Shown here piece after piece: positions 1-64,000 of a DNA stretch of 64,000 nucleotides (its first letter is position 1; the number at the start of each line of letters is the position of its first letter). The translations under genes were made by a program, and so were the position numbers. This DNA comes from Terriglobia bacterium. GTDB taxonomy: Bacteria; Acidobacteriota; Terriglobia; Bryobacterales; Bryobacteraceae. The stretch covers positions 124,001 through 188,000 of the forward strand of contig JAJPHN010000029.1 in the NCBI GenBank assembly GCA_021325235.1. The letters are read 5' to 3'. The notes under the pieces were generated by a model. It was not told the DNA's origin, made no database searches, and was given only the letters and a program-made list of their open reading frames with translations.

Positions 1-228
1 GGTGCCGGGGATTGTTTCGCCGGTGGATTCGTCGGCTATCTCGCCGAACGCGGCTTCGATCTTCGCAACGGAAATTTCGATGTGCACGAACTGCATCGGG
101 CGGTCATCTACGGCTCCGTTATGGGCAGCTTCTGCTGCGAGCAGTTTGGCGTAGAGCGTTTCCGCACTCTTACCCGCAAAGATATTGACGCGCGCTTTGA
201 CGAATTCCGGCGATTTACCGCGTTCTAG
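1..228 (+). CDS. PfkB-family carbohydrate kinase, C-terminal part (left edge)
   Basis: The reading frame is open from the first base and stops with TAG at 226-228, so only the last 75 residues are visible. It opens with the PfkB signature-2 core GAGDCFAGGF, which carries the catalytic aspartate and the anion hole of ribokinase-family sugar and nucleoside kinases. The rest of the C-terminal lobe follows (AVIYGSVMGSFCCEQFG, then a helix ending FRRFTAF). The substrate cannot be told because the N-terminal lid and sugar-binding region lie outside the window. The next gene starts inside or just after its 3' end, so it is probably the first visible gene of an operon with the glycosyltransferase, dapF-like gene and nucleotide-sugar dehydrogenase. 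Confidence 0.85.
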   Translation, partial: GAGDCFAGGFVGYLAERGFDLRNGNFDVHELHRAVIYGSVMGSFCCEQFGVERFRTLTRKDIDARFDEFRRFTAF

Positions 229-1711
229 CGCCCCGACGATTGCGGTATCCGCCGCGCTCGTGGTGGTCGCCGTGCTCGCGGCGTGCTGGTGCTATCGCAA
301 CGGCTGCATTCTGTACTACGGCGATGCCGAGTCCCATCTGAATATCAGCCGCGGTCTGATCGATTCGGCAACTCCGGGTTACGACCAGCTGGGCACGGTT
401 TGGCTTCCCGTTCTGCATGTGATCTGCCTGCCGCTGGTAGGCAACCGTACGCTTTGGGTGACGGGCCTGGCAGGCACCATTCCCGTCGCGATCTGCTTCG
501 TTGTCGCCGGCATCTGCTTTTTTCTCGCCGCACGCGATGTGTATAGCACTGTTGGCGCGGCATTGGTCGTGACGGCTTGTTTTGCGCTAAACCCGAATGT
601 GCTGTACCTGGCAGTAATTCCAATGACCGAAGTCGTTTTTCTGGCCGGGATCTCGATCGTGATGCTTGCCGCTGTGCGGTTTCAGAAAACGCAGCGACGG
701 ATGTGGATGGCAACCGCGGTGGTAGCGTCTTGGCTGCTTTCACTCACACGCTACGATGGCTGGTTTCTGATTCCGTTTATTGGGGTATGGCTTGCCTTGG
801 GTGCACGCAATCGGAAAATGGTAACGCTGATTGTTTTCATAGCGCTCGCATCCCTGGCGCCGCTGTACTGGTTCGCGCACAATTGGTACCTGACCGGCAA
901 CGCCCTGGATTTCTACAACGGGCCTTATTCGCCGCGCGCTATCCAGCATGGTGCGCCCTATCCCGGGCTGCACGACTGGCTCGCGGCGTTTCATTACTAT
1001 TCGACTGCCTGCCTCCTTTGTGCGGGAGGCGCGCTGATTGCCCTCGGAGCTCTCGGCGCGTGCTGCGCTCTGTGGCGTCGAAGCTGGCAGCCGGTATTGT
1101 TCCTGTTCCTGACGCCTCTGTTCTACATCTGGAGCATGCATTCGAGCAGCGGTACACCGATCCATGTGCCTTCACTCTGGCCCTTTTCGTACTACAACAC
1201 CCGCTATGGGATTGCAGCGGTGCCGCTCTGCGCCATGGCTGCGGGTGCGCTTGCGGCACAGTTTCATTCTGCGGCTAAATGGCTTGCTCCCATGCTCGTC
1301 CTGATCGCTGTTTCGCCCTGGCTGCTTCACCCTAACCGCGAGAAGTGGATCTGCTGGAAGGAATCGCAGGTAAATTCGATCGACCGTCGCGCCTGGACCT
1401 CACTTGCAGCCGGCTACATACGGCAACATCCAACCGAAGGCGACTGCATATCGGCTTCGAGCGGCGATGTAACAGGAGTTTTTCGCGAGGCAGGCATTCC
1501 GTTGCGAACCACGCTGAATATCGGAAACGGCCCTCGCTGGTTTGCGGCCATTACGCGTCCCGATCTGTTTCATCCTTGTTCCTGGGCCATTATGCAGCGT
1601 GGCGACACTTTGGATCGGGCACTCACACGCGGGCCGTACATCGATAAACTCACGATTTCAACGAGTGAGTTCAGCCCGGACCTGGTGATTGCCAAGCGAA
1701 CTCTTCCATGA
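185..1711 (+). CDS. GT-C fold membrane glycosyltransferase (GT39/ArnT-like)
   Basis: A protein of about 500 residues with many hydrophobic segments. After the first membrane helix a loop carries GDAESHLNISRGL. The acidic residue in this first external loop is the hallmark of GT-C enzymes, which move sugars from polyprenyl-phosphate carriers to acceptors at the outer face of the membrane. Further helices run to about residue 395, then a soluble C-terminal tail of about 110 residues follows. The start is uncertain: TTG at 185 overlaps the kinase stop by 44 nt, TTG 197 and GTG 260 are alternatives, and none has a good Shine-Dalgarno. The stop overlaps the next start as ATGA (1708-1711). Donor and acceptor are unknown; the neighbouring nucleotide-sugar dehydrogenase suggests envelope polysaccharide or protein glycosylation. 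Confidence 0.7.
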   Translation: MTRALTNSGDLPRSSAPTIAVSAALVVVAVLAACWCYRNGCILYYGDAESHLNISRGLIDSATPGYDQLGTVWLPVLHVICLPLVGNRTLWVTGLAGTIPVAICFVVAGICFFLAARDVYSTVGAALVVTACFALNPNVLYLAVIPMTEVVFLAGISIVMLAAVRFQKTQRRMWMATAVVASWLLSLTRYDGWFLIPFIGVWLALGARNRKMVTLIVFIALASLAPLYWFAHNWYLTGNALDFYNGPYSPRAIQHGAPYPGLHDWLAAFHYYSTACLLCAGGALIALGALGACCALWRRSWQPVLFLFLTPLFYIWSMHSSSGTPIHVPSLWPFSYYNTRYGIAAVPLCAMAAGALAAQFHSAAKWLAPMLVLIAVSPWLLHPNREKWICWKESQVNSIDRRAWTSLAAGYIRQHPTEGDCISASSGDVTGVFREAGIPLRTTLNIGNGPRWFAAITRPDLFHPCSWAIMQRGDTLDRALTRGPYIDKLTISTSEFSPDLVIAKRTLP

Positions 1712-2505
1712 TCGAGATACCCTTCACAAAACTGCACGGAGCCGAAAACGACTTCTTGCTGACATGGCGCGCAGACGTTCCGGAAATTGATCTCTCGGAA
1801 GCCGCCCGCCGCATTTGTGCCCGAAACACAGGCATAGGCGGCGACGGCTGGATGCTGGTCGAGCGGGTTGCAGGCGGTCTGAAGACCCGGCTTTTCAACT
1901 CGGACGGAAGCGAGGCCGAGATCTCCGGTAATGGTACGCGCTGCGCAGCGGCATTCGCCCTACTCAATCAGGCAGCGACAAGTCCAGACGTGATGATCGA
2001 AACCGCCGCTGGCAAAAAAAGACTTCGTTTACTCGAACGCATCGGATACAAGTTTTTGTTCGAAATGGATATGGGCGAGCCGAAGCTCGAGGAACTCCAT
2101 GCCGGGCTTTCGCTTCAAGGCTCCAGCTTCGATGCAACGATTCTCAACGTTGGCAATCCCCAGTGCGCCATTTTCGTGGATTCATTTCCTGCAAACTGGC
2201 GCGAATTGGGGCGTACGGCGGAGCGCCACCCGCGGTTCCCGCGTGGCTCCAACGTATCTTTCGTACGTGTGCTCGATCCGCACACAATTGATGTACTGTT
2301 TTTTGAGCGCGGCGCGGGCGAGACACGCAGCTCCGGCACAGGTTCTACGGGAGCTGCCGCCGCTGCTATTCTCAGGAAAGCGTGCGAAAGCCCAGTCGAG
2401 GTCAGGACGCCCGCTGGAAGTCTGCGCTTGCGCTGGAACCAGAGCGTTTTCCTGACAGGACCGGCTGAGCTGGTTGGAGAAGGGAGATTCTTCGTTGAGT
2501 TCTGA
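1708..2505 (+). CDS. dapF: Diaminopimelate epimerase-like protein lacking both catalytic cysteines
   Basis: A 265-residue protein matching DapF end to end: FTKLHGAENDF at the N-terminus, GIGGDG near residue 44, FNSDGSEAEISGNGTRC at 63-79, NVGNPQC in the middle and ERGAGET before the second half-site. DapF interconverts LL- and meso-diaminopimelate for lysine and peptidoglycan synthesis using two cysteines, one in CGNG and one in ACGTG. Here both positions read serine: Ser73 (TCC at 1924) in ISGNG and Ser209 (TCC at 2332) in SSGTG. The usual GNPH is GNPQ. The fold is clearly DapF, but normal thiol chemistry cannot be assumed. It could be a lineage-specific serine form, an enzyme with another substrate, or a non-catalytic paralogue. 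The start overlaps the previous stop as ATGA. Confidence 0.85.
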   Translation: MIEIPFTKLHGAENDFLLTWRADVPEIDLSEAARRICARNTGIGGDGWMLVERVAGGLKTRLFNSDGSEAEISGNGTRCAAAFALLNQAATSPDVMIETAAGKKRLRLLERIGYKFLFEMDMGEPKLEELHAGLSLQGSSFDATILNVGNPQCAIFVDSFPANWRELGRTAERHPRFPRGSNVSFVRVLDPHTIDVLFFERGAGETRSSGTGSTGAAAAAILRKACESPVEVRTPAGSLRLRWNQSVFLTGPAELVGEGRFFVEF

Positions 2506-3835
2506 GCTGCTCGAACGGAATACCGCCCAGGCGAGCGCGGCGGCGAAGCTGCGCGAAAAGATCGCAAACAAATCAGCGCGGGTTGGCGTGCTGGGGCTGG
2601 GTTACGTCGGATTGCCGCTGGCGGTTGAGTTTGCGCGAGCCGGTTTCGAAGTCGTCGGAATCGATGTGCAGCAGGCAAAGGTCGACCAGTTCAATCGCGG
2701 AACTTCGTACATCAAAGACGTGAAGGACGACGTTTTCTCGCCTCTTGTCAAAAGCGGGAAGCTGCGCGCCACCAGCGATTTCTCGGCTATAAGAGATCTC
2801 GATACGATCGACATCTGCGTTCCCACTCCGCTGCGCAAAACAAAAGATCCCGATATGAGCTTCGTGGTCTCGGCCAGCGATGCTATCGCGGAACATCTGC
2901 ACCCCGGACTCCTGGTGATGCTCGAATCGACAACCTACCCGGGCACCACCGACGAGCTCGTACTTCCCAAGCTAAACGCAAGCGGGCTGCGGGTTGGCGA
3001 GGATTTCTTCCTCTGCTTTTCTCCCGAGCGCGTCGATCCCGGCAACCCGAAGTTTCAAACAGCGAACATCCCGAAAGTTGTGGGCGGGATCACTTCAACC
3101 TGTACTGAGCTTGGGGCTCTCTTCTACAAACAGGCGCTCGAAACGGTGGTGCCGGTCAGTTCCACGCGAGTCGCCGAAATGGTGAAGCTGCTTGAAAACA
3201 CCTTCCGCATGATCAACATCGGCCTGGTGAACGAGATGGCCCTGCTCTGCGATCGCATGAACATCGATGTTTGGGAAGTGATCGATGCGGCCGCGACAAA
3301 ACCGTTCGGCTTTATGCCGTTTTATCCTGGCCCGGGCCTCGGAGGTCATTGCATTCCGATCGACCCGTTCTATCTCTCCTGGAAGAGCAAGGAGGCCGGT
3401 ATCGAGGCGCGCTTTATCGAACTGGCCGGCTACATCAACGGCCGTATGCCTGAATTCGTGGTCGAGAAAGTCCTGTACGCTTTGAACGATGCCACGAAAC
3501 CGGTGCGCGGCTCGCATGTGCACATTCTCGGAACCGCTTACAAGAAGGACATTGACGACGTTCGCGAATCACCGGCGCTCGACATCATCATCCTTCTCCG
3601 GCACATGGGCGCAAACGTTACGTTCTCCGATCCGTATGTGAAGAAAATCCGGATCAATGACGACGTACTCGAGGCGCAGGAGATGCTGCCAGCTGTGGAG
3701 AGTGCGGACTGCGTGGTAATCGTCACCGACCACAGGGGAGTCGATTACAAGAGCGTAGTAGAGCGCGGGAAACTGATCGTGGATACGCGCAACGCCTTGA
3801 AGGGTTTCCGTTCGAGCAAAATTGTCAGGCTCTAA
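2495..3835 (+). CDS. Nucleotide-sugar dehydrogenase (UDP-GlcNAc/UDP-ManNAc 6-dehydrogenase type)
   Basis: A 446-residue UDP-glucose/GDP-mannose dehydrogenase-family enzyme that oxidises C6 of a UDP-(N-acetyl)hexosamine to the uronic acid with two NAD+. The N-terminal Rossmann motif is GLGYVGLPLAVEFARAGF. The catalytic cysteine lies in GLGGHCIPIDPFYLSW, the form typical of the WbpA/WecC branch rather than UDP-glucose dehydrogenase. The C-terminal domain contains AYKKDIDDVRESPAL. I chose TTG at 2495 because AAGGGAG (2480-2486) sits 8 nt upstream; an upstream TTG at 2474 has no such site. This start lies inside the end of the dapF-like gene, so the two are probably translationally coupled. It likely supplies an acidic sugar for a surface polysaccharide. 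Confidence 0.88.
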   Translation: MSSELLERNTAQASAAAKLREKIANKSARVGVLGLGYVGLPLAVEFARAGFEVVGIDVQQAKVDQFNRGTSYIKDVKDDVFSPLVKSGKLRATSDFSAIRDLDTIDICVPTPLRKTKDPDMSFVVSASDAIAEHLHPGLLVMLESTTYPGTTDELVLPKLNASGLRVGEDFFLCFSPERVDPGNPKFQTANIPKVVGGITSTCTELGALFYKQALETVVPVSSTRVAEMVKLLENTFRMINIGLVNEMALLCDRMNIDVWEVIDAAATKPFGFMPFYPGPGLGGHCIPIDPFYLSWKSKEAGIEARFIELAGYINGRMPEFVVEKVLYALNDATKPVRGSHVHILGTAYKKDIDDVRESPALDIIILLRHMGANVTFSDPYVKKIRINDDVLEAQEMLPAVESADCVVIVTDHRGVDYKSVVERGKLIVDTRNALKGFRSSKIVRL

Positions 3836-3929
3836 GTATCGCGAATCGAGTCTCGCCATGCGGCGCCTGGAAGTCTATCTGGGTGCATTCGCTCGTAACG
3901 ATTTGGCCGCGAGTGGTCACTAACTCAAA

Positions 3930-4805
3930 GTGCCCGAACTCGCTCCCAACACCGAACAGGATCAAACGCCTCCGAACGTCCCTGAGCTGACCGAGAAACA
4001 GCAGCAGGAGGCCGAAGAGCGGACCTCCGTCAGCGCCGTTGTTGTTCACGAAGCCATCCGCCACGACGGCGAAGAGGAGCTGAACCGCCCGCTCTCGGCG
4101 CTCGCCTGGTCCGGGTTCGCCGCTGGTCTCTCCATGGGCTTTTCTCTGGTCTGCCAGGCGCTCGCCTATTCGCGTTTGCCCGACTCGCCCTGGCGTCCGC
4201 TCCTGGTGCGACTCGGCTATCCGGTCGGTTTCTTGATCGTGATCATCGGGCGCCAGCAGCTCTTCACCGAAAACACGCTCACTGCCATCATCCCTCTGCT
4301 CGCACGCCGCAATCTGTCCACGCTGCTTCTCGTGCTGCGCCTCTGGGCCGTGGTGCTCGCAGCCAATCTCGTCGGCGCACATCTGTTTGCCTGGGTGGTC
4401 GGCAATACACCCATGTTCAGCCGCGAAGTCCAGCACGCTATGCTAGAGCTCGCGCGCGGCGCCATGCACGTCACCTTCGGACAAGCCATTTTGCGCGGCA
4501 TCTTCGCCGGCTGGCTCATCGCCATGGTGGTCTGGATGCTCGCCGCCATCGATTACGGACGCGTTGCTGTCATCATCATCCTCACTTACGTCGTCGGCCT
4601 GGCCGAGCTGACGCACATCATCGCGGGCTCTGTAGAAGTGCTCTTTCTCGCCATGGTCGGCGACCGCAGCTGGTGGTCTGTCGCCTGGGGCTACATGTTT
4701 CCTACGCTGATCGGCAACATCATCGGGGGCGTCTCGCTCACCGCCGCCGTGAACCACGCCCAGGTCGTTGCAGGCATGAATAAGAAATCAGAGCCGGAAG
4801 CGTAA
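3930..4805 (+). CDS. Formate/nitrite transporter (FNT) family membrane protein
   Basis: A 291-residue channel-like protein. About 50 charged N-terminal residues precede six hydrophobic segments starting at ALAWSGFAAGLSMGFSLV. The last third contains AELTHIIAGSVE, where the histidine matches the conserved pore histidine of FNT channels. FNT proteins are pentameric channels passing small monovalent anions such as formate, nitrite or hydrosulfide. The long soluble N-terminus resembles the YfdC branch, whose substrate is poorly known. The start is GTG 3930, with no convincing Shine-Dalgarno. It lies 94 nt after the dehydrogenase, so it may be a separate transcript. No formate or nitrite metabolism genes lie nearby, so the substrate is open. 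Confidence 0.82.
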   Translation: MPELAPNTEQDQTPPNVPELTEKQQQEAEERTSVSAVVVHEAIRHDGEEELNRPLSALAWSGFAAGLSMGFSLVCQALAYSRLPDSPWRPLLVRLGYPVGFLIVIIGRQQLFTENTLTAIIPLLARRNLSTLLLVLRLWAVVLAANLVGAHLFAWVVGNTPMFSREVQHAMLELARGAMHVTFGQAILRGIFAGWLIAMVVWMLAAIDYGRVAVIIILTYVVGLAELTHIIAGSVEVLFLAMVGDRSWWSVAWGYMFPTLIGNIIGGVSLTAAVNHAQVVAGMNKKSEPEA

Positions 4806-4858
4806 GGCGCCAATCCGGACGAACTCGCTGCTCCGTCGAATCGTCATATGATACGACC

Positions 4859-7288
4859 ATGCGCGCCGACCTGCGTCTCGCCTTCCGCACGCTTCTGAAA
4901 AATCCAGGATTCACTCTGGTTGCCGTTCTGACCCTGGCTCTCTGTATCGGCGCCAATACCGCCGTGTTCAGTGTGGTGGACGCCATCGCTCTTCGCCCGC
5001 TGCCCTATCCTCATCCCGAGCGGCTCTTTCAGATCATCCTCAGGCAGCGTGGTCATGGCGCCGTGTATACCCAGGAAGAGCAAACCGGCCGCGTGTGGGA
5101 AGACATCCGCGACGGGGCGCGGGACTACAATACCGCTGTCTTTCACGACGGTGCGGGCGGGGTCAATCTCGTCGTCAATGGTACACCGCGCTACATCAAA
5201 CAGCAGCGCGTCTCGACCGGATTCTTCCACATGCTCGGCGTCTCCCCTCGCATGGGCCGCGAGTTCAATTCAACCGAAGACCGCGCTGGCGGGCCTCCTG
5301 TTGCGATTCTCAGCAATCAGCTCTGGCGCAACACCTTCCACTCCGATCCGTCCGCTATCGGCTCAAAAATCATGCTGCGCGGCGAACCTTACACCGTGGT
5401 TGGCATTATGCCGCCCGGTTTTCGCACCAGCGCGCCTGCTGATCTCTGGACTCCCCTTCAGCCATCCCCCGAAGGCGAAGGCGCCGGCTCAAACTACCGT
5501 ATCGCCATTCGTCTTCATCCCGGCATCTCGGAGGCGCGCGTTGCCGACGAACTCAGGGTCATCGGTTCCGCGCTCTTCAAAGACGAGCATCTTCCGAAAG
5601 GCTTTGCCGAATGGCTTGCTCCCATTCCGCTCCAGGAAGGCCTCACCAGTTCCGTTCGCAAACCCGTCCTCATTCTCTGGTACGCCGTTCTTGCCGTGCT
5701 GTTGATTGGCTGTGTCAACATCGCCGGCCTTCTGCTTGCGCGCTCTTCCTCTCGTGCACGCGAAATCGGCACCCGTCTCGCTCTTGGCGCAGCCAAACTC
5801 GCCATCATCCGCCAGTTGCTCACGGAGTCGCTCGCGATCGCAATTCTCGGCTCGCTCGGCGGACTCCTCCTCGGCTCCATCGCGCTTGCGGGCCTGAAAC
5901 AACTCGACATTCAAGCGCTCGACCTTGATCCCGCATCCATCACCCTCGACGCTCGCGTCCTGGCGGCCACCGCCATACTCGCAGTCGTGACCAGCCTCCT
6001 GTTCGGCCTTTATCCCGCACTTCAGACCATCCGCGTCGACATCCGTTCTGCACTCGCGCAAGGCAACTCCTACGGTGCCTCCGCTTCTTCGCGCCGGTGG
6101 TCGCGGCGTGCTCTCGTCATCGCTGAGGTCGCGCTCTCGACAGTCCTTCTCATCGGCGCCGGACTCCTGCTTCGCACTTTTGCTCATCTGATCGGTCTCG
6201 AGCCTGGCTTCGACAGTCGCCACGTGGTCACGGCCAGTCTGTCTCTGCGCGATGCGCGTTATCAGACCCCACAATCCATCAACCATCTCTATGACGAATC
6301 GCTTCGACGTATTCGCGCTCTTCCCGGTGTGGAAGCGGCGGGCATCGGCCTCTCTCTGCCTTACACGCGCGCCCTCAATACCGGTCTTTCTGTTCTCGAC
6401 GGTCCCCATCCCGGCCCGCGCCCGATCACCAACTACACCTACGTCACACCCGGCTATTTCGAAGCGCTTCGAATGAAGCTTCTGCGCGGACGCTTGTTCC
6501 GCGATACCGACAATGCAGCCTCTCAACCGGTCGTCATCGTCAACCAGGCGTTTGTTCAAAAATATCTGAACGACGAACGCGACCCTCTCGGCCGCCACCT
6601 CGATTCCGGCGTCGTCGTTGGCGTCATCGGCGATGTCCAGGAGCAGGCTGGCTGGGGCGATTTCGGTCCGCTCAGCCCGATTCCGGAAATCTACGTCGAC
6701 GCTGCTCAACTCAAAGACAAAGATTTTCAGGCGATACATACCTTCTTCGCCTCGCCTGTCTGGGTGGTTCGTTCACATGATTCGCTGCAGACCATCGCCG
6801 CTGCTCTGCAGCAGTCCGTCTCCGCCGTCGATCCGCTGCTGCCGTTTGCCGAATTCAAGTGGATGGACGAGATCCGCTCTGCCTCGGTCGCCTTCCAACG
6901 CCTCACCGCGACGCTTCTCGCCGTACTCTCCGCGCTGGCGCTCGCCCTCGCTGCTGTCGGCATCTACGGACTGATTGCCCACTCGGTTGCCGAACGCACT
7001 CGCGAACTCGGCATCCGCATGGCTCTTGGGGCGACCGTCTCCGATGCCGTGCGCGCCGTTTCTCTCCCGGGCATTGCGCTCTCTGCCGCCGGGCTTGCGC
7101 TTGGCTGCCTCCTAGCGCTCGGCCTGACGCGTTTTCTTCGCTCGCAGCTCTTCGGGGTTGCTCCCAACGATCCCGCGACCTTCTGCATGGTCGCCGCCGT
7201 TCTTCTGTCGATCGCCGTCCTCGCCAGCCTCATCCCGGGCGCACGCGCGGCCCGTATCGACCCTGCTCAGACTCTGCGCGCCGAGTAA
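4859..7288 (+). CDS. ADOP-type ABC permease (MacB periplasmic core plus FtsX domains, duplicated)
   Basis: An 809-residue permease with two copies of the MacB_PCD periplasmic domain plus FtsX membrane unit. The first helix is near residues 17-42 (LTLALCIGANTAVFS); the FtsX motif REIGTRLALGA is near residue 300 and its second copy RELGIRMALGA near 720. It ends AARIDPAQTLRAE, typical of the family. MacB-like permeases use an ABC ATPase for mechanotransmission or export across the periplasm, but no ATPase gene is next to it, the usual 'orphan' situation. Unlike the two ADOP copies at 47-51 kb, it lacks the roughly 60-residue cytoplasmic N-terminal extension and begins directly at the permease core. 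ATG 4859 has no Shine-Dalgarno. A marR gene follows after 56 nt. Confidence 0.88.
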   Translation: MRADLRLAFRTLLKNPGFTLVAVLTLALCIGANTAVFSVVDAIALRPLPYPHPERLFQIILRQRGHGAVYTQEEQTGRVWEDIRDGARDYNTAVFHDGAGGVNLVVNGTPRYIKQQRVSTGFFHMLGVSPRMGREFNSTEDRAGGPPVAILSNQLWRNTFHSDPSAIGSKIMLRGEPYTVVGIMPPGFRTSAPADLWTPLQPSPEGEGAGSNYRIAIRLHPGISEARVADELRVIGSALFKDEHLPKGFAEWLAPIPLQEGLTSSVRKPVLILWYAVLAVLLIGCVNIAGLLLARSSSRAREIGTRLALGAAKLAIIRQLLTESLAIAILGSLGGLLLGSIALAGLKQLDIQALDLDPASITLDARVLAATAILAVVTSLLFGLYPALQTIRVDIRSALAQGNSYGASASSRRWSRRALVIAEVALSTVLLIGAGLLLRTFAHLIGLEPGFDSRHVVTASLSLRDARYQTPQSINHLYDESLRRIRALPGVEAAGIGLSLPYTRALNTGLSVLDGPHPGPRPITNYTYVTPGYFEALRMKLLRGRLFRDTDNAASQPVVIVNQAFVQKYLNDERDPLGRHLDSGVVVGVIGDVQEQAGWGDFGPLSPIPEIYVDAAQLKDKDFQAIHTFFASPVWVVRSHDSLQTIAAALQQSVSAVDPLLPFAEFKWMDEIRSASVAFQRLTATLLAVLSALALALAAVGIYGLIAHSVAERTRELGIRMALGATVSDAVRAVSLPGIALSAAGLALGCLLALGLTRFLRSQLFGVAPNDPATFCMVAAVLLSIAVLASLIPGARAARIDPAQTLRAE

Positions 7289-7323
7289 CGACACGTCGCT
7301 ATCCGCTACTCCGGAAGGAGGAA

Positions 7324-7340
7324 ATATCGTGCTACGATAT
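7324..7340 (+). promoter_or_regulatory. 17-bp perfect palindrome between Shine-Dalgarno and marR start
   Basis: ATATCGT-GCT-ACGATAT is a perfect inverted repeat with 7-bp arms and a 3-nt centre. It lies directly after the strong ribosome site GGAAGGAGG (7313-7321) and 4 nt before the GTG of the MarR gene. As DNA it has the size and symmetry of a MarR dimer operator, suggesting autoregulation. As RNA it folds into a hairpin that would bring the Shine-Dalgarno to about 6 nt from the GTG. Both readings are inference. Confidence 0.6.
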
Positions 7341-7344
7341 AAAT

Positions 7345-7782
7345 GTGAAGGCACTCTCGCTGGCCGAATATCGCCACATCTCCGAGTTCCGTTATCGCAT
7401 CCGCCAGTTCCTGCACTTCAGCGAACAGGCCGCCCGCGATAACGGCATCGATCCCCAGCAGCATCAGCTCCTGCTCGCCATCAAAGGTCTGCCGGAAGGC
7501 ACTCGGCCCACGATTACGGCGGTGTCAGAACGCCTCGGCATCCGCCACCACAGCGCTGTCGAGCTCGTCAACCGCGCCGTCGCGCACGGTTCTGTCGCCA
7601 AACATCACAACGCCGACGATGCGCGCGAAGTCCTGCTCGAATTGACTCCGCAGGGCGAGCAACTGCTGCAGAAGCTTTCCGTTCTCCACTGGCAGGAGCT
7701 GCAGAACTCCGGCCCCACACTCGCGCAGGCGCTCGGCAACATCGTTCAGCACACGCCGCAGAAAGCGAGGAAATCCGCATGA
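7345..7782 (+). CDS. MarR-family transcriptional regulator
   Basis: A 145-residue winged-helix protein. The helix-turn-helix core is TITAVSERLGIRHHSAVELV (about residues 54-73), followed by the wing (DAREVLLELTPQGEQLL) and a C-terminal dimerisation helix. MarR proteins bind palindromic operators as dimers and are released by small ligands, often phenolics or oxidants. The frame is open well upstream inside the permease gene, but GTG 7345 is the first sensible start. Its linear distance from AGGAGG (7316-7321) is 23 nt, too long unless the palindrome between them folds. The stop overlaps the ClC start as ATGA (7779-7782), so the two are coupled. The ADOP permease upstream and ClC downstream are likely targets. 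The ligand is unknown. Confidence 0.82.
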   Translation: MKALSLAEYRHISEFRYRIRQFLHFSEQAARDNGIDPQQHQLLLAIKGLPEGTRPTITAVSERLGIRHHSAVELVNRAVAHGSVAKHHNADDAREVLLELTPQGEQLLQKLSVLHWQELQNSGPTLAQALGNIVQHTPQKARKSA

Positions 7783-9641
7783 GTACAAACGCCGCCAAGG
7801 CTCAGAAACACAGTCATCTGGAAGATCTCGGCGACTTCACCACTACGCCGCGCGTTATCCCCATTGCGCTGCTCGCGATTTTCATCGGCTTCGTTGCATC
7901 CTATGTGGCCTGGTTTCTGCTGAAACTGATCGGTCTGTTTACCAATGTCTTCTATTACGGGCGTTGGGATACGGCGCTGGTCTCACCTGCCGGTAATCAC
8001 CTCGGCATTTTCGCGGTGGCGGTCCCGGTGATCGGCTCACTGATCGTCGGTCTGATGGCGCGCTACGGTTCCGAGCGCATTCGTGGCCACGGCATACCGG
8101 AAGCGATCGAATCCATCCTGATGAACGGTAGCCGCGTACATCCCAAACTTGCTGTATTGAAACCGATTTCGGCAGCCATCTCGATCGGCTCGGGCGGACC
8201 CTTTGGCGCCGAAGGCCCGATCATTATGACCGGCGGCGCGTTCGGCTCCATGATCGCGCAGTTCTTCCACCTCACCGCAGCCGAGCGCAAAACGCTTCTC
8301 GTGGCGGGCGCTGCGGCCGGCATGTCGGCAACCTTCGCAGCGCCACTTTCGGCCATTCTGCTGGCTGTCGAACTGCTGTTATTTGAGTGGAAGCCGCGCA
8401 GCGTCATTCCCGTAGCTCTTGCCAGTGTCACGGCGGGTGCTGCCCGGCGTTACATACTCGGTCTCGGCCCGCTGTTTCCCGTTCCGTCGCACCCGGTCTT
8501 CATCGGTCCCGCCGGGCTGTTCGGCTGTTTAGCGATCGGCATCGCTGCCGGCGCACTCTCGGCTCTGCTCACGGTCGGCGTGTATGCCGCCGAAGACGCG
8601 TTCCAAAAACTTCCCATTCACTGGATGTGGTGGCCGGCCATCGGCGGCTTTTTCGTCGGCATCGGCGGTCTCATCTTCCCGCAGGCGCTGGGCGTCGGTT
8701 ACGACACCATCGGCCTGTTGCTTAAGGGCGATGTCGCCTTCAAATTCATTCTTGGCGTCTTGCTTGTCAAGTCCGCGATCTGGATGATCTCGCTAGGCTC
8801 CGGCACTTCGGGCGGGGTGCTCGCTCCGTTGCTGATGATGGGTGCGGCGCTTGGCGGAGTCGGCGGCATGTTCCTGCCGCATTTCGGCCAAGGCTTCTGG
8901 CCACTGGTTGCCATGGGCGCGATCCTGGGCGGCACCATGCGTTCGCCATTCACCGGAATCGTCTTCGCGATCGAGCTCACGCACGACCTCAACATGCTCC
9001 TCCCGCTGACCGTGGCCAGCTTCCTCGCGCACGCCTTTACCGTCCTCGTGCTCAAGCGCTCCATTCTCACCGAGAAGATCTCGCGCCGCGGCTATCATCT
9101 CAGCCGCGAATACGCGGTGGACGCGCTCGAGATCCTCTTCGTCCGCGAAGTCATGCGCACCAATGTCGTTGCGCTTCCCGCCAACAGCACGCTCGAAGAA
9201 ACACGCGAGCTGCTTCGGCCCTCCAAGCGTCCGCATGGCCAGAGCGTTTTCCCCGTGGTGGACGAACAGCAGCATCTCCTCGGGGTGATCAGCCGCAACG
9301 ATCTACTAAAGCGCGTCGACGAAGCGGCGGGGCGTCCGCTCAATGAACGTCTGGGCGATATCGTCTCGCCCAACGTCACAGTGGCCTACACCGACGAGCC
9401 GCTGCGCATCGTTGTCTATCGCATGGCGGAAACCGGCTACACGCGCATGCCGGTGGTGGATTCAGAAGACGAAAAGCACTTGCTTGGGATGGTTTCGCTC
9501 GACGATCTACTGCGCGCGCGTAGCCGCAATCTCGAAGAAGAGCGCCGCCGCGAACGAATCCTGCGTGTCCGGTTGCCGCTCGGCAAGCGCACGAAGACGG
9601 AACGGCTGATCGCCGCCGGCCGGCCCGACCTGGAAGCATAA
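7779..9641 (+). CDS. ClC-family chloride channel or Cl-/H+ antiporter with CBS pair
   Basis: A 620-residue protein with a ClC transmembrane domain (residues about 25-440) and two CBS domains (about 450-590). The anion-pathway motifs are visible: GHGIPEAIESI (GSGIP position with His in place of Ser), GSGGPFGAEGP with the gating glutamate retained, and GSGTSGGVLAPLL in the second half (Leu where many ClCs have Phe). The CBS pair (VREVMRTNVVALP and FPVVDEQQHLLGVISRNDLL, then a second repeat) usually binds adenine nucleotides and regulates gating. A charged helix follows. Start ATG 7779 has GAGG 8 nt upstream and overlaps the MarR stop. A role in acid or anion stress is plausible but not shown. 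Confidence 0.9.
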   Translation: MSTNAAKAQKHSHLEDLGDFTTTPRVIPIALLAIFIGFVASYVAWFLLKLIGLFTNVFYYGRWDTALVSPAGNHLGIFAVAVPVIGSLIVGLMARYGSERIRGHGIPEAIESILMNGSRVHPKLAVLKPISAAISIGSGGPFGAEGPIIMTGGAFGSMIAQFFHLTAAERKTLLVAGAAAGMSATFAAPLSAILLAVELLLFEWKPRSVIPVALASVTAGAARRYILGLGPLFPVPSHPVFIGPAGLFGCLAIGIAAGALSALLTVGVYAAEDAFQKLPIHWMWWPAIGGFFVGIGGLIFPQALGVGYDTIGLLLKGDVAFKFILGVLLVKSAIWMISLGSGTSGGVLAPLLMMGAALGGVGGMFLPHFGQGFWPLVAMGAILGGTMRSPFTGIVFAIELTHDLNMLLPLTVASFLAHAFTVLVLKRSILTEKISRRGYHLSREYAVDALEILFVREVMRTNVVALPANSTLEETRELLRPSKRPHGQSVFPVVDEQQHLLGVISRNDLLKRVDEAAGRPLNERLGDIVSPNVTVAYTDEPLRIVVYRMAETGYTRMPVVDSEDEKHLLGMVSLDDLLRARSRNLEEERRRERILRVRLPLGKRTKTERLIAAGRPDLEA

Positions 9642-9647
9642 GCCGGA

Positions 9648-9672
9648 GGCTGCGCGCCAGTTCGCGGCAGCC
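9648..9672. terminator. GC-rich hairpin between convergent genes, possible terminator
   Basis: GGCTGCGCG (9648-9656), a 6-nt loop, then CGC, one bulged G and GCAGCC (9663-9672) form a strong 9-bp hairpin. It begins 7 nt after the ClC stop and ends 17 nt before the stop of the convergent PAP2 gene, where a bidirectional terminator is expected. No U-tract follows, so intrinsic termination is uncertain. Confidence 0.35.
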
Positions 9673-9688
9673 CAAATCCCGCTCTTCA

Positions 9689-10459
9689 TCAGTGCGCGTG
9701 GTGATGGAGCACGAGGTAATGCGAAAGAATAGTTCCGAGCGCTGCGCCTGCGACAACGTCTGACGGGAAATGGCCCTGCGTTGTAATCCGCGAAAATGCG
9801 ATCGTTCCCGCCAGTCCGTAGGCGACCCACGGAACCCAGCGGTGACTTGCATAGCGTTCGCTGAAAACGTCCGCGAGCGCAAAGGCGGTGATGGCATGGC
9901 CGGACGGAAAGCTCTTCCGTGCTAACGGATCTGCCCGGAACCAGGTGTTGCCAAAGTCTCCGTAGGGCGCAACATCGGCGGGGCGCAGTCGTCGAGTTAC
10001 CATCTGCAGGCCGAAGGCAGCGATCTGCGCATCCGCCATCGCTTCCACCGCCAGAAAGACGGTCTGCTTGCCGTAGGTGTTCCGGGTTTGTGCGCTCCAG
10101 GCGTAATCCGCGACGGGCACCGCAATCAAGAGCCCCGCCGTGTTGGTTGCGCTGGCGATCTCGTTGAACTCGTCGAATCTGCCGGTGCGGCGAAAGTACG
10201 GAGCATCGTGCGCGTCGAGTGCGATCAGCCCGGCAGTCGCGGCGCTAAGGACAAGCGTTGCCTTCCAGTGATTGCCATGGCGCACAAGCTGCCACGGGAA
10301 GGCGATCACATGCTTTTGATCGTTCAGCACATTCCCGGCGAGTTGCTTCCAGGCCTGTTTACTGTCGATAGACACGTCTTCCGGAACGCGGTCAGCTTGC
10401 TGTCCGTTCAGCAGGGGACCGCAGAACAGAAGCGCGAGAGTGAGAGCCTGAAGCCGCAT
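9689..10459 (-). CDS. PAP2-superfamily phosphatase, exported
   Basis: A 256-residue protein with a signal peptide (LALLFCGPLLNGQQ) and the three motifs of the PAP2/vanadium haloperoxidase acid phosphatase fold: TRRLRPADV (motif 1), SFPSGHA (motif 2, catalytic histidine) and SRITTQGHFPSDVVAGAALG (motif 3). These enzymes remove phosphate from lipid phosphates such as phosphatidic acid, undecaprenyl pyrophosphate or lipid A. The protein ends HHHAH. It lies 14 nt downstream of another exported protein in the same direction, so they are probably cotranscribed. The exact lipid substrate cannot be read from sequence. Confidence 0.85.
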   Translation of the reverse strand: MRLQALTLALLFCGPLLNGQQADRVPEDVSIDSKQAWKQLAGNVLNDQKHVIAFPWQLVRHGNHWKATLVLSAATAGLIALDAHDAPYFRRTGRFDEFNEIASATNTAGLLIAVPVADYAWSAQTRNTYGKQTVFLAVEAMADAQIAAFGLQMVTRRLRPADVAPYGDFGNTWFRADPLARKSFPSGHAITAFALADVFSERYASHRWVPWVAYGLAGTIAFSRITTQGHFPSDVVAGAALGTILSHYLVLHHHAH

Positions 10460-10473
10460 ACCAAGCTGTCTCG

Positions 10474-11124
10474 CTAATGCCTGTGCCGCAACGAACGTGG
10501 CCGTGTAAACGGGATGAACTCCTGCATCAGGTTGTAAGCCAGGTCGCCGCCCAGTCCGTAAAACCCGCGACGCAAAGCAGCGCTCGACGTGCCGGTACTA
10601 TTCGGTTGCCACGTGTTCACCAGAAATGCCGATCCGAACGCGCTCGCCACACGTGCATACGCGATCGAACTGTCTCCACTGTCCGTCTTGCAGGTGACCA
10701 CCTGTTTGAGCGCATTGATCAACCGTGCCTTGCCTGGCGACGATTCCGAAGGGAAATAGCGCGGGTCCTCATGCAGCGCCGATTCGAGAACGAACGCAAA
10801 ACCCTGCCGGCTGAGATTTCCCGCAAAACCCGAAGCGTAGCGCTTAGCGTATCCTTCCACTCCGCCGCCCCATTCGCGCGGACTCCCGTCCGCCTGCCCG
10901 ATTGTCGCGCCGATAAACGCCCCGCCGAACCCGCGCAGTCCAATCGTCTGCACAATCCGGTAGTCCCACTTATCGCGAACCGAAAAAGGAGGGGCCGAAA
11001 CTGTGTTCGGCAGTTTCATCGCTCCCGCATCGGCGCCGGGCAGCTGGCCTGGTTGGGGTGGCTTCTCCTGTGCCGCAACCGGCAACGCGAGAACAAGCAG
11101 CGCCCAAGGCGCCCATTTTGTCAT
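10474..11124 (-). CDS. Exported protein of unknown function
   Basis: A 216-residue protein starting with a clear signal peptide (MTKWAPWALLVLALPVAAQ, cleavage near residue 19) and a proline-rich linker. The mature part contains glycine-rich hydrophobic stretches (GLRGFGGAFIGATIGQA, and FGSAFLVNTWQPNSTG) and an arginine/histidine-rich tail. I do not recognise a family with a known function, although such proteins look typical of Acidobacteriota. The amphipathic glycine-rich segments could fit an outer-membrane or membrane-associated protein. It is the upstream gene of a two-gene unit with the PAP2 phosphatase. Confidence 0.7.
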   Translation of the reverse strand: MTKWAPWALLVLALPVAAQEKPPQPGQLPGADAGAMKLPNTVSAPPFSVRDKWDYRIVQTIGLRGFGGAFIGATIGQADGSPREWGGGVEGYAKRYASGFAGNLSRQGFAFVLESALHEDPRYFPSESSPGKARLINALKQVVTCKTDSGDSSIAYARVASAFGSAFLVNTWQPNSTGTSSAALRRGFYGLGGDLAYNLMQEFIPFTRPRSLRHRH

Positions 11125-11159
11125 CTCTCTTCATTAACGCACGCGAAGCGGAATATGTT

Positions 11160-11708
11160 TCAGAGCTCTGGCTGCTGAAAAAGACGTATGCCCGCAATAC
11201 CCTCCGCGCCGGCATCCATACAGGCGGCCGCATTCCCCCAATTGATGCCGCCGAGTGCAAATACCGGCTTTCCGTGGCGGCACGCTCGGCGCAGCGTCTC
11301 AAGCCCGATCGGCTCGCCTTTTCCCGGACTGGCGAATACCGGTCCAAAGGTCACGAAAGCCGCCTTGCTCTGCACGATTTCGCTGATGGTGTGGCACGAC
11401 CTGGCGACGATCAGCCCCGGCAGCGTCTCCTGCGGCGCTCGTGAAGGCAGATGCACGCCATCGCAGCCGGCCGCGAGCGACACATCAGCGCGCGTGTTGA
11501 CCAGGATCTTAGTGGCCGTAGTTTTACCTGCTTGGCCTGCACGCACCGCCACCACCGCCGAGGCGAACTCGAAAAGCTCGCGCGCGGAAACGTCCTTTTC
11601 GCGGATCTGTATGAAGTCGACAGCCAGGTGTATCTGATCGCGAATGATTTCCAGCAGCGCACCGAAGCCGCCGACCGCCTTTCGATCCGTTATGTAGTAG
11701 CGCTTCAT
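11160..11708 (-). CDS. thiE: Thiamine-phosphate synthase (ThiE/TenI family), short form
   Basis: A 182-residue TIM-barrel protein recognisable from YYITDRK at the N-terminus, DFIQIREKD, ILVNTRADVSLAAGCDGVHL, then FGPVFASPGKGEPIGLE and FALGGINWGNAAACMDAGAEGIAGI at the phosphate-binding end. ThiE joins the HMP pyrophosphate and thiazole phosphate halves of thiamine; TenI-like relatives are thiazole tautomerases. It is shorter than typical ThiE (about 210 residues), so a TenI-like role is possible. Its ATG overlaps the modC stop as ATGA (11705-11708). It is therefore the last gene of the molybdate-transport operon, an unusual partner. No thiamine riboswitch was seen in the operon leader. Confidence 0.82.
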   Translation of the reverse strand: MKRYYITDRKAVGGFGALLEIIRDQIHLAVDFIQIREKDVSARELFEFASAVVAVRAGQAGKTTATKILVNTRADVSLAAGCDGVHLPSRAPQETLPGLIVARSCHTISEIVQSKAAFVTFGPVFASPGKGEPIGLETLRRACRHGKPVFALGGINWGNAAACMDAGAEGIAGIRLFQQPEL

Positions 11709-12778
11709 CGTCCCGTAAATGCCATCGCCTCGACGGGCGCGGTTAAGCTGAGTGAATCGGAATCAGCATAGCCGGCATACTCGCTCTGCGAGAGCGCGAT
11801 CGTAAATCCATGCTCAAGCTGAATCTGCACGCCCGCCGCCGAACGCTGCACCGTTTCCACTCGCAGCACGAGCCGGTTTCCATTGCCCCGAACCGGCTTC
11901 ATCTCCGACTGCAGTACGCACAGAAAGCCGGTGTCGCCGATCAGATGACCGGGCAAATGCGGCCCCTCGAGTTCCTGCCCCAAAACGCGCAGCCGGCTCG
12001 TTCTGCCTGCCGGATCGAGGCTGCGAATTTCGGCTGGCGCGATATTATGCAATCCCAGCAGCCGCGCGACTCCTACCGATGCCGGTCTGCGTATCACCTC
12101 TTCGCGAGTCCCCGATTGTAAGAGCCGGCCGCTTTCGAGTATTGCGATGCGGTCCGCCAGTTCGCAACATTCTTCGATATCGTGCGTCACCAGCAGGATC
12201 GGAATTTCGATGCGCCTTTTCAGCTCGCGCAGCAGCTCCCAGAAAGCGCGGCGAAGCCGCGGATCCAGCCCTCGCGACGGTTCATCCAGCAGCAGGAGAT
12301 GCGGATCGGTCATCAATATACGCGCCAGCGCCGCACGCTGCCTCTGTCCGCCCGAAAGCTGTGAAGATCTGCGATCGGCGAGTTGGCTCAAATCGAAGCT
12401 CTCGAGCAGCTCGCTCATGCGCCGCCGCGCTTCCAGTCTCCCCACACCGGCGCTTTGGGCGGCGAAGCGCAGATTTTCGCGCACTGTCATGTGCGGAAAA
12501 AGCGCGTGATCCTGAAAGATATAGCCGCACCGGCGGCGTTCGGGCGCGAGTTGAACGTTGGCTGCTGCGTCGAAGTAAATGCGGTCGCGCACAAGGATGC
12601 GTCCTTCGTCGGGACGGGCGAAACCGGCGATCGAATTGAGCAGCAGAGTCTTACCGGCACCGCTCGGACCGAGTACTACCGTAATCCCGGCAGGAGCGGC
12701 GAGCTGTACGTCCAGCGTAAAGGCCGGCGAGTCGCGTACCGCGGCCAGCCGGCGCACCACACGCGCTTCGATACTCAT
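11705..12778 (-). CDS. modC: Molybdate ABC transporter ATP-binding protein
   Basis: A 357-residue ABC ATPase with Walker A GPSGAGKT, signature LSGGQRQRAALARIL, Walker B LLLLDEPSRGLD and switch histidine LLVTHDIEE. A C-terminal TOBE-type segment (about residues 270-345) is typical of ModC and binds oxyanion. It powers uptake of molybdate (possibly tungstate) through ModB. The start ATG at 12778 was chosen because it overlaps the modB stop as ATGA; the open frame reaches 12814 but without a coupled start. The stop overlaps thiE in the same way. The TOBE domain and the modB neighbour separate it from other oxyanion ATPases, with moderate certainty. Confidence 0.88.
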   Translation of the reverse strand: MSIEARVVRRLAAVRDSPAFTLDVQLAAPAGITVVLGPSGAGKTLLLNSIAGFARPDEGRILVRDRIYFDAAANVQLAPERRRCGYIFQDHALFPHMTVRENLRFAAQSAGVGRLEARRRMSELLESFDLSQLADRRSSQLSGGQRQRAALARILMTDPHLLLLDEPSRGLDPRLRRAFWELLRELKRRIEIPILLVTHDIEECCELADRIAILESGRLLQSGTREEVIRRPASVGVARLLGLHNIAPAEIRSLDPAGRTSRLRVLGQELEGPHLPGHLIGDTGFLCVLQSEMKPVRGNGNRLVLRVETVQRSAAGVQIQLEHGFTIALSQSEYAGYADSDSLSLTAPVEAMAFTGR

Positions 12779-13446
12779 CGTTCGGGAGCTCGCGCCGCGT
12801 AGCTGGCGGGCCACAGCAGCGCAAGCGTCACAGCGGAAATCAGCAGGACCAGAATTCGCGCCAGCCGTCCGTCGCCCGCTTCCACCGCATCATAAATGGC
12901 AACCGAAAGCGTTTGCGTTCGGCCCGGGATGTTGCCGGCAAGCATGATCGTTACACCGAAATCGCCAAGCGAGCGGGCAAACGCGAGCGTCGCGAGCGAT
13001 CCCAGCCCGCGCGCCGAAAGCGGCAGCGTTATGCGCCAGAACGTTCGCCACTCAGAAGCGCCCAGGCTACGCGCAGCCCACTCGTACCGATAATCGACAG
13101 ACTCCAGTACCGCACGCGCAGCCTTGATGTAAATCGGCGCCGAATGAACGAAAGCCGCAACCACTGCAGCCTGCCAGGTAAACACCAACGGGTGCCGAAA
13201 GATGCTCTCATACAAACGACCGAAAGGCGACGCGTGGCCCAGTAACACCAGCAAATAGTAGCCGAGTACAGTCGGCGGCAAAACCAGCGGCAGTGTCACC
13301 AGCGAATCCACCAGATTCCGTCCGCGAAAGCTCTTATGCGAAAGCAGGTACGCGATGAACGTTCCGGCTGTCAGTACAAAAAACGTTGCGATGACAGCCA
13401 CGCGCAGGCTGAGCCACAGCGGGAACCAGTCGATGGGACCGTTCAT
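12775..13446 (-). CDS. modB: Molybdate ABC transporter permease
   Basis: A 223-residue inner-membrane permease. Five to six hydrophobic segments surround the cytoplasmic EAA loop EWAARSLGASEWRTFWRITL, which docks onto ModC. LPLVLPPTVLGYYLLVLLG is the conserved ModB entry segment (PPTVLGYYL). It forms the channel for molybdate import from a periplasmic ModA. No modA gene is visible on either side, so the binding protein must be encoded elsewhere or is absent. It starts 6 nt after the AI-2E-family gene stop and overlaps modC by 4 nt. Confidence 0.9.
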   Translation of the reverse strand: MNGPIDWFPLWLSLRVAVIATFFVLTAGTFIAYLLSHKSFRGRNLVDSLVTLPLVLPPTVLGYYLLVLLGHASPFGRLYESIFRHPLVFTWQAAVVAAFVHSAPIYIKAARAVLESVDYRYEWAARSLGASEWRTFWRITLPLSARGLGSLATLAFARSLGDFGVTIMLAGNIPGRTQTLSVAIYDAVEAGDGRLARILVLLISAVTLALLWPASYAARAPER

Positions 13447-13452
13447 GCGCGC

Positions 13453-14505
13453 TCACGCCGCAGCGAGTTGACGGCGCTCGTACTCGCTCTTCAGATTTGT
13501 GTAGAGCACTTTCAAAAGCGCAATTACGGGCACAGAAAAAAACATTCCCGCGACGCCGCCGATTCGCTCGCCGGCAAAAACTCCGAAAAGGACGAGCAGC
13601 GGATGCAGCTCGAGACCCGCTCGCATCAGGTATGGGTTGACTACATAATCCTGAAAGACACGATAGATGCCGAAGAAGATCAGGATGGCAAGCCACGCTC
13701 CCGAACCGGTTCCGAAGGAAACAATCAGCAGCAGTACCAGACCGACCGCCGGACCTACTGCCGGAATAAATTCGAGCACAGCCAGAATGCCGGCCAGCAG
13801 CAGTTCGTAACCGACACCGACGACACGCAGAAAGATCGAGTAGGAGGCAAATGTAATCAGCGCCAGAATGACCAGCGCTCGAATATAGTTCTTGAGAGCT
13901 GTGTGCATCTCCATTAGAATGCGCCGCAGGATATTGCGGTCCTGCTTCTCTTCAAGCGTGCCTACCAGGCTGCGAACGATCGTTTCGCCGTCTTTCAAAA
14001 AAAAGAAAGCGAGAATAGGCAGCAGCACGGTCGGAAGCAGCAGACTTACGCCCGAAAGCAAACGGGTGCCTGCTTCGTGCAGGAATGGCATCACGCTTGC
14101 GCCAAGATTAGCTGCTTCCTGACTGGCAGCGGCCACAATCTGCGCGCGCAACGGATCGAGCCATTCCGGAAGCGGCATGTTCGCCAAGCGGCCCTTGCTC
14201 AGCAGAGCTGGAAGGCTGGTCACAAGATTGGCAGCCTGCGCAACCAGCTGCGGAATCAGCGCGAAGCCGAGTCCAACCAGTGCGCCGATGAGCAGAACGT
14301 AGACAATTGCGAGTGCCAGCGCACGCCGCTGCTGCGTGAAATAACGGCCGACCAGTCCCACCAGCGGCGAGAGCATGTAAGCGAAGAAAATCGCGGCGGC
14401 AAAGAGCAGCAGTGTTTCGCGAATCGTATAGACGAGCGAGAGTACAAGGACGAACAGAAAAACCGTCCAGACTACGCGGAGCGCCTTGTAATCGAGGCCG
14501 AACAT
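13453..14505 (-). CDS. AI-2E transporter (PerM/YdiK) family membrane protein
   Basis: A 350-residue protein with two N-terminal helices (VFLFVLVLSLVYTI, LLLFAAAIFFAYMLSPLVGL), a soluble middle region, and a cluster of C-terminal helices containing VLEFIPAVGPAVGLVLLLIV and DYVVNPYLM, both hallmarks of the family. Members include putative AI-2 exporters, pyridoxine-type efflux proteins and Na+/H+ antiporters, so the substrate is not predictable. It is the first gene of a run of four close or overlapping genes (then modB, modC, thiE), with 6 nt to modB. The start ATG 14505 faces the carboxyltransferase gene across an 82-nt divergent region that should hold both promoters. Confidence 0.85.
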   Translation of the reverse strand: MFGLDYKALRVVWTVFLFVLVLSLVYTIRETLLLFAAAIFFAYMLSPLVGLVGRYFTQQRRALALAIVYVLLIGALVGLGFALIPQLVAQAANLVTSLPALLSKGRLANMPLPEWLDPLRAQIVAAASQEAANLGASVMPFLHEAGTRLLSGVSLLLPTVLLPILAFFFLKDGETIVRSLVGTLEEKQDRNILRRILMEMHTALKNYIRALVILALITFASYSIFLRVVGVGYELLLAGILAVLEFIPAVGPAVGLVLLLIVSFGTGSGAWLAILIFFGIYRVFQDYVVNPYLMRAGLELHPLLVLFGVFAGERIGGVAGMFFSVPVIALLKVLYTNLKSEYERRQLAAA

Positions 14506-14587
14506 CGCCGCTTAACTCATTGTTAGACTAGCAGGAGTTCACGAATTTCATGGTGGTTTTCCCGTTCTCGACGGAAGCCGGACGCGC

Positions 14588-16198
14588 ATGCCGGTGAAAG
14601 GCGCGAGCCGCGATCTGCGTGAGGAAACACGCGCCCTCGCAAATCTCGAGGAGAAGCTGAAACAGGGCGGGGGAGCCGCCAAAATCGACAAACAGCACCG
14701 CGACGGCAAGTTAACTGCGCGCGAGCGAATCGAGCGGCTGATCGATCCCGAGGCGCGGTTTCTCGAAATCGGTCTGCTCGTGGCCTACGATCTCTACAAC
14801 GGTCAGGCTCCGGGCGCGGGCGTGGTCACCGGGCTCTCGCGCATCGCACGACGGCCCGCGGTGATCGTTGCCAACGACGCTACGGTCAAGGCAGGCGCGT
14901 GGTGGCCTGAGACGATTACCAAGATTCTGCGCGCGCAGGAGATCGCCATGCGCAACCGGCTGCCAATTGTGTACCTGGTCGATTCGGCGGGCGTAAATCT
15001 TCCGCTTCAGGACGGCATCTTTCCGGGCCAGTACGGAGCCGCGCGCATCTTTTACTACAACTCGCTGATGCGCCGCCGGCTCCACATTCCGCAGATCTCG
15101 GCCGTTATGGGACCGTGCATCGCGGGAGGCGCGTATCTTCCCGCCTTGAGCGACGTGATCATCATGGTCGAGAACGTCAGCTTCATGGGGCTCGGCGGCC
15201 CGAATCTGGTAAAAGGCGCGGTAGGGCAGGTGACTGATGCCGAAACTCTCGGCGGGGCGAAAATGCACACCTCAATCAGCGGCGTGGCGCATTATCGCGC
15301 GGCTGACGATGCCGAATGTCTCAACATGATCCGCCGCCAGTTCGAACAGATGCCCGAGCCGCGCGATTCCCGCGAACACGCAAGTGAAGAACCGAAGCTG
15401 CCGGCCGATGGCCTGTACGACGTGCTGCCGCGCGATCATCGCCTCCCCTATCGAATGGAGGATGTGCTCGATCGCATTCTCGATCGAGGCGAATTGCTGG
15501 AATTTCAGCCGGAACATGCCCCGGAATTTCTTTGCGCGACGGGGCAGCTGGCCGGGCGGCGCATCGGTATTATTGCAAACCGGCGCGGTTTTCTGAATAC
15601 GGCTACCGGTCCGCGCGTCGGTGGAATTGTTTATACCGAGTCGGCACGAAAGGTTGCCTATTTTGTGGAGAATGCCGAGCGCCATCGTCTGCCTCTGTTG
15701 TACGTACAGGACGTCTCGGGCTTCATGGTGGGCGTGGAAGCCGAGCGCGAGGGAATTATTCGAGCGGGAGCCGAAATGGTGGAAGCCATGGCATGCGCGA
15801 CCGTGCCAAAAATCGTACTGACCGTGAACCACGCAAGCGGCGCAGGCTATTACGCGATGGCGGGACAAGGCTTCGATCCGAACTTCACTTTTAGCTGGCC
15901 GACTGCGCGCATCGGTGTCATGGAAGGCGATTCCGCAATTCAGGCGATTTATGGGCCGGAACTCGAAAAGCTCAAAGCTGCCGGAAAACCTGTGCCGCTC
16001 GAGCTGCAGGACAAGATCTCCCGCACGCGCGAGGACTACGAAAAGTGGCTCGATGCGAAATATGCCGCGGCTCGCGGGCATTGCGACGCGATTATCGATC
16101 CGGTCGAGACGCGCGCCATCCTCGATTTCGCGTTCGAGGCCGCCTGTGCGCACGAGCGTACGGAGCATCTGCCCGTTCAGCTGCTCGCTGGCGGATAG
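14588..16198 (+). CDS. Acyl-CoA carboxylase carboxyltransferase (beta) subunit, methylcrotonyl-CoA type
   Basis: A 536-residue biotin-dependent carboxyltransferase with the two crotonase-fold halves expected. The N-terminal half has DGKLTARERIERLIDP, VANDATVKAGAWWPETITK, YLVDSAGVNLPLQDGIFPG and GPCIAGGAYLPALSD. The C-terminal half has GIIANRRGFLNTATG, YVQDVSGFMVGVEAEREGI and SGAGYYAMAGQGFDPNF. It moves CO2 from carboxybiotin to an acyl-CoA. The IFPGQYGAARIFYY and AGGAY patterns are closest to methylcrotonyl/geranyl-CoA carboxylase beta. No biotin carboxylase subunit is in the window. The enoyl-CoA hydratase 26 nt downstream supports a leucine-type (liu) catabolic role; this last step is inference. 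Confidence 0.85.
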   Translation: MPVKGASRDLREETRALANLEEKLKQGGGAAKIDKQHRDGKLTARERIERLIDPEARFLEIGLLVAYDLYNGQAPGAGVVTGLSRIARRPAVIVANDATVKAGAWWPETITKILRAQEIAMRNRLPIVYLVDSAGVNLPLQDGIFPGQYGAARIFYYNSLMRRRLHIPQISAVMGPCIAGGAYLPALSDVIIMVENVSFMGLGGPNLVKGAVGQVTDAETLGGAKMHTSISGVAHYRAADDAECLNMIRRQFEQMPEPRDSREHASEEPKLPADGLYDVLPRDHRLPYRMEDVLDRILDRGELLEFQPEHAPEFLCATGQLAGRRIGIIANRRGFLNTATGPRVGGIVYTESARKVAYFVENAERHRLPLLYVQDVSGFMVGVEAEREGIIRAGAEMVEAMACATVPKIVLTVNHASGAGYYAMAGQGFDPNFTFSWPTARIGVMEGDSAIQAIYGPELEKLKAAGKPVPLELQDKISRTREDYEKWLDAKYAAARGHCDAIIDPVETRAILDFAFEAACAHERTEHLPVQLLAGG

Positions 16199-16224
16199 GC
16201 TAAGCTCTTGTAGCGGGGTTCACC

Positions 16225-17019
16225 ATGCACGTGCTCACGGCAAAGAAGCATCGCGTCCTGCATATCACGCTGAACCGGCCGGAGAAGCGCAACGCTCTCA
16301 CGCTCGAGATGGCGCTCGCCATCAACCAGGCAGTCTACCAGGCGCAGGAAGACGTCGAGGTTGGTTGCATTCTGATCAGCGCGCACGGACCTGTTTTCTG
16401 TTCCGGCATGGATCTCGATGAAGCATCCGAAGCCGGTCATGAACATCTCGAGGCGGCCCACGACGAGCTGTTCAGTATGGGCACGCGCTCGCTCAAGCCG
16501 ATCGTTGTGGCGGCGAACGGAACCGCACTGGGCGGCGGCGTGGGACTGGTGGCGCAAGGCCATGTCGTGCTGGCGGCCGAGGGTGCTGTCTTCGGGCTTC
16601 CGGAGATTCGGGTCGGTTTGTGGCCGTTTCTTGTTTATCGCTCCGTCTGCGCTGCGCTCGGTCACCGGCGTACCCTCGAATTAAGCCTTACCGGGCAGCC
16701 GTTTCATGCCGAGGAGGCTTTCGAGTGGGGGCTGGTTTCTCGTGTATGTCCAGCTGCGGAGATTGCAGATCGAGCGCGCTCCACCGCGCGCCAGATTGCG
16801 AAGGCGAGTCCCCAGGCCGTTTCGTGCGGCATGCGTTATGTGCGCGATGCGGCGGGCAAGCCATGGGAAGAAGCGGGCAAGCTTGCTGCAGTGCTGCGTT
16901 CGGAGTTGATGGATAGTGCGGATTTTCAGGAAGGCGTGCTGGCTTTCAAGCAGAAGCGCGAGCCTCGCTGGCCGAGCATGCCGGTTCAGTTTTACCAACC
17001 AAAGCCGAACGGCGAATAG
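16225..17019 (+). CDS. Enoyl-CoA hydratase/isomerase family protein
   Basis: A 264-residue crotonase. Features: LNRPEKRNALT near the N-terminus, the CoA-binding loop FCSGMDLDEA, oxyanion-hole loop ANGTALGGGVGLVAQG, and FGLPEIRVGLWP with the catalytic glutamate in PEI. The position of the first catalytic glutamate in two-Glu hydratases is Gly here, as in many single-Glu members such as methylglutaconyl-CoA hydratases. With the carboxyltransferase directly upstream it may act in branched-chain acyl-CoA breakdown (hydration of 3-methylglutaconyl-CoA), but other acyl-CoA substrates are possible. ATG 16225 is the natural start. Confidence 0.85.
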   Translation: MHVLTAKKHRVLHITLNRPEKRNALTLEMALAINQAVYQAQEDVEVGCILISAHGPVFCSGMDLDEASEAGHEHLEAAHDELFSMGTRSLKPIVVAANGTALGGGVGLVAQGHVVLAAEGAVFGLPEIRVGLWPFLVYRSVCAALGHRRTLELSLTGQPFHAEEAFEWGLVSRVCPAAEIADRARSTARQIAKASPQAVSCGMRYVRDAAGKPWEEAGKLAAVLRSELMDSADFQEGVLAFKQKREPRWPSMPVQFYQPKPNGE

Positions 17020-17029
17020 CGCCGTTCTT

Positions 17030-18295
17030 TTGCTCTTGCTGAGCGTGCCTCTGTGCGCGGGGCCGGTCTTCTATCGCGATGTTCTGCCCCTCCTCGAGCA
17101 GCATTGCCAAAGCTGCCATCGAAGCGGCGAGATGGCGTCCATGGCGTTCGAAACGTATGCACAGACCAGACCATTCGCGCGGTCGATTGCAGAGGCCGCC
17201 GCGTCGCGAAAAATGCCGCCCTGGTTTGCCGATTCCTGCTGCGGGCATTTTGCGAACGATCCGTCCTTGAAGCCAGAGGAAATCGCGACGCTTGAGGCCT
17301 GGGCCGATGCCAACGCGCCGGCCGGCGATCCGCAGGATGCACCTCGCCCGCGCCATTGGACCCGCGGCTGGAATATTGCTGTACCCGATCGCGTGTTTAC
17401 CATGCCAGTCGCCAAGCACCTGCCCGCATCGGGCGATGTTCCGTATCAATATGTCATTCTTCCGACCGGCTTCCAGAAAGATCGCTGGGTGAGTATGTCC
17501 GAGATTCGGCCCAGCAATCGCATGGTGGTTCATCACGCTGTCGCGTATATACGTCCTCCGGGTTCGAGCTGGCTACGCGGAGCGCCCGTCGGGAAACCCT
17601 TCAGTGCGGATGATCTCGCGACCACGCAACTCCGCCGCGATGCCATGTGGACCACCAGCGATATCCTGCTCGTCTATGCGCCGGGTAGCTTGCCGGATTC
17701 CTGGCCTGCCGGTTTTGCGAAGCTGATTCCGGCTGGTTCGGACATCGTGCTCCAGCTGCATTACACGACACACGGACACGCGGCTGAGGATCAAACCAGC
17801 ATCGGGCTCGTTTTCGCGAAGAGTGCGCCACAGAAACGAGTGCTCACGCTTCAACTGACCAACGATTCATTCGTGATTCCCCCGGAGGATCCGGACTACC
17901 GCGTCGAAGTGCACGGCACGCTGCCCAATGATGCCCTGCTGCTGAGCTTCTTCCCGCATATGCACCTGCGCGGCAAGAGCTTCGAATACAACATCGTCGC
18001 CCCACATGGCCGGATTCGTACGCTGCTCCGCATTCCGCATTACGACTTCTACTGGCAGCTGAGTTATCGGCTGGCGCAACCGATTCCTTTACGCGGAGGC
18101 ACCGTACTGCAGGCCGTCGCCACTTTCGACAATTCGCGCAACAACGCACACAATCCCGATCCCGAATCGGAGGTGCGCTGGGGCGAACAGACCTGGGCCG
18201 AGATGATGGTCGGCTTCTTCGACGTAGCGGTCGATCCCGCGATCGACAAGCGGCAGTTCTTCATCCGCCGCGGTCGAACGTCTCAATCACCGTGA
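17030..18295 (+). CDS. Exported c-type haem protein with copper type II monooxygenase-like domains
   Basis: The mature protein begins GPVFYRDVLPLLEQHCQSCH, a cytochrome-c-like module with one CxxCH haem site. MPPWFAD and a WADANAPAGDP helix follow, then a domain with histidine motifs VHHAVAYI and PHMHLRGKSFEY, and a terminal WGEQTWAEMMVGFFDV. The histidine pairs resemble the copper sites of peptidylglycine/dopamine monooxygenases. Such fused proteins are common in Acidobacteriota and Planctomycetes; their reaction is unknown. The start is unclear: no ATG lies near the signal peptide (AVLLLLLSVPLCAG). TTG 17030 gives a very short signal without positive residues, and GTG 16916 would overlap the hydratase by 104 nt. 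The 3' end overlaps the convergent membrane gene by 9 nt. Confidence 0.75.
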   Translation: MLLLSVPLCAGPVFYRDVLPLLEQHCQSCHRSGEMASMAFETYAQTRPFARSIAEAAASRKMPPWFADSCCGHFANDPSLKPEEIATLEAWADANAPAGDPQDAPRPRHWTRGWNIAVPDRVFTMPVAKHLPASGDVPYQYVILPTGFQKDRWVSMSEIRPSNRMVVHHAVAYIRPPGSSWLRGAPVGKPFSADDLATTQLRRDAMWTTSDILLVYAPGSLPDSWPAGFAKLIPAGSDIVLQLHYTTHGHAAEDQTSIGLVFAKSAPQKRVLTLQLTNDSFVIPPEDPDYRVEVHGTLPNDALLLSFFPHMHLRGKSFEYNIVAPHGRIRTLLRIPHYDFYWQLSYRLAQPIPLRGGTVLQAVATFDNSRNNAHNPDPESEVRWGEQTWAEMMVGFFDVAVDPAIDKRQFFIRRGRTSQSP

Positions 18296-18775
18296 AAAGC
18301 GCCGCACCGAAAGCGCGATCGGCAGCCCAACGAAAAACAGATGCTCGACAAATTCCCAGGCGCGGTACATGAACGGAACGTGTCCGTGATGAACCGCCGA
18401 GAGCGGCAAGACAACAACGTGCATCAACGCATATACCACTGCGCCGTAAAGAATGCCCGCGATGATCGCGCGACGGGTCAAAAAGGCAATCTTCCGGCTG
18501 GCGAGATAGTACACGGCAGCGGCCCCGAGCGCGATGACGAAGTGGAGCAGGACACCGAGTGCAGCCGTAGCCGCTCCGCCGCGAAATGAGCTTGCGCCAA
18601 GAATGCCGCTTGCAATAGTCTGCGGTATGAGGATGGGGCGGCTCGGGCTATAAACAACGATCGCGTAAGCCAAATCGAGCACGCCCGCAATCACTCCCCC
18701 GGCAAAAATCGCAGCGAAGGCGCGCGACCTCACCTCGACCGGCGAGGAACGGTCAATCGCCTGCCGCCCGGACAT
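18287..18775 (-). CDS. Small integral membrane protein, unknown function
   Basis: A 162-residue protein with about four membrane helices: FAAIFAGGVIAGVLDLAYAIVV, AALGVLLHFVIALGAAAVYYLA, AIIAGILYGAVVYALMHVVVLPL and a final FVEHLFFVGLPIAL. The GVLDLAYA start and the HxxxxPLSA region recall the YagU/DUF1440-like group, but this is a guess by eye. Its ATG (18773-18775) lies inside the 3' end of the AraC-family gene (23-nt overlap), so the pair is likely coupled and the protein may be under AraC-type control. Confidence 0.7.
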   Translation of the reverse strand: MSGRQAIDRSSPVEVRSRAFAAIFAGGVIAGVLDLAYAIVVYSPSRPILIPQTIASGILGASSFRGGAATAALGVLLHFVIALGAAAVYYLASRKIAFLTRRAIIAGILYGAVVYALMHVVVLPLSAVHHGHVPFMYRAWEFVEHLFFVGLPIALSVRRFSR

Positions 18776-19637
18776 GCTGTATCTCGTGCTTCACGGCCTG
18801 GGAAGTGCGAACTTCTTTCGGAGAACAGCCTAGAATGCGGCGCATGTGGCGCGCCAGATGGCTGGCGTGCGCGAAACCGGCTTCGGCGGCAACCTCGCTG
18901 ATCGAGCCTTTGCCTTGCGCCAGCAGCGAACGAGCGCGGTCCACGCGCCGTTCAATGATGTAACGATGCACCGGAACGCCGGTGGCCCGCCGGAAGGCGC
19001 TCTTCAAATGCGAAGCACTTAAACCGACAGCTTGCGCAACGTCCCGCAAGGAAATATCAGATTTCAGGTTTTCTTCGATGAAAGAAAGAGCCTGGCGCAG
19101 CCGGTGCCCGCTGATTGCATTCCGTGACTCGAGCGGGCCGGAAAGCTGCGAACTGTGTCGCGATGCCAGTGCGCTCGCCAGTGCAATCGAAAGACTGTCG
19201 AGGAAAACGCGCCCGCCAGGGAAACCGAGATCCATCTCCGCCTTCAGCGCCCAGCAGATATGCTCGATCTGTGCATCGCGAATCTGAAAACGGTTGAGAA
19301 GCTCAATGCGCTCGCCGGAAAGGCCCAGCTCGTTGGCCACGTGTGCGACCAGATTGCGATCGAGGCTTACGACGAGCGCCGTATCGGTGCCGGTTGGCTC
19401 CCAGACGCAGGCTGTATCGGCGGGAATGATCTCGATATCGCCATGAACGGCCCATCCGCCATGGCGCAGGCCGCCGCGCTGGCACGCCATGTAGACGGAG
19501 CGGCCAAGATGAACGGCAACACGCGGGTTTGGAGATGGCGGAGTTTCGATACGCCCGGGTGGATCGATGACGATTCGAACGGAAACGTCTCCCCCTCCTG
19601 CCAGCCCCGGAAGCGGAGCACGATGCGAAAGACCCAT
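18753..19637 (-). CDS. AraC-family transcriptional regulator
   Basis: A 294-residue protein with an N-terminal sensor region and a C-terminal AraC/XylS DNA-binding domain of about 100 residues (from residue 190). The two helix-turn-helices are visible as ISLRDVAQAVGLSASHLKSA and GSISEVAAEAGFAHASHLAR, with the family end motif GCSPKEVR. The N-terminus (VYMACQRGG..., IIPADTACVWEPTG) looks like a cupin-type ligand or redox sensor, but no ligand can be named. It probably controls the overlapping downstream membrane gene and itself. Start ATG 19637 lies 211 nt from the receptor gene on the other strand. Confidence 0.85.
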   Translation of the reverse strand: MGLSHRAPLPGLAGGGDVSVRIVIDPPGRIETPPSPNPRVAVHLGRSVYMACQRGGLRHGGWAVHGDIEIIPADTACVWEPTGTDTALVVSLDRNLVAHVANELGLSGERIELLNRFQIRDAQIEHICWALKAEMDLGFPGGRVFLDSLSIALASALASRHSSQLSGPLESRNAISGHRLRQALSFIEENLKSDISLRDVAQAVGLSASHLKSAFRRATGVPVHRYIIERRVDRARSLLAQGKGSISEVAAEAGFAHASHLARHMRRILGCSPKEVRTSQAVKHEIQHVRAAGD

Positions 19638-19848
19638 GGATCACATTATCGTGCGAAAAGCGCAGGTGCTACTGACCGGGCGCTCGATGTCCCTGTTTTC
19701 CGCCTTTTTGTGCTCGTTTAGCTGATTGTGCTCAAACCGAGCGCAATTGCGCGTCCGGATTGCCGTCCACTTGTGCTCTCCCGGCCAGATCGTGAGCGAT
19801 TTTGGGTCGCCGAATATGGGATGATCACTCAATCTCTTTGGGGGTTTT

Positions 19849-22800
19849 ATGTGCCGTATTGCGCGGATCACCGCATACACTACCTTTGTCGCCCTGTCCA
19901 TCTGCGCCTCGCTTGAGGCCCAGGCAACCTCGGGAAAGATCACAGGAATTGTCACCGATGTTTCCGGCGCCGTTGTCCCGGATGCGCAGGTTACGGTGAC
20001 AAACAAGGGTACCAACGTCTCGACGACTGTTACGACCGATAATTCCGGCTTCTATCAGGCGCTTGCACTTCCGATTGGCTATTATCGCGTCACTGTTGTC
20101 GCGCCCGGCTTCGATAAGACGATGATCGATTCGAAGACGGCACTGCAGATCAATGAGACGCTGCGTGTAGACGTAAAGCTCGAACTTGGAAAGGTGAGTA
20201 ATACGGTAACGGTTGAAAGCGCCGCTTCTCAGGTCGAAACGGAAAACTCGACCATTTCGGCGACGGTTACGGGCCAAGCCATTTTCGAGTTGCCGCTAAA
20301 TGGGCGGGATACTCTCGACTTACTCAAAACGCAGCCGGGCGTGAGCGCGACCAACATGGATTCCACAGCGAAGGGTAACTACAGCATCGGAGGTATGCGC
20401 ACCGATTCGGTCACCTATCTCCTCGACGGCGGGTTGAACAATAATCTGCTCGACAACGGCGTTGTGGCAGATCCGAATCCGGACGCGGTGGCCGAGTTCC
20501 GGCTGCTTGAAAACAATTACAGTGCGGAGTATGGTCGAAATGCGGGCGGCATCGTCAGTGTCGTTACAAAAAGCGGTACAAACCAGTTTCACGGTACCGC
20601 TTACGATTACGTTCGGAACAACTTCTTCGACGCCAATAGTTTTTTCAACAACGAGCAGGGGCTTCCAGTACCCGTCCTGAAACGGAATCAGTTTGGCGGG
20701 ACAATAGGCGGCCCGATCATTCGGAACAAGCTTTTCTTCTTCTTCTCGTACGAAGGGCAAAGGCAGACCGCGCTCGATACCAGTCCGGGAAAAGTAACGG
20801 CATTTACGCCCGCAGAAGCAAACGGAGATTTCTCGCAGTCGGCAGGCGCGGGACTGGTGGCGGCTTTTCTGTTGAGCCATCCGTATTACCAGTCAAATCC
20901 ATTACTCGCGGCTCAGGGAATCATCGATCCCACGCGAATCGATCCCGTCGCAAAGGCCTATTTTGCGAATAATCTTTTGCCGGTTTTGGCCTCTGGCTAC
21001 GTCTTTCCGGAAGCGGCCGCTACCAACAATTTCAATGAGTATCTCGGGCGGTTTGACTACAATATTCGGGCGACCGATAGCATCAACGGCACCTTCACGA
21101 CCCGCGACAATCCGATTTTATGGCCGTTCGGGCCAAGCCCTGCGCCACCCTACAATGTTCCTGGATTCCCGGTCACTTATTCAACAACGACATATTTCGG
21201 CAATATCGCCTACCTTCATACTTTTACGCCGGCGTTGCTAAACGAGTTCCGAGTTACTGCTCAGCGCCAGTTAGCCGACCAGGCCGTGCCCGCGACAAAA
21301 AACCCGACGGCAGCCGAACTCGGTATGAACTTACCGTCAGATGATCCAACCGGTCCACCGCAGCTAGCATTTAGCGGTTCGAATATCACGACCGGACCCA
21401 GCATACAAGGTCCCACCCAGCTGGCCAACAACACCTACGCGTTCTACGACACGCTGTCGTGGACGAAAGGCGCGCACAACCTGAAGTTCGGAGTGTTCTT
21501 CTCGCCGTACCAGAACAACACCGTGTATGACTTTATCGTGAATGGATCCTTCACGTTTTTCGGACCGAGCACAACAGTAGGTTCCGGGTATGATCTCGCC
21601 GACTTTCTGATGGGCAACCCGGATAACTACACGCAGTACCCAAAGGCTCCGTCGAATATCCGCTCACATCAATACGCCGGCTTCGTGCAGGATTCCTGGC
21701 ATGTCTCCAAACGCCTGACGCTGAATCTCGGATTACGTTATGAATACGCCGAGCCTAAGTACGATACGCAGGGTAGAACATTCAGCTTCATTCCTGGCCA
21801 GCAGTCGCAGGTTTTCCCGAACGCACCTCCGGGACTGGTGTTTCCTGGCGACCCGGGCGCGCCGAAAGGTTCTAACTTCCCGGATAAGACCAACTTCGGG
21901 CCGCGCTTCGGCTTTGCCTACGATGTATTTGGCGATGCAAAAACCAGTGTTCGCGGCGGTTTTGGCATGTTCTACGACATTCTGAAGGGCGAGGATAATC
22001 TGCAGTTCAACGGGCAGCCTCCGTTCTTCGCAGCTGCCAATGTTTACCCGATCAGCTATCCAGGCAGCGGTCCGACCGGTCTGGAGAATCCCTTTGCTCT
22101 GGCCCTCAATCCAGATGGGAGCATCGGAGCAGTGAATCCATTTCCGTCCAAGCCTCCTTCGAAAGATCTGAATTTCCAAGCGGCGGGCTATCTGCCGTTT
22201 GGTGGAGGCTCCGCCTTTTTTGTAGATCCGAATCTGCGTACGCCGTACGTGTATCAGTACAATTTATCGATCCAGCAGCAACTACCCTCGAATACGGTGC
22301 TCGAGGTTGGATATCTGGGTTACTCTGCCCACGGTCTAACCAGTCTGGTCGATGTGAACCCATTTGTGATCGGGGGAACCGATCGCATTTATGGCACATC
22401 GAATTACAGCTTTCTTGAAGAATTTCAGAATGTATCGCGCGCCAGTTATAACGGCCTCGAAATAAATCTGACGAGGCGCTTCTCGAGCAGCGCGCTGGGC
22501 AGCAGTTTCTTCACCGTGGCATACACACTTGGTCACGAGATCGATAATGCCTCCGGCTTTCGCAATCGAAATTCGGATGTTCCCGCCTATGATCATGAGC
22601 TGTTCCGTGCGTCCGGCGATACCGATGTGCGGCATACTTTCGTGCTATCGGGCGGATGGGAGTTGCCGTTCGATCGGCTCTGGTCGAGCGGTCCAAAGCT
22701 CCTGACGCGAGGTTGGACACTTTATCCGATTCTGACGCTGCGCACCGGTTTTCCGATGGACATCTTCGGAGGCTTGACGACGACCACTACCGATCCCGGT

Positions 22801-23253
22801 CCTTCCGGCGCGGGAGATGCCGGGCTGGTCCACGCAGATCTGGTCGGTAATTCGGTCTCGTTGCTCAATCCATCGACGTCCCGGCAGCTAACGAACCCCA
22901 ATAACTCAAACAGCCAGAGCGTTGGCAATTACTGGTTTAATCCGGCGAACCTCAGCAATCAACGGCTCACAAACCTCGATCTGGCGGGGCTGACGACCAC
23001 ATCTTATCCTTACGGAACATTTCCGAGGAACGGTGTGCGCGGACCCGGACAGACGAATCTGGATCTATCTATCTCGAAGCACTTTATGGTTCGAGAGCAT
23101 GTGGATCTGGAACTCCGCGGAGACGCGTTCAACGTGTTCAACCACACTGAGTTTCAGAACCCGGACACGATCATAACGGACTCTACTTTCGGCCAGATCT
23201 CAACCACTTTCGATCCGAGAATCTTACAACTCGCATTGCACCTGCGCTTCTGA
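19849..23253 (+). CDS. Oar-like TonB-dependent receptor with carboxypeptidase-regulatory domain
   Basis: A 1134-residue outer-membrane protein. A signal peptide (to about EAQATS, residue 28) precedes a carboxypeptidase-regulatory-like beta-sandwich (GKITGIVTDVSGAVVPDAQV to about residue 110), a plug with ELPLNGRDTLDLLKTQPG and a GGMRTDSVTYLLDGG loop, then a long beta-barrel rich in aromatic girdle repeats (GPIIRNKLFFFFSYEG, LRYEYAEPKYD, GDAFNVFNHTEFQNP) ending LQLALHLRF with a terminal phenylalanine for BAM insertion. These receptors import large substrates with TonB energy or act in adhesion and protein secretion; the substrate is unknown. A second receptor follows after 108 nt. A sigma/anti-sigma operon lies convergent to the pair. 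Confidence 0.88.
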   Translation: MCRIARITAYTTFVALSICASLEAQATSGKITGIVTDVSGAVVPDAQVTVTNKGTNVSTTVTTDNSGFYQALALPIGYYRVTVVAPGFDKTMIDSKTALQINETLRVDVKLELGKVSNTVTVESAASQVETENSTISATVTGQAIFELPLNGRDTLDLLKTQPGVSATNMDSTAKGNYSIGGMRTDSVTYLLDGGLNNNLLDNGVVADPNPDAVAEFRLLENNYSAEYGRNAGGIVSVVTKSGTNQFHGTAYDYVRNNFFDANSFFNNEQGLPVPVLKRNQFGGTIGGPIIRNKLFFFFSYEGQRQTALDTSPGKVTAFTPAEANGDFSQSAGAGLVAAFLLSHPYYQSNPLLAAQGIIDPTRIDPVAKAYFANNLLPVLASGYVFPEAAATNNFNEYLGRFDYNIRATDSINGTFTTRDNPILWPFGPSPAPPYNVPGFPVTYSTTTYFGNIAYLHTFTPALLNEFRVTAQRQLADQAVPATKNPTAAELGMNLPSDDPTGPPQLAFSGSNITTGPSIQGPTQLANNTYAFYDTLSWTKGAHNLKFGVFFSPYQNNTVYDFIVNGSFTFFGPSTTVGSGYDLADFLMGNPDNYTQYPKAPSNIRSHQYAGFVQDSWHVSKRLTLNLGLRYEYAEPKYDTQGRTFSFIPGQQSQVFPNAPPGLVFPGDPGAPKGSNFPDKTNFGPRFGFAYDVFGDAKTSVRGGFGMFYDILKGEDNLQFNGQPPFFAAANVYPISYPGSGPTGLENPFALALNPDGSIGAVNPFPSKPPSKDLNFQAAGYLPFGGGSAFFVDPNLRTPYVYQYNLSIQQQLPSNTVLEVGYLGYSAHGLTSLVDVNPFVIGGTDRIYGTSNYSFLEEFQNVSRASYNGLEINLTRRFSSSALGSSFFTVAYTLGHEIDNASGFRNRNSDVPAYDHELFRASGDTDVRHTFVLSGGWELPFDRLWSSGPKLLTRGWTLYPILTLRTGFPMDIFGGLTTTTTDPGPSGAGDAGLVHADLVGNSVSLLNPSTSRQLTNPNNSNSQSVGNYWFNPANLSNQRLTNLDLAGLTTTSYPYGTFPRNGVRGPGQTNLDLSISKHFMVREHVDLELRGDAFNVFNHTEFQNPDTIITDSTFGQISTTFDPRILQLALHLRF

Positions 23254-23262
23254 GTTGTATTT

Positions 23263-23290
23263 GGCCGTCCAAATATGCTTTAAGACGGCC
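23263..23290 (+). other. Inverted repeat between the two receptor genes
   Basis: GGCCGTC (23263-23269) and GACGGCC (23284-23290) can pair as a 7-bp stem with a 14-nt AT-rich loop, 9 nt after the first receptor's stop. There is no U-tract. It could attenuate transcription, stabilise the upstream mRNA, or be a regulator site ahead of the second receptor. The role is undetermined. Confidence 0.3.
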
Positions 23291-23361
23291 GAGCGTGCGC
23301 GACGAGAAGTTGCTCTTCGTGTAAGAATTGGGCAGCGCAATCTGCGTTCAGAGGTCTCGCT

Positions 23362-26300
23362 ATGACTTGCCGTCGCGTTTTGCAAACAGCATTGTTGTCC
23401 TTTTTGAGCTTGCCTATCTTCGGGCAGCTTACCAGCGGAAACCTGATCGGAACAATTTACGATCCGGCCGGCGCAACTGTACCAAATGTGAATGTGGTCG
23501 CGCGCAATGTGGCCACCGGAGTGGAGGCTACGACGACCTCGACCTCGAAGGGCGAATATCGGTTCGAAAACCTGCTCGTCGGTACGTATACGGTCGTTGT
23601 GGCGGCACCAGGGTTCGAGCGCGCCGAAGTTGCGAACGTCAACGTCGCGCTGAATCAGACCGTAACAGCGAACGTTACGCTCTCGATCGGACAAACGTCG
23701 ACCCGTGTGGAAGTGACCGAGGCGGCTGCGCCGATCGACACAACCACGGCCCAGATTCAGACAACTTACATTGCCAAGCAGATGGGCGATCTACCGTCGG
23801 CAAGTTCGGGTTCCGGTGTTATCAACTTGTCGCTGCTGAATGCCGGAGTAACAACCAGCGGCGGTGCCGGGTATGGCACCGGACCGGTAGTCGGCGGGCA
23901 GCGTCCCACAAACAACAATTTCACGATCGAGGGCATTGATAACAACGACCTAGCAGTTACTGGTCCCGCAGTAGTGGTTCCGAATGATGCGGTGTCGGAA
24001 TTCAGCGTCTTGCAAAATCAGTTTTCGCCGGACTTTGGACACTCTTCCGGCGGTCAGTTCAACCAAGTCGTGAAGAGCGGCTCGAATGAGTTCCACGGCA
24101 CGGCCTACGAATACTTCCAAAATCGTAATCTGAACGCCGCCGACAATCTCGACTCAGTGCAGGGCAATCCACTGCATCCGCGCTTCGACAATAACCGCTT
24201 CGGCGGAAACTTCGGAGGTCCGATCCGGCGTAATAAGCTCTTCTTCTTCGGCGATTACGAGTACAATCCGTTTGGCGGATCTAGTTCCACGGCCTATTAT
24301 GCGCCAACAGCGGCCGGGTATACGACGCTAAGCTCACTTCCGGGGATTAACCGGACGAACCTTGGTGAATTCCAAAAGTACCTTGGAACCGCCCCCGCAG
24401 CCCCTGCGCCGAGCACTTTACCGCTCGGCAGCCCTATTATGGTGGCGCCGGGGCCGGGCAGCAACGAGAGTCTCGGGACGGGCGTTTTTGCGCCGGGTGC
24501 AAGTGGCGCGATCAGCATCCCGGCAGGCTTGATTTCTTCCTCACTTCCGAGATTCACCAACAGCGAATTCGGCGTGGGCTCGATCGATTACAACATTTCG
24601 GAAAAGGACTCGCTCCGCGGCCGCTTTATCCTGAATCGAACCGGCCCGATCGATACGACTGGCTTTCCGTCGGTGTTCTTCGGAATTACTCCGGCAAACG
24701 CATACTTATCGACGTTGTCCGAATATCATACCTTCACGCCGACGCTGCTCAACGAGTTCCGTTTCGGATACAACCGGGTTAGTACGTCAACTCCGGTATT
24801 CGGCAATCAATCGTTTCCCGGCTTAGACCAGTTTCCGAACATCGATGTACTCGAACTGAATGCGGCCTACGGACCCGACTCCGGCGCGCCCCAATACCGC
24901 ATCCAAAATCTGTATCAGCTTACGGATAACCTTACCTGGACGAAAGGCAACCACAGCTTCAAAGTCGGCTTTGACGGCTGGGATGCGATATCACCCTCGC
25001 ACTTTATTCAGCGGCAGCGTGGAGATTATGAATGGACGTTTCTGTCAGACTACCTGTACGATAACTACCCGGATTTCATCGCGCAGCGTTCGGTGGGAAA
25101 TACAACGTACTATCAGAATCAGAAGCTCGCCGGTGCATATGCGAATGACAGCTGGAAAATCAGACCAAACCTGACCATTAACTTAGGGGTGCGGTACGAG
25201 TATCTGACGGTACCGCTTGGGGAGACCACGCAGAGCCTGAACAGCAGCGCGAGTGTGCCCGGACTTCTCGTTTTCAAGGTCCCAGCTACGCAGAAGTACA
25301 ACTTCATGCCGCGTGTAGGTGTGGCGTACTCGCCGGGAACCAGCGGAAGAACCTCGATTCGAGCAGGGTTCGGGATTACCAAGGACGTACTGTACAATAA
25401 CCTCGGCATCACCAGCTCACCGCCTCAGCTGAGTTCTACCGTTGATGTAACCGGGCTGGATCTTACGAATTTCCTGGCGAGCGGCGGCATTCCGCCAAAC
25501 TCATCCGTTAGCGTTCCGGAGGGAGCGGCGGCGCGTGCTGCTACTTCCAGCTACATTCCGGACCAGAAACGGCCGGAAGCGTACAGCTGGAACTTCGGTA
25601 TTCAGCACCAGTTTGGCAGTAATTACTTGTTTGAAACACGCTATCTCGGCACACGCGGCCTGTTTCTCCCGATGCAGGTGCAGCTGAACCGCCAGCCGGT
25701 GGTGAATGCGGCGAATGCATTACCAGTCTACCTGACCATGCCGAGCCAGGCGACTCTGAATTCGCTTACGAGTAATCTGGCTTCGCTCACGGCAGCATTT
25801 GACAATGGCGGCTTTCTGGTGCCTGCCTATGCCAATGCGGGCTTTACGGGCCTGATCACGGCGTTCATGCCGCAGGGTAACTCGATTTATCACGGCTGGG
25901 CTAATCAGCTGAGCCGGCGTTTCTCAAACGGTCTGCAGTTACTCGGATCGTATACCTGGAGCCATAACATCGACGATTCCACGGATGCGCTGAGTTCTAC
26001 CGTGCTCGCGCCACGCCGTCCGATGGACTCGCAGAACCTGCGCATCGAGCGCGCCTCCTCGCTGCTCGATTACCGGAACCGGATTGTGTTACAGGCGATC
26101 TATGACGTGCCCTTCTTCAAAGACCGAAACTGGTGGCTGAAGAACTTAGTTGGTAACTGGGAAGTCGCACCTATTTACACGTATCAATCGGGACAGCATG
26201 TAACACCGCAGAGCGGGATCGATTCGAATCTGAATGCCGATAGCGCTCCCGACCGCGTCATCGTCAATCCAGCTGGTAGTTCCAACGTGGGCACAACGGC

Positions 26301-26733
26301 CACTCCGCTGACCAACAGCGCGGGACAGATAGTCGCGTATCTGGCGGCAAATCCAAACGCGATGTTCATTGCAGCGCCGAAGGGAACGCTACCCGACGGC
26401 GGCCGCAGTCTGATGAATCTGAACCCTATAGACGATATCGACCTCACGCTGATGAAGCGCATCAGCATTACGGAACGTTTCAAACTCGAATTTTCCGCGC
26501 GTGCCATCAACATCTTCAACCATCCGCAGTACACCGGCGGATATCTGAACGACGTGGCGGCATTCGGGCCTCCGGGCGGCATAGGAGGAGGCGCTGGATA
26601 TCAGCAGGGAACACCGGCCGGAAACCTGGCGCGTAGCGCGATCGAGCCGGGATCCTCTATCTTCGGGCAATGGAGCCAGGCGTTCTCGAGCAATCCGCGT
26701 TCGCTCCAACTGGCACTCAAGCTGGTCTTTTAA
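23362..26733 (+). CDS. Second Oar-like TonB-dependent receptor with carboxypeptidase-regulatory domain
   Basis: A 1123-residue protein of the same architecture as its upstream neighbour: signal peptide (LLSFLSLPIFGQ), regulatory beta-sandwich (GNLIGTIYDPAGATVPNVNV), plug with GQRPTNNNFTIEGIDNNDL, and a barrel ending LQLALKLVF. Pieces such as GPIRRNKLFFFGDYEY, NLTWTKGNHSFKVGFDGW and RAINIFNHPQYTGG correspond to those of the first receptor, but overall similarity is low, so this is an old duplication or two separate recruitments. ATG 23362 follows a 108-nt gap with an inverted repeat. The gene ends 7 nt from the stop of the convergent secreted-protein gene. Substrate unknown. Confidence 0.88.
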   Translation: MTCRRVLQTALLSFLSLPIFGQLTSGNLIGTIYDPAGATVPNVNVVARNVATGVEATTTSTSKGEYRFENLLVGTYTVVVAAPGFERAEVANVNVALNQTVTANVTLSIGQTSTRVEVTEAAAPIDTTTAQIQTTYIAKQMGDLPSASSGSGVINLSLLNAGVTTSGGAGYGTGPVVGGQRPTNNNFTIEGIDNNDLAVTGPAVVVPNDAVSEFSVLQNQFSPDFGHSSGGQFNQVVKSGSNEFHGTAYEYFQNRNLNAADNLDSVQGNPLHPRFDNNRFGGNFGGPIRRNKLFFFGDYEYNPFGGSSSTAYYAPTAAGYTTLSSLPGINRTNLGEFQKYLGTAPAAPAPSTLPLGSPIMVAPGPGSNESLGTGVFAPGASGAISIPAGLISSSLPRFTNSEFGVGSIDYNISEKDSLRGRFILNRTGPIDTTGFPSVFFGITPANAYLSTLSEYHTFTPTLLNEFRFGYNRVSTSTPVFGNQSFPGLDQFPNIDVLELNAAYGPDSGAPQYRIQNLYQLTDNLTWTKGNHSFKVGFDGWDAISPSHFIQRQRGDYEWTFLSDYLYDNYPDFIAQRSVGNTTYYQNQKLAGAYANDSWKIRPNLTINLGVRYEYLTVPLGETTQSLNSSASVPGLLVFKVPATQKYNFMPRVGVAYSPGTSGRTSIRAGFGITKDVLYNNLGITSSPPQLSSTVDVTGLDLTNFLASGGIPPNSSVSVPEGAAARAATSSYIPDQKRPEAYSWNFGIQHQFGSNYLFETRYLGTRGLFLPMQVQLNRQPVVNAANALPVYLTMPSQATLNSLTSNLASLTAAFDNGGFLVPAYANAGFTGLITAFMPQGNSIYHGWANQLSRRFSNGLQLLGSYTWSHNIDDSTDALSSTVLAPRRPMDSQNLRIERASSLLDYRNRIVLQAIYDVPFFKDRNWWLKNLVGNWEVAPIYTYQSGQHVTPQSGIDSNLNADSAPDRVIVNPAGSSNVGTTATPLTNSAGQIVAYLAANPNAMFIAAPKGTLPDGGRSLMNLNPIDDIDLTLMKRISITERFKLEFSARAINIFNHPQYTGGYLNDVAAFGPPGGIGGGAGYQQGTPAGNLARSAIEPGSSIFGQWSQAFSSNPRSLQLALKLVF

Positions 26734-26740
26734 CGGCGAA

Positions 26741-27889
26741 TCAGTCGAGCCGCTTCAATTCGTCCGCGAGTCCGCCCATGCCCTTGTGCCGGTAAATTTC
26801 TGCCAATCGTTGCTGCTCAGGCGAAGAGCCGAGCACACGGCGCAAAACGGGATCGGGTGTGGCTTCGGTGATATCGCGGCGGCTCGGAATCCACAATTTG
26901 CCGTCGGCGAATTCGACATCGTTCACGAAGGCCAGAAGTCCATCGACGACCATCGGCTGCCCGCTCGGATGCGAGAAGCGCAAGGTGCCCGGTTGCGTAA
27001 GGCTGGCGGTTTCTACCGGGCCGACCTGCATTGCGGAGGGCAGAGAGCCAGCCATGAAATCGCGGCCGCGATCGTCGCGAATGATCCAGCCGATCTCAAA
27101 GTTCTTCACGGTGCGCGTAGACGTGTTACGCAACTCCAGGCGCGGCGAGCGCACTTCGTTGCCGGCTACTTCGGCGTGTCCGCTGAGAGGTTTAAGGGGT
27201 GCATCGGGGAAGGCGACTGTATTGACGGCGAGCGGTTGCTCCCGATTGGTAGCTACTGCAGTGGGGCCGTGTAGCAGTTCAAAGGCAAGCTGCGCCGGAT
27301 TCAGATCCTGCAGCCCGAAATTCAGTTCTTCGCGCAATTGAGCGAGCTTGCCGGCTTCGAGCAGACCCGCGAGATAGTGCCGGTCGCGGCGCGCCTGTAG
27401 TTCGTACACGATGAGTTGGCGGCGTGCGTGCAGCTTGTCGGGACCATAGGCGGTCAGGTCGGAAAACAGCGCGCAATCGAGCGACAGCTGCATCATCGGA
27501 CCTTTGCTGCGGCCCATCGAAAGTGGGCGCGCAATCTGCATATTGATGTGCACCGGGAAAACTTCGCCCGGTTGCGCATGCAGGCTGGGAACGGTGACCG
27601 ATCCTCGCCCCGCAGGCGTCAGATCAGGTGTCTCGACCAGCAGCGTCAGGCCGGAGAGCGTTTTTGTGCCGGTATTGCGAAGCAGCAGCGAGGCGTGCAG
27701 ATCGACTACCAGAGAGGCGCCGCGCACCGTAGCAGTGGTTGGGCCTGGTTGTTGAAGACTCAGCGTCACCGGCAGCACGGGAGAATCGTGCGGAAACTGG
27801 ACTTCCAGCCAGTTGGCGCCGGTATCGGCCGATGCAATCAAGGCCAAGCTGGCGAGCAGGCTGAAAAGGCCGAACCGCTTATTGGCCAT
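26741..27889 (-). CDS. Exported protein linked to an ECF sigma/anti-sigma pair
   Basis: A 382-residue protein starting MANKRFGLFSLLASLALIASADT, a clean signal peptide. The mature part looks like two beta-sandwich regions: one with VVDLHASLLLRNTGTKTLSG and VPSLHAQPGEVFPVHI, the other with SPRLELRNTSTRTVKNFEIGW. An alpha-helical tail ends GGLADELKRLD. The 'LRNTGT/LRNTST...' repeat suggests two related domains. I know no function. ATG 27889 was preferred to the frame's earlier start (28093) because it gives the signal peptide and overlaps the anti-sigma stop by only 11 nt. As the third gene of the sigma operon it may be the extracytoplasmic partner or target of that signalling unit. Confidence 0.75.
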   Translation of the reverse strand: MANKRFGLFSLLASLALIASADTGANWLEVQFPHDSPVLPVTLSLQQPGPTTATVRGASLVVDLHASLLLRNTGTKTLSGLTLLVETPDLTPAGRGSVTVPSLHAQPGEVFPVHINMQIARPLSMGRSKGPMMQLSLDCALFSDLTAYGPDKLHARRQLIVYELQARRDRHYLAGLLEAGKLAQLREELNFGLQDLNPAQLAFELLHGPTAVATNREQPLAVNTVAFPDAPLKPLSGHAEVAGNEVRSPRLELRNTSTRTVKNFEIGWIIRDDRGRDFMAGSLPSAMQVGPVETASLTQPGTLRFSHPSGQPMVVDGLLAFVNDVEFADGKLWIPSRRDITEATPDPVLRRVLGSSPEQQRLAEIYRHKGMGGLADELKRLD

Positions 27890-28499
27890 ACACGCTGGTA
27901 ATCGTGAGTTGCCCGGTATCTTCGTCCACGAAGCGCGCTTCGGCAGAAGAACTGCCTGAGACGGCCACCACCGCACCGGGAGGGTGCAGGATGGTAAGCG
28001 TAATTCCATCCGAGCGAACGGCGATGCCGGTGGGCGTGGCACGAACGAGGTTGGCCGGAACCGGAGGCGGGGCGAGGCGTGCGAAATGGGCAAGTTTCGC
28101 GGTGAGCTGGCGCGTTTCCTGGGCTGGGATATGGGTCAGCCAGCCAGCGATGAACAGCGCGGCCATAGCGGTGCTGAAGGCAAGCGTCACATACCAGCTG
28201 CGTTTGCGGCCGACGTTGTCGATACAGCGCGCTGCGGCCACACCGACGGTAATGTTGCCGAGCATTTCGCGCTCGAGCCGGTCCCAATCGGCGATGGCTT
28301 CGAAAGCGGTTAGCGTTTCCGCGCCGGCCTCCCGCTTGAGCTCGGTGTGGGCCAGCTGAAACAGGGCAATCGTGTGTTCGCACTCCGAGCAGCGGAGCAC
28401 ATGCGCGCGAACGCGCAAACGGGAAAACAGCGGCAGATCTCCACGCGCGTCCAAGGCGAGGAATTCAGGAGCGGGATGGGCTTTTGGGCCGGAGCTCAT
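27879..28499 (-). CDS. Membrane-anchored anti-sigma factor (zinc-finger type)
   Basis: A 206-residue protein. Its N-terminal region has HVLRCSEC, i.e. H33-x3-C37-x2-C40, the ZAS zinc-binding signature of anti-sigma factors that clamp ECF sigma factors. One membrane helix follows at about residues 102-120 (WYVTLAFSTAMAALFIAGWL), then a periplasmic part of about 85 residues with a beta-rich end (GITLTILHPPGAVVAVSG). This is the standard layout for sequestering sigma at the membrane and releasing it on an envelope signal. ATG 28499 overlaps the sigma stop as ATGA. The open frame extends to 28580, but that start lies inside the sigma gene. Confidence 0.82.
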   Translation of the reverse strand: MSSGPKAHPAPEFLALDARGDLPLFSRLRVRAHVLRCSECEHTIALFQLAHTELKREAGAETLTAFEAIADWDRLEREMLGNITVGVAAARCIDNVGRKRSWYVTLAFSTAMAALFIAGWLTHIPAQETRQLTAKLAHFARLAPPPVPANLVRATPTGIAVRSDGITLTILHPPGAVVAVSGSSSAEARFVDEDTGQLTITSVYGQ

Positions 28500-29044
28500 G
28501 TATTCTTCCTCTCCTGCAAGTAGCGCTTGAACTTGGTCCGTGCGTTGGCGATGTGCGAGCGTACGGTCGCCATGGAGCACTTCATGTGTTCGGCAACCTG
28601 GTCGGCGGGCATGTCTTCAACGTCGCGCAGCAGCAGCGCCATTCGTTCGCGCTCGGTGAGGCCGGCGAGACCGCCATCCAGATGAAGGCGGCGTTCCGCG
28701 CGCAGCATGGATTCTTCGGGATCCTCCCAGGGCGAAGAAAAATCGGCAATGTGGCTGATATCGGTATAGGTCAGCTTGCGTTTTCGGCGAAGAAAGTCGA
28801 TAGCCGTGTTGGCGGCGATGCGGGAGAGCCAGTGCGCGGCTCGATCCCAGTCCTTGAGCTGCCCCTGGCGCTGGAGGGCTTTGATGAACGTTTCCTGCGT
28901 GAGGTCTTGCGCATCGTCGACATTGCCCACGATACGGTAAATCAGGAGAAAAATGCGGCGGAGATTTTGCCGAACGAACTCGGTTTCGCTATCGGCGGAG
29001 GCGGCTGTGTGGGTGCCGGAAACGGGCGGGACAGGATCGTTCAT
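28496..29044 (-). CDS. ECF (sigma-70 family) RNA polymerase sigma factor
   Basis: A 182-residue ECF sigma factor. Region 2 is seen in YRIVGNVDDAQDLTQETFIK and WLSRIAANTAIDFLRRKRK; region 4 in LTERERMALLLRDVEDMPAD followed by the recognition helix region VAEHMKCSMATVRSHIANAR. The start is probably ATG 29044, with GGAG 8 nt upstream; ATG 29086 is possible but has no ribosome site. The gene is coupled by ATGA to its anti-sigma factor and then to an exported protein. The operon faces the two Oar-like receptors, which makes these receptors candidate regulon members; no promoter motif was verified. Confidence 0.9.
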   Translation of the reverse strand: MNDPVPPVSGTHTAASADSETEFVRQNLRRIFLLIYRIVGNVDDAQDLTQETFIKALQRQGQLKDWDRAAHWLSRIAANTAIDFLRRKRKLTYTDISHIADFSSPWEDPEESMLRAERRLHLDGGLAGLTERERMALLLRDVEDMPADQVAEHMKCSMATVRSHIANARTKFKRYLQERKNT

Positions 29045-29243
29045 GACGACCGCTCCGGGCGGCAAGTAATTGATAGCTCGCGACATCCCCTAACAAGAGC
29101 AAGACGATGGAGATGCCGAAACGTGCAAACGGAAGCGGCATTTTGTCGCTTGAAAAAACGAAGCCAAGCCGCGGGCATGGTCCGAAGGTACCCGAGTCCA
29201 GTATAGTCGCGGAAGGTGAAGATTTTAGCCGTATCGTAGAGCT

Positions 29244-30404
29244 ATGAGACCAGTCGCTGTTGTGGGCATCGGGAAGACGGCGTTTGGAGCGTTTCCGGAC
29301 CGGGATCTGCGCTCGCTTGCCGTTGAGGCGGTTACCAACGCGCTTCAGGATGCAAACGTGCCGGCGCCGGAGGTGCACGCCTTTTATCTGGGCAATTTTG
29401 CCGGGCCTTCGTTTGTGGGGCAGAATCATCTGGCGCCGTACATCGGCTCAGCGGCGGGATTTGAGCGGATTCCGTGCACGCGGTTTGAGGATGCGTGCGC
29501 TTCAAGCGGCTCGGCTTTCTTCCACGCGTGGCTGAGCGTGAGTGCCGGGATTTATGATTGCGTGGTCGCGGCGGGAGTGGAGAAGATGACTTCGCAGAGT
29601 ACGCCGCGTGTGACTGAAATTCTGGCAGGGGCGGGAGATATGGCGAGCGAGGGACGGGCGGGCGCAACGTTTCCAGCGCTGTTTGGGATGATTGCGCGCC
29701 GGCACATGCATCAGTTCGGAACCACGCGCGAGCAATTGGCCGCGGTGGCGGTGAAGAATCATGGGAATGGCGCAAAGAATCCGCTGGCGCATATGAAGAA
29801 GGTGATTACGCTGGAACAGGCCCTTGCCGGGAAGCCGATTGCGGAGCCGCTCACGGTGTACGACTGCTCGCTGATCAGCGACGGAGCGGCGGCGGTGGTG
29901 CTGGTGCCGCTCGAGCGAGCGCGCGATCTGAATCCGAAGTATGCGCGGGTACTGGCGGTGGCGCAGACATCGGATCACGTTGCCCTCGACAGCAAAGCCG
30001 ATATCACGGAATTTCCGGCGGTGAAGGCAGCGGGCGAGAAAGCTTACGAGATGGCGCGGCTTGGTCCTCAGCAGATCGAGCTGGCTGAACTGCACGACTG
30101 CTTTACCATTGCCGAGATCATCGCGAGCGAGGATCTTGGCTTTGTGGGCAAAGGCGAAGGCGGCCCGTTTGCGCAGGCTGGTTGCACCGCGATTGGCGGC
30201 CGGATTCCGATCAACACCAGCGGCGGTTTAAAGTCGAAAGGCCATCCGGTGGGTGCGACGGGCGTGGGGCAGATCTGCGATGTCGTGATGCAGTTGCGCG
30301 GCGAAGCGGGCGAGCGCCAAGTTGCGCGCCACCGTATCGGATTGGCGCAGAATTTGGGCGGTTCGGGCGCGACCTGCGTGGTCAGCATTCTGGAGGCCGC
30401 GTAA
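29244..30404 (+). CDS. Thiolase-family protein (SCP-x/archaeal acetyl-CoA acetyltransferase type)
   Basis: A 386-residue thiolase-fold enzyme. It shows VGIGKTAFGAFPDRDL at the N-terminus, the nucleophilic cysteine Cys85 in FEDACASSGSA, ELHDCFTIAEI and the late GGLKSKGHPVGATG loop with the catalytic histidine. This is the SCP-2/SCP-x-like branch, which lacks the classic C-terminal CxG cysteine arrangement of degradative thiolases. In archaea such thiolases work in a complex with a DUF35 OB-fold protein and HMG-CoA synthase. A DUF35-like gene begins immediately after the stop (30405), strongly supporting a thiolase/DUF35 pair. Substrate unknown. A GNAT gene follows in the same unit. Confidence 0.87.
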   Translation: MRPVAVVGIGKTAFGAFPDRDLRSLAVEAVTNALQDANVPAPEVHAFYLGNFAGPSFVGQNHLAPYIGSAAGFERIPCTRFEDACASSGSAFFHAWLSVSAGIYDCVVAAGVEKMTSQSTPRVTEILAGAGDMASEGRAGATFPALFGMIARRHMHQFGTTREQLAAVAVKNHGNGAKNPLAHMKKVITLEQALAGKPIAEPLTVYDCSLISDGAAAVVLVPLERARDLNPKYARVLAVAQTSDHVALDSKADITEFPAVKAAGEKAYEMARLGPQQIELAELHDCFTIAEIIASEDLGFVGKGEGGPFAQAGCTAIGGRIPINTSGGLKSKGHPVGATGVGQICDVVMQLRGEAGERQVARHRIGLAQNLGGSGATCVVSILEAA

Positions 30405-30629
30405 ATGGACAGGCACGACGGAATCGTTTATACCGAGACGATTGTGCATTCACCGCCGGAACAGTTCGCCGCGGACGTCCCGTATCAACTGGCGATCATC
30501 GACCTCGAAGGCGGAGGTCGCACAACCGTGCGCGTGCTGGGCAAAACAGAGCAGGACCGCGCCCGAATCGGCGATCGCGTGGTGTTTGTGGAAGAGCGCG
30601 GCGGTGTCGCTTACTACCGAAAGGCTTGA
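30405..30629 (+). CDS. DUF35-type OB-fold protein (thiolase partner), without zinc ribbon
   Basis: A 74-residue protein starting directly at the base after the thiolase stop. The sequence IVYTETIVHSPPEQFAADVP then YQLAIIDLEGGGRTTVRVLG and IGDRVVFVEERGGVAYYRK matches the C-terminal OB-fold of DUF35 acyl-CoA-binding proteins. The N-terminal zinc-ribbon (paired CxxC) of full-length DUF35 is absent. In characterised systems this protein bridges acyl-CoA between thiolase and its partner enzyme. The end overlaps the GNAT gene by 26 nt if that uses GTG 30604. Confidence 0.75.
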   Translation: MDRHDGIVYTETIVHSPPEQFAADVPYQLAIIDLEGGGRTTVRVLGKTEQDRARIGDRVVFVEERGGVAYYRKA

Positions 30630-31173
30630 GATCCTTCCGCTGACGCCAGAAGAGTGGCCGGCGCTCGATGACCTCTTTCGGGATGGCGGACCGTGTAGCC
30701 GTTGCTGGTGCATGTATTGGCGCATCGGGGCTCAGTATCGAAAGCAGCCGGTGGCGGAAAACAGAGCAGCGTTTCGCGAGATTGTCGATAAGGGCCCGCC
30801 GCCGGGGCTGCTGGCATTTGCGGGCGATCTGGCGGTGGGATGGTGCCAGCTCACGCCACGCAAAAATCTGCCATGGCTGGAGCAGAATTCGAAACTAAAG
30901 GCGGTAGATGATTTGCCGGTCTGGTCAATCTCCTGTTTCTACGTGCGGAAGGGTTACCGGCGTAAGGGCGTTACGGCCGCATTGATTAAGGCTGCTATCG
31001 AGTCCGCGAGCAAGGCGGGCGCTTGCGCGCTGGAGGCGTATCCGCTCGATACAAGTCTTTCGCCGAGTTCGACCAGTACCGGTCATGTAACAACGTTCGC
31101 GCGGCTCGGGTTCGTGGAGATCGTACGGCGGACGGCACCGCGGCCCATCATGCGATACGATCTGGCGCGATGA
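30604..31173 (+). CDS. GNAT-family N-acetyltransferase with CWCMYWR motif
   Basis: About 189 residues. LEILPLTPEEWPALDDLF leads to CSRCWCMYWRIG, a cysteine-rich motif known from a particular GNAT subgroup. The acetyl-CoA binding motif A follows in ISCFYVRKGYRRKGVTAALI (RKGYRRKG pyrophosphate loop), with a strand containing ALEAYPLD afterwards. GNATs acetylate amines on small molecules or proteins; the substrate is unknown. The start is GTG 30604 inside the end of the DUF35 gene, with GGAAGAG 8-10 nt upstream; the open frame extends far upstream but only as antisense-like shadow sequence. It is likely the third gene of the thiolase unit. Confidence 0.75.
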   Translation: MSLTTERLEILPLTPEEWPALDDLFRDGGPCSRCWCMYWRIGAQYRKQPVAENRAAFREIVDKGPPPGLLAFAGDLAVGWCQLTPRKNLPWLEQNSKLKAVDDLPVWSISCFYVRKGYRRKGVTAALIKAAIESASKAGACALEAYPLDTSLSPSSTSTGHVTTFARLGFVEIVRRTAPRPIMRYDLAR

Positions 31174-31174
31174 A

Positions 31175-31954
31175 TCAGTGAGCTGTTTGTACGGGTGTGG
31201 CTTTATTCGCCTGATACACCTGGTCGGCTCGGTCCATTCTCTTCTGGGTGGCAGGAGGAACCGGCCCAATCCCTTCTTTTTGCCACGCCAGGCGCTGAAT
31301 CTCACCTGGCGAACGCTCCTGGTAGTTGGCCGGCACGGAAAAGAAGGATGGATCAGGTTCTCCCTCTTTCACGCTTACCGCTTTGGTTTCGTTACGTTTG
31401 GATCCGTTCATAGTTAACAGGCTATACAGGGCCTCGCAATTTAAGGCGGAAGCTTTCCATTGCTCCAGCGTGTTCGGGGTATTACGGATATGGATCAGTT
31501 GTTTGACAACTTCGAATCCCAGGTAGGTCGTGTTTCCGAGGTTGGCCGGAGGAACGGCCGACCGAGAGTTTGCCAGGCATGTCGGATCATTAGCTCCCAT
31601 TGTCTTTAAACGCTCAATCTCGTTCTCCGAAAGCTTTGTGGTCGAGGTGGATTCCGACAGGCCATGGACGTACACCCGAACGCCCTGCGGAACGAGCGAG
31701 ATCGTTTTCGTAATAGTTGGTTGTGCGCCGCTGACGCTATCTACCACAAAACCTTCCGCGCGCGAGCCGTCCGCGCGCCGCGCCAGAAATTTGTACTCCT
31801 CATTGGTTGGCTTTCCGGCATCATCGAAAGCCGTGCTGAGATATCGAACGCTGTAGGAGTTTGTGGAGTGGGCGTGAGCGGTTTGAATGGCTTTGCCGGT
31901 GAAAAAGCCAACAACCAGGATGCATCCCAAGGCGGCCAGGTATTTCCAGTTCAT
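31175..31954 (-). CDS. Exported or membrane-anchored protein of unknown function
   Basis: A 259-residue protein with an N-terminal hydrophobic segment (LAALGCILVVGFFTGKAIQT) that may be a signal peptide or an anchor. Beta-rich and then charged helical regions follow, with a late AWQKEGIGPVPPATQKRMDR stretch. I do not recognise the family. ATG 31954 is preceded by AGGAGG with 6-nt spacing, a very strong ribosome site. It is 17 nt downstream of a frameshifted cysteine-rich secreted peptide gene, so the two were probably one operon. Base composition here is more AT-rich than the neighbours, consistent with acquired DNA but not proof of it. Confidence 0.6.
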   Translation of the reverse strand: MNWKYLAALGCILVVGFFTGKAIQTAHAHSTNSYSVRYLSTAFDDAGKPTNEEYKFLARRADGSRAEGFVVDSVSGAQPTITKTISLVPQGVRVYVHGLSESTSTTKLSENEIERLKTMGANDPTCLANSRSAVPPANLGNTTYLGFEVVKQLIHIRNTPNTLEQWKASALNCEALYSLLTMNGSKRNETKAVSVKEGEPDPSFFSVPANYQERSPGEIQRLAWQKEGIGPVPPATQKRMDRADQVYQANKATPVQTAH

Positions 31955-31971
31955 TTTTTCCTCCTACACTG

Positions 31972-32269
31972 TCATCCGCCATAACCGCACGCGCACCAAC
32001 TGTATGAGCAACCCGCCGATCGGGAGTTACAGAAGCTACTGGAGCTTCCCTCGCAATCACAGTTTTGCTCGTAGCACAACACGAATGTGCAAGGCTCCCG
32101 GCGAGGAATAGCAAGGTCCATTATTGGAGCAACATGATAGGGAGCAGTCATTGGCTCCCGTGGTGCCGCCACACTCTTGAGATTTTGCGGAACGCGCACC
32201 TAACCACAACGAGAAGGAGAGCGCAAAAAGCAACAACGCGGTTTTTCGTGGTTTGAAGTTCTTCCTCAT
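31972..32269 (-). pseudogene. Cysteine-rich secreted small protein, split by a frameshift
   Basis: ATG 32269 is preceded by GGGAGGGA and encodes a signal peptide (KTALLLFALSFSLWLGARSA) followed by a cysteine-rich stretch (ECGGTTGANDCSLSCCSNN, then GPCYSSPG). That frame then loses all cysteines and stops at about 32057. The other frame, shifted by one base, continues PCTFVLCYEQNCDCEGSSSS and SAGCSYSWCACGYGG to a stop at 31972. Joined near 32100 they give a product of about 98 residues with cysteines throughout. An 8-base word, CGGGAGCC on the minus strand, occurs both just before NDC and at the join. Either the gene is broken, the sequence has a one-base error, or a +1 shift is programmed; no classic slippery site is seen. 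Confidence 0.6.
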
Positions 32270-32441
32270 GATTCCCTCCCTGGTGAGAAAATAGACCGTG
32301 TAAAATCCAAACGCAACTGGCGGAAAATACGTAATCCGACCAGCTGATTAGGCGCTCACCCCGAGTCGGATTATCGCGAGCAGAGACCTGTTTTGAGGGT
32401 CTGAAATAGGGTATGAGTGGGGTTTGCACTTGAACAGGCAC

Positions 32442-33923
32442 ATGGATACGCGGTGTAAAAGGCTGGCCGGGTTGGCAATCGGGCTTTCTATTCTTTTGCC
32501 TAGAACCGAGGGCGGCGCTTTCCCGGAGCAGCAGGCCGCGCCGCTGGTGCGCTCGACCTCGCGTCTGGTGCTGCTGGACGTGGTTGTCACCAAGGAAGGC
32601 GCTCCACTGCGCGGGTTGAAAAAAGATGATTTCACGGTGCTCGAGAACGGTGTACCGCAGAGGATCGCATCCTTTGAAGCGGCGCCGGATGGGCGAGGCG
32701 TCGGTGCGCAGGGCAGTGGCTCGCGGGCTGAGAGCCGCACGATCATTCTTCTCGACCAGCTCAATACGCAATTCCCCGATTTGTCGTATGCTCGCGACAG
32801 CATCCTGCATTTCCTCGATTCGGATGCGGCGCAGGATCAGCTGATCGCACTGATGTCCGTGGAGTTGCGCGGTCTTCTGGTCGCGCAGGATTATACGGCG
32901 GATCGCGCGCTGCTGAAGGACAAGCTGCGGCATCTCACTCCGATCAATGCGAATTCAAAGGGAGGGATGGACATTCATTGGGCACCCGAATACGCCCAGG
33001 CAGCGCTGCAGCAGCTGAGCCAGATTGCGCGTGCTTCGGTCGGCGCGCCTTATAGCGTCAACGTGATCTGGGTGACCAGCGGATTCCCCGGCATGTTCGC
33101 CGGGAAAAATCGGGACGCGCAGCTCGATGCAGCTATGCGGAGGATTACAAACCTGCTGATACGCTGCCGGATGCGGCTTTACACGATCGACCCGGCGGGA
33201 GTGGTGGCGAGAATCGCGACCCAGAACGCCGGGGTTCGGAATCAGAATCAACAGCCGATTGGGGACATCTTCATGAGCGAAACGGGCGGCGAGGCACTGA
33301 GCGCCGACGTGTTTCTGCGCCGGATGACGGGATTAATGGGCGGCCTTTCGTATTTCGGCCGCAACGATGTCTCGGCTGCGCTCGCCCAGGCAGTAGCAGA
33401 TGGTACAAGCGCGTATGTCATCTCGTATGCACCGGCCAACACGGATTTCAAAGGCGAGTATCGAAGGATCGAGATCAAGACCGATGTGGAAGGAGCGACG
33501 GCGCGCACGCGTCCGGGCTACTACGCGGTAGCGGATGAAGCGTCTGCAGACCAGCAGCTCACAGAAGCGCGGTTGGAGGCTGCCATGGCGAGTACACTGC
33601 GGTATTCGGGCGTCGATCTGTCATGTCCCGCAACCTTCGATGGCAACAAGGACCGGCTGAGCGGCAAAATCGTGACCGCACCGCGCGCTCTTTTCGGCAG
33701 CACGGAGACTCGCGACCAGATCATCCGCATTGCAAGCTTTTCCAAAGACGGAAAACAGCTGAATTTCTGGTCATGGCGGGTTGCCTGGAAGGATCCCTGG
33801 ACAACGCGCAGCGTCAGCGCCTCGTTTGATAAAGTCCTGTCGTCAAAGGCGAAGAGAGTGCGCTTTCTGGTAGCGGATCCGGCGGGCGATCGAATCGGGA
33901 CGTGTGATTATGCCCTGCCTTAA
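32442..33923 (+). CDS. VWFA-related domain protein, exported
   Basis: About 493 residues. A short hydrophobic N-terminus (LAGLAIGLSILL) is followed by RLVLLDVVVTKEGAPLRGLK and DFTVLENGVPQRIASFE, the hallmark opening of the acidobacterial VWFA-related family. A von Willebrand A-like fold with RTIILLDQLNTQF follows (an altered metal-site DxxxT), then a beta-rich C-terminal half. These proteins are presumed extracytoplasmic and protein-binding; no function is established. ATG 32442 was taken as start; TTG 32430 with GAGTGGGG upstream is equally possible. The stop lies inside the beginning of the next exported protein (14-nt overlap with ATG 33910), so the two are coupled. Confidence 0.82.
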   Translation: MDTRCKRLAGLAIGLSILLPRTEGGAFPEQQAAPLVRSTSRLVLLDVVVTKEGAPLRGLKKDDFTVLENGVPQRIASFEAAPDGRGVGAQGSGSRAESRTIILLDQLNTQFPDLSYARDSILHFLDSDAAQDQLIALMSVELRGLLVAQDYTADRALLKDKLRHLTPINANSKGGMDIHWAPEYAQAALQQLSQIARASVGAPYSVNVIWVTSGFPGMFAGKNRDAQLDAAMRRITNLLIRCRMRLYTIDPAGVVARIATQNAGVRNQNQQPIGDIFMSETGGEALSADVFLRRMTGLMGGLSYFGRNDVSAALAQAVADGTSAYVISYAPANTDFKGEYRRIEIKTDVEGATARTRPGYYAVADEASADQQLTEARLEAAMASTLRYSGVDLSCPATFDGNKDRLSGKIVTAPRALFGSTETRDQIIRIASFSKDGKQLNFWSWRVAWKDPWTTRSVSASFDKVLSSKAKRVRFLVADPAGDRIGTCDYALP

Positions 33924-34683
33924 GCACTTCGCTTCGGCGCTGCTCGTGAGCATGTGCTTACTGGGCGAGCAGATTCCGGTGAAGGAACAGCAGGGTGCGA
34001 TCGATGGCTTTCTGCTGCTCCGCGATGCAGCCGGCAAAGTAATTGCGCTGGGAGACGAAACGGAATCGGTGCGCGGCGACAGGATCTATTCGCGGCTGGT
34101 GTTTCATTTTCGCGACGGCTCCATCGACGACGAGACCGCCTACTTTACACAGCAGAAGGTTTTCCGGCTGCTCCAGGATCACCATATCCAGCAGGGCCCA
34201 TCGTTTCCCAAGCCGGTCGACGTTTCGCTGGACGTCCCAAGCGGAAAAGTGATCTGGCATGAGTGGAAGGATGGCAAAGACATACGGAAGACCGAGTACA
34301 TGAATCTTCCGACGGACCTGGCGAACGGGCTGATCTCGCTGGTCGTCGAGAATTTTCCGCGTGAGCCGCAAATGACGGTGTCGTATCTAGCGATGAGTTC
34401 GAAGCCGAGAGTGGTAAAGCTCCTCGTGCGGCCTGATGGACAGGATGAATTTGAGGTGGGCGGCTTCAAAAGACGCGCCGAGCGTTTCAATGTTCATATC
34501 GAGATTGGCGGTCTGGCCGGTATGGCCGCCTCGCTCGTCGGGAAGCAGCCGGACGATATCAAACTTTGGGTGGTGAAGAGCGATGTCCCGACCTTTATCC
34601 GCATGCGCGGAGCACTGTATGAAGGCGGACCGGTGTGGACGATGGAGCAGGCTGCTCCCACCTGGGCGGAAACGGCGAAGTGA
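33910..34683 (+). CDS. Exported protein coupled to the VWFA gene, unknown function
   Basis: A 257-residue protein with a signal peptide-like N-terminus (HFASALLVSMCLLGEQ). It is beta-strand rich (GDRIYSRLVFHFRDGSIDDE, VIWHEWKDGKDIRKTEYM, VSYLAMSSKPRVVKLLV). The pattern recalls periplasmic lipid- or precursor-handling proteins that report strand-rich 'RDGSxDDE' segments, but I cannot assign a family. Start ATG 33910 (an in-frame GTG lies at 33904) falls inside the VWFA gene's end, suggesting translational coupling and a shared extracytoplasmic process. Confidence 0.65.
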   Translation: MPCLKHFASALLVSMCLLGEQIPVKEQQGAIDGFLLLRDAAGKVIALGDETESVRGDRIYSRLVFHFRDGSIDDETAYFTQQKVFRLLQDHHIQQGPSFPKPVDVSLDVPSGKVIWHEWKDGKDIRKTEYMNLPTDLANGLISLVVENFPREPQMTVSYLAMSSKPRVVKLLVRPDGQDEFEVGGFKRRAERFNVHIEIGGLAGMAASLVGKQPDDIKLWVVKSDVPTFIRMRGALYEGGPVWTMEQAAPTWAETAK

Positions 34684-34719
34684 AACTTGGCTGCCAGTGA
34701 ACTCTCGAATGAGGCCGGT

Positions 34720-35202
34720 ATGTACGTGCGTGCTGCGACGAGTGCCGATGGCGATGCGATCTGGGGTGTGCTGGAGCCAGTTATTCGCGCAGGTGAAACC
34801 TATGCATTGCCATCAGACTGGACAAAGGAAGAGGCCCTGCGATTCTGGCTCTCTCCAGAGCACGAGGTTTTCGTAGTCGAAGAAGAGGTCAGGCTGCTCG
34901 GAAGCTATTTCCTGCGAGCCAATCAGAAGGGCGGAGGAGCGCACGTGGCCAACTGTGGTTACATAACAGCGGCGTGGGCTTCGGGCAGAGGTGTTGCGCG
35001 CCTGATGTGCGCGCATTCCCTCGAGCATGCCAGGGCGAAGGGATTTCGCGCGATGCAGTTCAACTTCGTTGTTCGAACGAACGAGCGAGCCGTGCGACTT
35101 TGGCAGAGCTTCGGATTCGAGATCGCCGGAGTAATACCGCACGCTTTCGCTCACCCCCGGTTTGGATACGTTGATGCGCTGGTGATGTACCGTTTGCTGT
35201 AA
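34720..35202 (+). CDS. GNAT-family N-acetyltransferase
   Basis: A 160-residue acetyltransferase: YVRAATSADGDAIWGVLEPV at the N-terminus, central strand VFVVEEEVRLLGSYFLR, motif A CGYITAAWASGRGVARLMCA (modified RGxGxA loop for acetyl-CoA), and FVVRTNERAVRLWQSFGFE, the canonical N-acetyltransferase end motif. Related proteins acetylate small amines or protein N-termini; no substrate can be named. ATG 34720 was chosen for GAGG 5-6 nt upstream; TTG 34687 is a longer option. It follows the VWFA-linked protein by 36 nt but looks functionally unrelated. Confidence 0.82.
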   Translation: MYVRAATSADGDAIWGVLEPVIRAGETYALPSDWTKEEALRFWLSPEHEVFVVEEEVRLLGSYFLRANQKGGGAHVANCGYITAAWASGRGVARLMCAHSLEHARAKGFRAMQFNFVVRTNERAVRLWQSFGFEIAGVIPHAFAHPRFGYVDALVMYRLL

Positions 35203-35209
35203 GGCTGAG

Positions 35210-36424
35210 TTAGCGGAACAGCGAGAGATCGATCGCCTTGGCCATGGCCTGATAACCGGCATCGTTGGGATGCAGATGATCGCCGCTGTCGAAATCCGGG
35301 CGAATGTGGTCCGGATGCGCCGGGTCCTGGGTCGCTTTATCGAAATCGATGACACCATCGAACGCCCCGCTGGCGCGGATCCATTGGTTGATAGCTTTGC
35401 GCTGGGTTTCTTTGGCTTCGGAGAAGTAGCCTTTGAACACTGTGCCGGCGAAGGGCGTCAGAGTCGCTCCATAGATTTTGAGTCCCTTTTCATGCGCGCG
35501 AGCAGCGAGCTGTTTGAGTCCGGCAATGATATCGGAGGCGTTGGCCTGTTCGCTTGGGAAGAGATCGGGGCCGGCATGGCCGAGATCGTTGATGCCTTCG
35601 AGCACGACTACGTATTTCACGCCGGGTTGCGCGAGCACGTCGCGATCGAAGCGGGCAAGCGCGCTGATGCCGAAAGCGATGTTCTGGTTGGGGTCGCGCA
35701 AGACGCGATTACCGCCGATTCCTTCGTCGATAACCGCGACATGGCGACTCTGGATGCGGCTGGCGAAGAAGTTGGGCCAGCGATGGTTGGCGTCTTTAGT
35801 GGAGGCAGCGCCATCGGTAATGGAATCTCCGAATGCCACGAGCGTAGAGTCGGAATTGGGAGCAGCTATGTCGACGCCGGCCAGGAACACCCAGGAGCTG
35901 AAGCTGGAGGGGTTCGGTAATTCGGCGACGCCGGTGCGGTCGCCTTCGGTTGAGTAATTGGTCTGGCGCGCATCGTAGTGAATGCCGCCAGCCTCCGTTC
36001 TATCGGGCAAATACAGGCTGACGACCAGATCGGATTCCGGCGCGAGGGTGAGCGAAACGGGATCGCTGAGAAGAATGGCGTCCGGCGGAATCGTGATGCT
36101 CCTTTCGCCGCTGAAGGTGAGCGTGTGGTCTGAATCCTGGCGAATGCTTGCGCCTTTCGCGCGAAGGGCAATGTGGGCCGAGGCAATCTGCACCGGCTGC
36201 TTGCCAAAGGCGTTCGAGAGCCGAACACGAATCTGTGAGCCGCCGAGGCTGACGTGCACGATTTCGCGCACGGTCGCGTTCGAGAAGACGAGTTTCGCCT
36301 TTTCCATCTCGCCAGTCGATGGAAATTGCGGCGAGGGAGCGGCGCCCCAGGTCGCAATCCAGCGAGTCTGTGCGAAGGCGAGTTGCGGAACGATTGTGAA
36401 AAACAAGGCAGCGCGAGGCAGCAC
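35210..36424 (-). CDS. SGNH/GDSL-type hydrolase, exported
   Basis: A protein of about 404 residues. The N-terminal third is a beta-rich accessory region (IRVRLSNAFGKQPVQIASA). The catalytic domain begins LVAFGDSITDGA (block I, nucleophile Ser), with a glycine in GIGGNRVL (block II), an Asn in VVVLEGINDLGHA (block III) and DHLHPNDAGYQAMA (block V, Asp/His). Such enzymes are esterases acting on acylated carbohydrates, often xylan or rhamnogalacturonan side chains. The frame is open to 36508 but would then overlap the divergent small gene; GTG 36424 gives a proper signal peptide (VLPRAALFFTIVPQLAFAQ) and leaves a 39-nt gap, so I prefer it. Confidence 0.82.
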   Translation of the reverse strand: MLPRAALFFTIVPQLAFAQTRWIATWGAAPSPQFPSTGEMEKAKLVFSNATVREIVHVSLGGSQIRVRLSNAFGKQPVQIASAHIALRAKGASIRQDSDHTLTFSGERSITIPPDAILLSDPVSLTLAPESDLVVSLYLPDRTEAGGIHYDARQTNYSTEGDRTGVAELPNPSSFSSWVFLAGVDIAAPNSDSTLVAFGDSITDGAASTKDANHRWPNFFASRIQSRHVAVIDEGIGGNRVLRDPNQNIAFGISALARFDRDVLAQPGVKYVVVLEGINDLGHAGPDLFPSEQANASDIIAGLKQLAARAHEKGLKIYGATLTPFAGTVFKGYFSEAKETQRKAINQWIRASGAFDGVIDFDKATQDPAHPDHIRPDFDSGDHLHPNDAGYQAMAKAIDLSLFR

Positions 36425-36463
36425 GGGTGTTAGTGTATCGAACAGCGGAATTTTTGTTGCGCG

Positions 36464-36700
36464 ATGATAAATAGAGTGGAAGACAAAGGGAAAACTAAAC
36501 CGTTTCATCTCTTGACGCCGGCTGAAAGGACTGCTTTGCGCATTGCTCAGAACCGGGCGATCGAAGAAAAGATCAAGGATGCAAAAGTTGAGCCGAAAGC
36601 GAAGAAACCACCCGCCCGCTCGACATCGGACTTTGTGCGCGCAACTCCGGAAGAGCGTGCGGCCAACATGCCGCGGTTGATTCGGAAGGTGCAGAGCTGA
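36464..36700 (+). CDS. Small basic hypothetical protein ahead of the cytochrome c gene
   Basis: A 78-residue, lysine/arginine-rich, non-membrane protein (LLTPAERTALRIAQNRAIEE; STSDFVRATPEERAANMPRL). I do not recognise it. It reads as a real gene because its stop overlaps the probable CTG start of the cytochrome c gene (CTGA at 36697-36700) and the ribosome site for that gene lies in its last codons. No good Shine-Dalgarno precedes ATG 36464; GTG 36476 is possible. It may exist mainly to couple translation into the redox genes. Confidence 0.5.
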   Translation: MINRVEDKGKTKPFHLLTPAERTALRIAQNRAIEEKIKDAKVEPKAKKPPARSTSDFVRATPEERAANMPRLIRKVQS

Positions 36701-37500
36701 AGCGAAAAATCGTCATCCTTCTTGCGGCCGTAGCAGCCGGGTTGAGCGCGCAGAGCACGAAACCTGCGGTGCAGGCCCCGAGTGTCGTTCGTCAGAATGA
36801 AAAGCCGGCTGTCCAGGCCTTTCCTACTGTTCAGGTTGAAAACGGACAGGCGCTGTTTCTTGAACATTGCGCATTTTGTCACGGGCGCGATGCCGGCGGC
36901 GGCGAGACGGGTCCGGATCTGACGCGCTCGAAGCTGGTTGCGGACGACAATCACGGGGACCAGATCGGACCGGTGATTCGCAATGGTCGGCCCGAGAAGG
37001 GGATGCCGCGCTTCTCGTTCAGCGACACCGAAATCGCTTCTTTGGTGGCGTTCATTCACACCGCGAAGACGCGGGCGGAGTCGCAGGTCGGCAAACGGCG
37101 TGGAGTTGATCCGGAAGACCTGCAGACCGGCAACGCAGACGAAGGCAAGCGGTATTTCGCGAAAGAGTGTGCGTCGTGCCATTCGCCGACGGGCGATCTG
37201 GCCGGAGTGGCTTCCCGCTATGTGGGTCTGCGGCTCGAATTGCGGATGTTGTATCCGGCCCGAGCGGAAGCTGATGCAACTGTAACGCTTTCGTCGGGTG
37301 AAGTCGTGAGCGGCAAACTCGCTTATCTCGACGAGTTCACAATCGGGGTACGCGATGCGTCCGGCTTCTATCACTCGTGGCCGACCAAAAACGTGAAGTA
37401 TACGGTGAAGGCGCCGGCTGAAGCGCACGCCGAACTGCTCGGCAAGTACACGGACGACGATATTCACAATCTGATGGCGTATTTGCAGACACTGAAATGA
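36697..37500 (+). CDS. Exported dihaem cytochrome c, probable CTG start
   Basis: A protein of about 267 residues with two haem-binding motifs, CAFCH and CASCH, in successive cytochrome c domains. A strand-rich region containing SSGEVVSGKLAYLDEFTIGV sits near the end, before a final helix (DDDIHNLMAYLQTLK). The usual start codons give no signal peptide (first TTG is 36742), but the same frame upstream reads KRKIVILLAAVAAGLSAQS, an ideal signal, beginning at CTG 36697. GGAAGG (36684-36689) stands 7 nt upstream. The stop overlaps the PQQ propeller gene as ATGA, so the cytochrome is the likely electron acceptor of that protein. Confidence 0.82.
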   Translation: MKRKIVILLAAVAAGLSAQSTKPAVQAPSVVRQNEKPAVQAFPTVQVENGQALFLEHCAFCHGRDAGGGETGPDLTRSKLVADDNHGDQIGPVIRNGRPEKGMPRFSFSDTEIASLVAFIHTAKTRAESQVGKRRGVDPEDLQTGNADEGKRYFAKECASCHSPTGDLAGVASRYVGLRLELRMLYPARAEADATVTLSSGEVVSGKLAYLDEFTIGVRDASGFYHSWPTKNVKYTVKAPAEAHAELLGKYTDDDIHNLMAYLQTLK

Positions 37501-39074
37501 CCAAATTTCGCAAAGCAGCAGGAATTTTTGCCGCTCTCGGGCTATGGCTTGCGCCTGCCCTGGCGCAGGATGATGGCGTTACTTCCGGGATGCTGCTCCA
37601 TCCGCCCTCCGACAGCTGGCCTCTTTATCATGGCGATTATTCAGCGAAGCGGCACGTGAAGTTCACCCAGATCACGCCGGAAAATGTTGATCAACTCGCG
37701 CTCGCCTGGATCTTTCCGACAAACACGAACGCTTCGATCAAGTCCTCGCCACTGCTCGTGAATGGCGTGCTGTATTTCAGCGTGCCGGAGAATGTGTGGG
37801 CCGTTGACGCGCGTTCAGGGCATCAGATCTGGCACTACGAACATCCGCACGGCAAGGCGTTCCTGATCGGGCATCGTGGCGTAGCGATGTACGGCAACTG
37901 GATCTACTTCGTTACCGCCGATGCGCACTTGCTCTGTCTGGATGCGAAGAACGGGCATGTGCGGTGGGATGTGGTGATCGCCGATTCGAGCAAGGGCTAT
38001 TGGATGACGATGGCGCCGCTGGTGGTGAAAAATCACGTGCTGGTCGGGGTGTCGGGCGATTTCGATAATCTGACCGGATTTTTGCAGGCGGTCGATCCGG
38101 AGACCGGTGCGAAACAATGGCGCTGGAGTTCCACTCCGCCGCCTGGGACACCGAATGCGACGACCGGCGGCATGACCTGGATGACCGGCAGCTACGATCC
38201 GGAACTCGATCTGGTCTACTGGGGCACCGGCAATCCCACGCCCGTGTTAACGGGAGTCACGCGGCCGGGCGATGACCTCTACACCTGCAGCATTGTGGCG
38301 CTTCACCCGGAAACCGGCAAGCTCGCCTGGGCGTTTCAAGCTTCGCCCCACGATACGCACGACTGGGATGCGGTGGAGACGCCGGTGCTGGTGGACGGGG
38401 ACTTCAACGGCCAGCCGCGCAAGATGCTCATGCAGACTTCGCGCAACGGCTACTTCTTCGTGCTCGATCGTACAAATGGCAAGAGCCTGCTGAGCGTTCC
38501 GTATGGACCGGTGAACTGGTCGAAAGGCGTGGATGCGAAAGGCGAGCCGATTCCGAATCCAGCCAAGGAGCCGGCACGCGACGGACGGCTGATTGCGCCG
38601 GATGAAGGCGGACTGACAAATTACCGCTCGCCCAGCTTCGACCCGAAGACCGGTTTGTTCATTGTGGCCGCGCATCCGAGCTACGGAATTTATTTCGCTA
38701 AGCCGGAGGATGGCACGTTCGGATGGGCCGGAGCCGACTACGGCGTCTGGGGCAAGGGCGTGCTGGAGGCGATCGATTACAAGACGGGCAAGATTGCCTG
38801 GACGCACGAGCTTGGCCCGGGGGGTGCAGCTGCGGGTGTGCTGACGACGGACTCAGGGGTTACGTTTACGGGCGATGCGCATCACAATGCGCTGGCGGTC
38901 TCGACGGCGGATGGCAAGACTCTGTGGCATGCCGGTACGGGAGCCGAGATGGAGAGCTCGCCGATTGCCTACGAACTCGATGGGCGGGAATACATTCTGA
39001 TGGGAAGCGGTGGCGTCCTATTCGCCTGGGCGCTGCCCGAGAGCGCAATCAACCGAACTACGGCGAGGCGCTAA
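37497..39074 (+). CDS. PQQ-dependent alcohol dehydrogenase-like eight-bladed propeller protein
   Basis: A 525-residue exported protein (signal peptide to about residue 23) with repeated tryptophan-docking blades and family landmarks: WPLYHGDYSAKRHVKFTQI, YWGTGNPTP (Asn246 at the metal-ligand asparagine), RPGDD and PHDTHDWDAVETPVL. In methanol dehydrogenases a catalytic Asp lies in WGRDxDTG; here the equivalent segment is VALHPETG, with His270 and Glu272. The calcium-ligand glutamate region is GVSGDFDNLTG rather than SGAELG. It is therefore a PQQ-type propeller whose active site departs from the classic enzymes; cofactor and substrate are uncertain. It lacks a fused cytochrome domain, matching the separate overlapping cytochrome gene upstream. 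The 3' end overlaps the convergent gene by 4 nt. Confidence 0.82.
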   Translation: MTKFRKAAGIFAALGLWLAPALAQDDGVTSGMLLHPPSDSWPLYHGDYSAKRHVKFTQITPENVDQLALAWIFPTNTNASIKSSPLLVNGVLYFSVPENVWAVDARSGHQIWHYEHPHGKAFLIGHRGVAMYGNWIYFVTADAHLLCLDAKNGHVRWDVVIADSSKGYWMTMAPLVVKNHVLVGVSGDFDNLTGFLQAVDPETGAKQWRWSSTPPPGTPNATTGGMTWMTGSYDPELDLVYWGTGNPTPVLTGVTRPGDDLYTCSIVALHPETGKLAWAFQASPHDTHDWDAVETPVLVDGDFNGQPRKMLMQTSRNGYFFVLDRTNGKSLLSVPYGPVNWSKGVDAKGEPIPNPAKEPARDGRLIAPDEGGLTNYRSPSFDPKTGLFIVAAHPSYGIYFAKPEDGTFGWAGADYGVWGKGVLEAIDYKTGKIAWTHELGPGGAAAGVLTTDSGVTFTGDAHHNALAVSTADGKTLWHAGTGAEMESSPIAYELDGREYILMGSGGVLFAWALPESAINRTTARR

Positions 39075-40309
39075 CGGCTGGTTAGTTCGGCGGTTTCCAT
39101 CGATCTGCGCCGGCCGAAGTTGCTCACATGAATGGCCTGCGCGGCGGCCGTGAGAATCAGAAAAATATCCAGGCAGAACGTGATGTGGAACGTTCCGTAG
39201 TAGATCAGCGTGTTGGCGAGCGTAGTCAGGAAGAGCGCCAGCAGGAAGTTGCTGAAGAGGGAGTCGGTGATGCGACGTTTGAACACCGACCACACCGCGA
39301 CAACATAGAGCAGTAAACGGATCAAATTTGCAAGCAGAGCACTGATGCTGGGCAGCCAGGGGACGGGAACGAAGCCGCGTACCAGCTTTCCTACCAGCAA
39401 GCGCGGATACTCACGCGCGTGGTTTTTCGCATACTCAAAGCCTTTGCGCAGATAGTAGCGATTCATGCCTGCTTCGCCCAGTTGCGCGAACAGAACGCGT
39501 TTCGGTGTCTGGCCCGGGATCTCGTCGGGCAGCACCCAGTAGCCCCAGTAGAGCAGATCGTTGGCGGCGACGGGGTTGTTGCCTCCATAGAGTTGCTCAC
39601 CGTCAATGGCGGTGAGCAAGGGAAAATCGCCCGAGTCGAAATAATTCCGCAGGATCCAGCAACTCGCTGGTACAAAAAAAACAATCGCGAGCGGCAGCAC
39701 ACGCTTCCAGCAGATTGATACCCGACGTGCGAACGCGATGGCAATCATCACAAACGGCAAGACGATGAGAGTCGAATAGGCCAGCACCGAGCAGCCGAGC
39801 AGAAAGGCCCCTGCCAGCGACCACGGCCAGCGCCGAAGAGAGAGCCACAGCCCGGCGATTGCGACCAGTGCAAAGGCGCATTCGGAATGGCCGTCGTCCA
39901 GCAATGCGAGCGAAGCCGGATAAATGGCGAAGAAAGCACCCGATAACGCCGCGATACGCAGGTCGGGCCAGAGGCGATAAGCGAGCAGGCCCAGCAGAAG
40001 CGCGGTGAAAGCATGGACCACGACACCAGTGACACGTAGCAGGACACCATCGCTGGCGTGGGGAAAGATGCGCGCGGGAACAGCCAGCACGGCCGGCCAG
40101 AGCGGAAGACGGCCGAGATGCGGCGCGCCGTCCCAGAGATAGCCGCGGCCCGCCGCGAGTGAGCGCGCGAGACCGACATACTGGGACCCGCCGCCCTGAA
40201 GGGGGCGGGCAAAGCCGCCCGAGACATGGACGAACGCAACTCCCACAAGCAGCGCGAACAGGAAGACACCCAGGAGCGTGAACAGCAGACGCTTTTGCAA
40301 CGGCGGCAC
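39071..40309 (-). CDS. GT-C type membrane glycosyltransferase (GT39/PMT-like)
   Basis: A 412-residue membrane protein with about ten hydrophobic segments. It begins LLFTLLGVFLFALLVGVAF and continues into a loop with GGSQYVGLARSLAAGRGYLW, as in polyprenyl-phosphate-dependent mannosyl/arabinosyl transferases. In place of the usual acidic pair in this loop I see only Ser-Gln-Tyr, so the catalytic residue is unclear. LLDDGHSECAFALVAIAGLW follows in the third or fourth segment. Donor and acceptor cannot be assigned. It is convergent with the PQQ gene and separated by 76 nt from the LolA-like gene on the same strand. Confidence 0.65.
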   Translation of the reverse strand: MPPLQKRLLFTLLGVFLFALLVGVAFVHVSGGFARPLQGGGSQYVGLARSLAAGRGYLWDGAPHLGRLPLWPAVLAVPARIFPHASDGVLLRVTGVVVHAFTALLLGLLAYRLWPDLRIAALSGAFFAIYPASLALLDDGHSECAFALVAIAGLWLSLRRWPWSLAGAFLLGCSVLAYSTLIVLPFVMIAIAFARRVSICWKRVLPLAIVFFVPASCWILRNYFDSGDFPLLTAIDGEQLYGGNNPVAANDLLYWGYWVLPDEIPGQTPKRVLFAQLGEAGMNRYYLRKGFEYAKNHAREYPRLLVGKLVRGFVPVPWLPSISALLANLIRLLLYVVAVWSVFKRRITDSLFSNFLLALFLTTLANTLIYYGTFHITFCLDIFLILTAAAQAIHVSNFGRRRSMETAELTSR

Positions 40310-40385
40310 GCCGCTAGTCTAACCTGAGCTCATGCCTGAGCACCTGCCCCGAGCCTCGCCTCAGTCCCCTGATGGCGGTGAACGG

Positions 40386-41243
40386 CTATTGCGGCGATTG
40401 GTAGGAGATCGTGCTCTCGGCGTGCGCGCGCCGGAAATCCGTATTCTCGAGTGAGATGGTGAACGTGCGCTTGTAGAAAAAGACCGCTCTCACGTCGAAT
40501 TCGCCGCCGTACGTCGCCGGAAAATAAATACCGCTGTCGACACGCTTGTAACTTACGGTGAAGCCGAGCTGACGGAGGTTAGTGCCAAGCATGGTTCGGA
40601 CCAGGAGCGGAATACCCTTGGCCATGCGAGTCGTCACCCAGAGCGCCTGCTCGTCCTGCTTGTCGATGAGAGCTTCGCCGGCCCAGATAGTCTCTTCGTC
40701 TTCCCAGCCCTGCCGTTCCTTTTTGGGGCGAAAGCGGATGTGATAGACCGCGCGCCCGTCGCGATTCTGCTCATCCATGAGGCTGTAGTCGTACTTTTTG
40801 ACCTCGGCGCTACTCAGCGGGAACAGATCCTTGCCGAGACCGTCCCGCGAATCCTTGTCGTCTATCAGGCCATCGCGCAGACCCGGCAGGACGCCAGCAT
40901 CGATGTCGACCTTGCGGTTGGGATTTTCCTCGCCCGGCTTCTGATAAGCGATCAGTTTGTCTTTATAGGCGTAACGGCCTTCGAAGTGTTTGAGCTCTTT
41001 TTCGGTCGAATGCTTTGCGGGAACGGCCTGATAAACACAAAGCTCCTCGCGGGCGAGTTTGCCGTTTGAATAAATGGCCCGTATGCGGACCTTCTGGGTG
41101 TACGTATACTGCTCGCGCAGTTGCTCGGACCGGTCCTGATGCGCGGCGACCTGCTGCATAAGACGATCTACATCTGGACTTTGTGCGCCCAGTGAGGCGG
41201 CCAACGCGAATGAGAGGCTGAGACGGCGCACGGCTATCGGCAA
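40386..41243 (-). CDS. Exported protein resembling outer-membrane lipoprotein-sorting (LolA-like) fold
   Basis: A 285-residue protein with a signal peptide (LSLSFALAASLGAQ), a helical start (DRLMQQVAAHQDRSEQLREQ) and a long run of antiparallel strands (YTYTQKVRIRAIYSNGK, YHIRFRPKKERQGWEDE, GEALIDKQDEQALWVTTRM). That order, helix then curved sheet with an 'xGxALIDKxDxxLW' strand, resembles LolA/LolB-like carriers. This is a fold impression, not a firm family match. It is transcribed away from the RMD1 gene across an 82-nt divergent region. Function unknown; it could carry lipid or protein across the periplasm. Confidence 0.6.
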   Translation of the reverse strand: MPIAVRRLSLSFALAASLGAQSPDVDRLMQQVAAHQDRSEQLREQYTYTQKVRIRAIYSNGKLAREELCVYQAVPAKHSTEKELKHFEGRYAYKDKLIAYQKPGEENPNRKVDIDAGVLPGLRDGLIDDKDSRDGLGKDLFPLSSAEVKKYDYSLMDEQNRDGRAVYHIRFRPKKERQGWEDEETIWAGEALIDKQDEQALWVTTRMAKGIPLLVRTMLGTNLRQLGFTVSYKRVDSGIYFPATYGGEFDVRAVFFYKRTFTISLENTDFRRAHAESTISYQSPQ

Positions 41244-41325
41244 TTACGCTGCCAAGGGGCTTCGAGTTTCAGAAACTACGAAATTTGGAGCTAATTGTTG
41301 GCCCTTCTGTCATGCTTGCTGCTAG

Positions 41326-42420
41326 ATGCGTCTGAGCGGCACCATTCGGGGGATTTACCTCTTTGACCTGGCCGAATCGATCGATCTGGTTGAGCTGGCC
41401 GCGCTGCTCGATGCGCGGGAGCCGCGCCGGGAACCCTCGTTTCGGCATGCAGCGCCCGAATATGTGCGGTTTGAGCGTGCGCCTGTGCGGCAATCGCTCG
41501 GACGGCGGAAGCTGCCGGGCGAGTTCGAAGCCGATGTTCACATTCGCTATTTCGATTACGGAGTCGCCTGTGTTCAAGTGCAGCGATCGTTCGCGGGCGA
41601 TTGGGAGCAGTTGATCGTAGCGGCCACGAACTGGATGAGCTCGAGCGAACTCGAGCCCTGCGCCAAGGCCCTGCTCGAAGAGGCACTGCAGCAAACCGGC
41701 CGGGCGCTCACGAAGCGCTACTCGAACTGGCTCTCGGAGGATTACTGCGTGGTGCAGATGGATCCTGTAATGGGTGCGGACGGCCGGATCAGGACGGCCG
41801 AAGAATTGACCCGTGAGCGGGGCGATGCCATAGCGCAGATTGTGCGCGGAGAGCTCTCTCGGTTGTCTGCTGCAGAACGCGAAGAGGTGCTGCGCGCCGG
41901 GATGTCGTACTATCCAACGGACCTTCTGGTAGTGGGCTGGGTCGGCGCGTACGTCTATGACACGGCGGAAAGTGCGGCTTCGACAATCGAACTGCTCGAA
42001 TACGCCAATACCCAGCTGCTCGAGTTTCGCTATTACGACGAAGTGCTGACGGGCGTGCTGCGCGATGTATATAAGCGGCTGGAAAAGCGCAACACACTGC
42101 TGGGCCGATGGCGCGCTGGACAGGAAGCCGAGTCGCTGAATACCATCCGGCTGGACTATCAGGAGCTGGTGGAGCGCACCGACAACGCTATAAAGTTCCT
42201 GAGTGACATGTTTTATGCCCGCATGTACAAGCTGGCTGCGAATCGCATTGGGGCAACCGACTACTTGGACTTAGTCAACGAAAAGCTGACGACGGCGCGT
42301 GATCTCTACGATTCAATGGTGAACGAATTCCACCAGGGCCGTGCTTTTTTCCTGGAGATTACCGTCGTAGTGATTCTGTTGATCGAGATCGTTCTGGCAA
42401 TAAGCGGACGAAGACGCTAA
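41326..42420 (+). CDS. RMD1/YagE (DUF155) family protein
   Basis: A 364-residue protein. The N-terminal half is alpha/beta with VHIRYFDYGVACVQVQRSFA and YSNWLSEDYCVVQMDP. The C-terminal half is helical with LDLVNEKLTTARDLYDSMVN, ending in a single membrane helix (FFLEITVVVILLIEIVLAIS) and a short basic tail GRRR. This is the layout of the RMD1 family, whose eukaryotic members (RMND1) are mitochondrial inner-membrane proteins supporting mitochondrial translation. The bacterial role is unclear. ATG 41326 is the start. It stands alone on the plus strand, with the repeat region and the phosphate transporter downstream. Confidence 0.8.
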   Translation: MRLSGTIRGIYLFDLAESIDLVELAALLDAREPRREPSFRHAAPEYVRFERAPVRQSLGRRKLPGEFEADVHIRYFDYGVACVQVQRSFAGDWEQLIVAATNWMSSSELEPCAKALLEEALQQTGRALTKRYSNWLSEDYCVVQMDPVMGADGRIRTAEELTRERGDAIAQIVRGELSRLSAAEREEVLRAGMSYYPTDLLVVGWVGAYVYDTAESAASTIELLEYANTQLLEFRYYDEVLTGVLRDVYKRLEKRNTLLGRWRAGQEAESLNTIRLDYQELVERTDNAIKFLSDMFYARMYKLAANRIGATDYLDLVNEKLTTARDLYDSMVNEFHQGRAFFLEITVVVILLIEIVLAISGRRR

Positions 42421-42425
42421 ACGAA

Positions 42426-42716
42426 TTAGTCCCCGCCGTACTTGGCGATCAGCCAGAAGAAGATTGCCCAGCCGACGACGCCCAGAGCGATCATCGTCCA
42501 GCAGAAAGCGTTCCAGAACTGAGAACGGGTAAGCGGACGGAGCAGGTGCGAGCCGGCTCCGAATCGCAGAAAGCAGTGCTCAATCAGCCAGCCGCGCTTG
42601 CTGCGCTCAATCAGCCAACCGCGCTTGCTGCGCTCAATCAGCCAGCCGCGCTTGCTGCGCTCCGTAAGTACCTCGCATGAGTTGAATGTAGCAGGAGTTA
42701 CGGGAGGCGGCGGAAT
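42426..42716 (-). other. Start-less open frame for a small membrane peptide, carrying the 27-bp repeat
   Basis: On the minus strand 96 codons are open between TGA at 42717-42719 and TAA at 42426-42428. The end reads FWNAFCWTMIALGVVGWAIF then FWLIAKYGGD, a convincing membrane helix with a polar tail. The 27-bp tandem repeat translates in phase as three copies of ERSKRGWLI, and the one base difference between copies is silent in this frame. There is no ATG, GTG or TTG before the helix. It may be a degenerate small membrane-protein gene, one using a rare start, or chance. Together with the repeat it accounts for the 363-nt stretch between the RMD1 and PiT genes. Confidence 0.28.
42579..42659. 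repeat. 27-bp tandem repeat, exactly three copies
   Basis: Copies lie at 42579-42605, 42606-42632 and 42633-42659. Copies 1 and 3 are identical and copy 2 differs at one base (G to A at its 13th base). The unit runs from CTCAATCAGCCAGC to CGCGCTTGCTGCG. The unit length is a multiple of three. It sits 124 nt upstream of the probable PiT start and could change the leader of that mRNA or be part of the minus-strand small frame. Confidence 0.9.
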
Positions 42717-42783
42717 TCATTCCGATGTAACAACCGCTATTTATCCTGTCGTAAGCTCGCGTCCGCCGGGCAGGAGTCTACGA

Positions 42784-44277
42784 TTGCACATTTTCGGTGA
42801 ATCGGTCACGTTTGGAACCGCTTTCTTTCTCTTTCTAGCGCTTGGCCTGGCGCTCTCCTTTGAATTTGTCAACGGTTTTCACGATACCGCCAACGCGGTT
42901 GCAACGGTTATCTACACACACTCGCTGAAACCTTGGATCGCCGTCGTCTGGTCGGGCTTCTGCAACTTGCTGGGCGTGCTGACTTCATCGGGAGCAGTCG
43001 CCTTCAGCATTGTTGCGCTGCTGCCGGTGGAACTGGTGCTGAACGTCGGCTCCGGCGCCGGATTTGCGATGGTGTTTTCGCTGCTGCTCTCGGCCATCAT
43101 CTGGAACCTCGGGACGTGGTACCTGGGCTTGCCGGCCTCGAGTTCGCATACGCTGGTGGGCTCGATTATGGGCGTTGGCCTGGCCAATTCGCTGCTGAGC
43201 CCTGGCCATGTCTTCGGCGAAGGAGTGAATTGGGCGAAAGCGGGCGACGTGTTCGCTTCGCTCATCATTTCACCTGTTATTGGATTTGTGGGTGCGGGAT
43301 TGCTGCTTCTGCTGAGCAAAGCGCTCCTGCGGCGTCCGGAACTCTACCGTGCGCCCGAAGGCGAGAAGCCGCCGCCGGCCTGGATTCGCGGGCTCCTGAT
43401 GCTGACCTGTACGGGCGTGAGCTTCTTTCACGGCTCCAACGACGGGCAGAAGGGCATGGGTTTGTTTGTACTGATTCTGGTCGGTGTCCTGCCCGGTTCG
43501 TTTGCGCTGAATCCAGCTTCGAAGTCGGCCGATATTCAGCAGATCGTAACGCGCTCGCGCGACGCCCAATGTGTGTTCGATAAGTTGCGCGGCAGTGCGC
43601 CCCTAGTGAACGGTCAGACGGCAGTCGGAGATCTTTCGGATTTCCTGAAGACCAAGAGTCATGCAAACGAACGTATCTATCAGGCCGTATCCGGCAAGAA
43701 TCTGGATATCGCGACGGAACTCACGGGCCGTTCAACTTACGCCGATCTCAGCGTCGATCAGCGCAAGCGATTCCGCAGCGATATCTATCTGATGAGCGAG
43801 TCGATCAATAAGCTCATCAAAGAGAAAAAAGTCACCGATCCGAAAGAGGTTCACTTACTTCAGAGTTACAGTTCGGCGCTGTCGAAGGAGACGAAATACA
43901 TTCCGGATTGGGTGAAAGTGGCCGTTGCGTGCGCGCTCGGTTTCGGCACCATGATTGGCTGGAAGCGTATCGTTGTCACGGTCGGGGAAAAGATCGGCAA
44001 AGAGCACCTGAGTTACGCGCAGGGTGCCGCTGCCGAAATCATTGCTATGTCGACCATCGGGTTGGCCGATAAGTTCGGGTTGCCCGTCAGCACGACCCAC
44101 GTTCTCTCTTCCGGGGTGGCCGGCACAATGGCCGCCAATCGATCCGGTCTGCAGGCCGAGACATTGAGAAACATACTGATGGCCTGGGTCTTGACTCTGC
44201 CCGCCTGTGTGTTTCTGGGCGCCGCTCTCTTTTCGTTCTCTTTCTACGTTATCTTTCATGTCTTCGGGCTCCGGTAA
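42784..44277 (+). CDS. pit: PiT-family inorganic phosphate transporter
   Basis: A 497-residue transporter with the two inverted PiT signature repeats: SFEFVNGFHDTANAVATVIY near the N-terminus and FFHGSNDGQKGMGLF in the middle. The second half contains GLPVSTTHVLSSGVAGTMAA. A soluble loop of about 140 residues (NPASKSADIQQIV to about KYIPDWVK) divides the halves. PiT proteins move metal-phosphate complexes with H+ or Na+. The open frame reaches back to 42598 through the tandem repeat, but TTG 42784 is the likely start: AGGAG lies at 42772-42776 (7-nt spacing) and the protein then begins at its first helix. The 3' end overlaps the convergent Pr6Pr gene by 22 nt. Confidence 0.88.
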   Translation: MHIFGESVTFGTAFFLFLALGLALSFEFVNGFHDTANAVATVIYTHSLKPWIAVVWSGFCNLLGVLTSSGAVAFSIVALLPVELVLNVGSGAGFAMVFSLLLSAIIWNLGTWYLGLPASSSHTLVGSIMGVGLANSLLSPGHVFGEGVNWAKAGDVFASLIISPVIGFVGAGLLLLLSKALLRRPELYRAPEGEKPPPAWIRGLLMLTCTGVSFFHGSNDGQKGMGLFVLILVGVLPGSFALNPASKSADIQQIVTRSRDAQCVFDKLRGSAPLVNGQTAVGDLSDFLKTKSHANERIYQAVSGKNLDIATELTGRSTYADLSVDQRKRFRSDIYLMSESINKLIKEKKVTDPKEVHLLQSYSSALSKETKYIPDWVKVAVACALGFGTMIGWKRIVVTVGEKIGKEHLSYAQGAAAEIIAMSTIGLADKFGLPVSTTHVLSSGVAGTMAANRSGLQAETLRNILMAWVLTLPACVFLGAALFSFSFYVIFHVFGLR

Positions 44278-44909
44278 GCTGCGAAGCCCGAACGCTGAAG
44301 ATACCGACCAAAAGACACCAGCAGCGATCCGGCAGCCGTAAACAGCAAAATCAACGCGCACACATTGAGGAACAACCGCGGCCATCCGGTTTCGCGAAAA
44401 TTGAGGAACGGGTAGGGAAAGAAACCGTAGACTTGTCCGCGGAATAGCGTGTAGAACAAGTACAAAAACGGGTAGATTGTCCAGCGCGTTACCATCCGGT
44501 AGCGCAGACCGGACTTATTTACAAACAGCAGCCAGTAAGTGAAATAGCCCAGCGGAACCAGGTAGTGCAGGACGACGTCCACTACCAGGTGTAACCCCTC
44601 GGGATTCCAGAGCCGGCGTAGCGCAAGTTCGTAAACGAACCCGACGATCAGGATGTAGCTCGCGAGCGCCGTTTTAGCACCCGCGGAAATCGTGGCGATC
44701 TGAAAAACGCTGGCCGTCAGGCAAGCCGCCACGAGGATGTTAGTGAGGATTGTGAAGTAGCTGAGGACGTTTGTAATCGCCATTGCCAGCGAAAGCCCGT
44801 TGCCGACTCCGATTTCAATCGCCCAATAACACTGCACAACAATTGCGGCCCAGCCGATAAGGGCCAGGATCGCTGCATAGATGCGCTCGAAGGGGGGCGC
44901 TGCAGGCAT
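44256..44909 (-). CDS. Pr6Pr/FAR-17a-like membrane protein
   Basis: A 217-residue protein with about six membrane segments and landmark pieces LSYFTILTNILVAACL, VVDVVLHYLVPLGYFTYWLL, IYPFLYLFYTLFRGQVYGFF and PYPFLNF. Asn/Thr in the third segment and His in the fifth fit the Pr6Pr/AIG1 (FAR-17a) group, whose animal members are threonine hydrolases of fatty-acid esters; the bacterial role is unknown. ATG 44909 was chosen because it overlaps the glycosyltransferase stop (TGATG); the open frame extends to 45005 without reason. It is the last gene of a Gfo/Idh, GT2, Pr6Pr unit. Confidence 0.78.
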   Translation of the reverse strand: MPAAPPFERIYAAILALIGWAAIVVQCYWAIEIGVGNGLSLAMAITNVLSYFTILTNILVAACLTASVFQIATISAGAKTALASYILIVGFVYELALRRLWNPEGLHLVVDVVLHYLVPLGYFTYWLLFVNKSGLRYRMVTRWTIYPFLYLFYTLFRGQVYGFFPYPFLNFRETGWPRLFLNVCALILLFTAAGSLLVSFGRYLQRSGFAAYRSPKT

Positions 44910-45664
44910 CAGCGGAAATAGGCAAGCCGGATTCGGACGACATCGCGAAAAGCAACAAAGAAGTCCGCCGGCCGAACTTTTGAACCGGCGACATCGACCC
45001 AGCACTCGAGCGGATATTCATACACAGCCTCGGAGAGCTTGCGGTCGCAGCTGAGATAGAAGCGGCGATAGCGCGCCAGAATCTCAACATCGAAGACCCA
45101 TTTAGAAAGAAACGGCTGAGAGAAGATCGAAGCTGTTTCCGGGCCCACGCGGAACAACTTTGCGCCGCACTGGGTGTCGTAGATCGGTATCTCGAGCACA
45201 ATCGATACGGCGGTAGCGAATATACGTCCGAGATAATGCCGCACGGCGCTCCGCTTGACGTAACGCCCAAGGAGTTGAACGCGTGCGCCGAAGATCATGT
45301 CGATATCGGGCCGGGAATGCAGGACAGAACGAAAGCGCTCGACGGCATCAAGCGGCGTGGCGAGATCGGCATCCCAGAATCCAACCTGTGCGGGCCGGAA
45401 ATGCTCGAGCGCGTATGAAATGCCTTGGCGGACGGCTTCGGCTTTCCCCTGGTTCTGAGGCAGCTTGAGAACGTGCACCCGGCTCGGGCAAGCCGTGCGC
45501 ATTCCTTCGAGGACCTCAACCGTGTTATCCGCGCTGCCATCGTCAACAAACAGGAGATACGTATCGTTCGCCGCTGTTGCAAAGTCGAGAAATGCGTCGG
45601 TATCCAGCCGCTGCGCTTCGTTGTAGCAGGGAATGATGAGAGCGAGAGGCGCGGTCTCAGTCAT
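44909..45664 (-). CDS. Family 2 glycosyltransferase (dolichyl/polyprenyl-phosphate sugar synthase type)
   Basis: A 251-residue GT-A enzyme. ALIIPCYNEAQRLD starts the nucleotide-binding fold, FVDDGSADNT is the first acidic motif, NQGKAEAVRQGI the loop typical of polyprenyl-phosphate glucosyl/mannosyl synthases, GFWDADLATPLD the DxD-like metal site, and YDTQCGAKLFR the acceptor-side motif known from Alg5-like enzymes. It probably makes a polyprenyl-phosphate sugar used by membrane GT-C enzymes such as the one at 39-40 kb; this link is inference. It has no C-terminal membrane helices. It overlaps the Gfo/Idh gene by 8 nt upstream and the Pr6Pr gene downstream. Confidence 0.85.
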   Translation of the reverse strand: MTETAPLALIIPCYNEAQRLDTDAFLDFATAANDTYLLFVDDGSADNTVEVLEGMRTACPSRVHVLKLPQNQGKAEAVRQGISYALEHFRPAQVGFWDADLATPLDAVERFRSVLHSRPDIDMIFGARVQLLGRYVKRSAVRHYLGRIFATAVSIVLEIPIYDTQCGAKLFRVGPETASIFSQPFLSKWVFDVEILARYRRFYLSCDRKLSEAVYEYPLECWVDVAGSKVRPADFFVAFRDVVRIRLAYFR

Positions 45665-46772
45665 TGAGCGGTAGATGAACCGTTCTGCCCGAGGATGCCG
45701 AGCGGCGCGCCGCGTCCAGGATTTCGCTCACGATGACATTGGTATTCAAACCGGACAAATCATTTTGCTCCGCGACCTCGCCGCGCAACACGGCCGCCAG
45801 GTAGTGCAACGGATCGTCGTAGGGCGGTTGAAGGGAAGTCGCGGTGACCGAGTGAGGCTCGTGATCGGAAACTTCACGAACTTGCAGAGCGCGATTATCG
45901 AGCGTTTTCGCGTAACCGGTAGCCCCATACACTTCCATATCTTTCCGATTGAACGGCCAGTTCCAGGAAGCCTGAAGAATCGCAACGGCTGTGGGGTAAG
46001 TCAGAATGACGTTTGCTTCGTCGTCTACTTTGGGGTAGATGTCCGATTGAAGATGCTGGGTCACGGCTGTGACCGTGGTCGGAGCGGCACCCTTCATAAG
46101 CCAAGTCATCAAATCCGCGCCGTAGCATCCAAAATCGTAGAGAGCGCCGGCGCCGTTGAGTTTCGGATCCGTCAGCCAGGCGAAGAATTCGGGCGAGACG
46201 TGAATCCGTTTCGGGCCCTGGTGGCCGTCGTGCACGACTACTTTGCGCAGGTCTCCAAGCGAGCCGCCGGCCAGCAGATCATGTGCCTGCTTGTTGCTCG
46301 GGTACCAGGTGGTTTCGTAATCCACCAGGACGTGCACTTTGCCGGCTTGAGCAGCCTTCTGCATCCGTAGCGCGTCAGCATAGCTCACCGCAAGCGGCTT
46401 CTCCATCAGCACGTGGACGCCGTGCCGTGCGCATTCTTCCACAACGCTGGTATGGCCGGCAGTGCTGGTGAAAACGAGCACAGCGTCCGGGTGCGTGTGC
46501 GCGATCAGGTCCCCAACGTTGGCGAAGTACAGGCTTGGCGAAAGGTGGTCGCGAGCGCTGTATATATCAAACAGAGCGCGATCGGGCTCGGCAATACCGA
46601 CCAGTTGGACATCGGAGCGCTCAAGCAGACCGCCGGCCGGGGTGAGCGCACTGCCATGCAGAAAGCCGCCCACATGGCCGTGCACGAGCCCGGCGATGGC
46701 GACGCGCAGGGGTGCCGCAAGACATGTTGCCGATAGCAGGAGCGCACTAAGCGCAAGACGCAGGAAAATCAC
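45657..46772 (-). CDS. Gfo/Idh/MocA-family oxidoreductase, exported
   Basis: A 371-residue protein with a signal peptide (LALSALLLSATCLA). A Rossmann domain follows (RVAIAGLVHGHVGGFLHG, where the dinucleotide-binding glycines are partly replaced by His-Gly-His) and then the conserved EKPLAVS motif with the catalytic-type lysine. The C-terminal domain has GALYDFGCYGADLMTWLM and ILQASWNWPFNR. Exported Gfo/Idh proteins with bound NAD(P) are common in Acidobacteriota and Planctomycetes and act on sugars or glycosides (GH109-like chemistry). Substrate unknown. It heads an operon with GT2 and Pr6Pr and is divergent from padR. Confidence 0.82.
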   Translation of the reverse strand: MIFLRLALSALLLSATCLAAPLRVAIAGLVHGHVGGFLHGSALTPAGGLLERSDVQLVGIAEPDRALFDIYSARDHLSPSLYFANVGDLIAHTHPDAVLVFTSTAGHTSVVEECARHGVHVLMEKPLAVSYADALRMQKAAQAGKVHVLVDYETTWYPSNKQAHDLLAGGSLGDLRKVVVHDGHQGPKRIHVSPEFFAWLTDPKLNGAGALYDFGCYGADLMTWLMKGAAPTTVTAVTQHLQSDIYPKVDDEANVILTYPTAVAILQASWNWPFNRKDMEVYGATGYAKTLDNRALQVREVSDHEPHSVTATSLQPPYDDPLHYLAAVLRGEVAEQNDLSGLNTNVIVSEILDAARRSASSGRTVHLPLND

Positions 46773-46821
46773 TCTGCAATTATGACGCGTACGGGTACTA
46801 TTGCCACCGGAGTCTCGAAGG

Positions 46822-46838
46822 ATGTAGGATGTCTACAT
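46822..46838. promoter_or_regulatory. Inverted repeat upstream of padR, probable PadR operator
   Basis: ATGTAG-GATGT-CTACAT is an inverted repeat with 6-bp arms and a 5-nt centre, 6 nt before the padR ATG at 46845. The ATGT...ACAT ends resemble the known PadR operator form ATGT-N8-ACAT (here N9). A further ACAT follows at 46839-46842. It overlaps the ribosome-binding region and is well placed for autorepression of the PadR-ADOP operon and possibly control of the divergent Gfo/Idh gene. Confidence 0.55.
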
Positions 46839-46844
46839 ACATTA

Positions 46845-47204
46845 ATGCCGCCGCGCGAAAAGTATCAGAACCGCATCGAGCTGCTGCAGGGAACGCTGGA
46901 CATGCTCATCCTGCAGACGCTGCAATGGGGACCGCAGCATGGGTACGGCATCGGCAACGCCATTCGTGCGAACTCGGGTGAGCTGCTGCAGGTTGAAACC
47001 GGATCGCTTTATCCGGCCCTGCATCGTCTCGAGCGGCAAGGCTGGGTGAAGTCGGATTGGAAGCAGACCGAAGCGGGCCAGCGCGCCAAAATCTACCGCC
47101 TGACTCCGGCCGGAAGAAAACAGCTGCTGTCGGAGCGCGATCGGTGGTCACAATTGGTGGGCGCCATCAGCGGCGTGCTCAATCCCTCGAAAGGTGAGGC
47201 GTAA
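46845..47204 (+). CDS. PadR-family transcriptional regulator
   Basis: A 119-residue winged-helix regulator: LLQGTLDMLILQTLQWGPQH then GYGIGNAI, ETGSLYPALHRLERQGWVKS (recognition helix and wing) and AKIYRLTPAGRKQL. This short PadR type, starting almost at the DNA-binding domain, is the kind regularly found in front of ADOP permeases in Acidobacteriota. ATG 46845 fits the family start; the open frame begins earlier at 46782 but that part matches nothing. The permease gene follows 5 nt after the stop. A likely operator covers 46822-46838. The ligand is unknown. Confidence 0.88.
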   Translation: MPPREKYQNRIELLQGTLDMLILQTLQWGPQHGYGIGNAIRANSGELLQVETGSLYPALHRLERQGWVKSDWKQTEAGQRAKIYRLTPAGRKQLLSERDRWSQLVGAISGVLNPSKGEA

Positions 47205-47209
47205 AGCAG

Positions 47210-49828
47210 ATGTTTCCGTGGTGGCGAAGGGATCAACGGGAGCGCGATTTGGACGAAGAACTCTCGTCACACCTGGACATGGCGGCACGGAATCACGAAG
47301 AGCGCGGCGAAGAACATGGATCGGCACGCTCCCACGCACGCCGCGAACTCGGCAACCTTGGACTTATCAAAGAAGCCACACGCGTAAGCTGGGGAGGCAT
47401 CTGGCGCGAACGCATTCTGCAGGACCTGCGGTACGCGTTGCGCAGCATGCGGCGCAATCCCGGTTTCAGCGCGGTGGCCGTCAGCACCATGATGCTCGGC
47501 ATCGGCTCGACAACTGCCGTCTTCAGCCTGGTGAAAGCAGCGCTGTTTTCGCCGGAGCCATACAGAGACCCGGGCCGGCTGCTCGTGCTCAAACAGATCG
47601 TACTGGGCGATCGTGTCAACACGTCTGCTGCCGAATTTCTCGACTTTCAACGGCGTAGCCGCGTGTTTGAGGACGCCGCGGGTTATGAAAGCGAAGAATT
47701 CGACCTGACCGGAACACGGGAGCCCGAGCGCGTGTCGGGTGTGCGAGTAACCAGCAGCCTTTTTCGTACGCTCGGAGTGGCGCCGCTTGCGGGACACGGC
47801 TTTTCGGCGGCTCAGGACTTTGCCGGAGGCGCCCGCGAGGCGGTTGTCAGCGAAGCGTTCGCGCGAACGTACTTCGGCAATCCGCAATCTGCCATAGGAA
47901 GGACGATCCGGCTTAACGAGAGGGGCTACCAGATTACGGGCGTAATGCCCGCTGCGTTCGTCTTCCCGGCTTCGAAGAAATCAAACGAACAGCCGCCTCC
48001 CTCGCTCTGGTTGCCCATGGCTTTTTCAAAGGATGAACTGGGCGATCGCGCGGCGAGTTACGACATCAGTTTCATAGGACGGCTGAAGCGGGGTGTTTCG
48101 CTGGCGGATGCGCAGCGCGATGTGATGCGTGTATCGCGCGAGTTCCAGCGCGAAATGCCGGAGGTTTATCGCGGGGATTGGAACACACGCGCCTTTGTCG
48201 AGCCGCTCGGGGCGGAAGTGGCGGCGCGCCGTAAGCCGGCGCTCATTCTGCTCTCTGCGGGTGTGGCACTGGTGTTGCTGATCGCGTGCGTGAATCTCTG
48301 CAATTTGTTGCTGGCGCGGGCTGGCGCAAGAGAGCGGGAGATGGCAGCCCGCACTGCACTCGGCGCAAGCGCAGGCCGGCTGGCCGTGCAAGCGATTGTC
48401 GAAACCGTGACGCTGACGGTTGCGGGCGGTCTTCTCGGATGCAGTTTGGCCTGGACCGCAGTGACGGCGAGCACTAAGCTTGCGGCCCTCGAAGCGATTC
48501 TGCCCGCCAATATCACGCTGGACGGCAAGGCGCTGCTCTTCGGCCTGCTGCTATCGCTCGCCACCGGAATGGTGTGTGGTCTCGCGCCGCTCTCGGTTGC
48601 TTGGCAGCGCGGGCCGGGAGAAAGCCTGAAATGGAGTGGAAGAACGGCAACCGCAGCGCGCGAGAGCAATCGCCTCCGCAGCATGCTCGTGGTGTTCGAG
48701 GCGGCGCTTTCGGTTCTGCTGTTGATCGGCTCGGCGCTGCTGATCCGTAGTTTTGTCGCGGTGCTTGCCACGCCGCCCGGCTTCGATGCGCACGGCGTTA
48801 CGATCGTGCGGACTTCGTTCAACCGGCAGCGTTATCCCGAAGCCCAACGCCGTTATGCGGCCCAGCGCGAGATTGTGAACCGGCTGCAGGCGATTCCCGG
48901 TGTTGCGCAGGTTGCGCTCACAACCCACCTTCCTCTGGCCGACTCCCGGACCATCGGCTTCGTAGTGAAGGGGCGCGACCCGAACGAATATCACTGGGCC
49001 GATAACGCCAATGTGGATGGTGCGTATTTCTCGGCGCTGCGTATCCCCCTGCAACAGGGCCGAACATTTCGCGAGAGCGATGCTAATGGGCTGCCGGTAG
49101 CCATCGTGAATGCGACTATGGCACGGCAGTTCTGGCCCGCCGGAGATGCTGTCGGAAAACAGTTTCTGTGGGGCGGCAATAGTAATCCTTTCACGATCAT
49201 CGGGGTCGCCGGCGACGTCCACCTTGAAGCGCTTGATCTTACTCCCAAGCCGACCATTTACATGGACGCGTACCAGAGTCGCCAGACGGATGCCGTTTTT
49301 GTGCTGCGAGCATCACATACCGAAGCAGCGAAACTCGGGGCCGAAGCGCGTAAGTTGATCTGGTCGGTGGATCCCGGGCTGCCCGTGTTTGAAACGGCCA
49401 GCATGCAGAGCATCGTGGACCGGTCACTGGCAGCGCGGCGCTTTACCATGTTCGTGCTGGCCGCTTTTGCGGTGCTGGCCCTTAGTCTGGCCGCAATCGG
49501 CTTGTACGGCGTGCTGGCGTACATGGTTGTGCAGCGCACGCGGGAGCTGGGGGTACGCCTTGCGCTGGGGGCCGATCCGATAAGTCTGCTGATTGCGACC
49601 GTTGCGGGAGGGATGCGTCTCGCTGGTCTCGGCTTAGTGTTGGGTCTCGGTGCGGCTGCTCTGCTGGTGAACGGGATGTCGCGCCTGCTGTTTGGAGTCC
49701 GGCCGCTTGATCCGGCTTCGTTTGCAGCTGCTACCGCAGTGCTGCTCGTAGCTGCTCTTTGCGCAGCGGCGATTCCGGCTTTACGCGCCGCGCACATCGA
49801 TCCCATCGCGGCGCTGCGGTGTGAGTGA
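47210..49828 (+). CDS. ADOP-type ABC permease with N-terminal cytoplasmic extension
   Basis: An 872-residue permease with the classic ADOP layout. A cytoplasmic N-terminal piece (RDLDEELSSHLDMAARNHEE, then ARRELGNLGLIKEATR) of about 65 residues precedes MacB_PCD-FtsX repeat 1 (from RYALRSMRRNPGFSAVAVST) and repeat 2. FtsX motifs are REMAARTALGA near residue 375 and RELGVRLALGA near 780, and the end is AAHIDPIAALRCE. The ATPase partner is not encoded nearby. Its function is presumably efflux or transenvelope signalling controlled by the PadR gene 5 nt upstream; the substrate is unknown. A second, broken ADOP copy begins 7 nt downstream. Confidence 0.9.
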   Translation: MFPWWRRDQRERDLDEELSSHLDMAARNHEERGEEHGSARSHARRELGNLGLIKEATRVSWGGIWRERILQDLRYALRSMRRNPGFSAVAVSTMMLGIGSTTAVFSLVKAALFSPEPYRDPGRLLVLKQIVLGDRVNTSAAEFLDFQRRSRVFEDAAGYESEEFDLTGTREPERVSGVRVTSSLFRTLGVAPLAGHGFSAAQDFAGGAREAVVSEAFARTYFGNPQSAIGRTIRLNERGYQITGVMPAAFVFPASKKSNEQPPPSLWLPMAFSKDELGDRAASYDISFIGRLKRGVSLADAQRDVMRVSREFQREMPEVYRGDWNTRAFVEPLGAEVAARRKPALILLSAGVALVLLIACVNLCNLLLARAGAREREMAARTALGASAGRLAVQAIVETVTLTVAGGLLGCSLAWTAVTASTKLAALEAILPANITLDGKALLFGLLLSLATGMVCGLAPLSVAWQRGPGESLKWSGRTATAARESNRLRSMLVVFEAALSVLLLIGSALLIRSFVAVLATPPGFDAHGVTIVRTSFNRQRYPEAQRRYAAQREIVNRLQAIPGVAQVALTTHLPLADSRTIGFVVKGRDPNEYHWADNANVDGAYFSALRIPLQQGRTFRESDANGLPVAIVNATMARQFWPAGDAVGKQFLWGGNSNPFTIIGVAGDVHLEALDLTPKPTIYMDAYQSRQTDAVFVLRASHTEAAKLGAEARKLIWSVDPGLPVFETASMQSIVDRSLAARRFTMFVLAAFAVLALSLAAIGLYGVLAYMVVQRTRELGVRLALGADPISLLIATVAGGMRLAGLGLVLGLGAAALLVNGMSRLLFGVRPLDPASFAAATAVLLVAALCAAAIPALRAAHIDPIAALRCE

Positions 49829-49834
49829 CAGCGT

Positions 49835-50931
49835 ATGTTTTTCCGACGCCGTTATCGCGATTTAGACGAAGAGCTGCGATCGCATCTGGAAATGGCAATG
49901 CGCGATCGGCGAACCCGCGGCGAAGAGGAGCAAACCGCGCGGCTCAATGCTCGCCGGGAGCTGGGCAACATCGCTTTGATTACGGAGGTGACTCGCGACA
50001 TGTGGAGTTGGACATCGCTTGAAAGATTGTTGCAGGATCTGCGCTACGGCTGGCGTGTGCTGCGGCGGAGTCCGGGATACACACTCGTCGCTCTGCTTTC
50101 GCTAGCACTTGGAATCGGCGTGAATACGGCGATTTTCAGCCTGATTAACGCGGTCATGCTGCGAGAGCTTCCGGTGCGCAATCCGGGCGAACTGGCGATT
50201 GTCGGCGATGCGGCGCGCACGGGCGGCCTCTCGCACGGCAGCGGCATGCGAACCGATCTCTTCTCGTTTCCCTTCTACAAAGAATTCCGTAAACAGAACC
50301 AGGTTTTCCAGGACGTTTACGCGAGTGGCCGCTGCGAGCACCTGAGTCCTGCAACCGAAGAGCACGGCAAGACTGTCGCACATACGGGGCACACCAGTGG
50401 CCGCTTCGTAACCGGGAATTACTTTTCGCTTCTCGGTATTGCGCCTTATATGGGCCGGACGTTTACTGATCGCGAAACGCAGACCCCCGGCGCTGCTCCG
50501 GTTGTTGTTATCAGCTACGGCTACTGGCAGCGGCAGTTCGGCCGCGATCCGAATATGATCGGGCGCAAGCTCATCGTAAATGGTTCGCCTTTTACTGTCG
50601 TCGGCATTGCGCCGCCCGCATTTACCGGGGAGTGCGGCGCACCAGCGAAATCGGTATTCGCATGGCGCTGGGTGCCGGGCGAAGCGCGGTGATGGGCATG
50701 GTTTTGCGCGAAACTGCGCTTGTGACCGCGATTGGAATCTGCGCGGGCGTTCTGGCCGCCCTTGCATTAACCGCACTCTTGCGAAACATGTTCTTCGGTC
50801 TGTCCGGCTTTGAAGTATTGCCGGTTCTGGCGGCGGCTGCGGTGATCGCGATCGCTGCGGTGCTGGCGGCTCTGGTGCCGGCCTGGCGTGCTGCGCATGT
50901 CGATCCCACCGTCGCGTTGCGAATCGAGTAG
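49835..50931 (+). pseudogene. ADOP permease with large internal deletion
   Basis: From ATG 49835 the frame encodes an intact ADOP N-terminus: the extension RDLDEELRSHLEMAMRDRR, the first helix VALLSLALGIGVNTAIFSLI, and much of the first periplasmic domain up to NGSPFTVVGIAPPAFTGE (about 50630). It then runs into out-of-frame sequence and stops at 50692. From about 50630 another frame encodes only the family's extreme C-terminus: RRTSEIGIRMALGAGRSAV, two helices and AAHVDPTVALRIE, stopping at 50931. The roughly 450-480 residues normally lying between are missing. A single deletion of about 1.4 kb with an out-of-frame junction explains this. It follows the intact ADOP gene in the same operon. 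Confidence 0.85.
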
Positions 50932-50948
50932 CGCAGTAAGATCGGAGC

Positions 50949-52070
50949 ATGACCGAGCCTGAGGTCTGCGTGATAGGCGGCGGCCCGGCCGGGTTGGCGG
51001 CTGCCATTGCACTGCGGCTTGCGGGTGCTTCGGTCATTCTGTTCGAGGCAAGCCAGCCTCCTGTCGATAAAGCCTGCGGCGAAGGCTTGATGCCCAACAC
51101 GGGCGCAGCATTGAGCGAGTTAGGCGTGCGGATTGGCGCAAATGAAGGCTATCCGTTTCGCGGCATCCGCTTCGTGGATCGGGGTGTGAACGCCGCTGCC
51201 GGCTTTCGCGGCTCGAATGGACTCGGAGTGCGGCGTACTCTACTGCATCGTGCGCTTGCTGATCGCGCGGCCGCCGTGGGGGTGGAACTTTGCTGGAACG
51301 CGAAGGGAGTCGAAATCGTAGATGCTGGCGTTCTGTTTCGCTCGCGACTCTTTCGGCCCGTCTTGATAGTGGGCGCAGACGGACTTCATTCGCGAGTGCG
51401 TCGCAAACATGAAATGGACCAAGAGCCGAGCAGCCTCCGCTATGGTTTCCGCCGCCATTTTGCGATCGCGCCCTGGTCGGATTACGTCGAGATTTATTGC
51501 CACAGGCAGCGACAGATCTACATCACCCCGGTTTCGTCGCAGCAGATCGGAGTGGCCTTGCTGACGGCTAATCCGCACGAGCGGCTCGCGGACGTTCTGC
51601 CTCTTTTCCCCAATCTTTCAGAGCGTCTCCGGCTTGCAAACATGATCTCTTCCGAACGCGGGTCGCCGACTGTCATGCGAACGCTGAAGCGGGTGACGAA
51701 GCCCGGCCTGGCTCTCGTGGGAGACGCTTCCGGATCGGTCGATGCCATTACGGGCGAAGGCATCGGTCTCGCTGTGGAACAGGCAATCGCGCTGGGCCAT
51801 GCATTTCGCGTGGGAGATCTTGAAATGTACGAGCGCGCTCATCGCCACATCCTTGCGCCGTCTCGATTGCTCGGTCGAACTCTGCTCGCTCTCTCGAAAT
51901 CGGACAGCGTACAAACCGCTGCTTTGCGCGTAGCTGCTCGTTGCCCGATGCTGTGCGACGCTATTCTGGCCGCTTATGTCCGGCGGCGCTCCTCTATCAA
52001 CGAGACCGCCGGGATGGAGTCGACAACGGTTTCCTTGCCGAATCCCGAGCGCCTGAATAGCCAGTCGTAG
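50949..52070 (+). CDS. FAD-dependent oxidoreductase, geranylgeranyl-reductase-like
   Basis: A 373-residue flavoprotein of the PHBH/geranylgeranyl reductase group. FAD-binding motifs: CVIGGGPAGLAAAIALRLAG at the N-terminus, VGADGLHSRVRR in the middle and LVGDASGSVDAITGEGIGLA near residue 260. KACGEGLMPNTGAALSELGV after the first motif is typical of the reductase branch that often accompanies type III polyketide or isoprenoid genes. No such genes are nearby here. Possible roles are reduction of prenyl chains or hydroxylation of an aromatic. Its last 97 nt overlap the convergent antiporter gene, so the final approximately 30 residues may be dispensable. It starts 17 nt after the ADOP pseudogene. 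Confidence 0.82.
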   Translation: MTEPEVCVIGGGPAGLAAAIALRLAGASVILFEASQPPVDKACGEGLMPNTGAALSELGVRIGANEGYPFRGIRFVDRGVNAAAGFRGSNGLGVRRTLLHRALADRAAAVGVELCWNAKGVEIVDAGVLFRSRLFRPVLIVGADGLHSRVRRKHEMDQEPSSLRYGFRRHFAIAPWSDYVEIYCHRQRQIYITPVSSQQIGVALLTANPHERLADVLPLFPNLSERLRLANMISSERGSPTVMRTLKRVTKPGLALVGDASGSVDAITGEGIGLAVEQAIALGHAFRVGDLEMYERAHRHILAPSRLLGRTLLALSKSDSVQTAALRVAARCPMLCDAILAAYVRRRSSINETAGMESTTVSLPNPERLNSQS

Positions 52071-53272
52071 AGTGCCGAAAGGGCGGTTCGCTCGATCAGA
52101 AAGCTGAGAACTGACGTAAGCACGATGCTGACAAATACGACCGCATAGGTTGTGGACTGCAATGCTTCGCCTCCTGGCAGGCCCGCTCCGAGCGGCATCG
52201 AAGCGAGTACAACTGCTGCCAGTCCCTTGGGCGTCATAATCGCGACAAATGACGCATCGCGCACCGGCGTGCTGCGGCTGAGCCCGAGCCATGCGGCTGG
52301 AATGCGAACCAGGAAAATAGCGGCGGTCAGTATCAACCCCGTTGTGACCAGCGTGATGTCCGCGAAGCGAATCGAGACGCCAACATAGATAAAGAAAAAT
52401 GTTTTCAGCAGAAAAACAACTTCGGCCAGAAAATCCCGCTCCTGCTGGTTCATCGTGATCGGTTCGCTTGACAGAAACGGGTGAAGCCACGGGAGGCGGT
52501 GAAATGTCTCGATATTGCCCAGTACGGCGCCAAACACGACCGCTGCCACATAGCCGCTGAAACCCAACAGCTCGACTATGCCGAACAGCACGAACACAAA
52601 CGCAGGAGTCGTAAAGATCGAGTTCTCGAGAATGCGGATGCGCCGCAGCAACGCCGACCATAGAAAGGCCCCGAGCGCGCCGAAGATCCCCGCAATAATC
52701 AGCGTGGCGAGAATCTGGCCCAGCATGGGCCCAAAACGCAGCTTGCCGAGTCGAAAGCTGTCGAGACAGCCGATGGCTACGACGATACTCAGTACGTCAC
52801 TGACAGCGGATTCGAGGAAGAGGATCGTTTTGGTGGAAGCGTGCAGCGGCAGCCTGCGCGTCAGCGGCACGATAACCGCCGGTGAGGTCGATCCCACGAT
52901 TGCGCCGAGCATGAAAGTCAGTCGAGCATTGAGTCCCAAGAGCCGCTGCGCGGCGAAACCGACGGTGATCAGCGTCAGGAAGAAGTTGATCAGTGTGAGG
53001 GCGAGCGTCGGACGGATCGCGCCTCGCAAAACGTCCAGATCGAGTGTGAGACCCGCCTCGAAAAGAATGATGATCAGCGTGACCGCCGAGAAGACCGGCC
53101 CGATGGCTCCGAAGTTCTCCGGCGTCACCAGATGAAATACCGGGCCGAGGATGATGCCGATGATGGTGAGCAGCAGAACATCGGGAACACGCGTTCGGCT
53201 GAAGAGTCCCGTGAAGGCGTGTGCCACAAACACCAGCGCCCCGACCACGAGTATGTTTGTGGCTACATGCAT
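51974..53272 (-). CDS. Cation:proton antiporter (CPA superfamily, NhaP-like)
   Basis: A 432-residue membrane protein with about 12 hydrophobic segments. It carries LFEAGLTLDLDVLRGAIRPT, VGSTSPAVIVPLTRR (the unwound-helix motif) and LFLESAVSDVLSIVVAIG, where CPA1 proteins usually have ND and this one has SD. MTPKGLAAVVLASMPL lies near the end. It likely exchanges Na+ or K+ for H+ across the inner membrane. The replacement of Asn by Ser next to the ion-binding Asp may alter charge stoichiometry, as known for electroneutral versus electrogenic members. The short C-terminus ends EERRRT. It overlaps the convergent FAD reductase gene by 97 nt. Confidence 0.85.
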   Translation of the reverse strand: MHVATNILVVGALVFVAHAFTGLFSRTRVPDVLLLTIIGIILGPVFHLVTPENFGAIGPVFSAVTLIIILFEAGLTLDLDVLRGAIRPTLALTLINFFLTLITVGFAAQRLLGLNARLTFMLGAIVGSTSPAVIVPLTRRLPLHASTKTILFLESAVSDVLSIVVAIGCLDSFRLGKLRFGPMLGQILATLIIAGIFGALGAFLWSALLRRIRILENSIFTTPAFVFVLFGIVELLGFSGYVAAVVFGAVLGNIETFHRLPWLHPFLSSEPITMNQQERDFLAEVVFLLKTFFFIYVGVSIRFADITLVTTGLILTAAIFLVRIPAAWLGLSRSTPVRDASFVAIMTPKGLAAVVLASMPLGAGLPGGEALQSTTYAVVFVSIVLTSVLSFLIERTALSALYDWLFRRSGFGKETVVDSIPAVSLIEERRRT

Positions 53273-53356
53273 CGAACGAGTAGGCCTGTACTCGTATCAT
53301 CCTACCTGCCAGGTTGAAATGGACCGCCCCGGGATGACCGAGGGCCGAAGGCCAAT

Positions 53357-54406
53357 TCAGACGGCCGGCGGGTTGCGCTCGCCGCTCATGCGCTGGTGCC
53401 AGTACGGATAAGCGAGTGTCGTGGCGCTTGCCTCATCCAGTTTTTTCACGTGCTCCGGATCGAGTTGCCATCCGGCGGCGCCAAGATTCTGACGAAGTTG
53501 CTCCTCATTCCGCGCGCCGATGATTACCGACGAAATGCTCGGCCTTTGCAGAAGCCAGTTCAGCGCAATTTGCGGAACGGTCTTATTCGTCTGGCGCGCA
53601 ATTTCATCCAGCACGTCGACCACTTTGAAGAGGTACTCGTCAGCTACTGGCGGACCGATGTCGGCGGTCTTCGGAAGGCGGCTGGTTTCCGGAAGGGGCT
53701 GACCGCGCCGGATCTTTCCCGTCAACCGTCCCCAGCCGAGCGGGCTCCAGACGAGGGTTCCCACTCCTTCCTCCAGACCGAGCGGCATCAGCTCCCACTC
53801 GAAATCGCGTCCCACGAGCGAATAGTAGGCCTGATGCGCCACATAGCGCGTCCAGCCGTAACGATCGGCGATCGCAAGCGACTTCATCAGATGCCAACCC
53901 GAGAAATTCGAGCAGCCGATGTAGCGTACCTTGCCGCTGCGGACCAGCGTATCGAGCGTGCTCATGGTCTCTTCAATCGGCGACAGAGCGTCGAAGGCGT
54001 GCATCTGATACAAATCGATGTAATCGGTGCCCAGGCGTCGCAGGCTGTCTTCGCAGGCTTTGATCAGATGAGAGCGCGATGTGCCGAGATCGTTCGGCCC
54101 GATCGTACTCGCCTGTCCGGGCTCCCCGCCGACTGGAAAAAATGCCTTTGTCGCGAGTAGCACCTTATCGCGCCGGCCCTTTATCGCTTTGCCCAGAATT
54201 TCTTCTGATAGCCCGTTGGAGTATCCATCGGCTGTATCAAACATATTCACGCCGGCTTCGAGGCAGATATCCACGAGTCTCGTCGCTTCGGCTACATCGG
54301 TTGCGCCCCACGCGCGGAAAAATTCGTTACCGCCGCCGAACGTGGCAGTGCCAAACGTCAGCGCGGGAACTCGCAGGCCGGACCGGCCCAGACGTCGATA
54401 TTCCAT
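53357..54406 (-). CDS. Aldo/keto reductase
   Basis: A 349-residue TIM-barrel NADPH-dependent reductase. The catalytic tetrad is visible: Asp and Tyr in FDTADGYSNGLSE, Lys in VLLATKAFF and His in YQMHAFD. Ser-Asn of YIGCSNFSGWHL and SSVIIGARNEEQLRQNL (the NADP phosphate-binding loop) complete the family pattern. The type resembles YajO/IolS-like oxidoreductases acting on sugars or aldehydes. It is the last gene of a minus-strand run that includes carbonic anhydrase, GH172-type and lipase-maturation-like genes, 60 nt from the carbonic anhydrase. Confidence 0.9.
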   Translation of the reverse strand: MEYRRLGRSGLRVPALTFGTATFGGGNEFFRAWGATDVAEATRLVDICLEAGVNMFDTADGYSNGLSEEILGKAIKGRRDKVLLATKAFFPVGGEPGQASTIGPNDLGTSRSHLIKACEDSLRRLGTDYIDLYQMHAFDALSPIEETMSTLDTLVRSGKVRYIGCSNFSGWHLMKSLAIADRYGWTRYVAHQAYYSLVGRDFEWELMPLGLEEGVGTLVWSPLGWGRLTGKIRRGQPLPETSRLPKTADIGPPVADEYLFKVVDVLDEIARQTNKTVPQIALNWLLQRPSISSVIIGARNEEQLRQNLGAAGWQLDPEHVKKLDEASATTLAYPYWHQRMSGERNPPAV

Positions 54407-54466
54407 ACGCTGGTTCGATGCAGACGTGCTGCCAAAGGACGCGCGCAGCTGCGAAAAGACGAGTTC

Positions 54467-55099
54467 CTAGACAGGCTGGAACGACTTCGACTCCGGATCG
54501 TAAGCGCGTACTTCCCCATGCCCGATATCGTAGATCCAGCCATAGATTTCCAGCGCCTCTTGCGCGATCTTGCCTGCCACGGCGGGATGCGTGCGAATAT
54601 GATGCATCTGCAGCACCACGTTCTCTCCGATGAGTTGCTCGAGTTCCGCCTGTTCGCCCATGCCTGTTCTCCGCGCCTGCACCACGCTCAGCGCCGCCTC
54701 GGCATTGCGCAGCCAGTGATTCACAGTCGGAAGGCTTTGAAGCTTTTCGCGATGCTGCAGCCCTTTCATAGCGCCGCAGTCGGTATGACCGCAGATGACG
54801 ATCTGCTTCACACCGAGCGCCTGCACCGCGTACTCGACAACCGCTGAAACGCCTCCCAGCATCTCTCCGTAGGCGGGCACCAGATTGCCGATATTGCGCG
54901 TGACGAAGATCTCGCCAGGTCCGGACTGCGTGATCAGCTCGGGATCGATGCGCGAATCCGAACAGGTGATGAAAAGCGTATGCGGCTGCTGCGGCTGGCG
55001 TGCGGCACGCTCGTATCGTTCGCGATGCTTTGGATACACTTCGCTTTGAAACTTGCGCACACCGGCCAGCAGTTTGTCCATCGGCGATTCGTTTGGCAT
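54467..55099 (-). CDS. Beta-class carbonic anhydrase
   Basis: A 210-residue enzyme interconverting CO2 and bicarbonate. The zinc ligands are visible: Cys46 in TCSDSR (with Asp48/Arg50, the catalytic dyad), then His105 and Cys108 in ICGHTDCGAM. GPGEIFVTRNIGNLVPAYGE follows the first site as usual in clade-B plant-like enzymes. The start ATG 55099 (or Met at residue 7) suits the family; the open frame extends to 55222 but there enters the GH172-type gene. It lies 20 nt downstream of that gene in the same direction. It probably supplies bicarbonate for carboxylases or buffers pH. Confidence 0.92.
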   Translation of the reverse strand: MPNESPMDKLLAGVRKFQSEVYPKHRERYERAARQPQQPHTLFITCSDSRIDPELITQSGPGEIFVTRNIGNLVPAYGEMLGGVSAVVEYAVQALGVKQIVICGHTDCGAMKGLQHREKLQSLPTVNHWLRNAEAALSVVQARRTGMGEQAELEQLIGENVVLQMHHIRTHPAVAGKIAQEALEIYGWIYDIGHGEVRAYDPESKSFQPV

Positions 55100-55119
55100 G
55101 CTGCCTATTGTATTCAGGC

Positions 55120-56232
55120 TCAGGAGAGCTTTATGGCCGGATGCCGTTCCGCAGCCGACGGCAGGGCAGGGAAGTCGGTGAACGGCTCGCTCTGGTACCA
55201 GTAGCCGACCGAATAGAAACAATCGGCCCGATCGTTGGCGTGTCCGTGCTCGATGGTGAATTTGAGCGATCGCTCAAAGGCAATCGGATTGTCGGCGTGC
55301 CAGCGGTAGAGGCAATAACGGCCGCCCTGGCGCTCCCCATTCGCAATGTACGGCGCTCCGTTGTAGAGATAGCCGAACGGATTTGTCACGCCAAAGTCCC
55401 AGGCCCCGTTGAAATAATCTTCGGTCCCGGTTCCGGTAATGATTGGTTTAGAGTCGTCGTCGATAAAGATCATCTCGTCGCCTTCTCCGAACCAGTTGTC
55501 GCTGTTCTGCACGACCCCCAGCGTGACACCCATCGCCTGACCGCGGCCGCGTGTTTCGAAAAACACGTAGTTGTCCGTCCCGTTGAGGTTCTTGTCGGTT
55601 CCCTTGATTGCTTTGTTCGGTGTGGCCTGCCGATATTGCGCGTGGAAATAAAGCGGCTGCGCGGGCAGCGCGGTTACGAGCTGATAATCGATGTTGGAAT
55701 AGAAGGCATCTACTCGCTCCTCGCCTTCATTGGTGATCGTGATGCGCGCCGATTTCTGAAACGGCATAGCGAAATAGCAGTTCAGCGCCTTCACCGACGA
55801 GCAGTTCATAAAGGCTGACTGGTACAGAAAATAATCCCCGAGATTCAATCCAAAGAAATCGCCCACTGGTGTCTCGACGCTCGGTTTCGCGTTGCCATTC
55901 CAAAAGATTCGGAAGACCAATTCCTTGAGATGCCGCTGGCTCCTCGCCGCAATGGTGAACCATATGTGCGTGATGATGCCGGGGCCTTCGGATTCGAAAA
56001 CGGTCAGCGTTCCGCCCGGCTCGATCTTCCGAAAATCCGCGTTTCCGCCGGAACGATCCCAGGTGGATTGCTTGCGCGTCTTGTAATCTGAGAGCTGCGC
56101 ATATGGCGGCAAATAAACCTGCCCGCCGTTGGCCGGCGTCTGCGCTTGTGCGCGGCTACCGAAAAGCGCGGCCGCCCCGCCAAAAGAACCAAGAGAAGAA
56201 AGAAAACGCCTGCGGCGCTGTTTATCCGTCAT
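55120..56232 (-). CDS. DUF2961/GH172-type exported glycoside hydrolase
   Basis: A 370-residue protein with a probable Tat-like signal (RRRRFLSSLGSFGGAAALFG). It has two jelly-roll regions with GGTLTVFESEGPGIITHIWF, GNAKPSVETPVGDFFGLN, WFGEGDEMIFIDDDSKP and GTGTEDYFNGAWDFG. The last two segments carry the acidic residues proposed as catalytic in GH172, a family that includes difructose-dianhydride and D-arabinan-acting exo-furanosidases. The substrate here is unknown but a furanosidase role is reasonable. It stands between a lipase-maturation-factor homologue (41 nt upstream) and carbonic anhydrase (20 nt downstream). Confidence 0.85.
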   Translation of the reverse strand: MTDKQRRRRFLSSLGSFGGAAALFGSRAQAQTPANGGQVYLPPYAQLSDYKTRKQSTWDRSGGNADFRKIEPGGTLTVFESEGPGIITHIWFTIAARSQRHLKELVFRIFWNGNAKPSVETPVGDFFGLNLGDYFLYQSAFMNCSSVKALNCYFAMPFQKSARITITNEGEERVDAFYSNIDYQLVTALPAQPLYFHAQYRQATPNKAIKGTDKNLNGTDNYVFFETRGRGQAMGVTLGVVQNSDNWFGEGDEMIFIDDDSKPIITGTGTEDYFNGAWDFGVTNPFGYLYNGAPYIANGERQGGRYCLYRWHADNPIAFERSLKFTIEHGHANDRADCFYSVGYWYQSEPFTDFPALPSAAERHPAIKLS

Positions 56233-56273
56233 TTGTTGCTGTCTCGCCGAGCATCATATCTTATGCGTTTGCC

Positions 56274-57728
56274 TCACTCCTGCCGGAGCGAAACAGGACC
56301 GAACCAGACACCCAGCAGACGACGATTCCAAACTGCTCCGGTTTTCGAGCGCTCGGAAAAAGTCGTGAAATCGTATTGGTAAGCAAGGGCTCGCAAATAG
56401 CGCGGTGGGCGCGCAAATGGCGCCGGGCGCAGCAAGCGCAGGACCTGCGGTTCTCCTGTCAGAAGCCGGTACATAAGACCGCCGACCCAGTTGTTGCTCT
56501 GATAATCTCCGAGCGCGGCGAACCACATTTGCCAGTCGAGGCGCGGCTGATAGGGCGCGACCCAGGGCAGCGGGCGCTTCACATCGCCCGGTTTGTATGG
56601 GAATTCGTATTCGCGCCAGTTCGTCTGATCTGCCGAACCCTCTAGCACGATCTCGGTGCGCGACGTCGTCATGATCGCGAAAAGACCGTACGCGTTGACG
56701 ATTTCGAATGGCTGCGTCAGACTGAGTGGCTTGCTGAGCGCGGAGGGAAGCGGCACACTCAGCGATTCCATGAGTTGTACCGCTCCCAGAGCGATCAGAA
56801 TCGCGCAGATTGCATTGGCAGTGGCGCGAGCCCAGTCGTGCTCAAAAAGACGCGGAAACATCGCGATGCGCCAGCGCGTGAATTTTCTAAATCGCGACAG
56901 CACCGCCGGGTCGAGCGCCCAGATGCAGAGCGCGAGGGTAAGCCAGTTGAAGAACGCATAATTACCGGTGAGCAGGATTAGAATCTGCAGGAGAGCGATG
57001 GATGCAGCGCCGATTCGGTGTGCAATTCCCGGAACAAACAACAGTACGGGCCCGATGAACTCAATCGCGAGCGTTAATGCGGTGGCGGCATCGAGCAGTG
57101 TGCCGGGAGCGCGGTAGACGTAGTACGCGATTGGATTCGGAAGCGGTTGCGTCATGAAATGAAAGCGCAGCGCGTGCAGATTGCGCCAGTTCGGATCTCC
57201 CGAAGCGAGCTTCACCCAGCCCGATTCAAACATCAGGCGAAACAGCAGCAGCCGATAAGCCCAGACCAGCCAGGGCGCGCCTGCGAAAAGGGCCAGGAAC
57301 CCAGCTTCGAGCAATAAAGCATCCCATTGGAACGAGGTAAACGGTTGGCCGATGGTCGAGATGGACAAGTAAAGGAGAAAGCACGCTGCGGCTGAGAAGC
57401 GCGGCAGAACATTGACCGCGAGCATGACCGAGAACAGGCACCCGAACGCGCATAGGCCGACGAGCACGCTGTCGCTCGAATTGAACCAGAAGAGCGAGGG
57501 CGCGTACCAGAAAGCACTTGAACCGAGCTGGCTGCGCATGGCTTCGATCATCCGCACCGCCGGCACAACTCCTCGCGAGCCGATCAGGCCGAGGATCTGC
57601 GGCCAGAAAGAAGCAAACGAGCTTAGATACATGACTCCGAGCGCACGGAGGAACCACCATTCAGCAACCTCAAAGCGGTTTTTTGCCGTGAAAAGATTCT
57701 GTAAGCGAGCTAAAAACTCTCGGGCCAT
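56274..57728 (-). CDS. Lipase maturation factor (LMF1) family membrane protein
   Basis: A 484-residue protein with an N-terminal membrane half of about seven to nine helices, including SFQWDALLLEAGFLALF and WRNLHALRFHFMTQPLPNP. The soluble C-terminal part holds EIVLEGSADQTNWREYEFPY, PYQPRLDWQMWFAALG and WVGGLMYRLLTGEPQVL. These motifs, including DALLLEAGF and the W-rich region, are those of vertebrate LMF1, an ER factor needed for lipase folding. The bacterial homologues are widespread but uncharacterised. Start ATG 57728. It is divergent from tRNA-Cys across 75 nt. Confidence 0.85.
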   Translation of the reverse strand: MAREFLARLQNLFTAKNRFEVAEWWFLRALGVMYLSSFASFWPQILGLIGSRGVVPAVRMIEAMRSQLGSSAFWYAPSLFWFNSSDSVLVGLCAFGCLFSVMLAVNVLPRFSAAACFLLYLSISTIGQPFTSFQWDALLLEAGFLALFAGAPWLVWAYRLLLFRLMFESGWVKLASGDPNWRNLHALRFHFMTQPLPNPIAYYVYRAPGTLLDAATALTLAIEFIGPVLLFVPGIAHRIGAASIALLQILILLTGNYAFFNWLTLALCIWALDPAVLSRFRKFTRWRIAMFPRLFEHDWARATANAICAILIALGAVQLMESLSVPLPSALSKPLSLTQPFEIVNAYGLFAIMTTSRTEIVLEGSADQTNWREYEFPYKPGDVKRPLPWVAPYQPRLDWQMWFAALGDYQSNNWVGGLMYRLLTGEPQVLRLLRPAPFARPPRYLRALAYQYDFTTFSERSKTGAVWNRRLLGVWFGPVSLRQE

Positions 57729-57803
57729 GAGTGCCGTTCTCTAACATAGCGGTACGGCAACGCGCGATCTATATAACCGGGTGTGCTATGTTTCGAGAGA
57801 AGC

Positions 57804-57878
<75 letters not shown>

Positions 57879-57979
57879 AGATCGTATTGAGTCCGACTCT
57901 TGTTGGGCCTTTGCCGCAGAAGCGATCGGTCCAGGTTTTCGCGCTTTGGGATCCGGTAAACCCAGCGAGTTACAGTACT

Positions 57980-58320
57980 TTGCATCGGACTCTTCTCGTT
58001 GGTCTGATCTTCTTTTCTGCGCACGCATCGGCGCAGTTGCTGCTCAAGATAGATCAAACTTCTCCTGTCTCCATCGGTGCAGAAGCGCTGAACCGGTTCC
58101 CGCGCCACTCGTCCGTGCTGAACGACCACGGGCGGGAGAACCGCTTTGAAGGCGTTTTGCTCAACGACCTACTGCTCGCGAACGGTGTCGATTTATCAAA
58201 ACCACTGCGCGGCACCCGGCTGGCGATTTATGTCGCGGCGATCGGGAGCGACGGTTACGAGGTGGTCTACGGCCTCGCCGATCCAAATACGAAAGTAACC
58301 GTTTTCGCAGAGCGCGCTAC
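57980..58320 (+). pseudogene. Truncated molybdopterin-binding (sulfite-oxidase-like) domain protein
   Basis: From TTG 57980 the frame encodes a signal peptide (HRTLLVGLIFFSAHASA), then LKIDQTSPVSIGAEALNRFP, the Gly-rich strand FEGVLLNDLLLANGVDLSKP and LAIYVAAIGSDGYEVVYGLA. These match the beginning of the small periplasmic molybdopterin-dependent oxidoreductase-like domain (VSITPTDLAALP...YEGVPLRDLL...DGYRAVFAL). The expected end of the domain (metal-cofactor or GPLR segment) is missing. After about 58310 the frame runs antisense into the SLT-domain gene, whose stop is at 58317. The fragment therefore ends abruptly at a gene junction. It is not functional as read. Confidence 0.65.
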
Positions 58321-58907
58321 TGCCGGAGTTCTCTCAAATACGCGCCGTTCCGGTAGGTGCTCCAGGCAGAAAAGCCGTTCTGCTCCAGATAGAGTTTGTA
58401 GGCGTAGTCAATGTTCGCCTTGCAATCGAGCAAATCGCGAAGGTTCACACCCGGCCGCTTCAAGTGCACGGTGTTGATCTGGAAATAACCCCAGTCGAGC
58501 GTTCCGTCGGCGTTGTAATGATAGGTTTCGCACTTGCCTTGCGGATTCTCGGCACGCTGGATCGCGAGTGCGACGCGGCAAGCGGGTCCGAATTTGCGGC
58601 ATGTGTACTGCTGATAAGCGGTTAGTGGGTGCCGCTGATCGAACTGTGCGTCGCGAGCGGGCTGCGTTTCCATCCGCCTGCTGATCACGAGGGGGACCTG
58701 GAAATGGATTCGCACAGGAGATTGCCAACTGAACGTGTAGTGCGCGTGTACGATTACGGTCGACGCGACCAGCGAGGCACCAGCGACCAAAGCAAGCGCG
58801 CTCCAGGCCGCGGAGTGCTTATTTACCTGGCGCGTACGGCGTGAGGGCACGCCAGAGAACGAGGTCAGCCGGCGGAGAATGGATGACTCGACAGTGACTC
58901 GCGCCAT
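58317..58907 (-). CDS. Lysozyme-like transglycosylase (SLT-type) protein, membrane-anchored
   Basis: A protein of about 196 residues. An N-terminal hydrophobic segment (SALALVAGASLVASTVIVHA) anchors it or serves as signal. The C-terminal domain has ACRVALAIQRAENPQGKCET (catalytic-type Glu in RAENP), DGTLDWGYFQINTVHL (YFQIN, typical of SLT/lysozyme folds) and ANIDYAYKLYLEQNGFSAWS. It should cleave peptidoglycan glycan strands. The annotated start at 58907 (Met-Ala-Arg) is preferred; the open frame reaches 59003. Its stop sits at the broken end of the molybdopterin-domain fragment on the other strand. Confidence 0.8.
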   Translation of the reverse strand: MARVTVESSILRRLTSFSGVPSRRTRQVNKHSAAWSALALVAGASLVASTVIVHAHYTFSWQSPVRIHFQVPLVISRRMETQPARDAQFDQRHPLTAYQQYTCRKFGPACRVALAIQRAENPQGKCETYHYNADGTLDWGYFQINTVHLKRPGVNLRDLLDCKANIDYAYKLYLEQNGFSAWSTYRNGAYLRELRQ

Positions 58908-59015
58908 TCCTGAGAGACAGTCTATCCGAGACGACTTCGGAACGAGCGCGCATGCGGCAACGTCACGAACTCGACCACCTTGGTACGAGTTCGTGCCGTT
59001 CAAAATCGGAGGTCT

Positions 59016-59522
59016 TCAGGCCGACGCTGCGGAGCTCTTGCGCTCACCGCGATATCGTTCGCGCAGCTCGCGTTCGGCGCGATGCCAATCTTCTTCGGCG
59101 GATCCTTCTGGACAGCCGCGCTCCTGCCAGCATCGGTAGGCATGGCGTGCAATCTCATCGTGGGTGAGATCGTTGTTGTCCTGATGGATCGCGTCGTAGC
59201 TCTGCGGGGAGGTGTCGCCTTGTACGCCCTGTGTGAGCGGCGTCGTGCCGATTCCCGTTTGCCCCGGCTCGATATTCGGCGCCGGAGAATTGCTGCTCCG
59301 GCCCGGCGAAACGTGGGAAGACCCCGCGCCCGCGCCTGCTCCGGCACGCACTCCGGAGACATCAGCGCCCTGTCCGCCGACCGAAAGATTCGCGTCGGCT
59401 GCGATCGTATCGTTAATGCTCAGTCCCGGTCGCGGAGTTGCCGCGTTCGCCGGGGTGTCAGCGCTGCTTCGAGTTCCCGCCCGCGCTGGTTCTGCCACTT
59501 CGTTTAGTTTGGGATCGATCAT
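59016..59522 (-). CDS. DUF2934-domain protein
   Basis: A 168-residue protein. A low-complexity, Gly/Ala/Ser/Pro-rich N-terminal region (residues 1 to about 115) precedes a small C-terminal helical domain, THDEIARHAYRCWQERGCPE followed by DWHRAERELRERY. This is the DUF2934 signature (IA.rAY..we..G.p.g...dW..AE). The domain is short and occurs often in Alpha- and Deltaproteobacteria and Acidobacteriota; function unknown. The disordered N-terminus is unlike anything specific. It lies 108 nt downstream of the DinB pseudogene, on the same strand. Confidence 0.75.
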   Translation of the reverse strand: MIDPKLNEVAEPARAGTRSSADTPANAATPRPGLSINDTIAADANLSVGGQGADVSGVRAGAGAGAGSSHVSPGRSSNSPAPNIEPGQTGIGTTPLTQGVQGDTSPQSYDAIHQDNNDLTHDEIARHAYRCWQERGCPEGSAEEDWHRAERELRERYRGERKSSAASA

Positions 59523-59630
59523 TCTCTCGCTCCACAGAATTGGACGAGCGCCACACGAAAACTTGGTCGAAAAAGTATTTAGAAGCTTCTCACAATCTGG
59601 TAGACCGCTCTCGTGAAAATACCAGTATGG

Positions 59631-60155
59631 CTAGGGAATCAGCATTTGGTTGCGAAACTTCTCCCAGCACCACATCCGGGACATGATGCGTGTCGGAAGG
59701 GGAAACCCGAGCTGATGAGCCAGCATGCAAGCCTGACCGCGCTGATGCGCCTCATGCGTGATCATGTACGCCAGCATGTGAACGTCGACCGGCCATGGTT
59801 TCGCCAGTGCGTCACGACGAAACTGTTTGACTTGCCCGTCTTTCTGGGAGAAGGCGTCTATCAGCATTTCGGCGCAGCGCCCGGCGCTTTCCGTTAAAGC
59901 AACCCGCGCCTGTTCTGGGGTGACACGCAGGCGGTCCAGCGGGGCAGGGAGGCTTAGGTCGGGAGCTGAAAGCCTCAGCTATTTGCGGCGGATGTTGTGC
60001 ACGTGTGAAAAAATCGTGGCGATCGTGCGTATCCCAGGACCCGACGGTTTGGCGCGCCATGCCACCGGATCAACGCCCTCAATCACCAGCTGATTCATAC
60101 GGTCGCAGATCAGATAACTTTTGGCGATAGCTTTCCCGCTCGCAGCCGTACTCAT
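59631..60155 (-). pseudogene. DinB-family protein interrupted by an in-frame amber codon
   Basis: From ATG 60155 the frame reads SGKAIAKSYLICDRMNQLVI and SGPGIRTIATIFSHVHNIRR, then meets TAG at 59981-59979 (codon 59). Translation beyond it, in the same frame, continues LRLSAPDLSLPAPLDRLRVT, RRDALAKPWPVDVHMLAYMI and THEAHQRGQACMLAHQLGFP to a stop at 59631, completing a DinB four-helix bundle with its three metal-site histidines (HVHN and HEAHQRG). Codon 59 is where the family usually has Trp (RRKW), so TGG to TAG explains it. As read, only a 58-residue fragment would be made. A sequencing error is possible. Confidence 0.8.
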
Positions 60156-60158
60156 TTG

Positions 60159-61109
60159 CTACTCCGGAAGCATGCCGATCGTCACCAGCCAGCGGTGCAT
60201 CAGCTCAGGCCAATCCGTTATCGGCAGGCTGGTGCGGCGCAATCCGAAGGCGTGTTTGCCGTCTGCGTAAAGGTGCATTTCGGCCGGCACACCGGCGGTT
60301 TTGAGCGCGCGGTAATACACGAGCGAGTTGTTGACGCTGTCCACCGGATCGTTTTCAGCCTGGACGAGAAACGTCGGCGGGGTTCGGGATGTGACCCGGA
60401 TCTGCGGATTCAGTTCGAATTTGTTTTTGTCGATCCACAGATGCCCTGGATACAGCGCGACTCCGAAATCGGGCCGGCAGCTTTCCTTGTCAGCTGCATC
60501 GAGAACGGGATAGAGGCGTTTCTCGAAATGCGTGCTGATGGCCGCGACCAGATGTCCTCCCGCCGAAAATCCGAGTACTCCAATCTTATGCGGATCGATA
60601 TGCCATTCGGCCGCGTGCGAGCGTACCAGACCCATCGTTCTTTGAGCGTCCACGAGAGCCATCGAGGACTTGGTGTCCGTGAAACAGCCGCACTCCTGGT
60701 CCCATAACGGGCCGGTGTGGGGCACGCGGTATTTGAGCAGCACGCATGTGATGCCGCGCGGAGTAAGCCAGTCGCAGACCTCCGAACCTTCCAGATCGAT
60801 GGCCAGCGTCTGATAACCTCCGCCGGGAAAAACAACGATGGCCACTCCGGTGTTTTTGGCGGAAGGCGAATAGACCGTCATGGTTGGCTGCGAGACGTTG
60901 TCAACGCCGATAACGGATCTGCCCGCCACCAGAAACTCTCTGCCGGAGCTCTTGGCGAACTCGGGGCCGGCAACCGAGTGCGCCTCGGGCGCTTTTCCGG
61001 GCCAGATCGCCACCTGGGTGTGTCCGGCGGATGGCTGCCAGACTGCGCCTTGCGTGCGCATCGCAGCAGATGGAACGAGAAGCAGGAGGGCTGACAAGGA
61101 TCGGATCAC
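60159..61109 (-). CDS. Exported alpha/beta-hydrolase (acetyl-xylan-esterase-like)
   Basis: A 316-residue serine hydrolase with a signal peptide (IRSLSALLLLVPSAAMRTQG) starting at GTG 61109; the open frame reaches 61178. The mature domain has VFPGGGYQTLAIDLEG (oxyanion HGGG-like loop), GVLGFSAGGHLVAAI (nucleophile Ser), QAENDPVDSVNNS (Asp) and ADGKHAFGLRR (His). The pattern is that of BD-FAE/Axe2-like esterases that deacetylate plant polysaccharides. It lies 3 nt upstream of the broken DinB gene, both minus strand, so they were one transcript. Confidence 0.85.
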   Translation of the reverse strand: MIRSLSALLLLVPSAAMRTQGAVWQPSAGHTQVAIWPGKAPEAHSVAGPEFAKSSGREFLVAGRSVIGVDNVSQPTMTVYSPSAKNTGVAIVVFPGGGYQTLAIDLEGSEVCDWLTPRGITCVLLKYRVPHTGPLWDQECGCFTDTKSSMALVDAQRTMGLVRSHAAEWHIDPHKIGVLGFSAGGHLVAAISTHFEKRLYPVLDAADKESCRPDFGVALYPGHLWIDKNKFELNPQIRVTSRTPPTFLVQAENDPVDSVNNSLVYYRALKTAGVPAEMHLYADGKHAFGLRRTSLPITDWPELMHRWLVTIGMLPE

Positions 61110-61131
61110 AATCCACAGCCTACAATGCAAC

Positions 61132-61730
61132 TCAGCGACCGGGTGGGGCGACCGCACGAAACGAATCGACGATCGCATTCAGCTCGTGGATTACCGCGAC
61201 CTTATCGCGCTGCGTAAATGGCTTGATTGCACCCGGCGGGTACACCCCTACGTTGGTGTAAGTGACTGCTGTCGCCAATTCGAAGCAGCTGCCTTTGTCG
61301 AATCCCCGGTACTCGTCGCGCTCGATAGCGTGACTCATCGCTGCACCGAGATCGCGTGTATGCAGGAAAGTTACGCCATCGATCGTCCGCTTCGGGTGTC
61401 CAGAATCGATCCGGTGGAGCGCCGCCGGGTCCTCGACACAGTGTACTTGCCGGGATGCAGGCAGGTCTCTGCCGTCTTCGCGTTCAGCACAGTCACTTCT
61501 ACCGAGGCCGAGCCCAAGTTTGTTCCTGAGTAGCGGCCAAGCGGAAACTCGAAGCAAATGGTCGAGGTGGGAAGGCAAACCGGGAGGTAGGAATCGTTCT
61601 GTTTCTCAGGTCCGGTCGAAATTCGATAACCAGCCGGAACTCGGAGCCTGAAAAAGTGCTGAGCGTCGATGTACTCGCCGCCTCGCCAGACAGAACCAGA
61701 GGCGAGGAGAAGGAACGCCCATTTGCGCAC
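61132..61730 (-). pseudogene. Exported protein split by a frameshift, unknown function
   Basis: From ATG 61730 a signal peptide (RKWAFLLLASGSVW) is followed by HFFRLRVPAGYRISTGPEKQ, FEFPLGRYSGTNLGSASVEV and CLHPGKYT. The frame then stops at 61371. A second frame resumes EDPAALHRIDSGHPKRTIDG, HTRDLGAAMSHAIERDEYRG, FELATAVTYTNVGVYPPGAI and DSFR to a stop at 61132, which reads as the second half of the same protein. The change lies near 61435-61445, consistent with loss of one base (or gain of two). The combined product would be about 200 residues. No family was recognised. Confidence 0.6.
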
Positions 61731-61763
61731 AGGAGCCTCCGTCCGAGTAGAAACCGAAGCCGG

Positions 61764-62507
61764 CTAGATACTCCGCACAGGCATTGCCACCACGTCTGTA
61801 ATCTCGATCATTTCTTTCACTACAAACGGCTCGCCGTATTTCACACCGATCAGATTTCCGTAAAATCGCGCAATGGATGCCAGCCGCTCCTCAATCTCCG
61901 CATGCGAAGGGAACAAGGCCGAGCCTTCGGGCGCATCGCCGTATTGGGAGCGGTACTGAAACAGCGCGGTCATCCGGCGTTCAAATTGGCGGGTGATATC
62001 CACCACAAAGGAAGGCGTGACATTCGCATATAGCGACGAATACAGCACCTTGAATGGCCGGTGCGGTGGGACGTCTTCTTCGAGGCGCTTCAATCCGGAC
62101 AAGAAGCACGCTTCGTACGCAATCTCGCAGGCGCGGTAATGATCCGGATGGCGTCCGCTCCAGTAGGGAAGAATTACTGTCCGCGGGCGAATCCGCCGGA
62201 TCACTCCGGCGAGAGTCATGCGAGCTCCGATATTGTTTTCCAGCCGCGCGTCCGGCCAGCGCAGATTTTGACGCCAGGCAAGGAGCATCTCCCCGGCGGC
62301 GCGCTTCGATTCTTCGATGCGCAGGTCCGGCGTGCCACGCGTGCCCATGTCGCCCGCCGTCAGATCGAGGACGCCCGTGCGATAGCCCTGCTCCGCCATG
62401 CGAATCAGCGTGCCGCCGCACGTTTGTTCGACATCGTCCGGATGAGCGGCGATTGCCAGAATGTCCAGTGGGCGCAGATTTTCAAACGGCTCGTTCGGAT
62501 CACGCAT
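61764..62507 (-). CDS. bshB1: PIG-L/LmbE deacetylase, bacillithiol-type (BshB1-like)
   Basis: A 247-residue zinc deacetylase. LDILAIAAHPDDVEQTCGGT has the AHPDD metal/catalytic motif; GVLDLTAGDMGTRGTPDLRI is characteristic of BshB1; and RHPDHYRACEIAYEACF supplies the second histidine pair. BshB1 removes acetate from GlcNAc-malate in bacillithiol synthesis, a low-molecular-weight thiol expected in Acidobacteriota. The other bsh genes are not in the window, so related PIG-L enzymes cannot be excluded. ATG 62507 gives the family N-terminus (the open frame begins at 62618, inside the rhomboid gene). It follows the rhomboid stop by 13 nt. Confidence 0.85.
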   Translation of the reverse strand: MRDPNEPFENLRPLDILAIAAHPDDVEQTCGGTLIRMAEQGYRTGVLDLTAGDMGTRGTPDLRIEESKRAAGEMLLAWRQNLRWPDARLENNIGARMTLAGVIRRIRPRTVILPYWSGRHPDHYRACEIAYEACFLSGLKRLEEDVPPHRPFKVLYSSLYANVTPSFVVDITRQFERRMTALFQYRSQYGDAPEGSALFPSHAEIEERLASIARFYGNLIGVKYGEPFVVKEMIEITDVVAMPVRSI

Positions 62508-62520
62508 GTTCAATGGGCAA

Positions 62521-63183
62521 TCAGTAGGTGCGATACCGATAGCGCGGCCGGTTGAGCGCGAACACGCGAACCAGCAACAAGCCGGCGAGAAAGCCGCCCA
62601 CGTGCGCAAACCAGGCAATCCCCTGTGCAGCGTGGCTGACCGCAGCCAGCGACCCGAGACCGCTCAGCAACTGTAGTGCGAACCAGTAGAGCAAGAGCAG
62701 CGCTGCCGGCAATTCAGTTGTGGTGATGAAAATCACGATAAATATGAGCGTGACCACCCGGACGCGCGGATAGAGGATCAGAAACGCGCCCATAACTCCT
62801 GCAATGGCGCCGCTCGCCCCTATTGTCGGCACCGGGCTTCCGAGGCTTATGGCGAATTGCATCATCGCGGACGCGATCCCCGAGATCAGATAGAACACCA
62901 GAAATCGACCCGAGCCCATTGCATCCTCGATATGCGATCCGAAGACCCAGAGGAACCACATGTTCCCGATCAGATGCAGCCATCCGCCGTGCAGAAACAT
63001 CGAGGTCACAAAGGACGGAAGATAGAGGCGGTCCGGAATGAGCGCGTAATGTTGAATGAAGGCATCGCGCGCGTAGGGCCCGAGGCCAAGTTCGATCAAG
63101 AAGCAAAAGACGTTAGCCGCGATGAGCACCAGCGTCATCACGGGTGTGGAATTTCTCAATAACAGCGCGCGCAGCGGGATCAT
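62521..63183 (-). CDS. Rhomboid-family intramembrane serine protease
   Basis: A 220-residue membrane protease with about six helices. It has TSMFLHGGWLHLIGNMWFLW (HxxxNMxxL, catalytic region), TIGASGAIAGVMGAFLILYP (nucleophile Ser in GASGA) and WFAHVGGFLAGLLL (catalytic His in the last helix). The Ser-His dyad is complete, so it is probably active. Rhomboids cut single-helix proteins within the membrane; its partner is unknown. ATG 63183 overlaps the PfkB stop as ATGA, and bshB1 follows, so three different activities share one operon. Confidence 0.92.
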   Translation of the reverse strand: MIPLRALLLRNSTPVMTLVLIAANVFCFLIELGLGPYARDAFIQHYALIPDRLYLPSFVTSMFLHGGWLHLIGNMWFLWVFGSHIEDAMGSGRFLVFYLISGIASAMMQFAISLGSPVPTIGASGAIAGVMGAFLILYPRVRVVTLIFIVIFITTTELPAALLLLYWFALQLLSGLGSLAAVSHAAQGIAWFAHVGGFLAGLLLVRVFALNRPRYRYRTY

Positions 63184-64000
63184 GCTTTTCGGAGTGCGGC
63201 GGCAGCGCTGGCGGAACCTGCTTCTCGCTCGATATCCTCGTCGCCGCGCCGCTGAACTTTGCCGGCACGGGCATCACTCAACAGCTTTTGTACTTCCGCC
63301 AGGGATGGGACGTGACCGCGTGCTCCGATGGCCGTGCAATTCAGCGCTGCCGCGGCATTGGAGAACTCGAGCGCTTCCGCCAGGCCCACTTTCTGCAGCA
63401 TGGCGTAGCAGAATGCACCGTGAAAAACATCGCCCGCCCCGGTTGTATCGGCGCACGGAACATCGAAAGCTGCCGAGTAGTACCAGATGCCGCGCGAGAA
63501 CGCCAGCGAGCCGCGATTGCCGAGCGTCATGGCTGTTACCGGATTACGATATTCCCGGTGCAAGCTCCGCAACGCGGCAAACGGATCGTGTTCGCCTGTC
63601 CACTTGGAAGGCCACGCCGATCCAGCCACCAGGTAATCGACATTCCGCAGCACGTTCTCAAAGCGCGGATACACGGTGTCAACGTCGAGCGACACCGGAA
63701 TGCCATGCGAGCGTGCGATTCGGGCCGCGCGCCCGGCAGCTTCTGTGTCGTATCCATCGATGTGCAGCAGCCGGGTGTTGGCGATATCCTCCTCGCGAAT
63801 CTCCGCCGCCTGCAGGCGCAGACATGAGGCCCGCTGCCAGAGCACCGTGCGCTCACCGGTTCGCTCATCGATCAGAATGTACGCCGTCTGATTGGCGCAC
63901 GCTTTACGCACGATCAGACCGCTCGTATCCACACCGGTTCCGGCGAGACTTTCGCGTTGCACATCGCCGCGCATATCATCGCCAATGGTGCCGATATAGC
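63180..64000 (-). CDS. PfkB-family carbohydrate kinase, right-edge partial
   Basis: The frame is open to the last base of the window, so the N-terminus is missing. What remains includes YIGTIGDDMRGD (first substrate loop), LLHIDGYDTEAAGRAARIAR, SLDVDTVYP, VTAMTLGNRGSLAFSRG and the catalytic DTTGAGDVFHGAFCYAML. It phosphorylates a sugar or nucleoside; the substrate is unknown but the type resembles ribokinase-like sugar kinases. It is the upstream gene of the rhomboid/bshB1 operon (ATGA overlap at 63180-63183). It is not the same as the kinase fragment at the left edge. Confidence 0.9.
   Translation of the reverse strand, partial: YIGTIGDDMRGDVQRESLAGTGVDTSGLIVRKACANQTAYILIDERTGERTVLWQRASCLRLQAAEIREEDIANTRLLHIDGYDTEAAGRAARIARSHGIPVSLDVDTVYPRFENVLRNVDYLVAGSAWPSKWTGEHDPFAALRSLHREYRNPVTAMTLGNRGSLAFSRGIWYYSAAFDVPCADTTGAGDVFHGAFCYAMLQKVGLAEALEFSNAAAALNCTAIGARGHVPSLAEVQKLLSDARAGKVQRRGDEDIEREAGSASAAAALRKA

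What the first reader, a model, noticed from the sequence alone, without database searches (positions are those of the whole stretch)
31172..32269. Cysteine-rich secreted peptide with a frameshift, next to an uncharacterised exported protein
A strong ribosome site, signal peptide and 5 cysteines in one frame are followed, after a one-base shift, by 8 more cysteines in another. The shift lies by an 8-base word (CGGGAGCC on the minus strand) that occurs twice in the gene, consistent with an insertion or deletion there, or possibly a programmed shift. The second operon gene (start 31954, AGGAGG) is also unidentified. Small secreted cysteine-rich proteins of this size may be toxins, metal binders or protease inhibitors.
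Basis: partly seen in the sequence, partly recalled or inferred. Interest (0 to 1): 0.5.

Follow-up and report, generated by a model that had tools for sequence, protein, structure and literature searches.

The report
Broken cysteine-rich gene beside LolA-fold partner
In this acidobacterial genome a gene for a small exported cysteine-rich protein has been broken by a reading-frame change while its neighbour, an exported protein with a lipoprotein-carrier-like fold, is intact; related genomes suggest that the two genes form a recurrent, apparently unnamed pair whose first member is repeatedly lost or broken.

Summary
On the minus strand a 70-codon frame (32269-32057) has a good ribosome site, a signal peptide and 5 later cysteines. 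A second frame, one base over, carries 8 more (32091-31975) and ends 17 nt before gene B (31954-31175). Relatives indicate a broken copy of gene A in a two-gene module of Bryobacterales-type Acidobacteriota. By a mechanical rule an unbroken signal-plus-cysteine-rich ORF precedes 30 of 91 B genes and 0 of 604 control ORFs; a broken one precedes 7 of 91 and 4 of 604. Lesions in relatives differ in kind (TGA, TGA, TAG, TAA, frame shifts) and place, so decay is far likelier than a programmed shift. B is modelled (pLDDT 81) as a LolA/RseB/ependymin half-barrel; the Pfam, NCBIfam and PDB-sequence scans run found no family. Mature A is under strong purifying selection in one close pair (dN/dS about 0.02), and A and B similarities covary. 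A is repeatedly missing or broken while B stays; all 15 profile hits to A lie beside B, but 13 are the profile's own rows. The window's own A is assigned by place and make-up, not by profile score. I favour A as an exported disulfide-rich effector and B as its envelope binding, possibly protective, partner; that function is inference.

The parts
32274..32281 (-). ribosome site of gene A, AGGGAGGG
   Evidence: sequence
32057..32269 (-). gene A, first frame: signal peptide and 5 later Cys, then an out-of-register tail to a TGA
   Evidence: signal peptide judged by eye and by the hydrophobic-run rule
31972..32199 (-). gene A, second frame: open stretch with stop; its Cys-rich part is 31975-32091 (8 Cys)
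32091..32111 (-). interval between the last Cys of the first frame and the first Cys of the second, where the Cys pattern changes register
   Evidence: counted from the translations
31960..31965 (-). ribosome site of gene B, AGGAGG
31175..31954 (-). gene B, 259 aa, N-terminal signal or anchor, LolA/RseB-type half-barrel, intact
32093..32100 (.). 8-base word GGCTCCCG, first copy; not clearly above chance
32153..32160 (.). 8-base word GGCTCCCG, second copy

Best explanation
The locus is one copy of a two-gene accessory module found mainly in one family of Bryobacterales-type Acidobacteriota. Gene A encodes a Sec-exported, disulfide-rich protein (mature part 54-97 residues with 9-14 Cys in 31 unbroken relatives). 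Gene B encodes an exported protein with a LolA/RseB-type half-barrel. In this genome A has been broken by a frame-changing lesion and B is intact. Mechanism I commit to: A folds by disulfides in the periplasm and acts in the envelope or outside; B binds A in its half-barrel groove and so holds, hands over or neutralises it; the most likely use is competition, with A as effector and B as the protective partner, which is why B can outlive A. Step by step: module real 0.95 (shown by comparison); frame break is a lesion and not programmed 0.88 (comparison); B has a LolA-type fold 0.9 (model); A and B interact 0.55 (inferred); effector with protective partner 0.35 (inferred).
For: Unbroken A before B: 21 of 67 B against 3 of 634 control ORFs; second rule intact 30 of 91 against 0 of 604, broken 7 of 91 against 4 of 604. 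Lesions differ: TGA, TGA, TAA, TAG, shifts in L066, L067, L097, L151. L067 (broken) and L082 (intact) share 75% of 348 nt of A. On a tree of 84 B rows presence of A changes at least 26 times and breakage at least 9 times among 40 rows. All 15 A-profile hits in 237 genomes lie beside B. Mature A in L073/L074: 11 synonymous, 1 nonsynonymous difference. A and B similarities covary, rho 0.471, 0 of 5000 permutations, n = 23. B model pLDDT 80.8; best matches LolA, RseB, MucB, ependymin-related proteins.
Against: The two window pieces score low with the A profile: 5.2 bits (61 of 1998 shuffles as good) and 0.5 bits (576 of 2000), so this A is assigned by place and make-up. 13 of the 15 A hits are the profile's own rows, and only 21 candidates per genome were scored. 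A is not more divergent than B, unlike many toxin-immunity pairs. No link to mobile records. B without A is common, which also suits a B with duties of its own. The covariation may be shared descent. B can be broken too (split in L062 and L070), and broken B genes are under-counted because B was the search query. An assembly error in this MAG-like genome is not excluded.
Confidence: 0.4

Rival explanations
1. Same decayed module, but B is an envelope carrier or folding helper for A (LolA-like hand-over, or thiol help through the C-terminal CxxC that some B proteins have), and A is a surface, structural or metal-binding protein.
For: LolA-type fold; a C-terminal CxxC in some relatives; A kept under purifying selection in one pair.
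Against: B is often found without A (54 of 91 rows scored 'none' by the rule); the window's B lacks the CxxC.
Confidence: 0.3
2. The frame break is an assembly or sequencing error and A is intact in the living organism.
For: The genome is in 60 contigs, 95.72% complete with 4.77% contamination; no reads could be seen.
Against: Broken A genes also occur in near-closed genomes: L067 in G173 (1 contig), L049 in G087 (4 contigs); broken pattern 7 of 91 B loci against 4 of 604 controls.
Confidence: 0.12
3. Programmed frameshift or recoding makes one protein from the two frames.
For: The second frame keeps its cysteines; a tRNA-Sec above cut-off exists in G000, G111 and G173.
Against: Unbroken relatives; lesions of several kinds at several places; the window's break is a shift, not a TGA in register; G087, whose L049 has TGA, has no tRNA-Sec above cut-off. 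For L040 (TGA, tRNA-Sec present) recoding is not excluded.
Confidence: 0.04
4. B is an RseB/MucB-like envelope sensor and A its ligand or a stress-induced product.
For: RseB and MucB are among the best structural matches, Z about 10; in L003 a sigma-70-type regulator ORF lies before A (Pfam Sigma70_r2 and r4).
Against: No recurrent regulator beside the pair in the part of the neighbourhood listing that I saw (output cut in the middle).
Confidence: 0.08

Closest known systems
LolA / LolB periplasmic lipoprotein carriers
   Same: Predicted half-barrel fold: 4ki3 Z 10.2, rmsd 4.0, 140 aligned; exported.
   Different: No Pfam match at E 0.01 in 11 of 11 B proteins; paired with a Cys-rich protein; several copies in some genomes, absent from many.
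RseB / MucB envelope-stress sensors
   Same: Same N-terminal fold: 2v43 Z 10.4, rmsd 3.4, 130 aligned; 6jau Z 10.1, rmsd 3.4, 135 aligned.
   Different: 259 residues with matches over about 29-217 only; no recurrent anti-sigma or sigma gene seen beside it (cut).
Ependymin-related proteins
   Same: Best Foldseek E-values, 2.2e-8 for 6jla.
   Different: Animal secreted proteins; about 12% identity; rmsd large.
Actifensins, defensin-like bacteriocins of Actinomyces (PMC6989792; start of abstract seen)
   Same: Small, ribosomally made bacteriocins named defensin-like and described as highly divergent; as an analogy for A.
   Different: No sequence link tested; activity of A is unknown; partner differs.
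Colicin M-type bacteriocin immunity (PMC5277000; start of abstract seen)
   Different: Unrelated effector; folds not compared here.

Membership tests
LolA-type half-barrel superfamily (fold) | half-barrel of antiparallel strands covered by helices | tested here: met
   model pLDDT 80.8, pTM 0.74; Foldseek and VIA-align matches. A model, not a solved structure.
LolA family proper | sequence match to a LolA family model | tested here: not met
   no Pfam family at E 0.01 for 11 of 11 B proteins; no NCBIfam family among 4 B proteins scanned; no PDB sequence match
LolA family proper | carries lipoproteins from LolCDE to LolB | not testable with these tools
   needs biochemistry
RseB/MucB | second domain and linked anti-sigma factor gene | tested here: inconclusive
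   fold matches cover about residues 29-217; neighbourhoods, output cut
Toxin-immunity (bacteriocin) pair | partner retained where effector is lost, effector not found alone | tested here: inconclusive
   loss pattern met; effector-alone test covers one A profile, 15 hits of which 13 are its own rows
Toxin-immunity (bacteriocin) pair | A inhibits growth and B protects | not testable with these tools
   needs expression
Programmed frameshift gene | shift conserved at one place in relatives | tested here: not met
   many relatives unbroken, lesions at differing places
Selenoprotein | in-register TGA with tRNA-Sec in the genome | tested here: not met
   the window's break is a shift; stops in relatives TGA, TGA, TAA, TAG; G087 lacks tRNA-Sec above cut-off. 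Open for L040 only.

The most novel reading that the evidence does not exclude
A new class of envelope conflict (or envelope-building) system in Acidobacteriota: disulfide-rich exported effectors paired with a LolA/ependymin-fold binding protein as cognate antidote or carrier, present in one bacterial family in many divergent versions and losing the effector over and over while the partner persists.
Probability: 0.3. Interest if true: 0.7.

Novelty: new variant of a known kind. Interest (0 to 1): 0.42.

Why it matters
Acidobacteriota are abundant in soil and poorly understood (general knowledge). A recurrent, apparently unnamed gene pair (B in 83 of 237 genomes of the family at E 0.001) that joins a disulfide-rich exported protein to a lipid- or peptide-binding type of fold gives a directly testable question: does B bind A, and does it protect? 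It also shows how relatives turn an apparent programmed frameshift into a case of repeated gene decay.

Tried and rejected
Programmed frameshift: rejected on unbroken relatives and varied lesions. Selenocysteine: rejected for the window and for L049; open for L040. The 8-base repeat: not clearly above chance. Hypervariable toxin facing a conserved partner: not supported; median pairwise identity over 465 pairs is 0.27 for B and 0.30 for mature A, 0.23 leaving Cys out. Fold of an unbroken A (L100), single sequence: pLDDT 57.6, uninformative. Mobile carriers: no match in plasmids or phages with one B query, that of L043. Synteny of the window within its genus: the upstream neighbour is found in 4 of the 16 other genomes at 34-51% identity, too far for an empty-site test; dropped. 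Related loci in genome contigs with the window's B alone: none confirmed. In some searches and 59 families that are not listed are not excluded. Pfam at E up to 5 gave three weak matches below their cut-offs (DUF4006, DUF7107, DUF6309), taken as chance.

Literature: six searches; two searches returned no paper, the others listed 10 to 12 of up to 1,047, none of which is about this pair as far as titles and abstract starts show. No paper was opened.

Rows: of the matches listed I fetched 80 stretches, the first 60 mostly by score; searches use L001, L038-L097, L101 and L145-L168 (94 B ORFs in 86 loci; 91 with 300 nt upstream). L008 and L009, both with intact A, are but not. L062 and L070 count twice because their B is split. 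For the tree rows under 90 bits or under 150 residues and L062, L063, L070, L075, L159, L163, L168 were left out, L008 and L009 added; the labels of L042 and L155 (intact) and L089 and L151 (broken) were set by reading, against the rule, which says 'none'. L042 has no ATG. L043 first copy, L048, L153 and L159 look degenerate too but were not counted as broken. One search uses the 23 A proteins; L074 was never among them.

Full report
What is there. On the minus strand, ORF 32269-32057 starts behind AGGGAGGG and encodes a signal peptide followed by a stretch with 5 Cys. The next frame, open from 32199 to 31972, carries 8 Cys in its last 42 codons and ends 17 nt before the ATG of gene B. B (31954-31175, 259 aa) starts behind AGGAGG and is open throughout. 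The neighbours lie on the other strand: downstream of B a GNAT acetyltransferase ORF (Pfam PF00583, E 1.4e-7), upstream of A a 499-aa ORF that I read as VWA-like, for which Pfam gave no family at E 0.001. So A and B stand alone as a two-gene unit.

Is it more than chance. At least 8 Cys in 42 open codons is found in 2 of 924 stop-to-stop ORFs of the window and in 9 of 500 shuffles of the region. 7 Cys in 30 codons: 6 of 677 control upstream regions. The 8-base repeat is weak: 224 of 500 shuffles have some repeated 8-mer; this word occurs twice in 6 of 200 shuffles of a 4098-base stretch.

Relatives of B. A single-sequence search found B in 5 of 60 genomes, the window's own included. With a four-row profile it is in 83 of 237 genomes of the family at E 0.001. 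With an 11-row profile it is in 70 of 257 genomes of the order at E 1e-8 and in 5 of 396 genomes drawn from the phylum, the window's own included. The four named records with B are two Bryobacterales and two Acidobacteria MAGs. Some genomes hold several copies (7 matches in G155).

A beside B. In relatives an unbroken Cys-rich ORF with a signal peptide precedes B. First strict rule: 21 of 67 B against 3 of 634 controls. Second rule, which separates unbroken from broken: intact 30 of 91, broken 7 of 91, none 54 of 91; controls intact 0 of 604, broken 4 of 604. L062 is counted twice among the 30. The rule misses some: by eye L042 (no ATG) and L155 are intact and L089 and L151 broken. Unbroken mature A proteins have 9-14 Cys in 54-97 residues, n = 31; in the window the two pieces together hold up to 13.

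Reverse test. A profile of 13 A proteins hits 15 of 237 genomes, and all 15 hits lie beside a B gene; 13 are the rows of the profile itself. The two others, in G156 and G095, hold stops (TAG, TAA). So A without B was not seen, with two limits: this profile covers one part of the A diversity, and only 21 candidates per genome were scored.

Why decay. Stops in relatives: L040 TGA, L049 TGA, L089 TAA, L055 TAG; shifts by eye in L066, L067, L097, L151 and a second lesion in L055. They lie after different cysteines. L067 and L082 are close (75% nucleotide identity over 348 nt of A), one broken, one intact. On a B tree of 84 rows, presence of A changes at least 26 times, and breakage at least 9 times among the 40 rows with A; the tree is weakly resolved (17 of 81 inner branches starred). 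tRNA-Sec is above cut-off in G000, G111 and G173 but not in G087, whose L049 has a TGA; scores under the cut-off mean little, as all 14 control genomes ring at E 0.001.

A is a real protein. In the pair L073/L074 the mature part has 11 synonymous and 1 nonsynonymous differences (dS 0.262, dN 0.005), the signal part 8 and 9, and B 62 and 35. One pair only. A and B similarities covary (rho 0.471, 0 of 5000 permutations, n = 23), which may reflect joint descent.

What B is. The AF2 model from five sequences has pLDDT 80.8 and pTM 0.74; residues 1-30 and 129-140 are mostly under 50. Foldseek: ependymin-related 6jla E 2.2e-8, LolA 4ki3 2.4e-7, RseB 3m4w 1.5e-5, with TM-scores by query length of only 0.3-0.4. 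VIA-align: 2yzy Z 11.5 (rmsd 3.7, 140 aligned), RseB 2v43 10.4 (3.4, 130), LolA 4ki3 10.2 (4.0, 140), MucB 6jau 10.1 (3.4, 135); VioE and ependymin-related proteins score as well. No Pfam family at E 0.01 for 11 of 11 B and 13 of 13 A proteins, no NCBIfam family for the 9 sequences scanned, no PDB sequence match. Two Cys (C126 and C173 in the window) are invariant in the 11 rows of A7; some relatives add a C-terminal CxxC, the window does not.

How it may work. LolA-type half-barrels bind acyl chains or peptides (established knowledge). B next to A, covarying with it and outliving it, suggests that B binds A or A's target. Asymmetric loss (B without A common, A without B not seen) is what an effector with a protective partner would give; a carrier with wider duties would give it too. 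I put 0.35 on the first and 0.3 on the second.

Results against my reading. The window's two pieces score low with the A profile: 5.2 bits, matched by 61 of 1998 shuffles, and 0.5 bits, matched by 576 of 2000, so this A is assigned by place and make-up. A is not faster-evolving than B overall. No mobile-element link was found. The fold of A could not be predicted. B is sometimes broken too (L062, L070).

Noticed in passing
G000:C46:34269-34359, outside the window: The window's genome holds a tRNA-Sec (73.1 bits, cut-off 47), so selenoproteins are likely elsewhere in it.
   Followed up: no
L101 1418-1948 (+): A 176-aa ORF with a repeated C-x3-C pattern (CQEPCEVACQEPCQLSCQ...) just before an intact A gene; no Pfam family at E 0.001.
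   Followed up: partly
L043, L064, L073: Tandem copies of the A-B pair or of B alone; in L043 the first copy of A looks degenerate and the second is intact.
   Followed up: partly
L003 2716-3285 (-): A sigma-70-type regulator ORF (Pfam Sigma70_r2, Sigma70_r4) directly upstream of a broken A gene.
   Followed up: partly
L040, G111: An A gene with an in-register TGA in a genome with tRNA-Sec: the one place where a selenocysteine reading of A is not excluded.
   Followed up: partly
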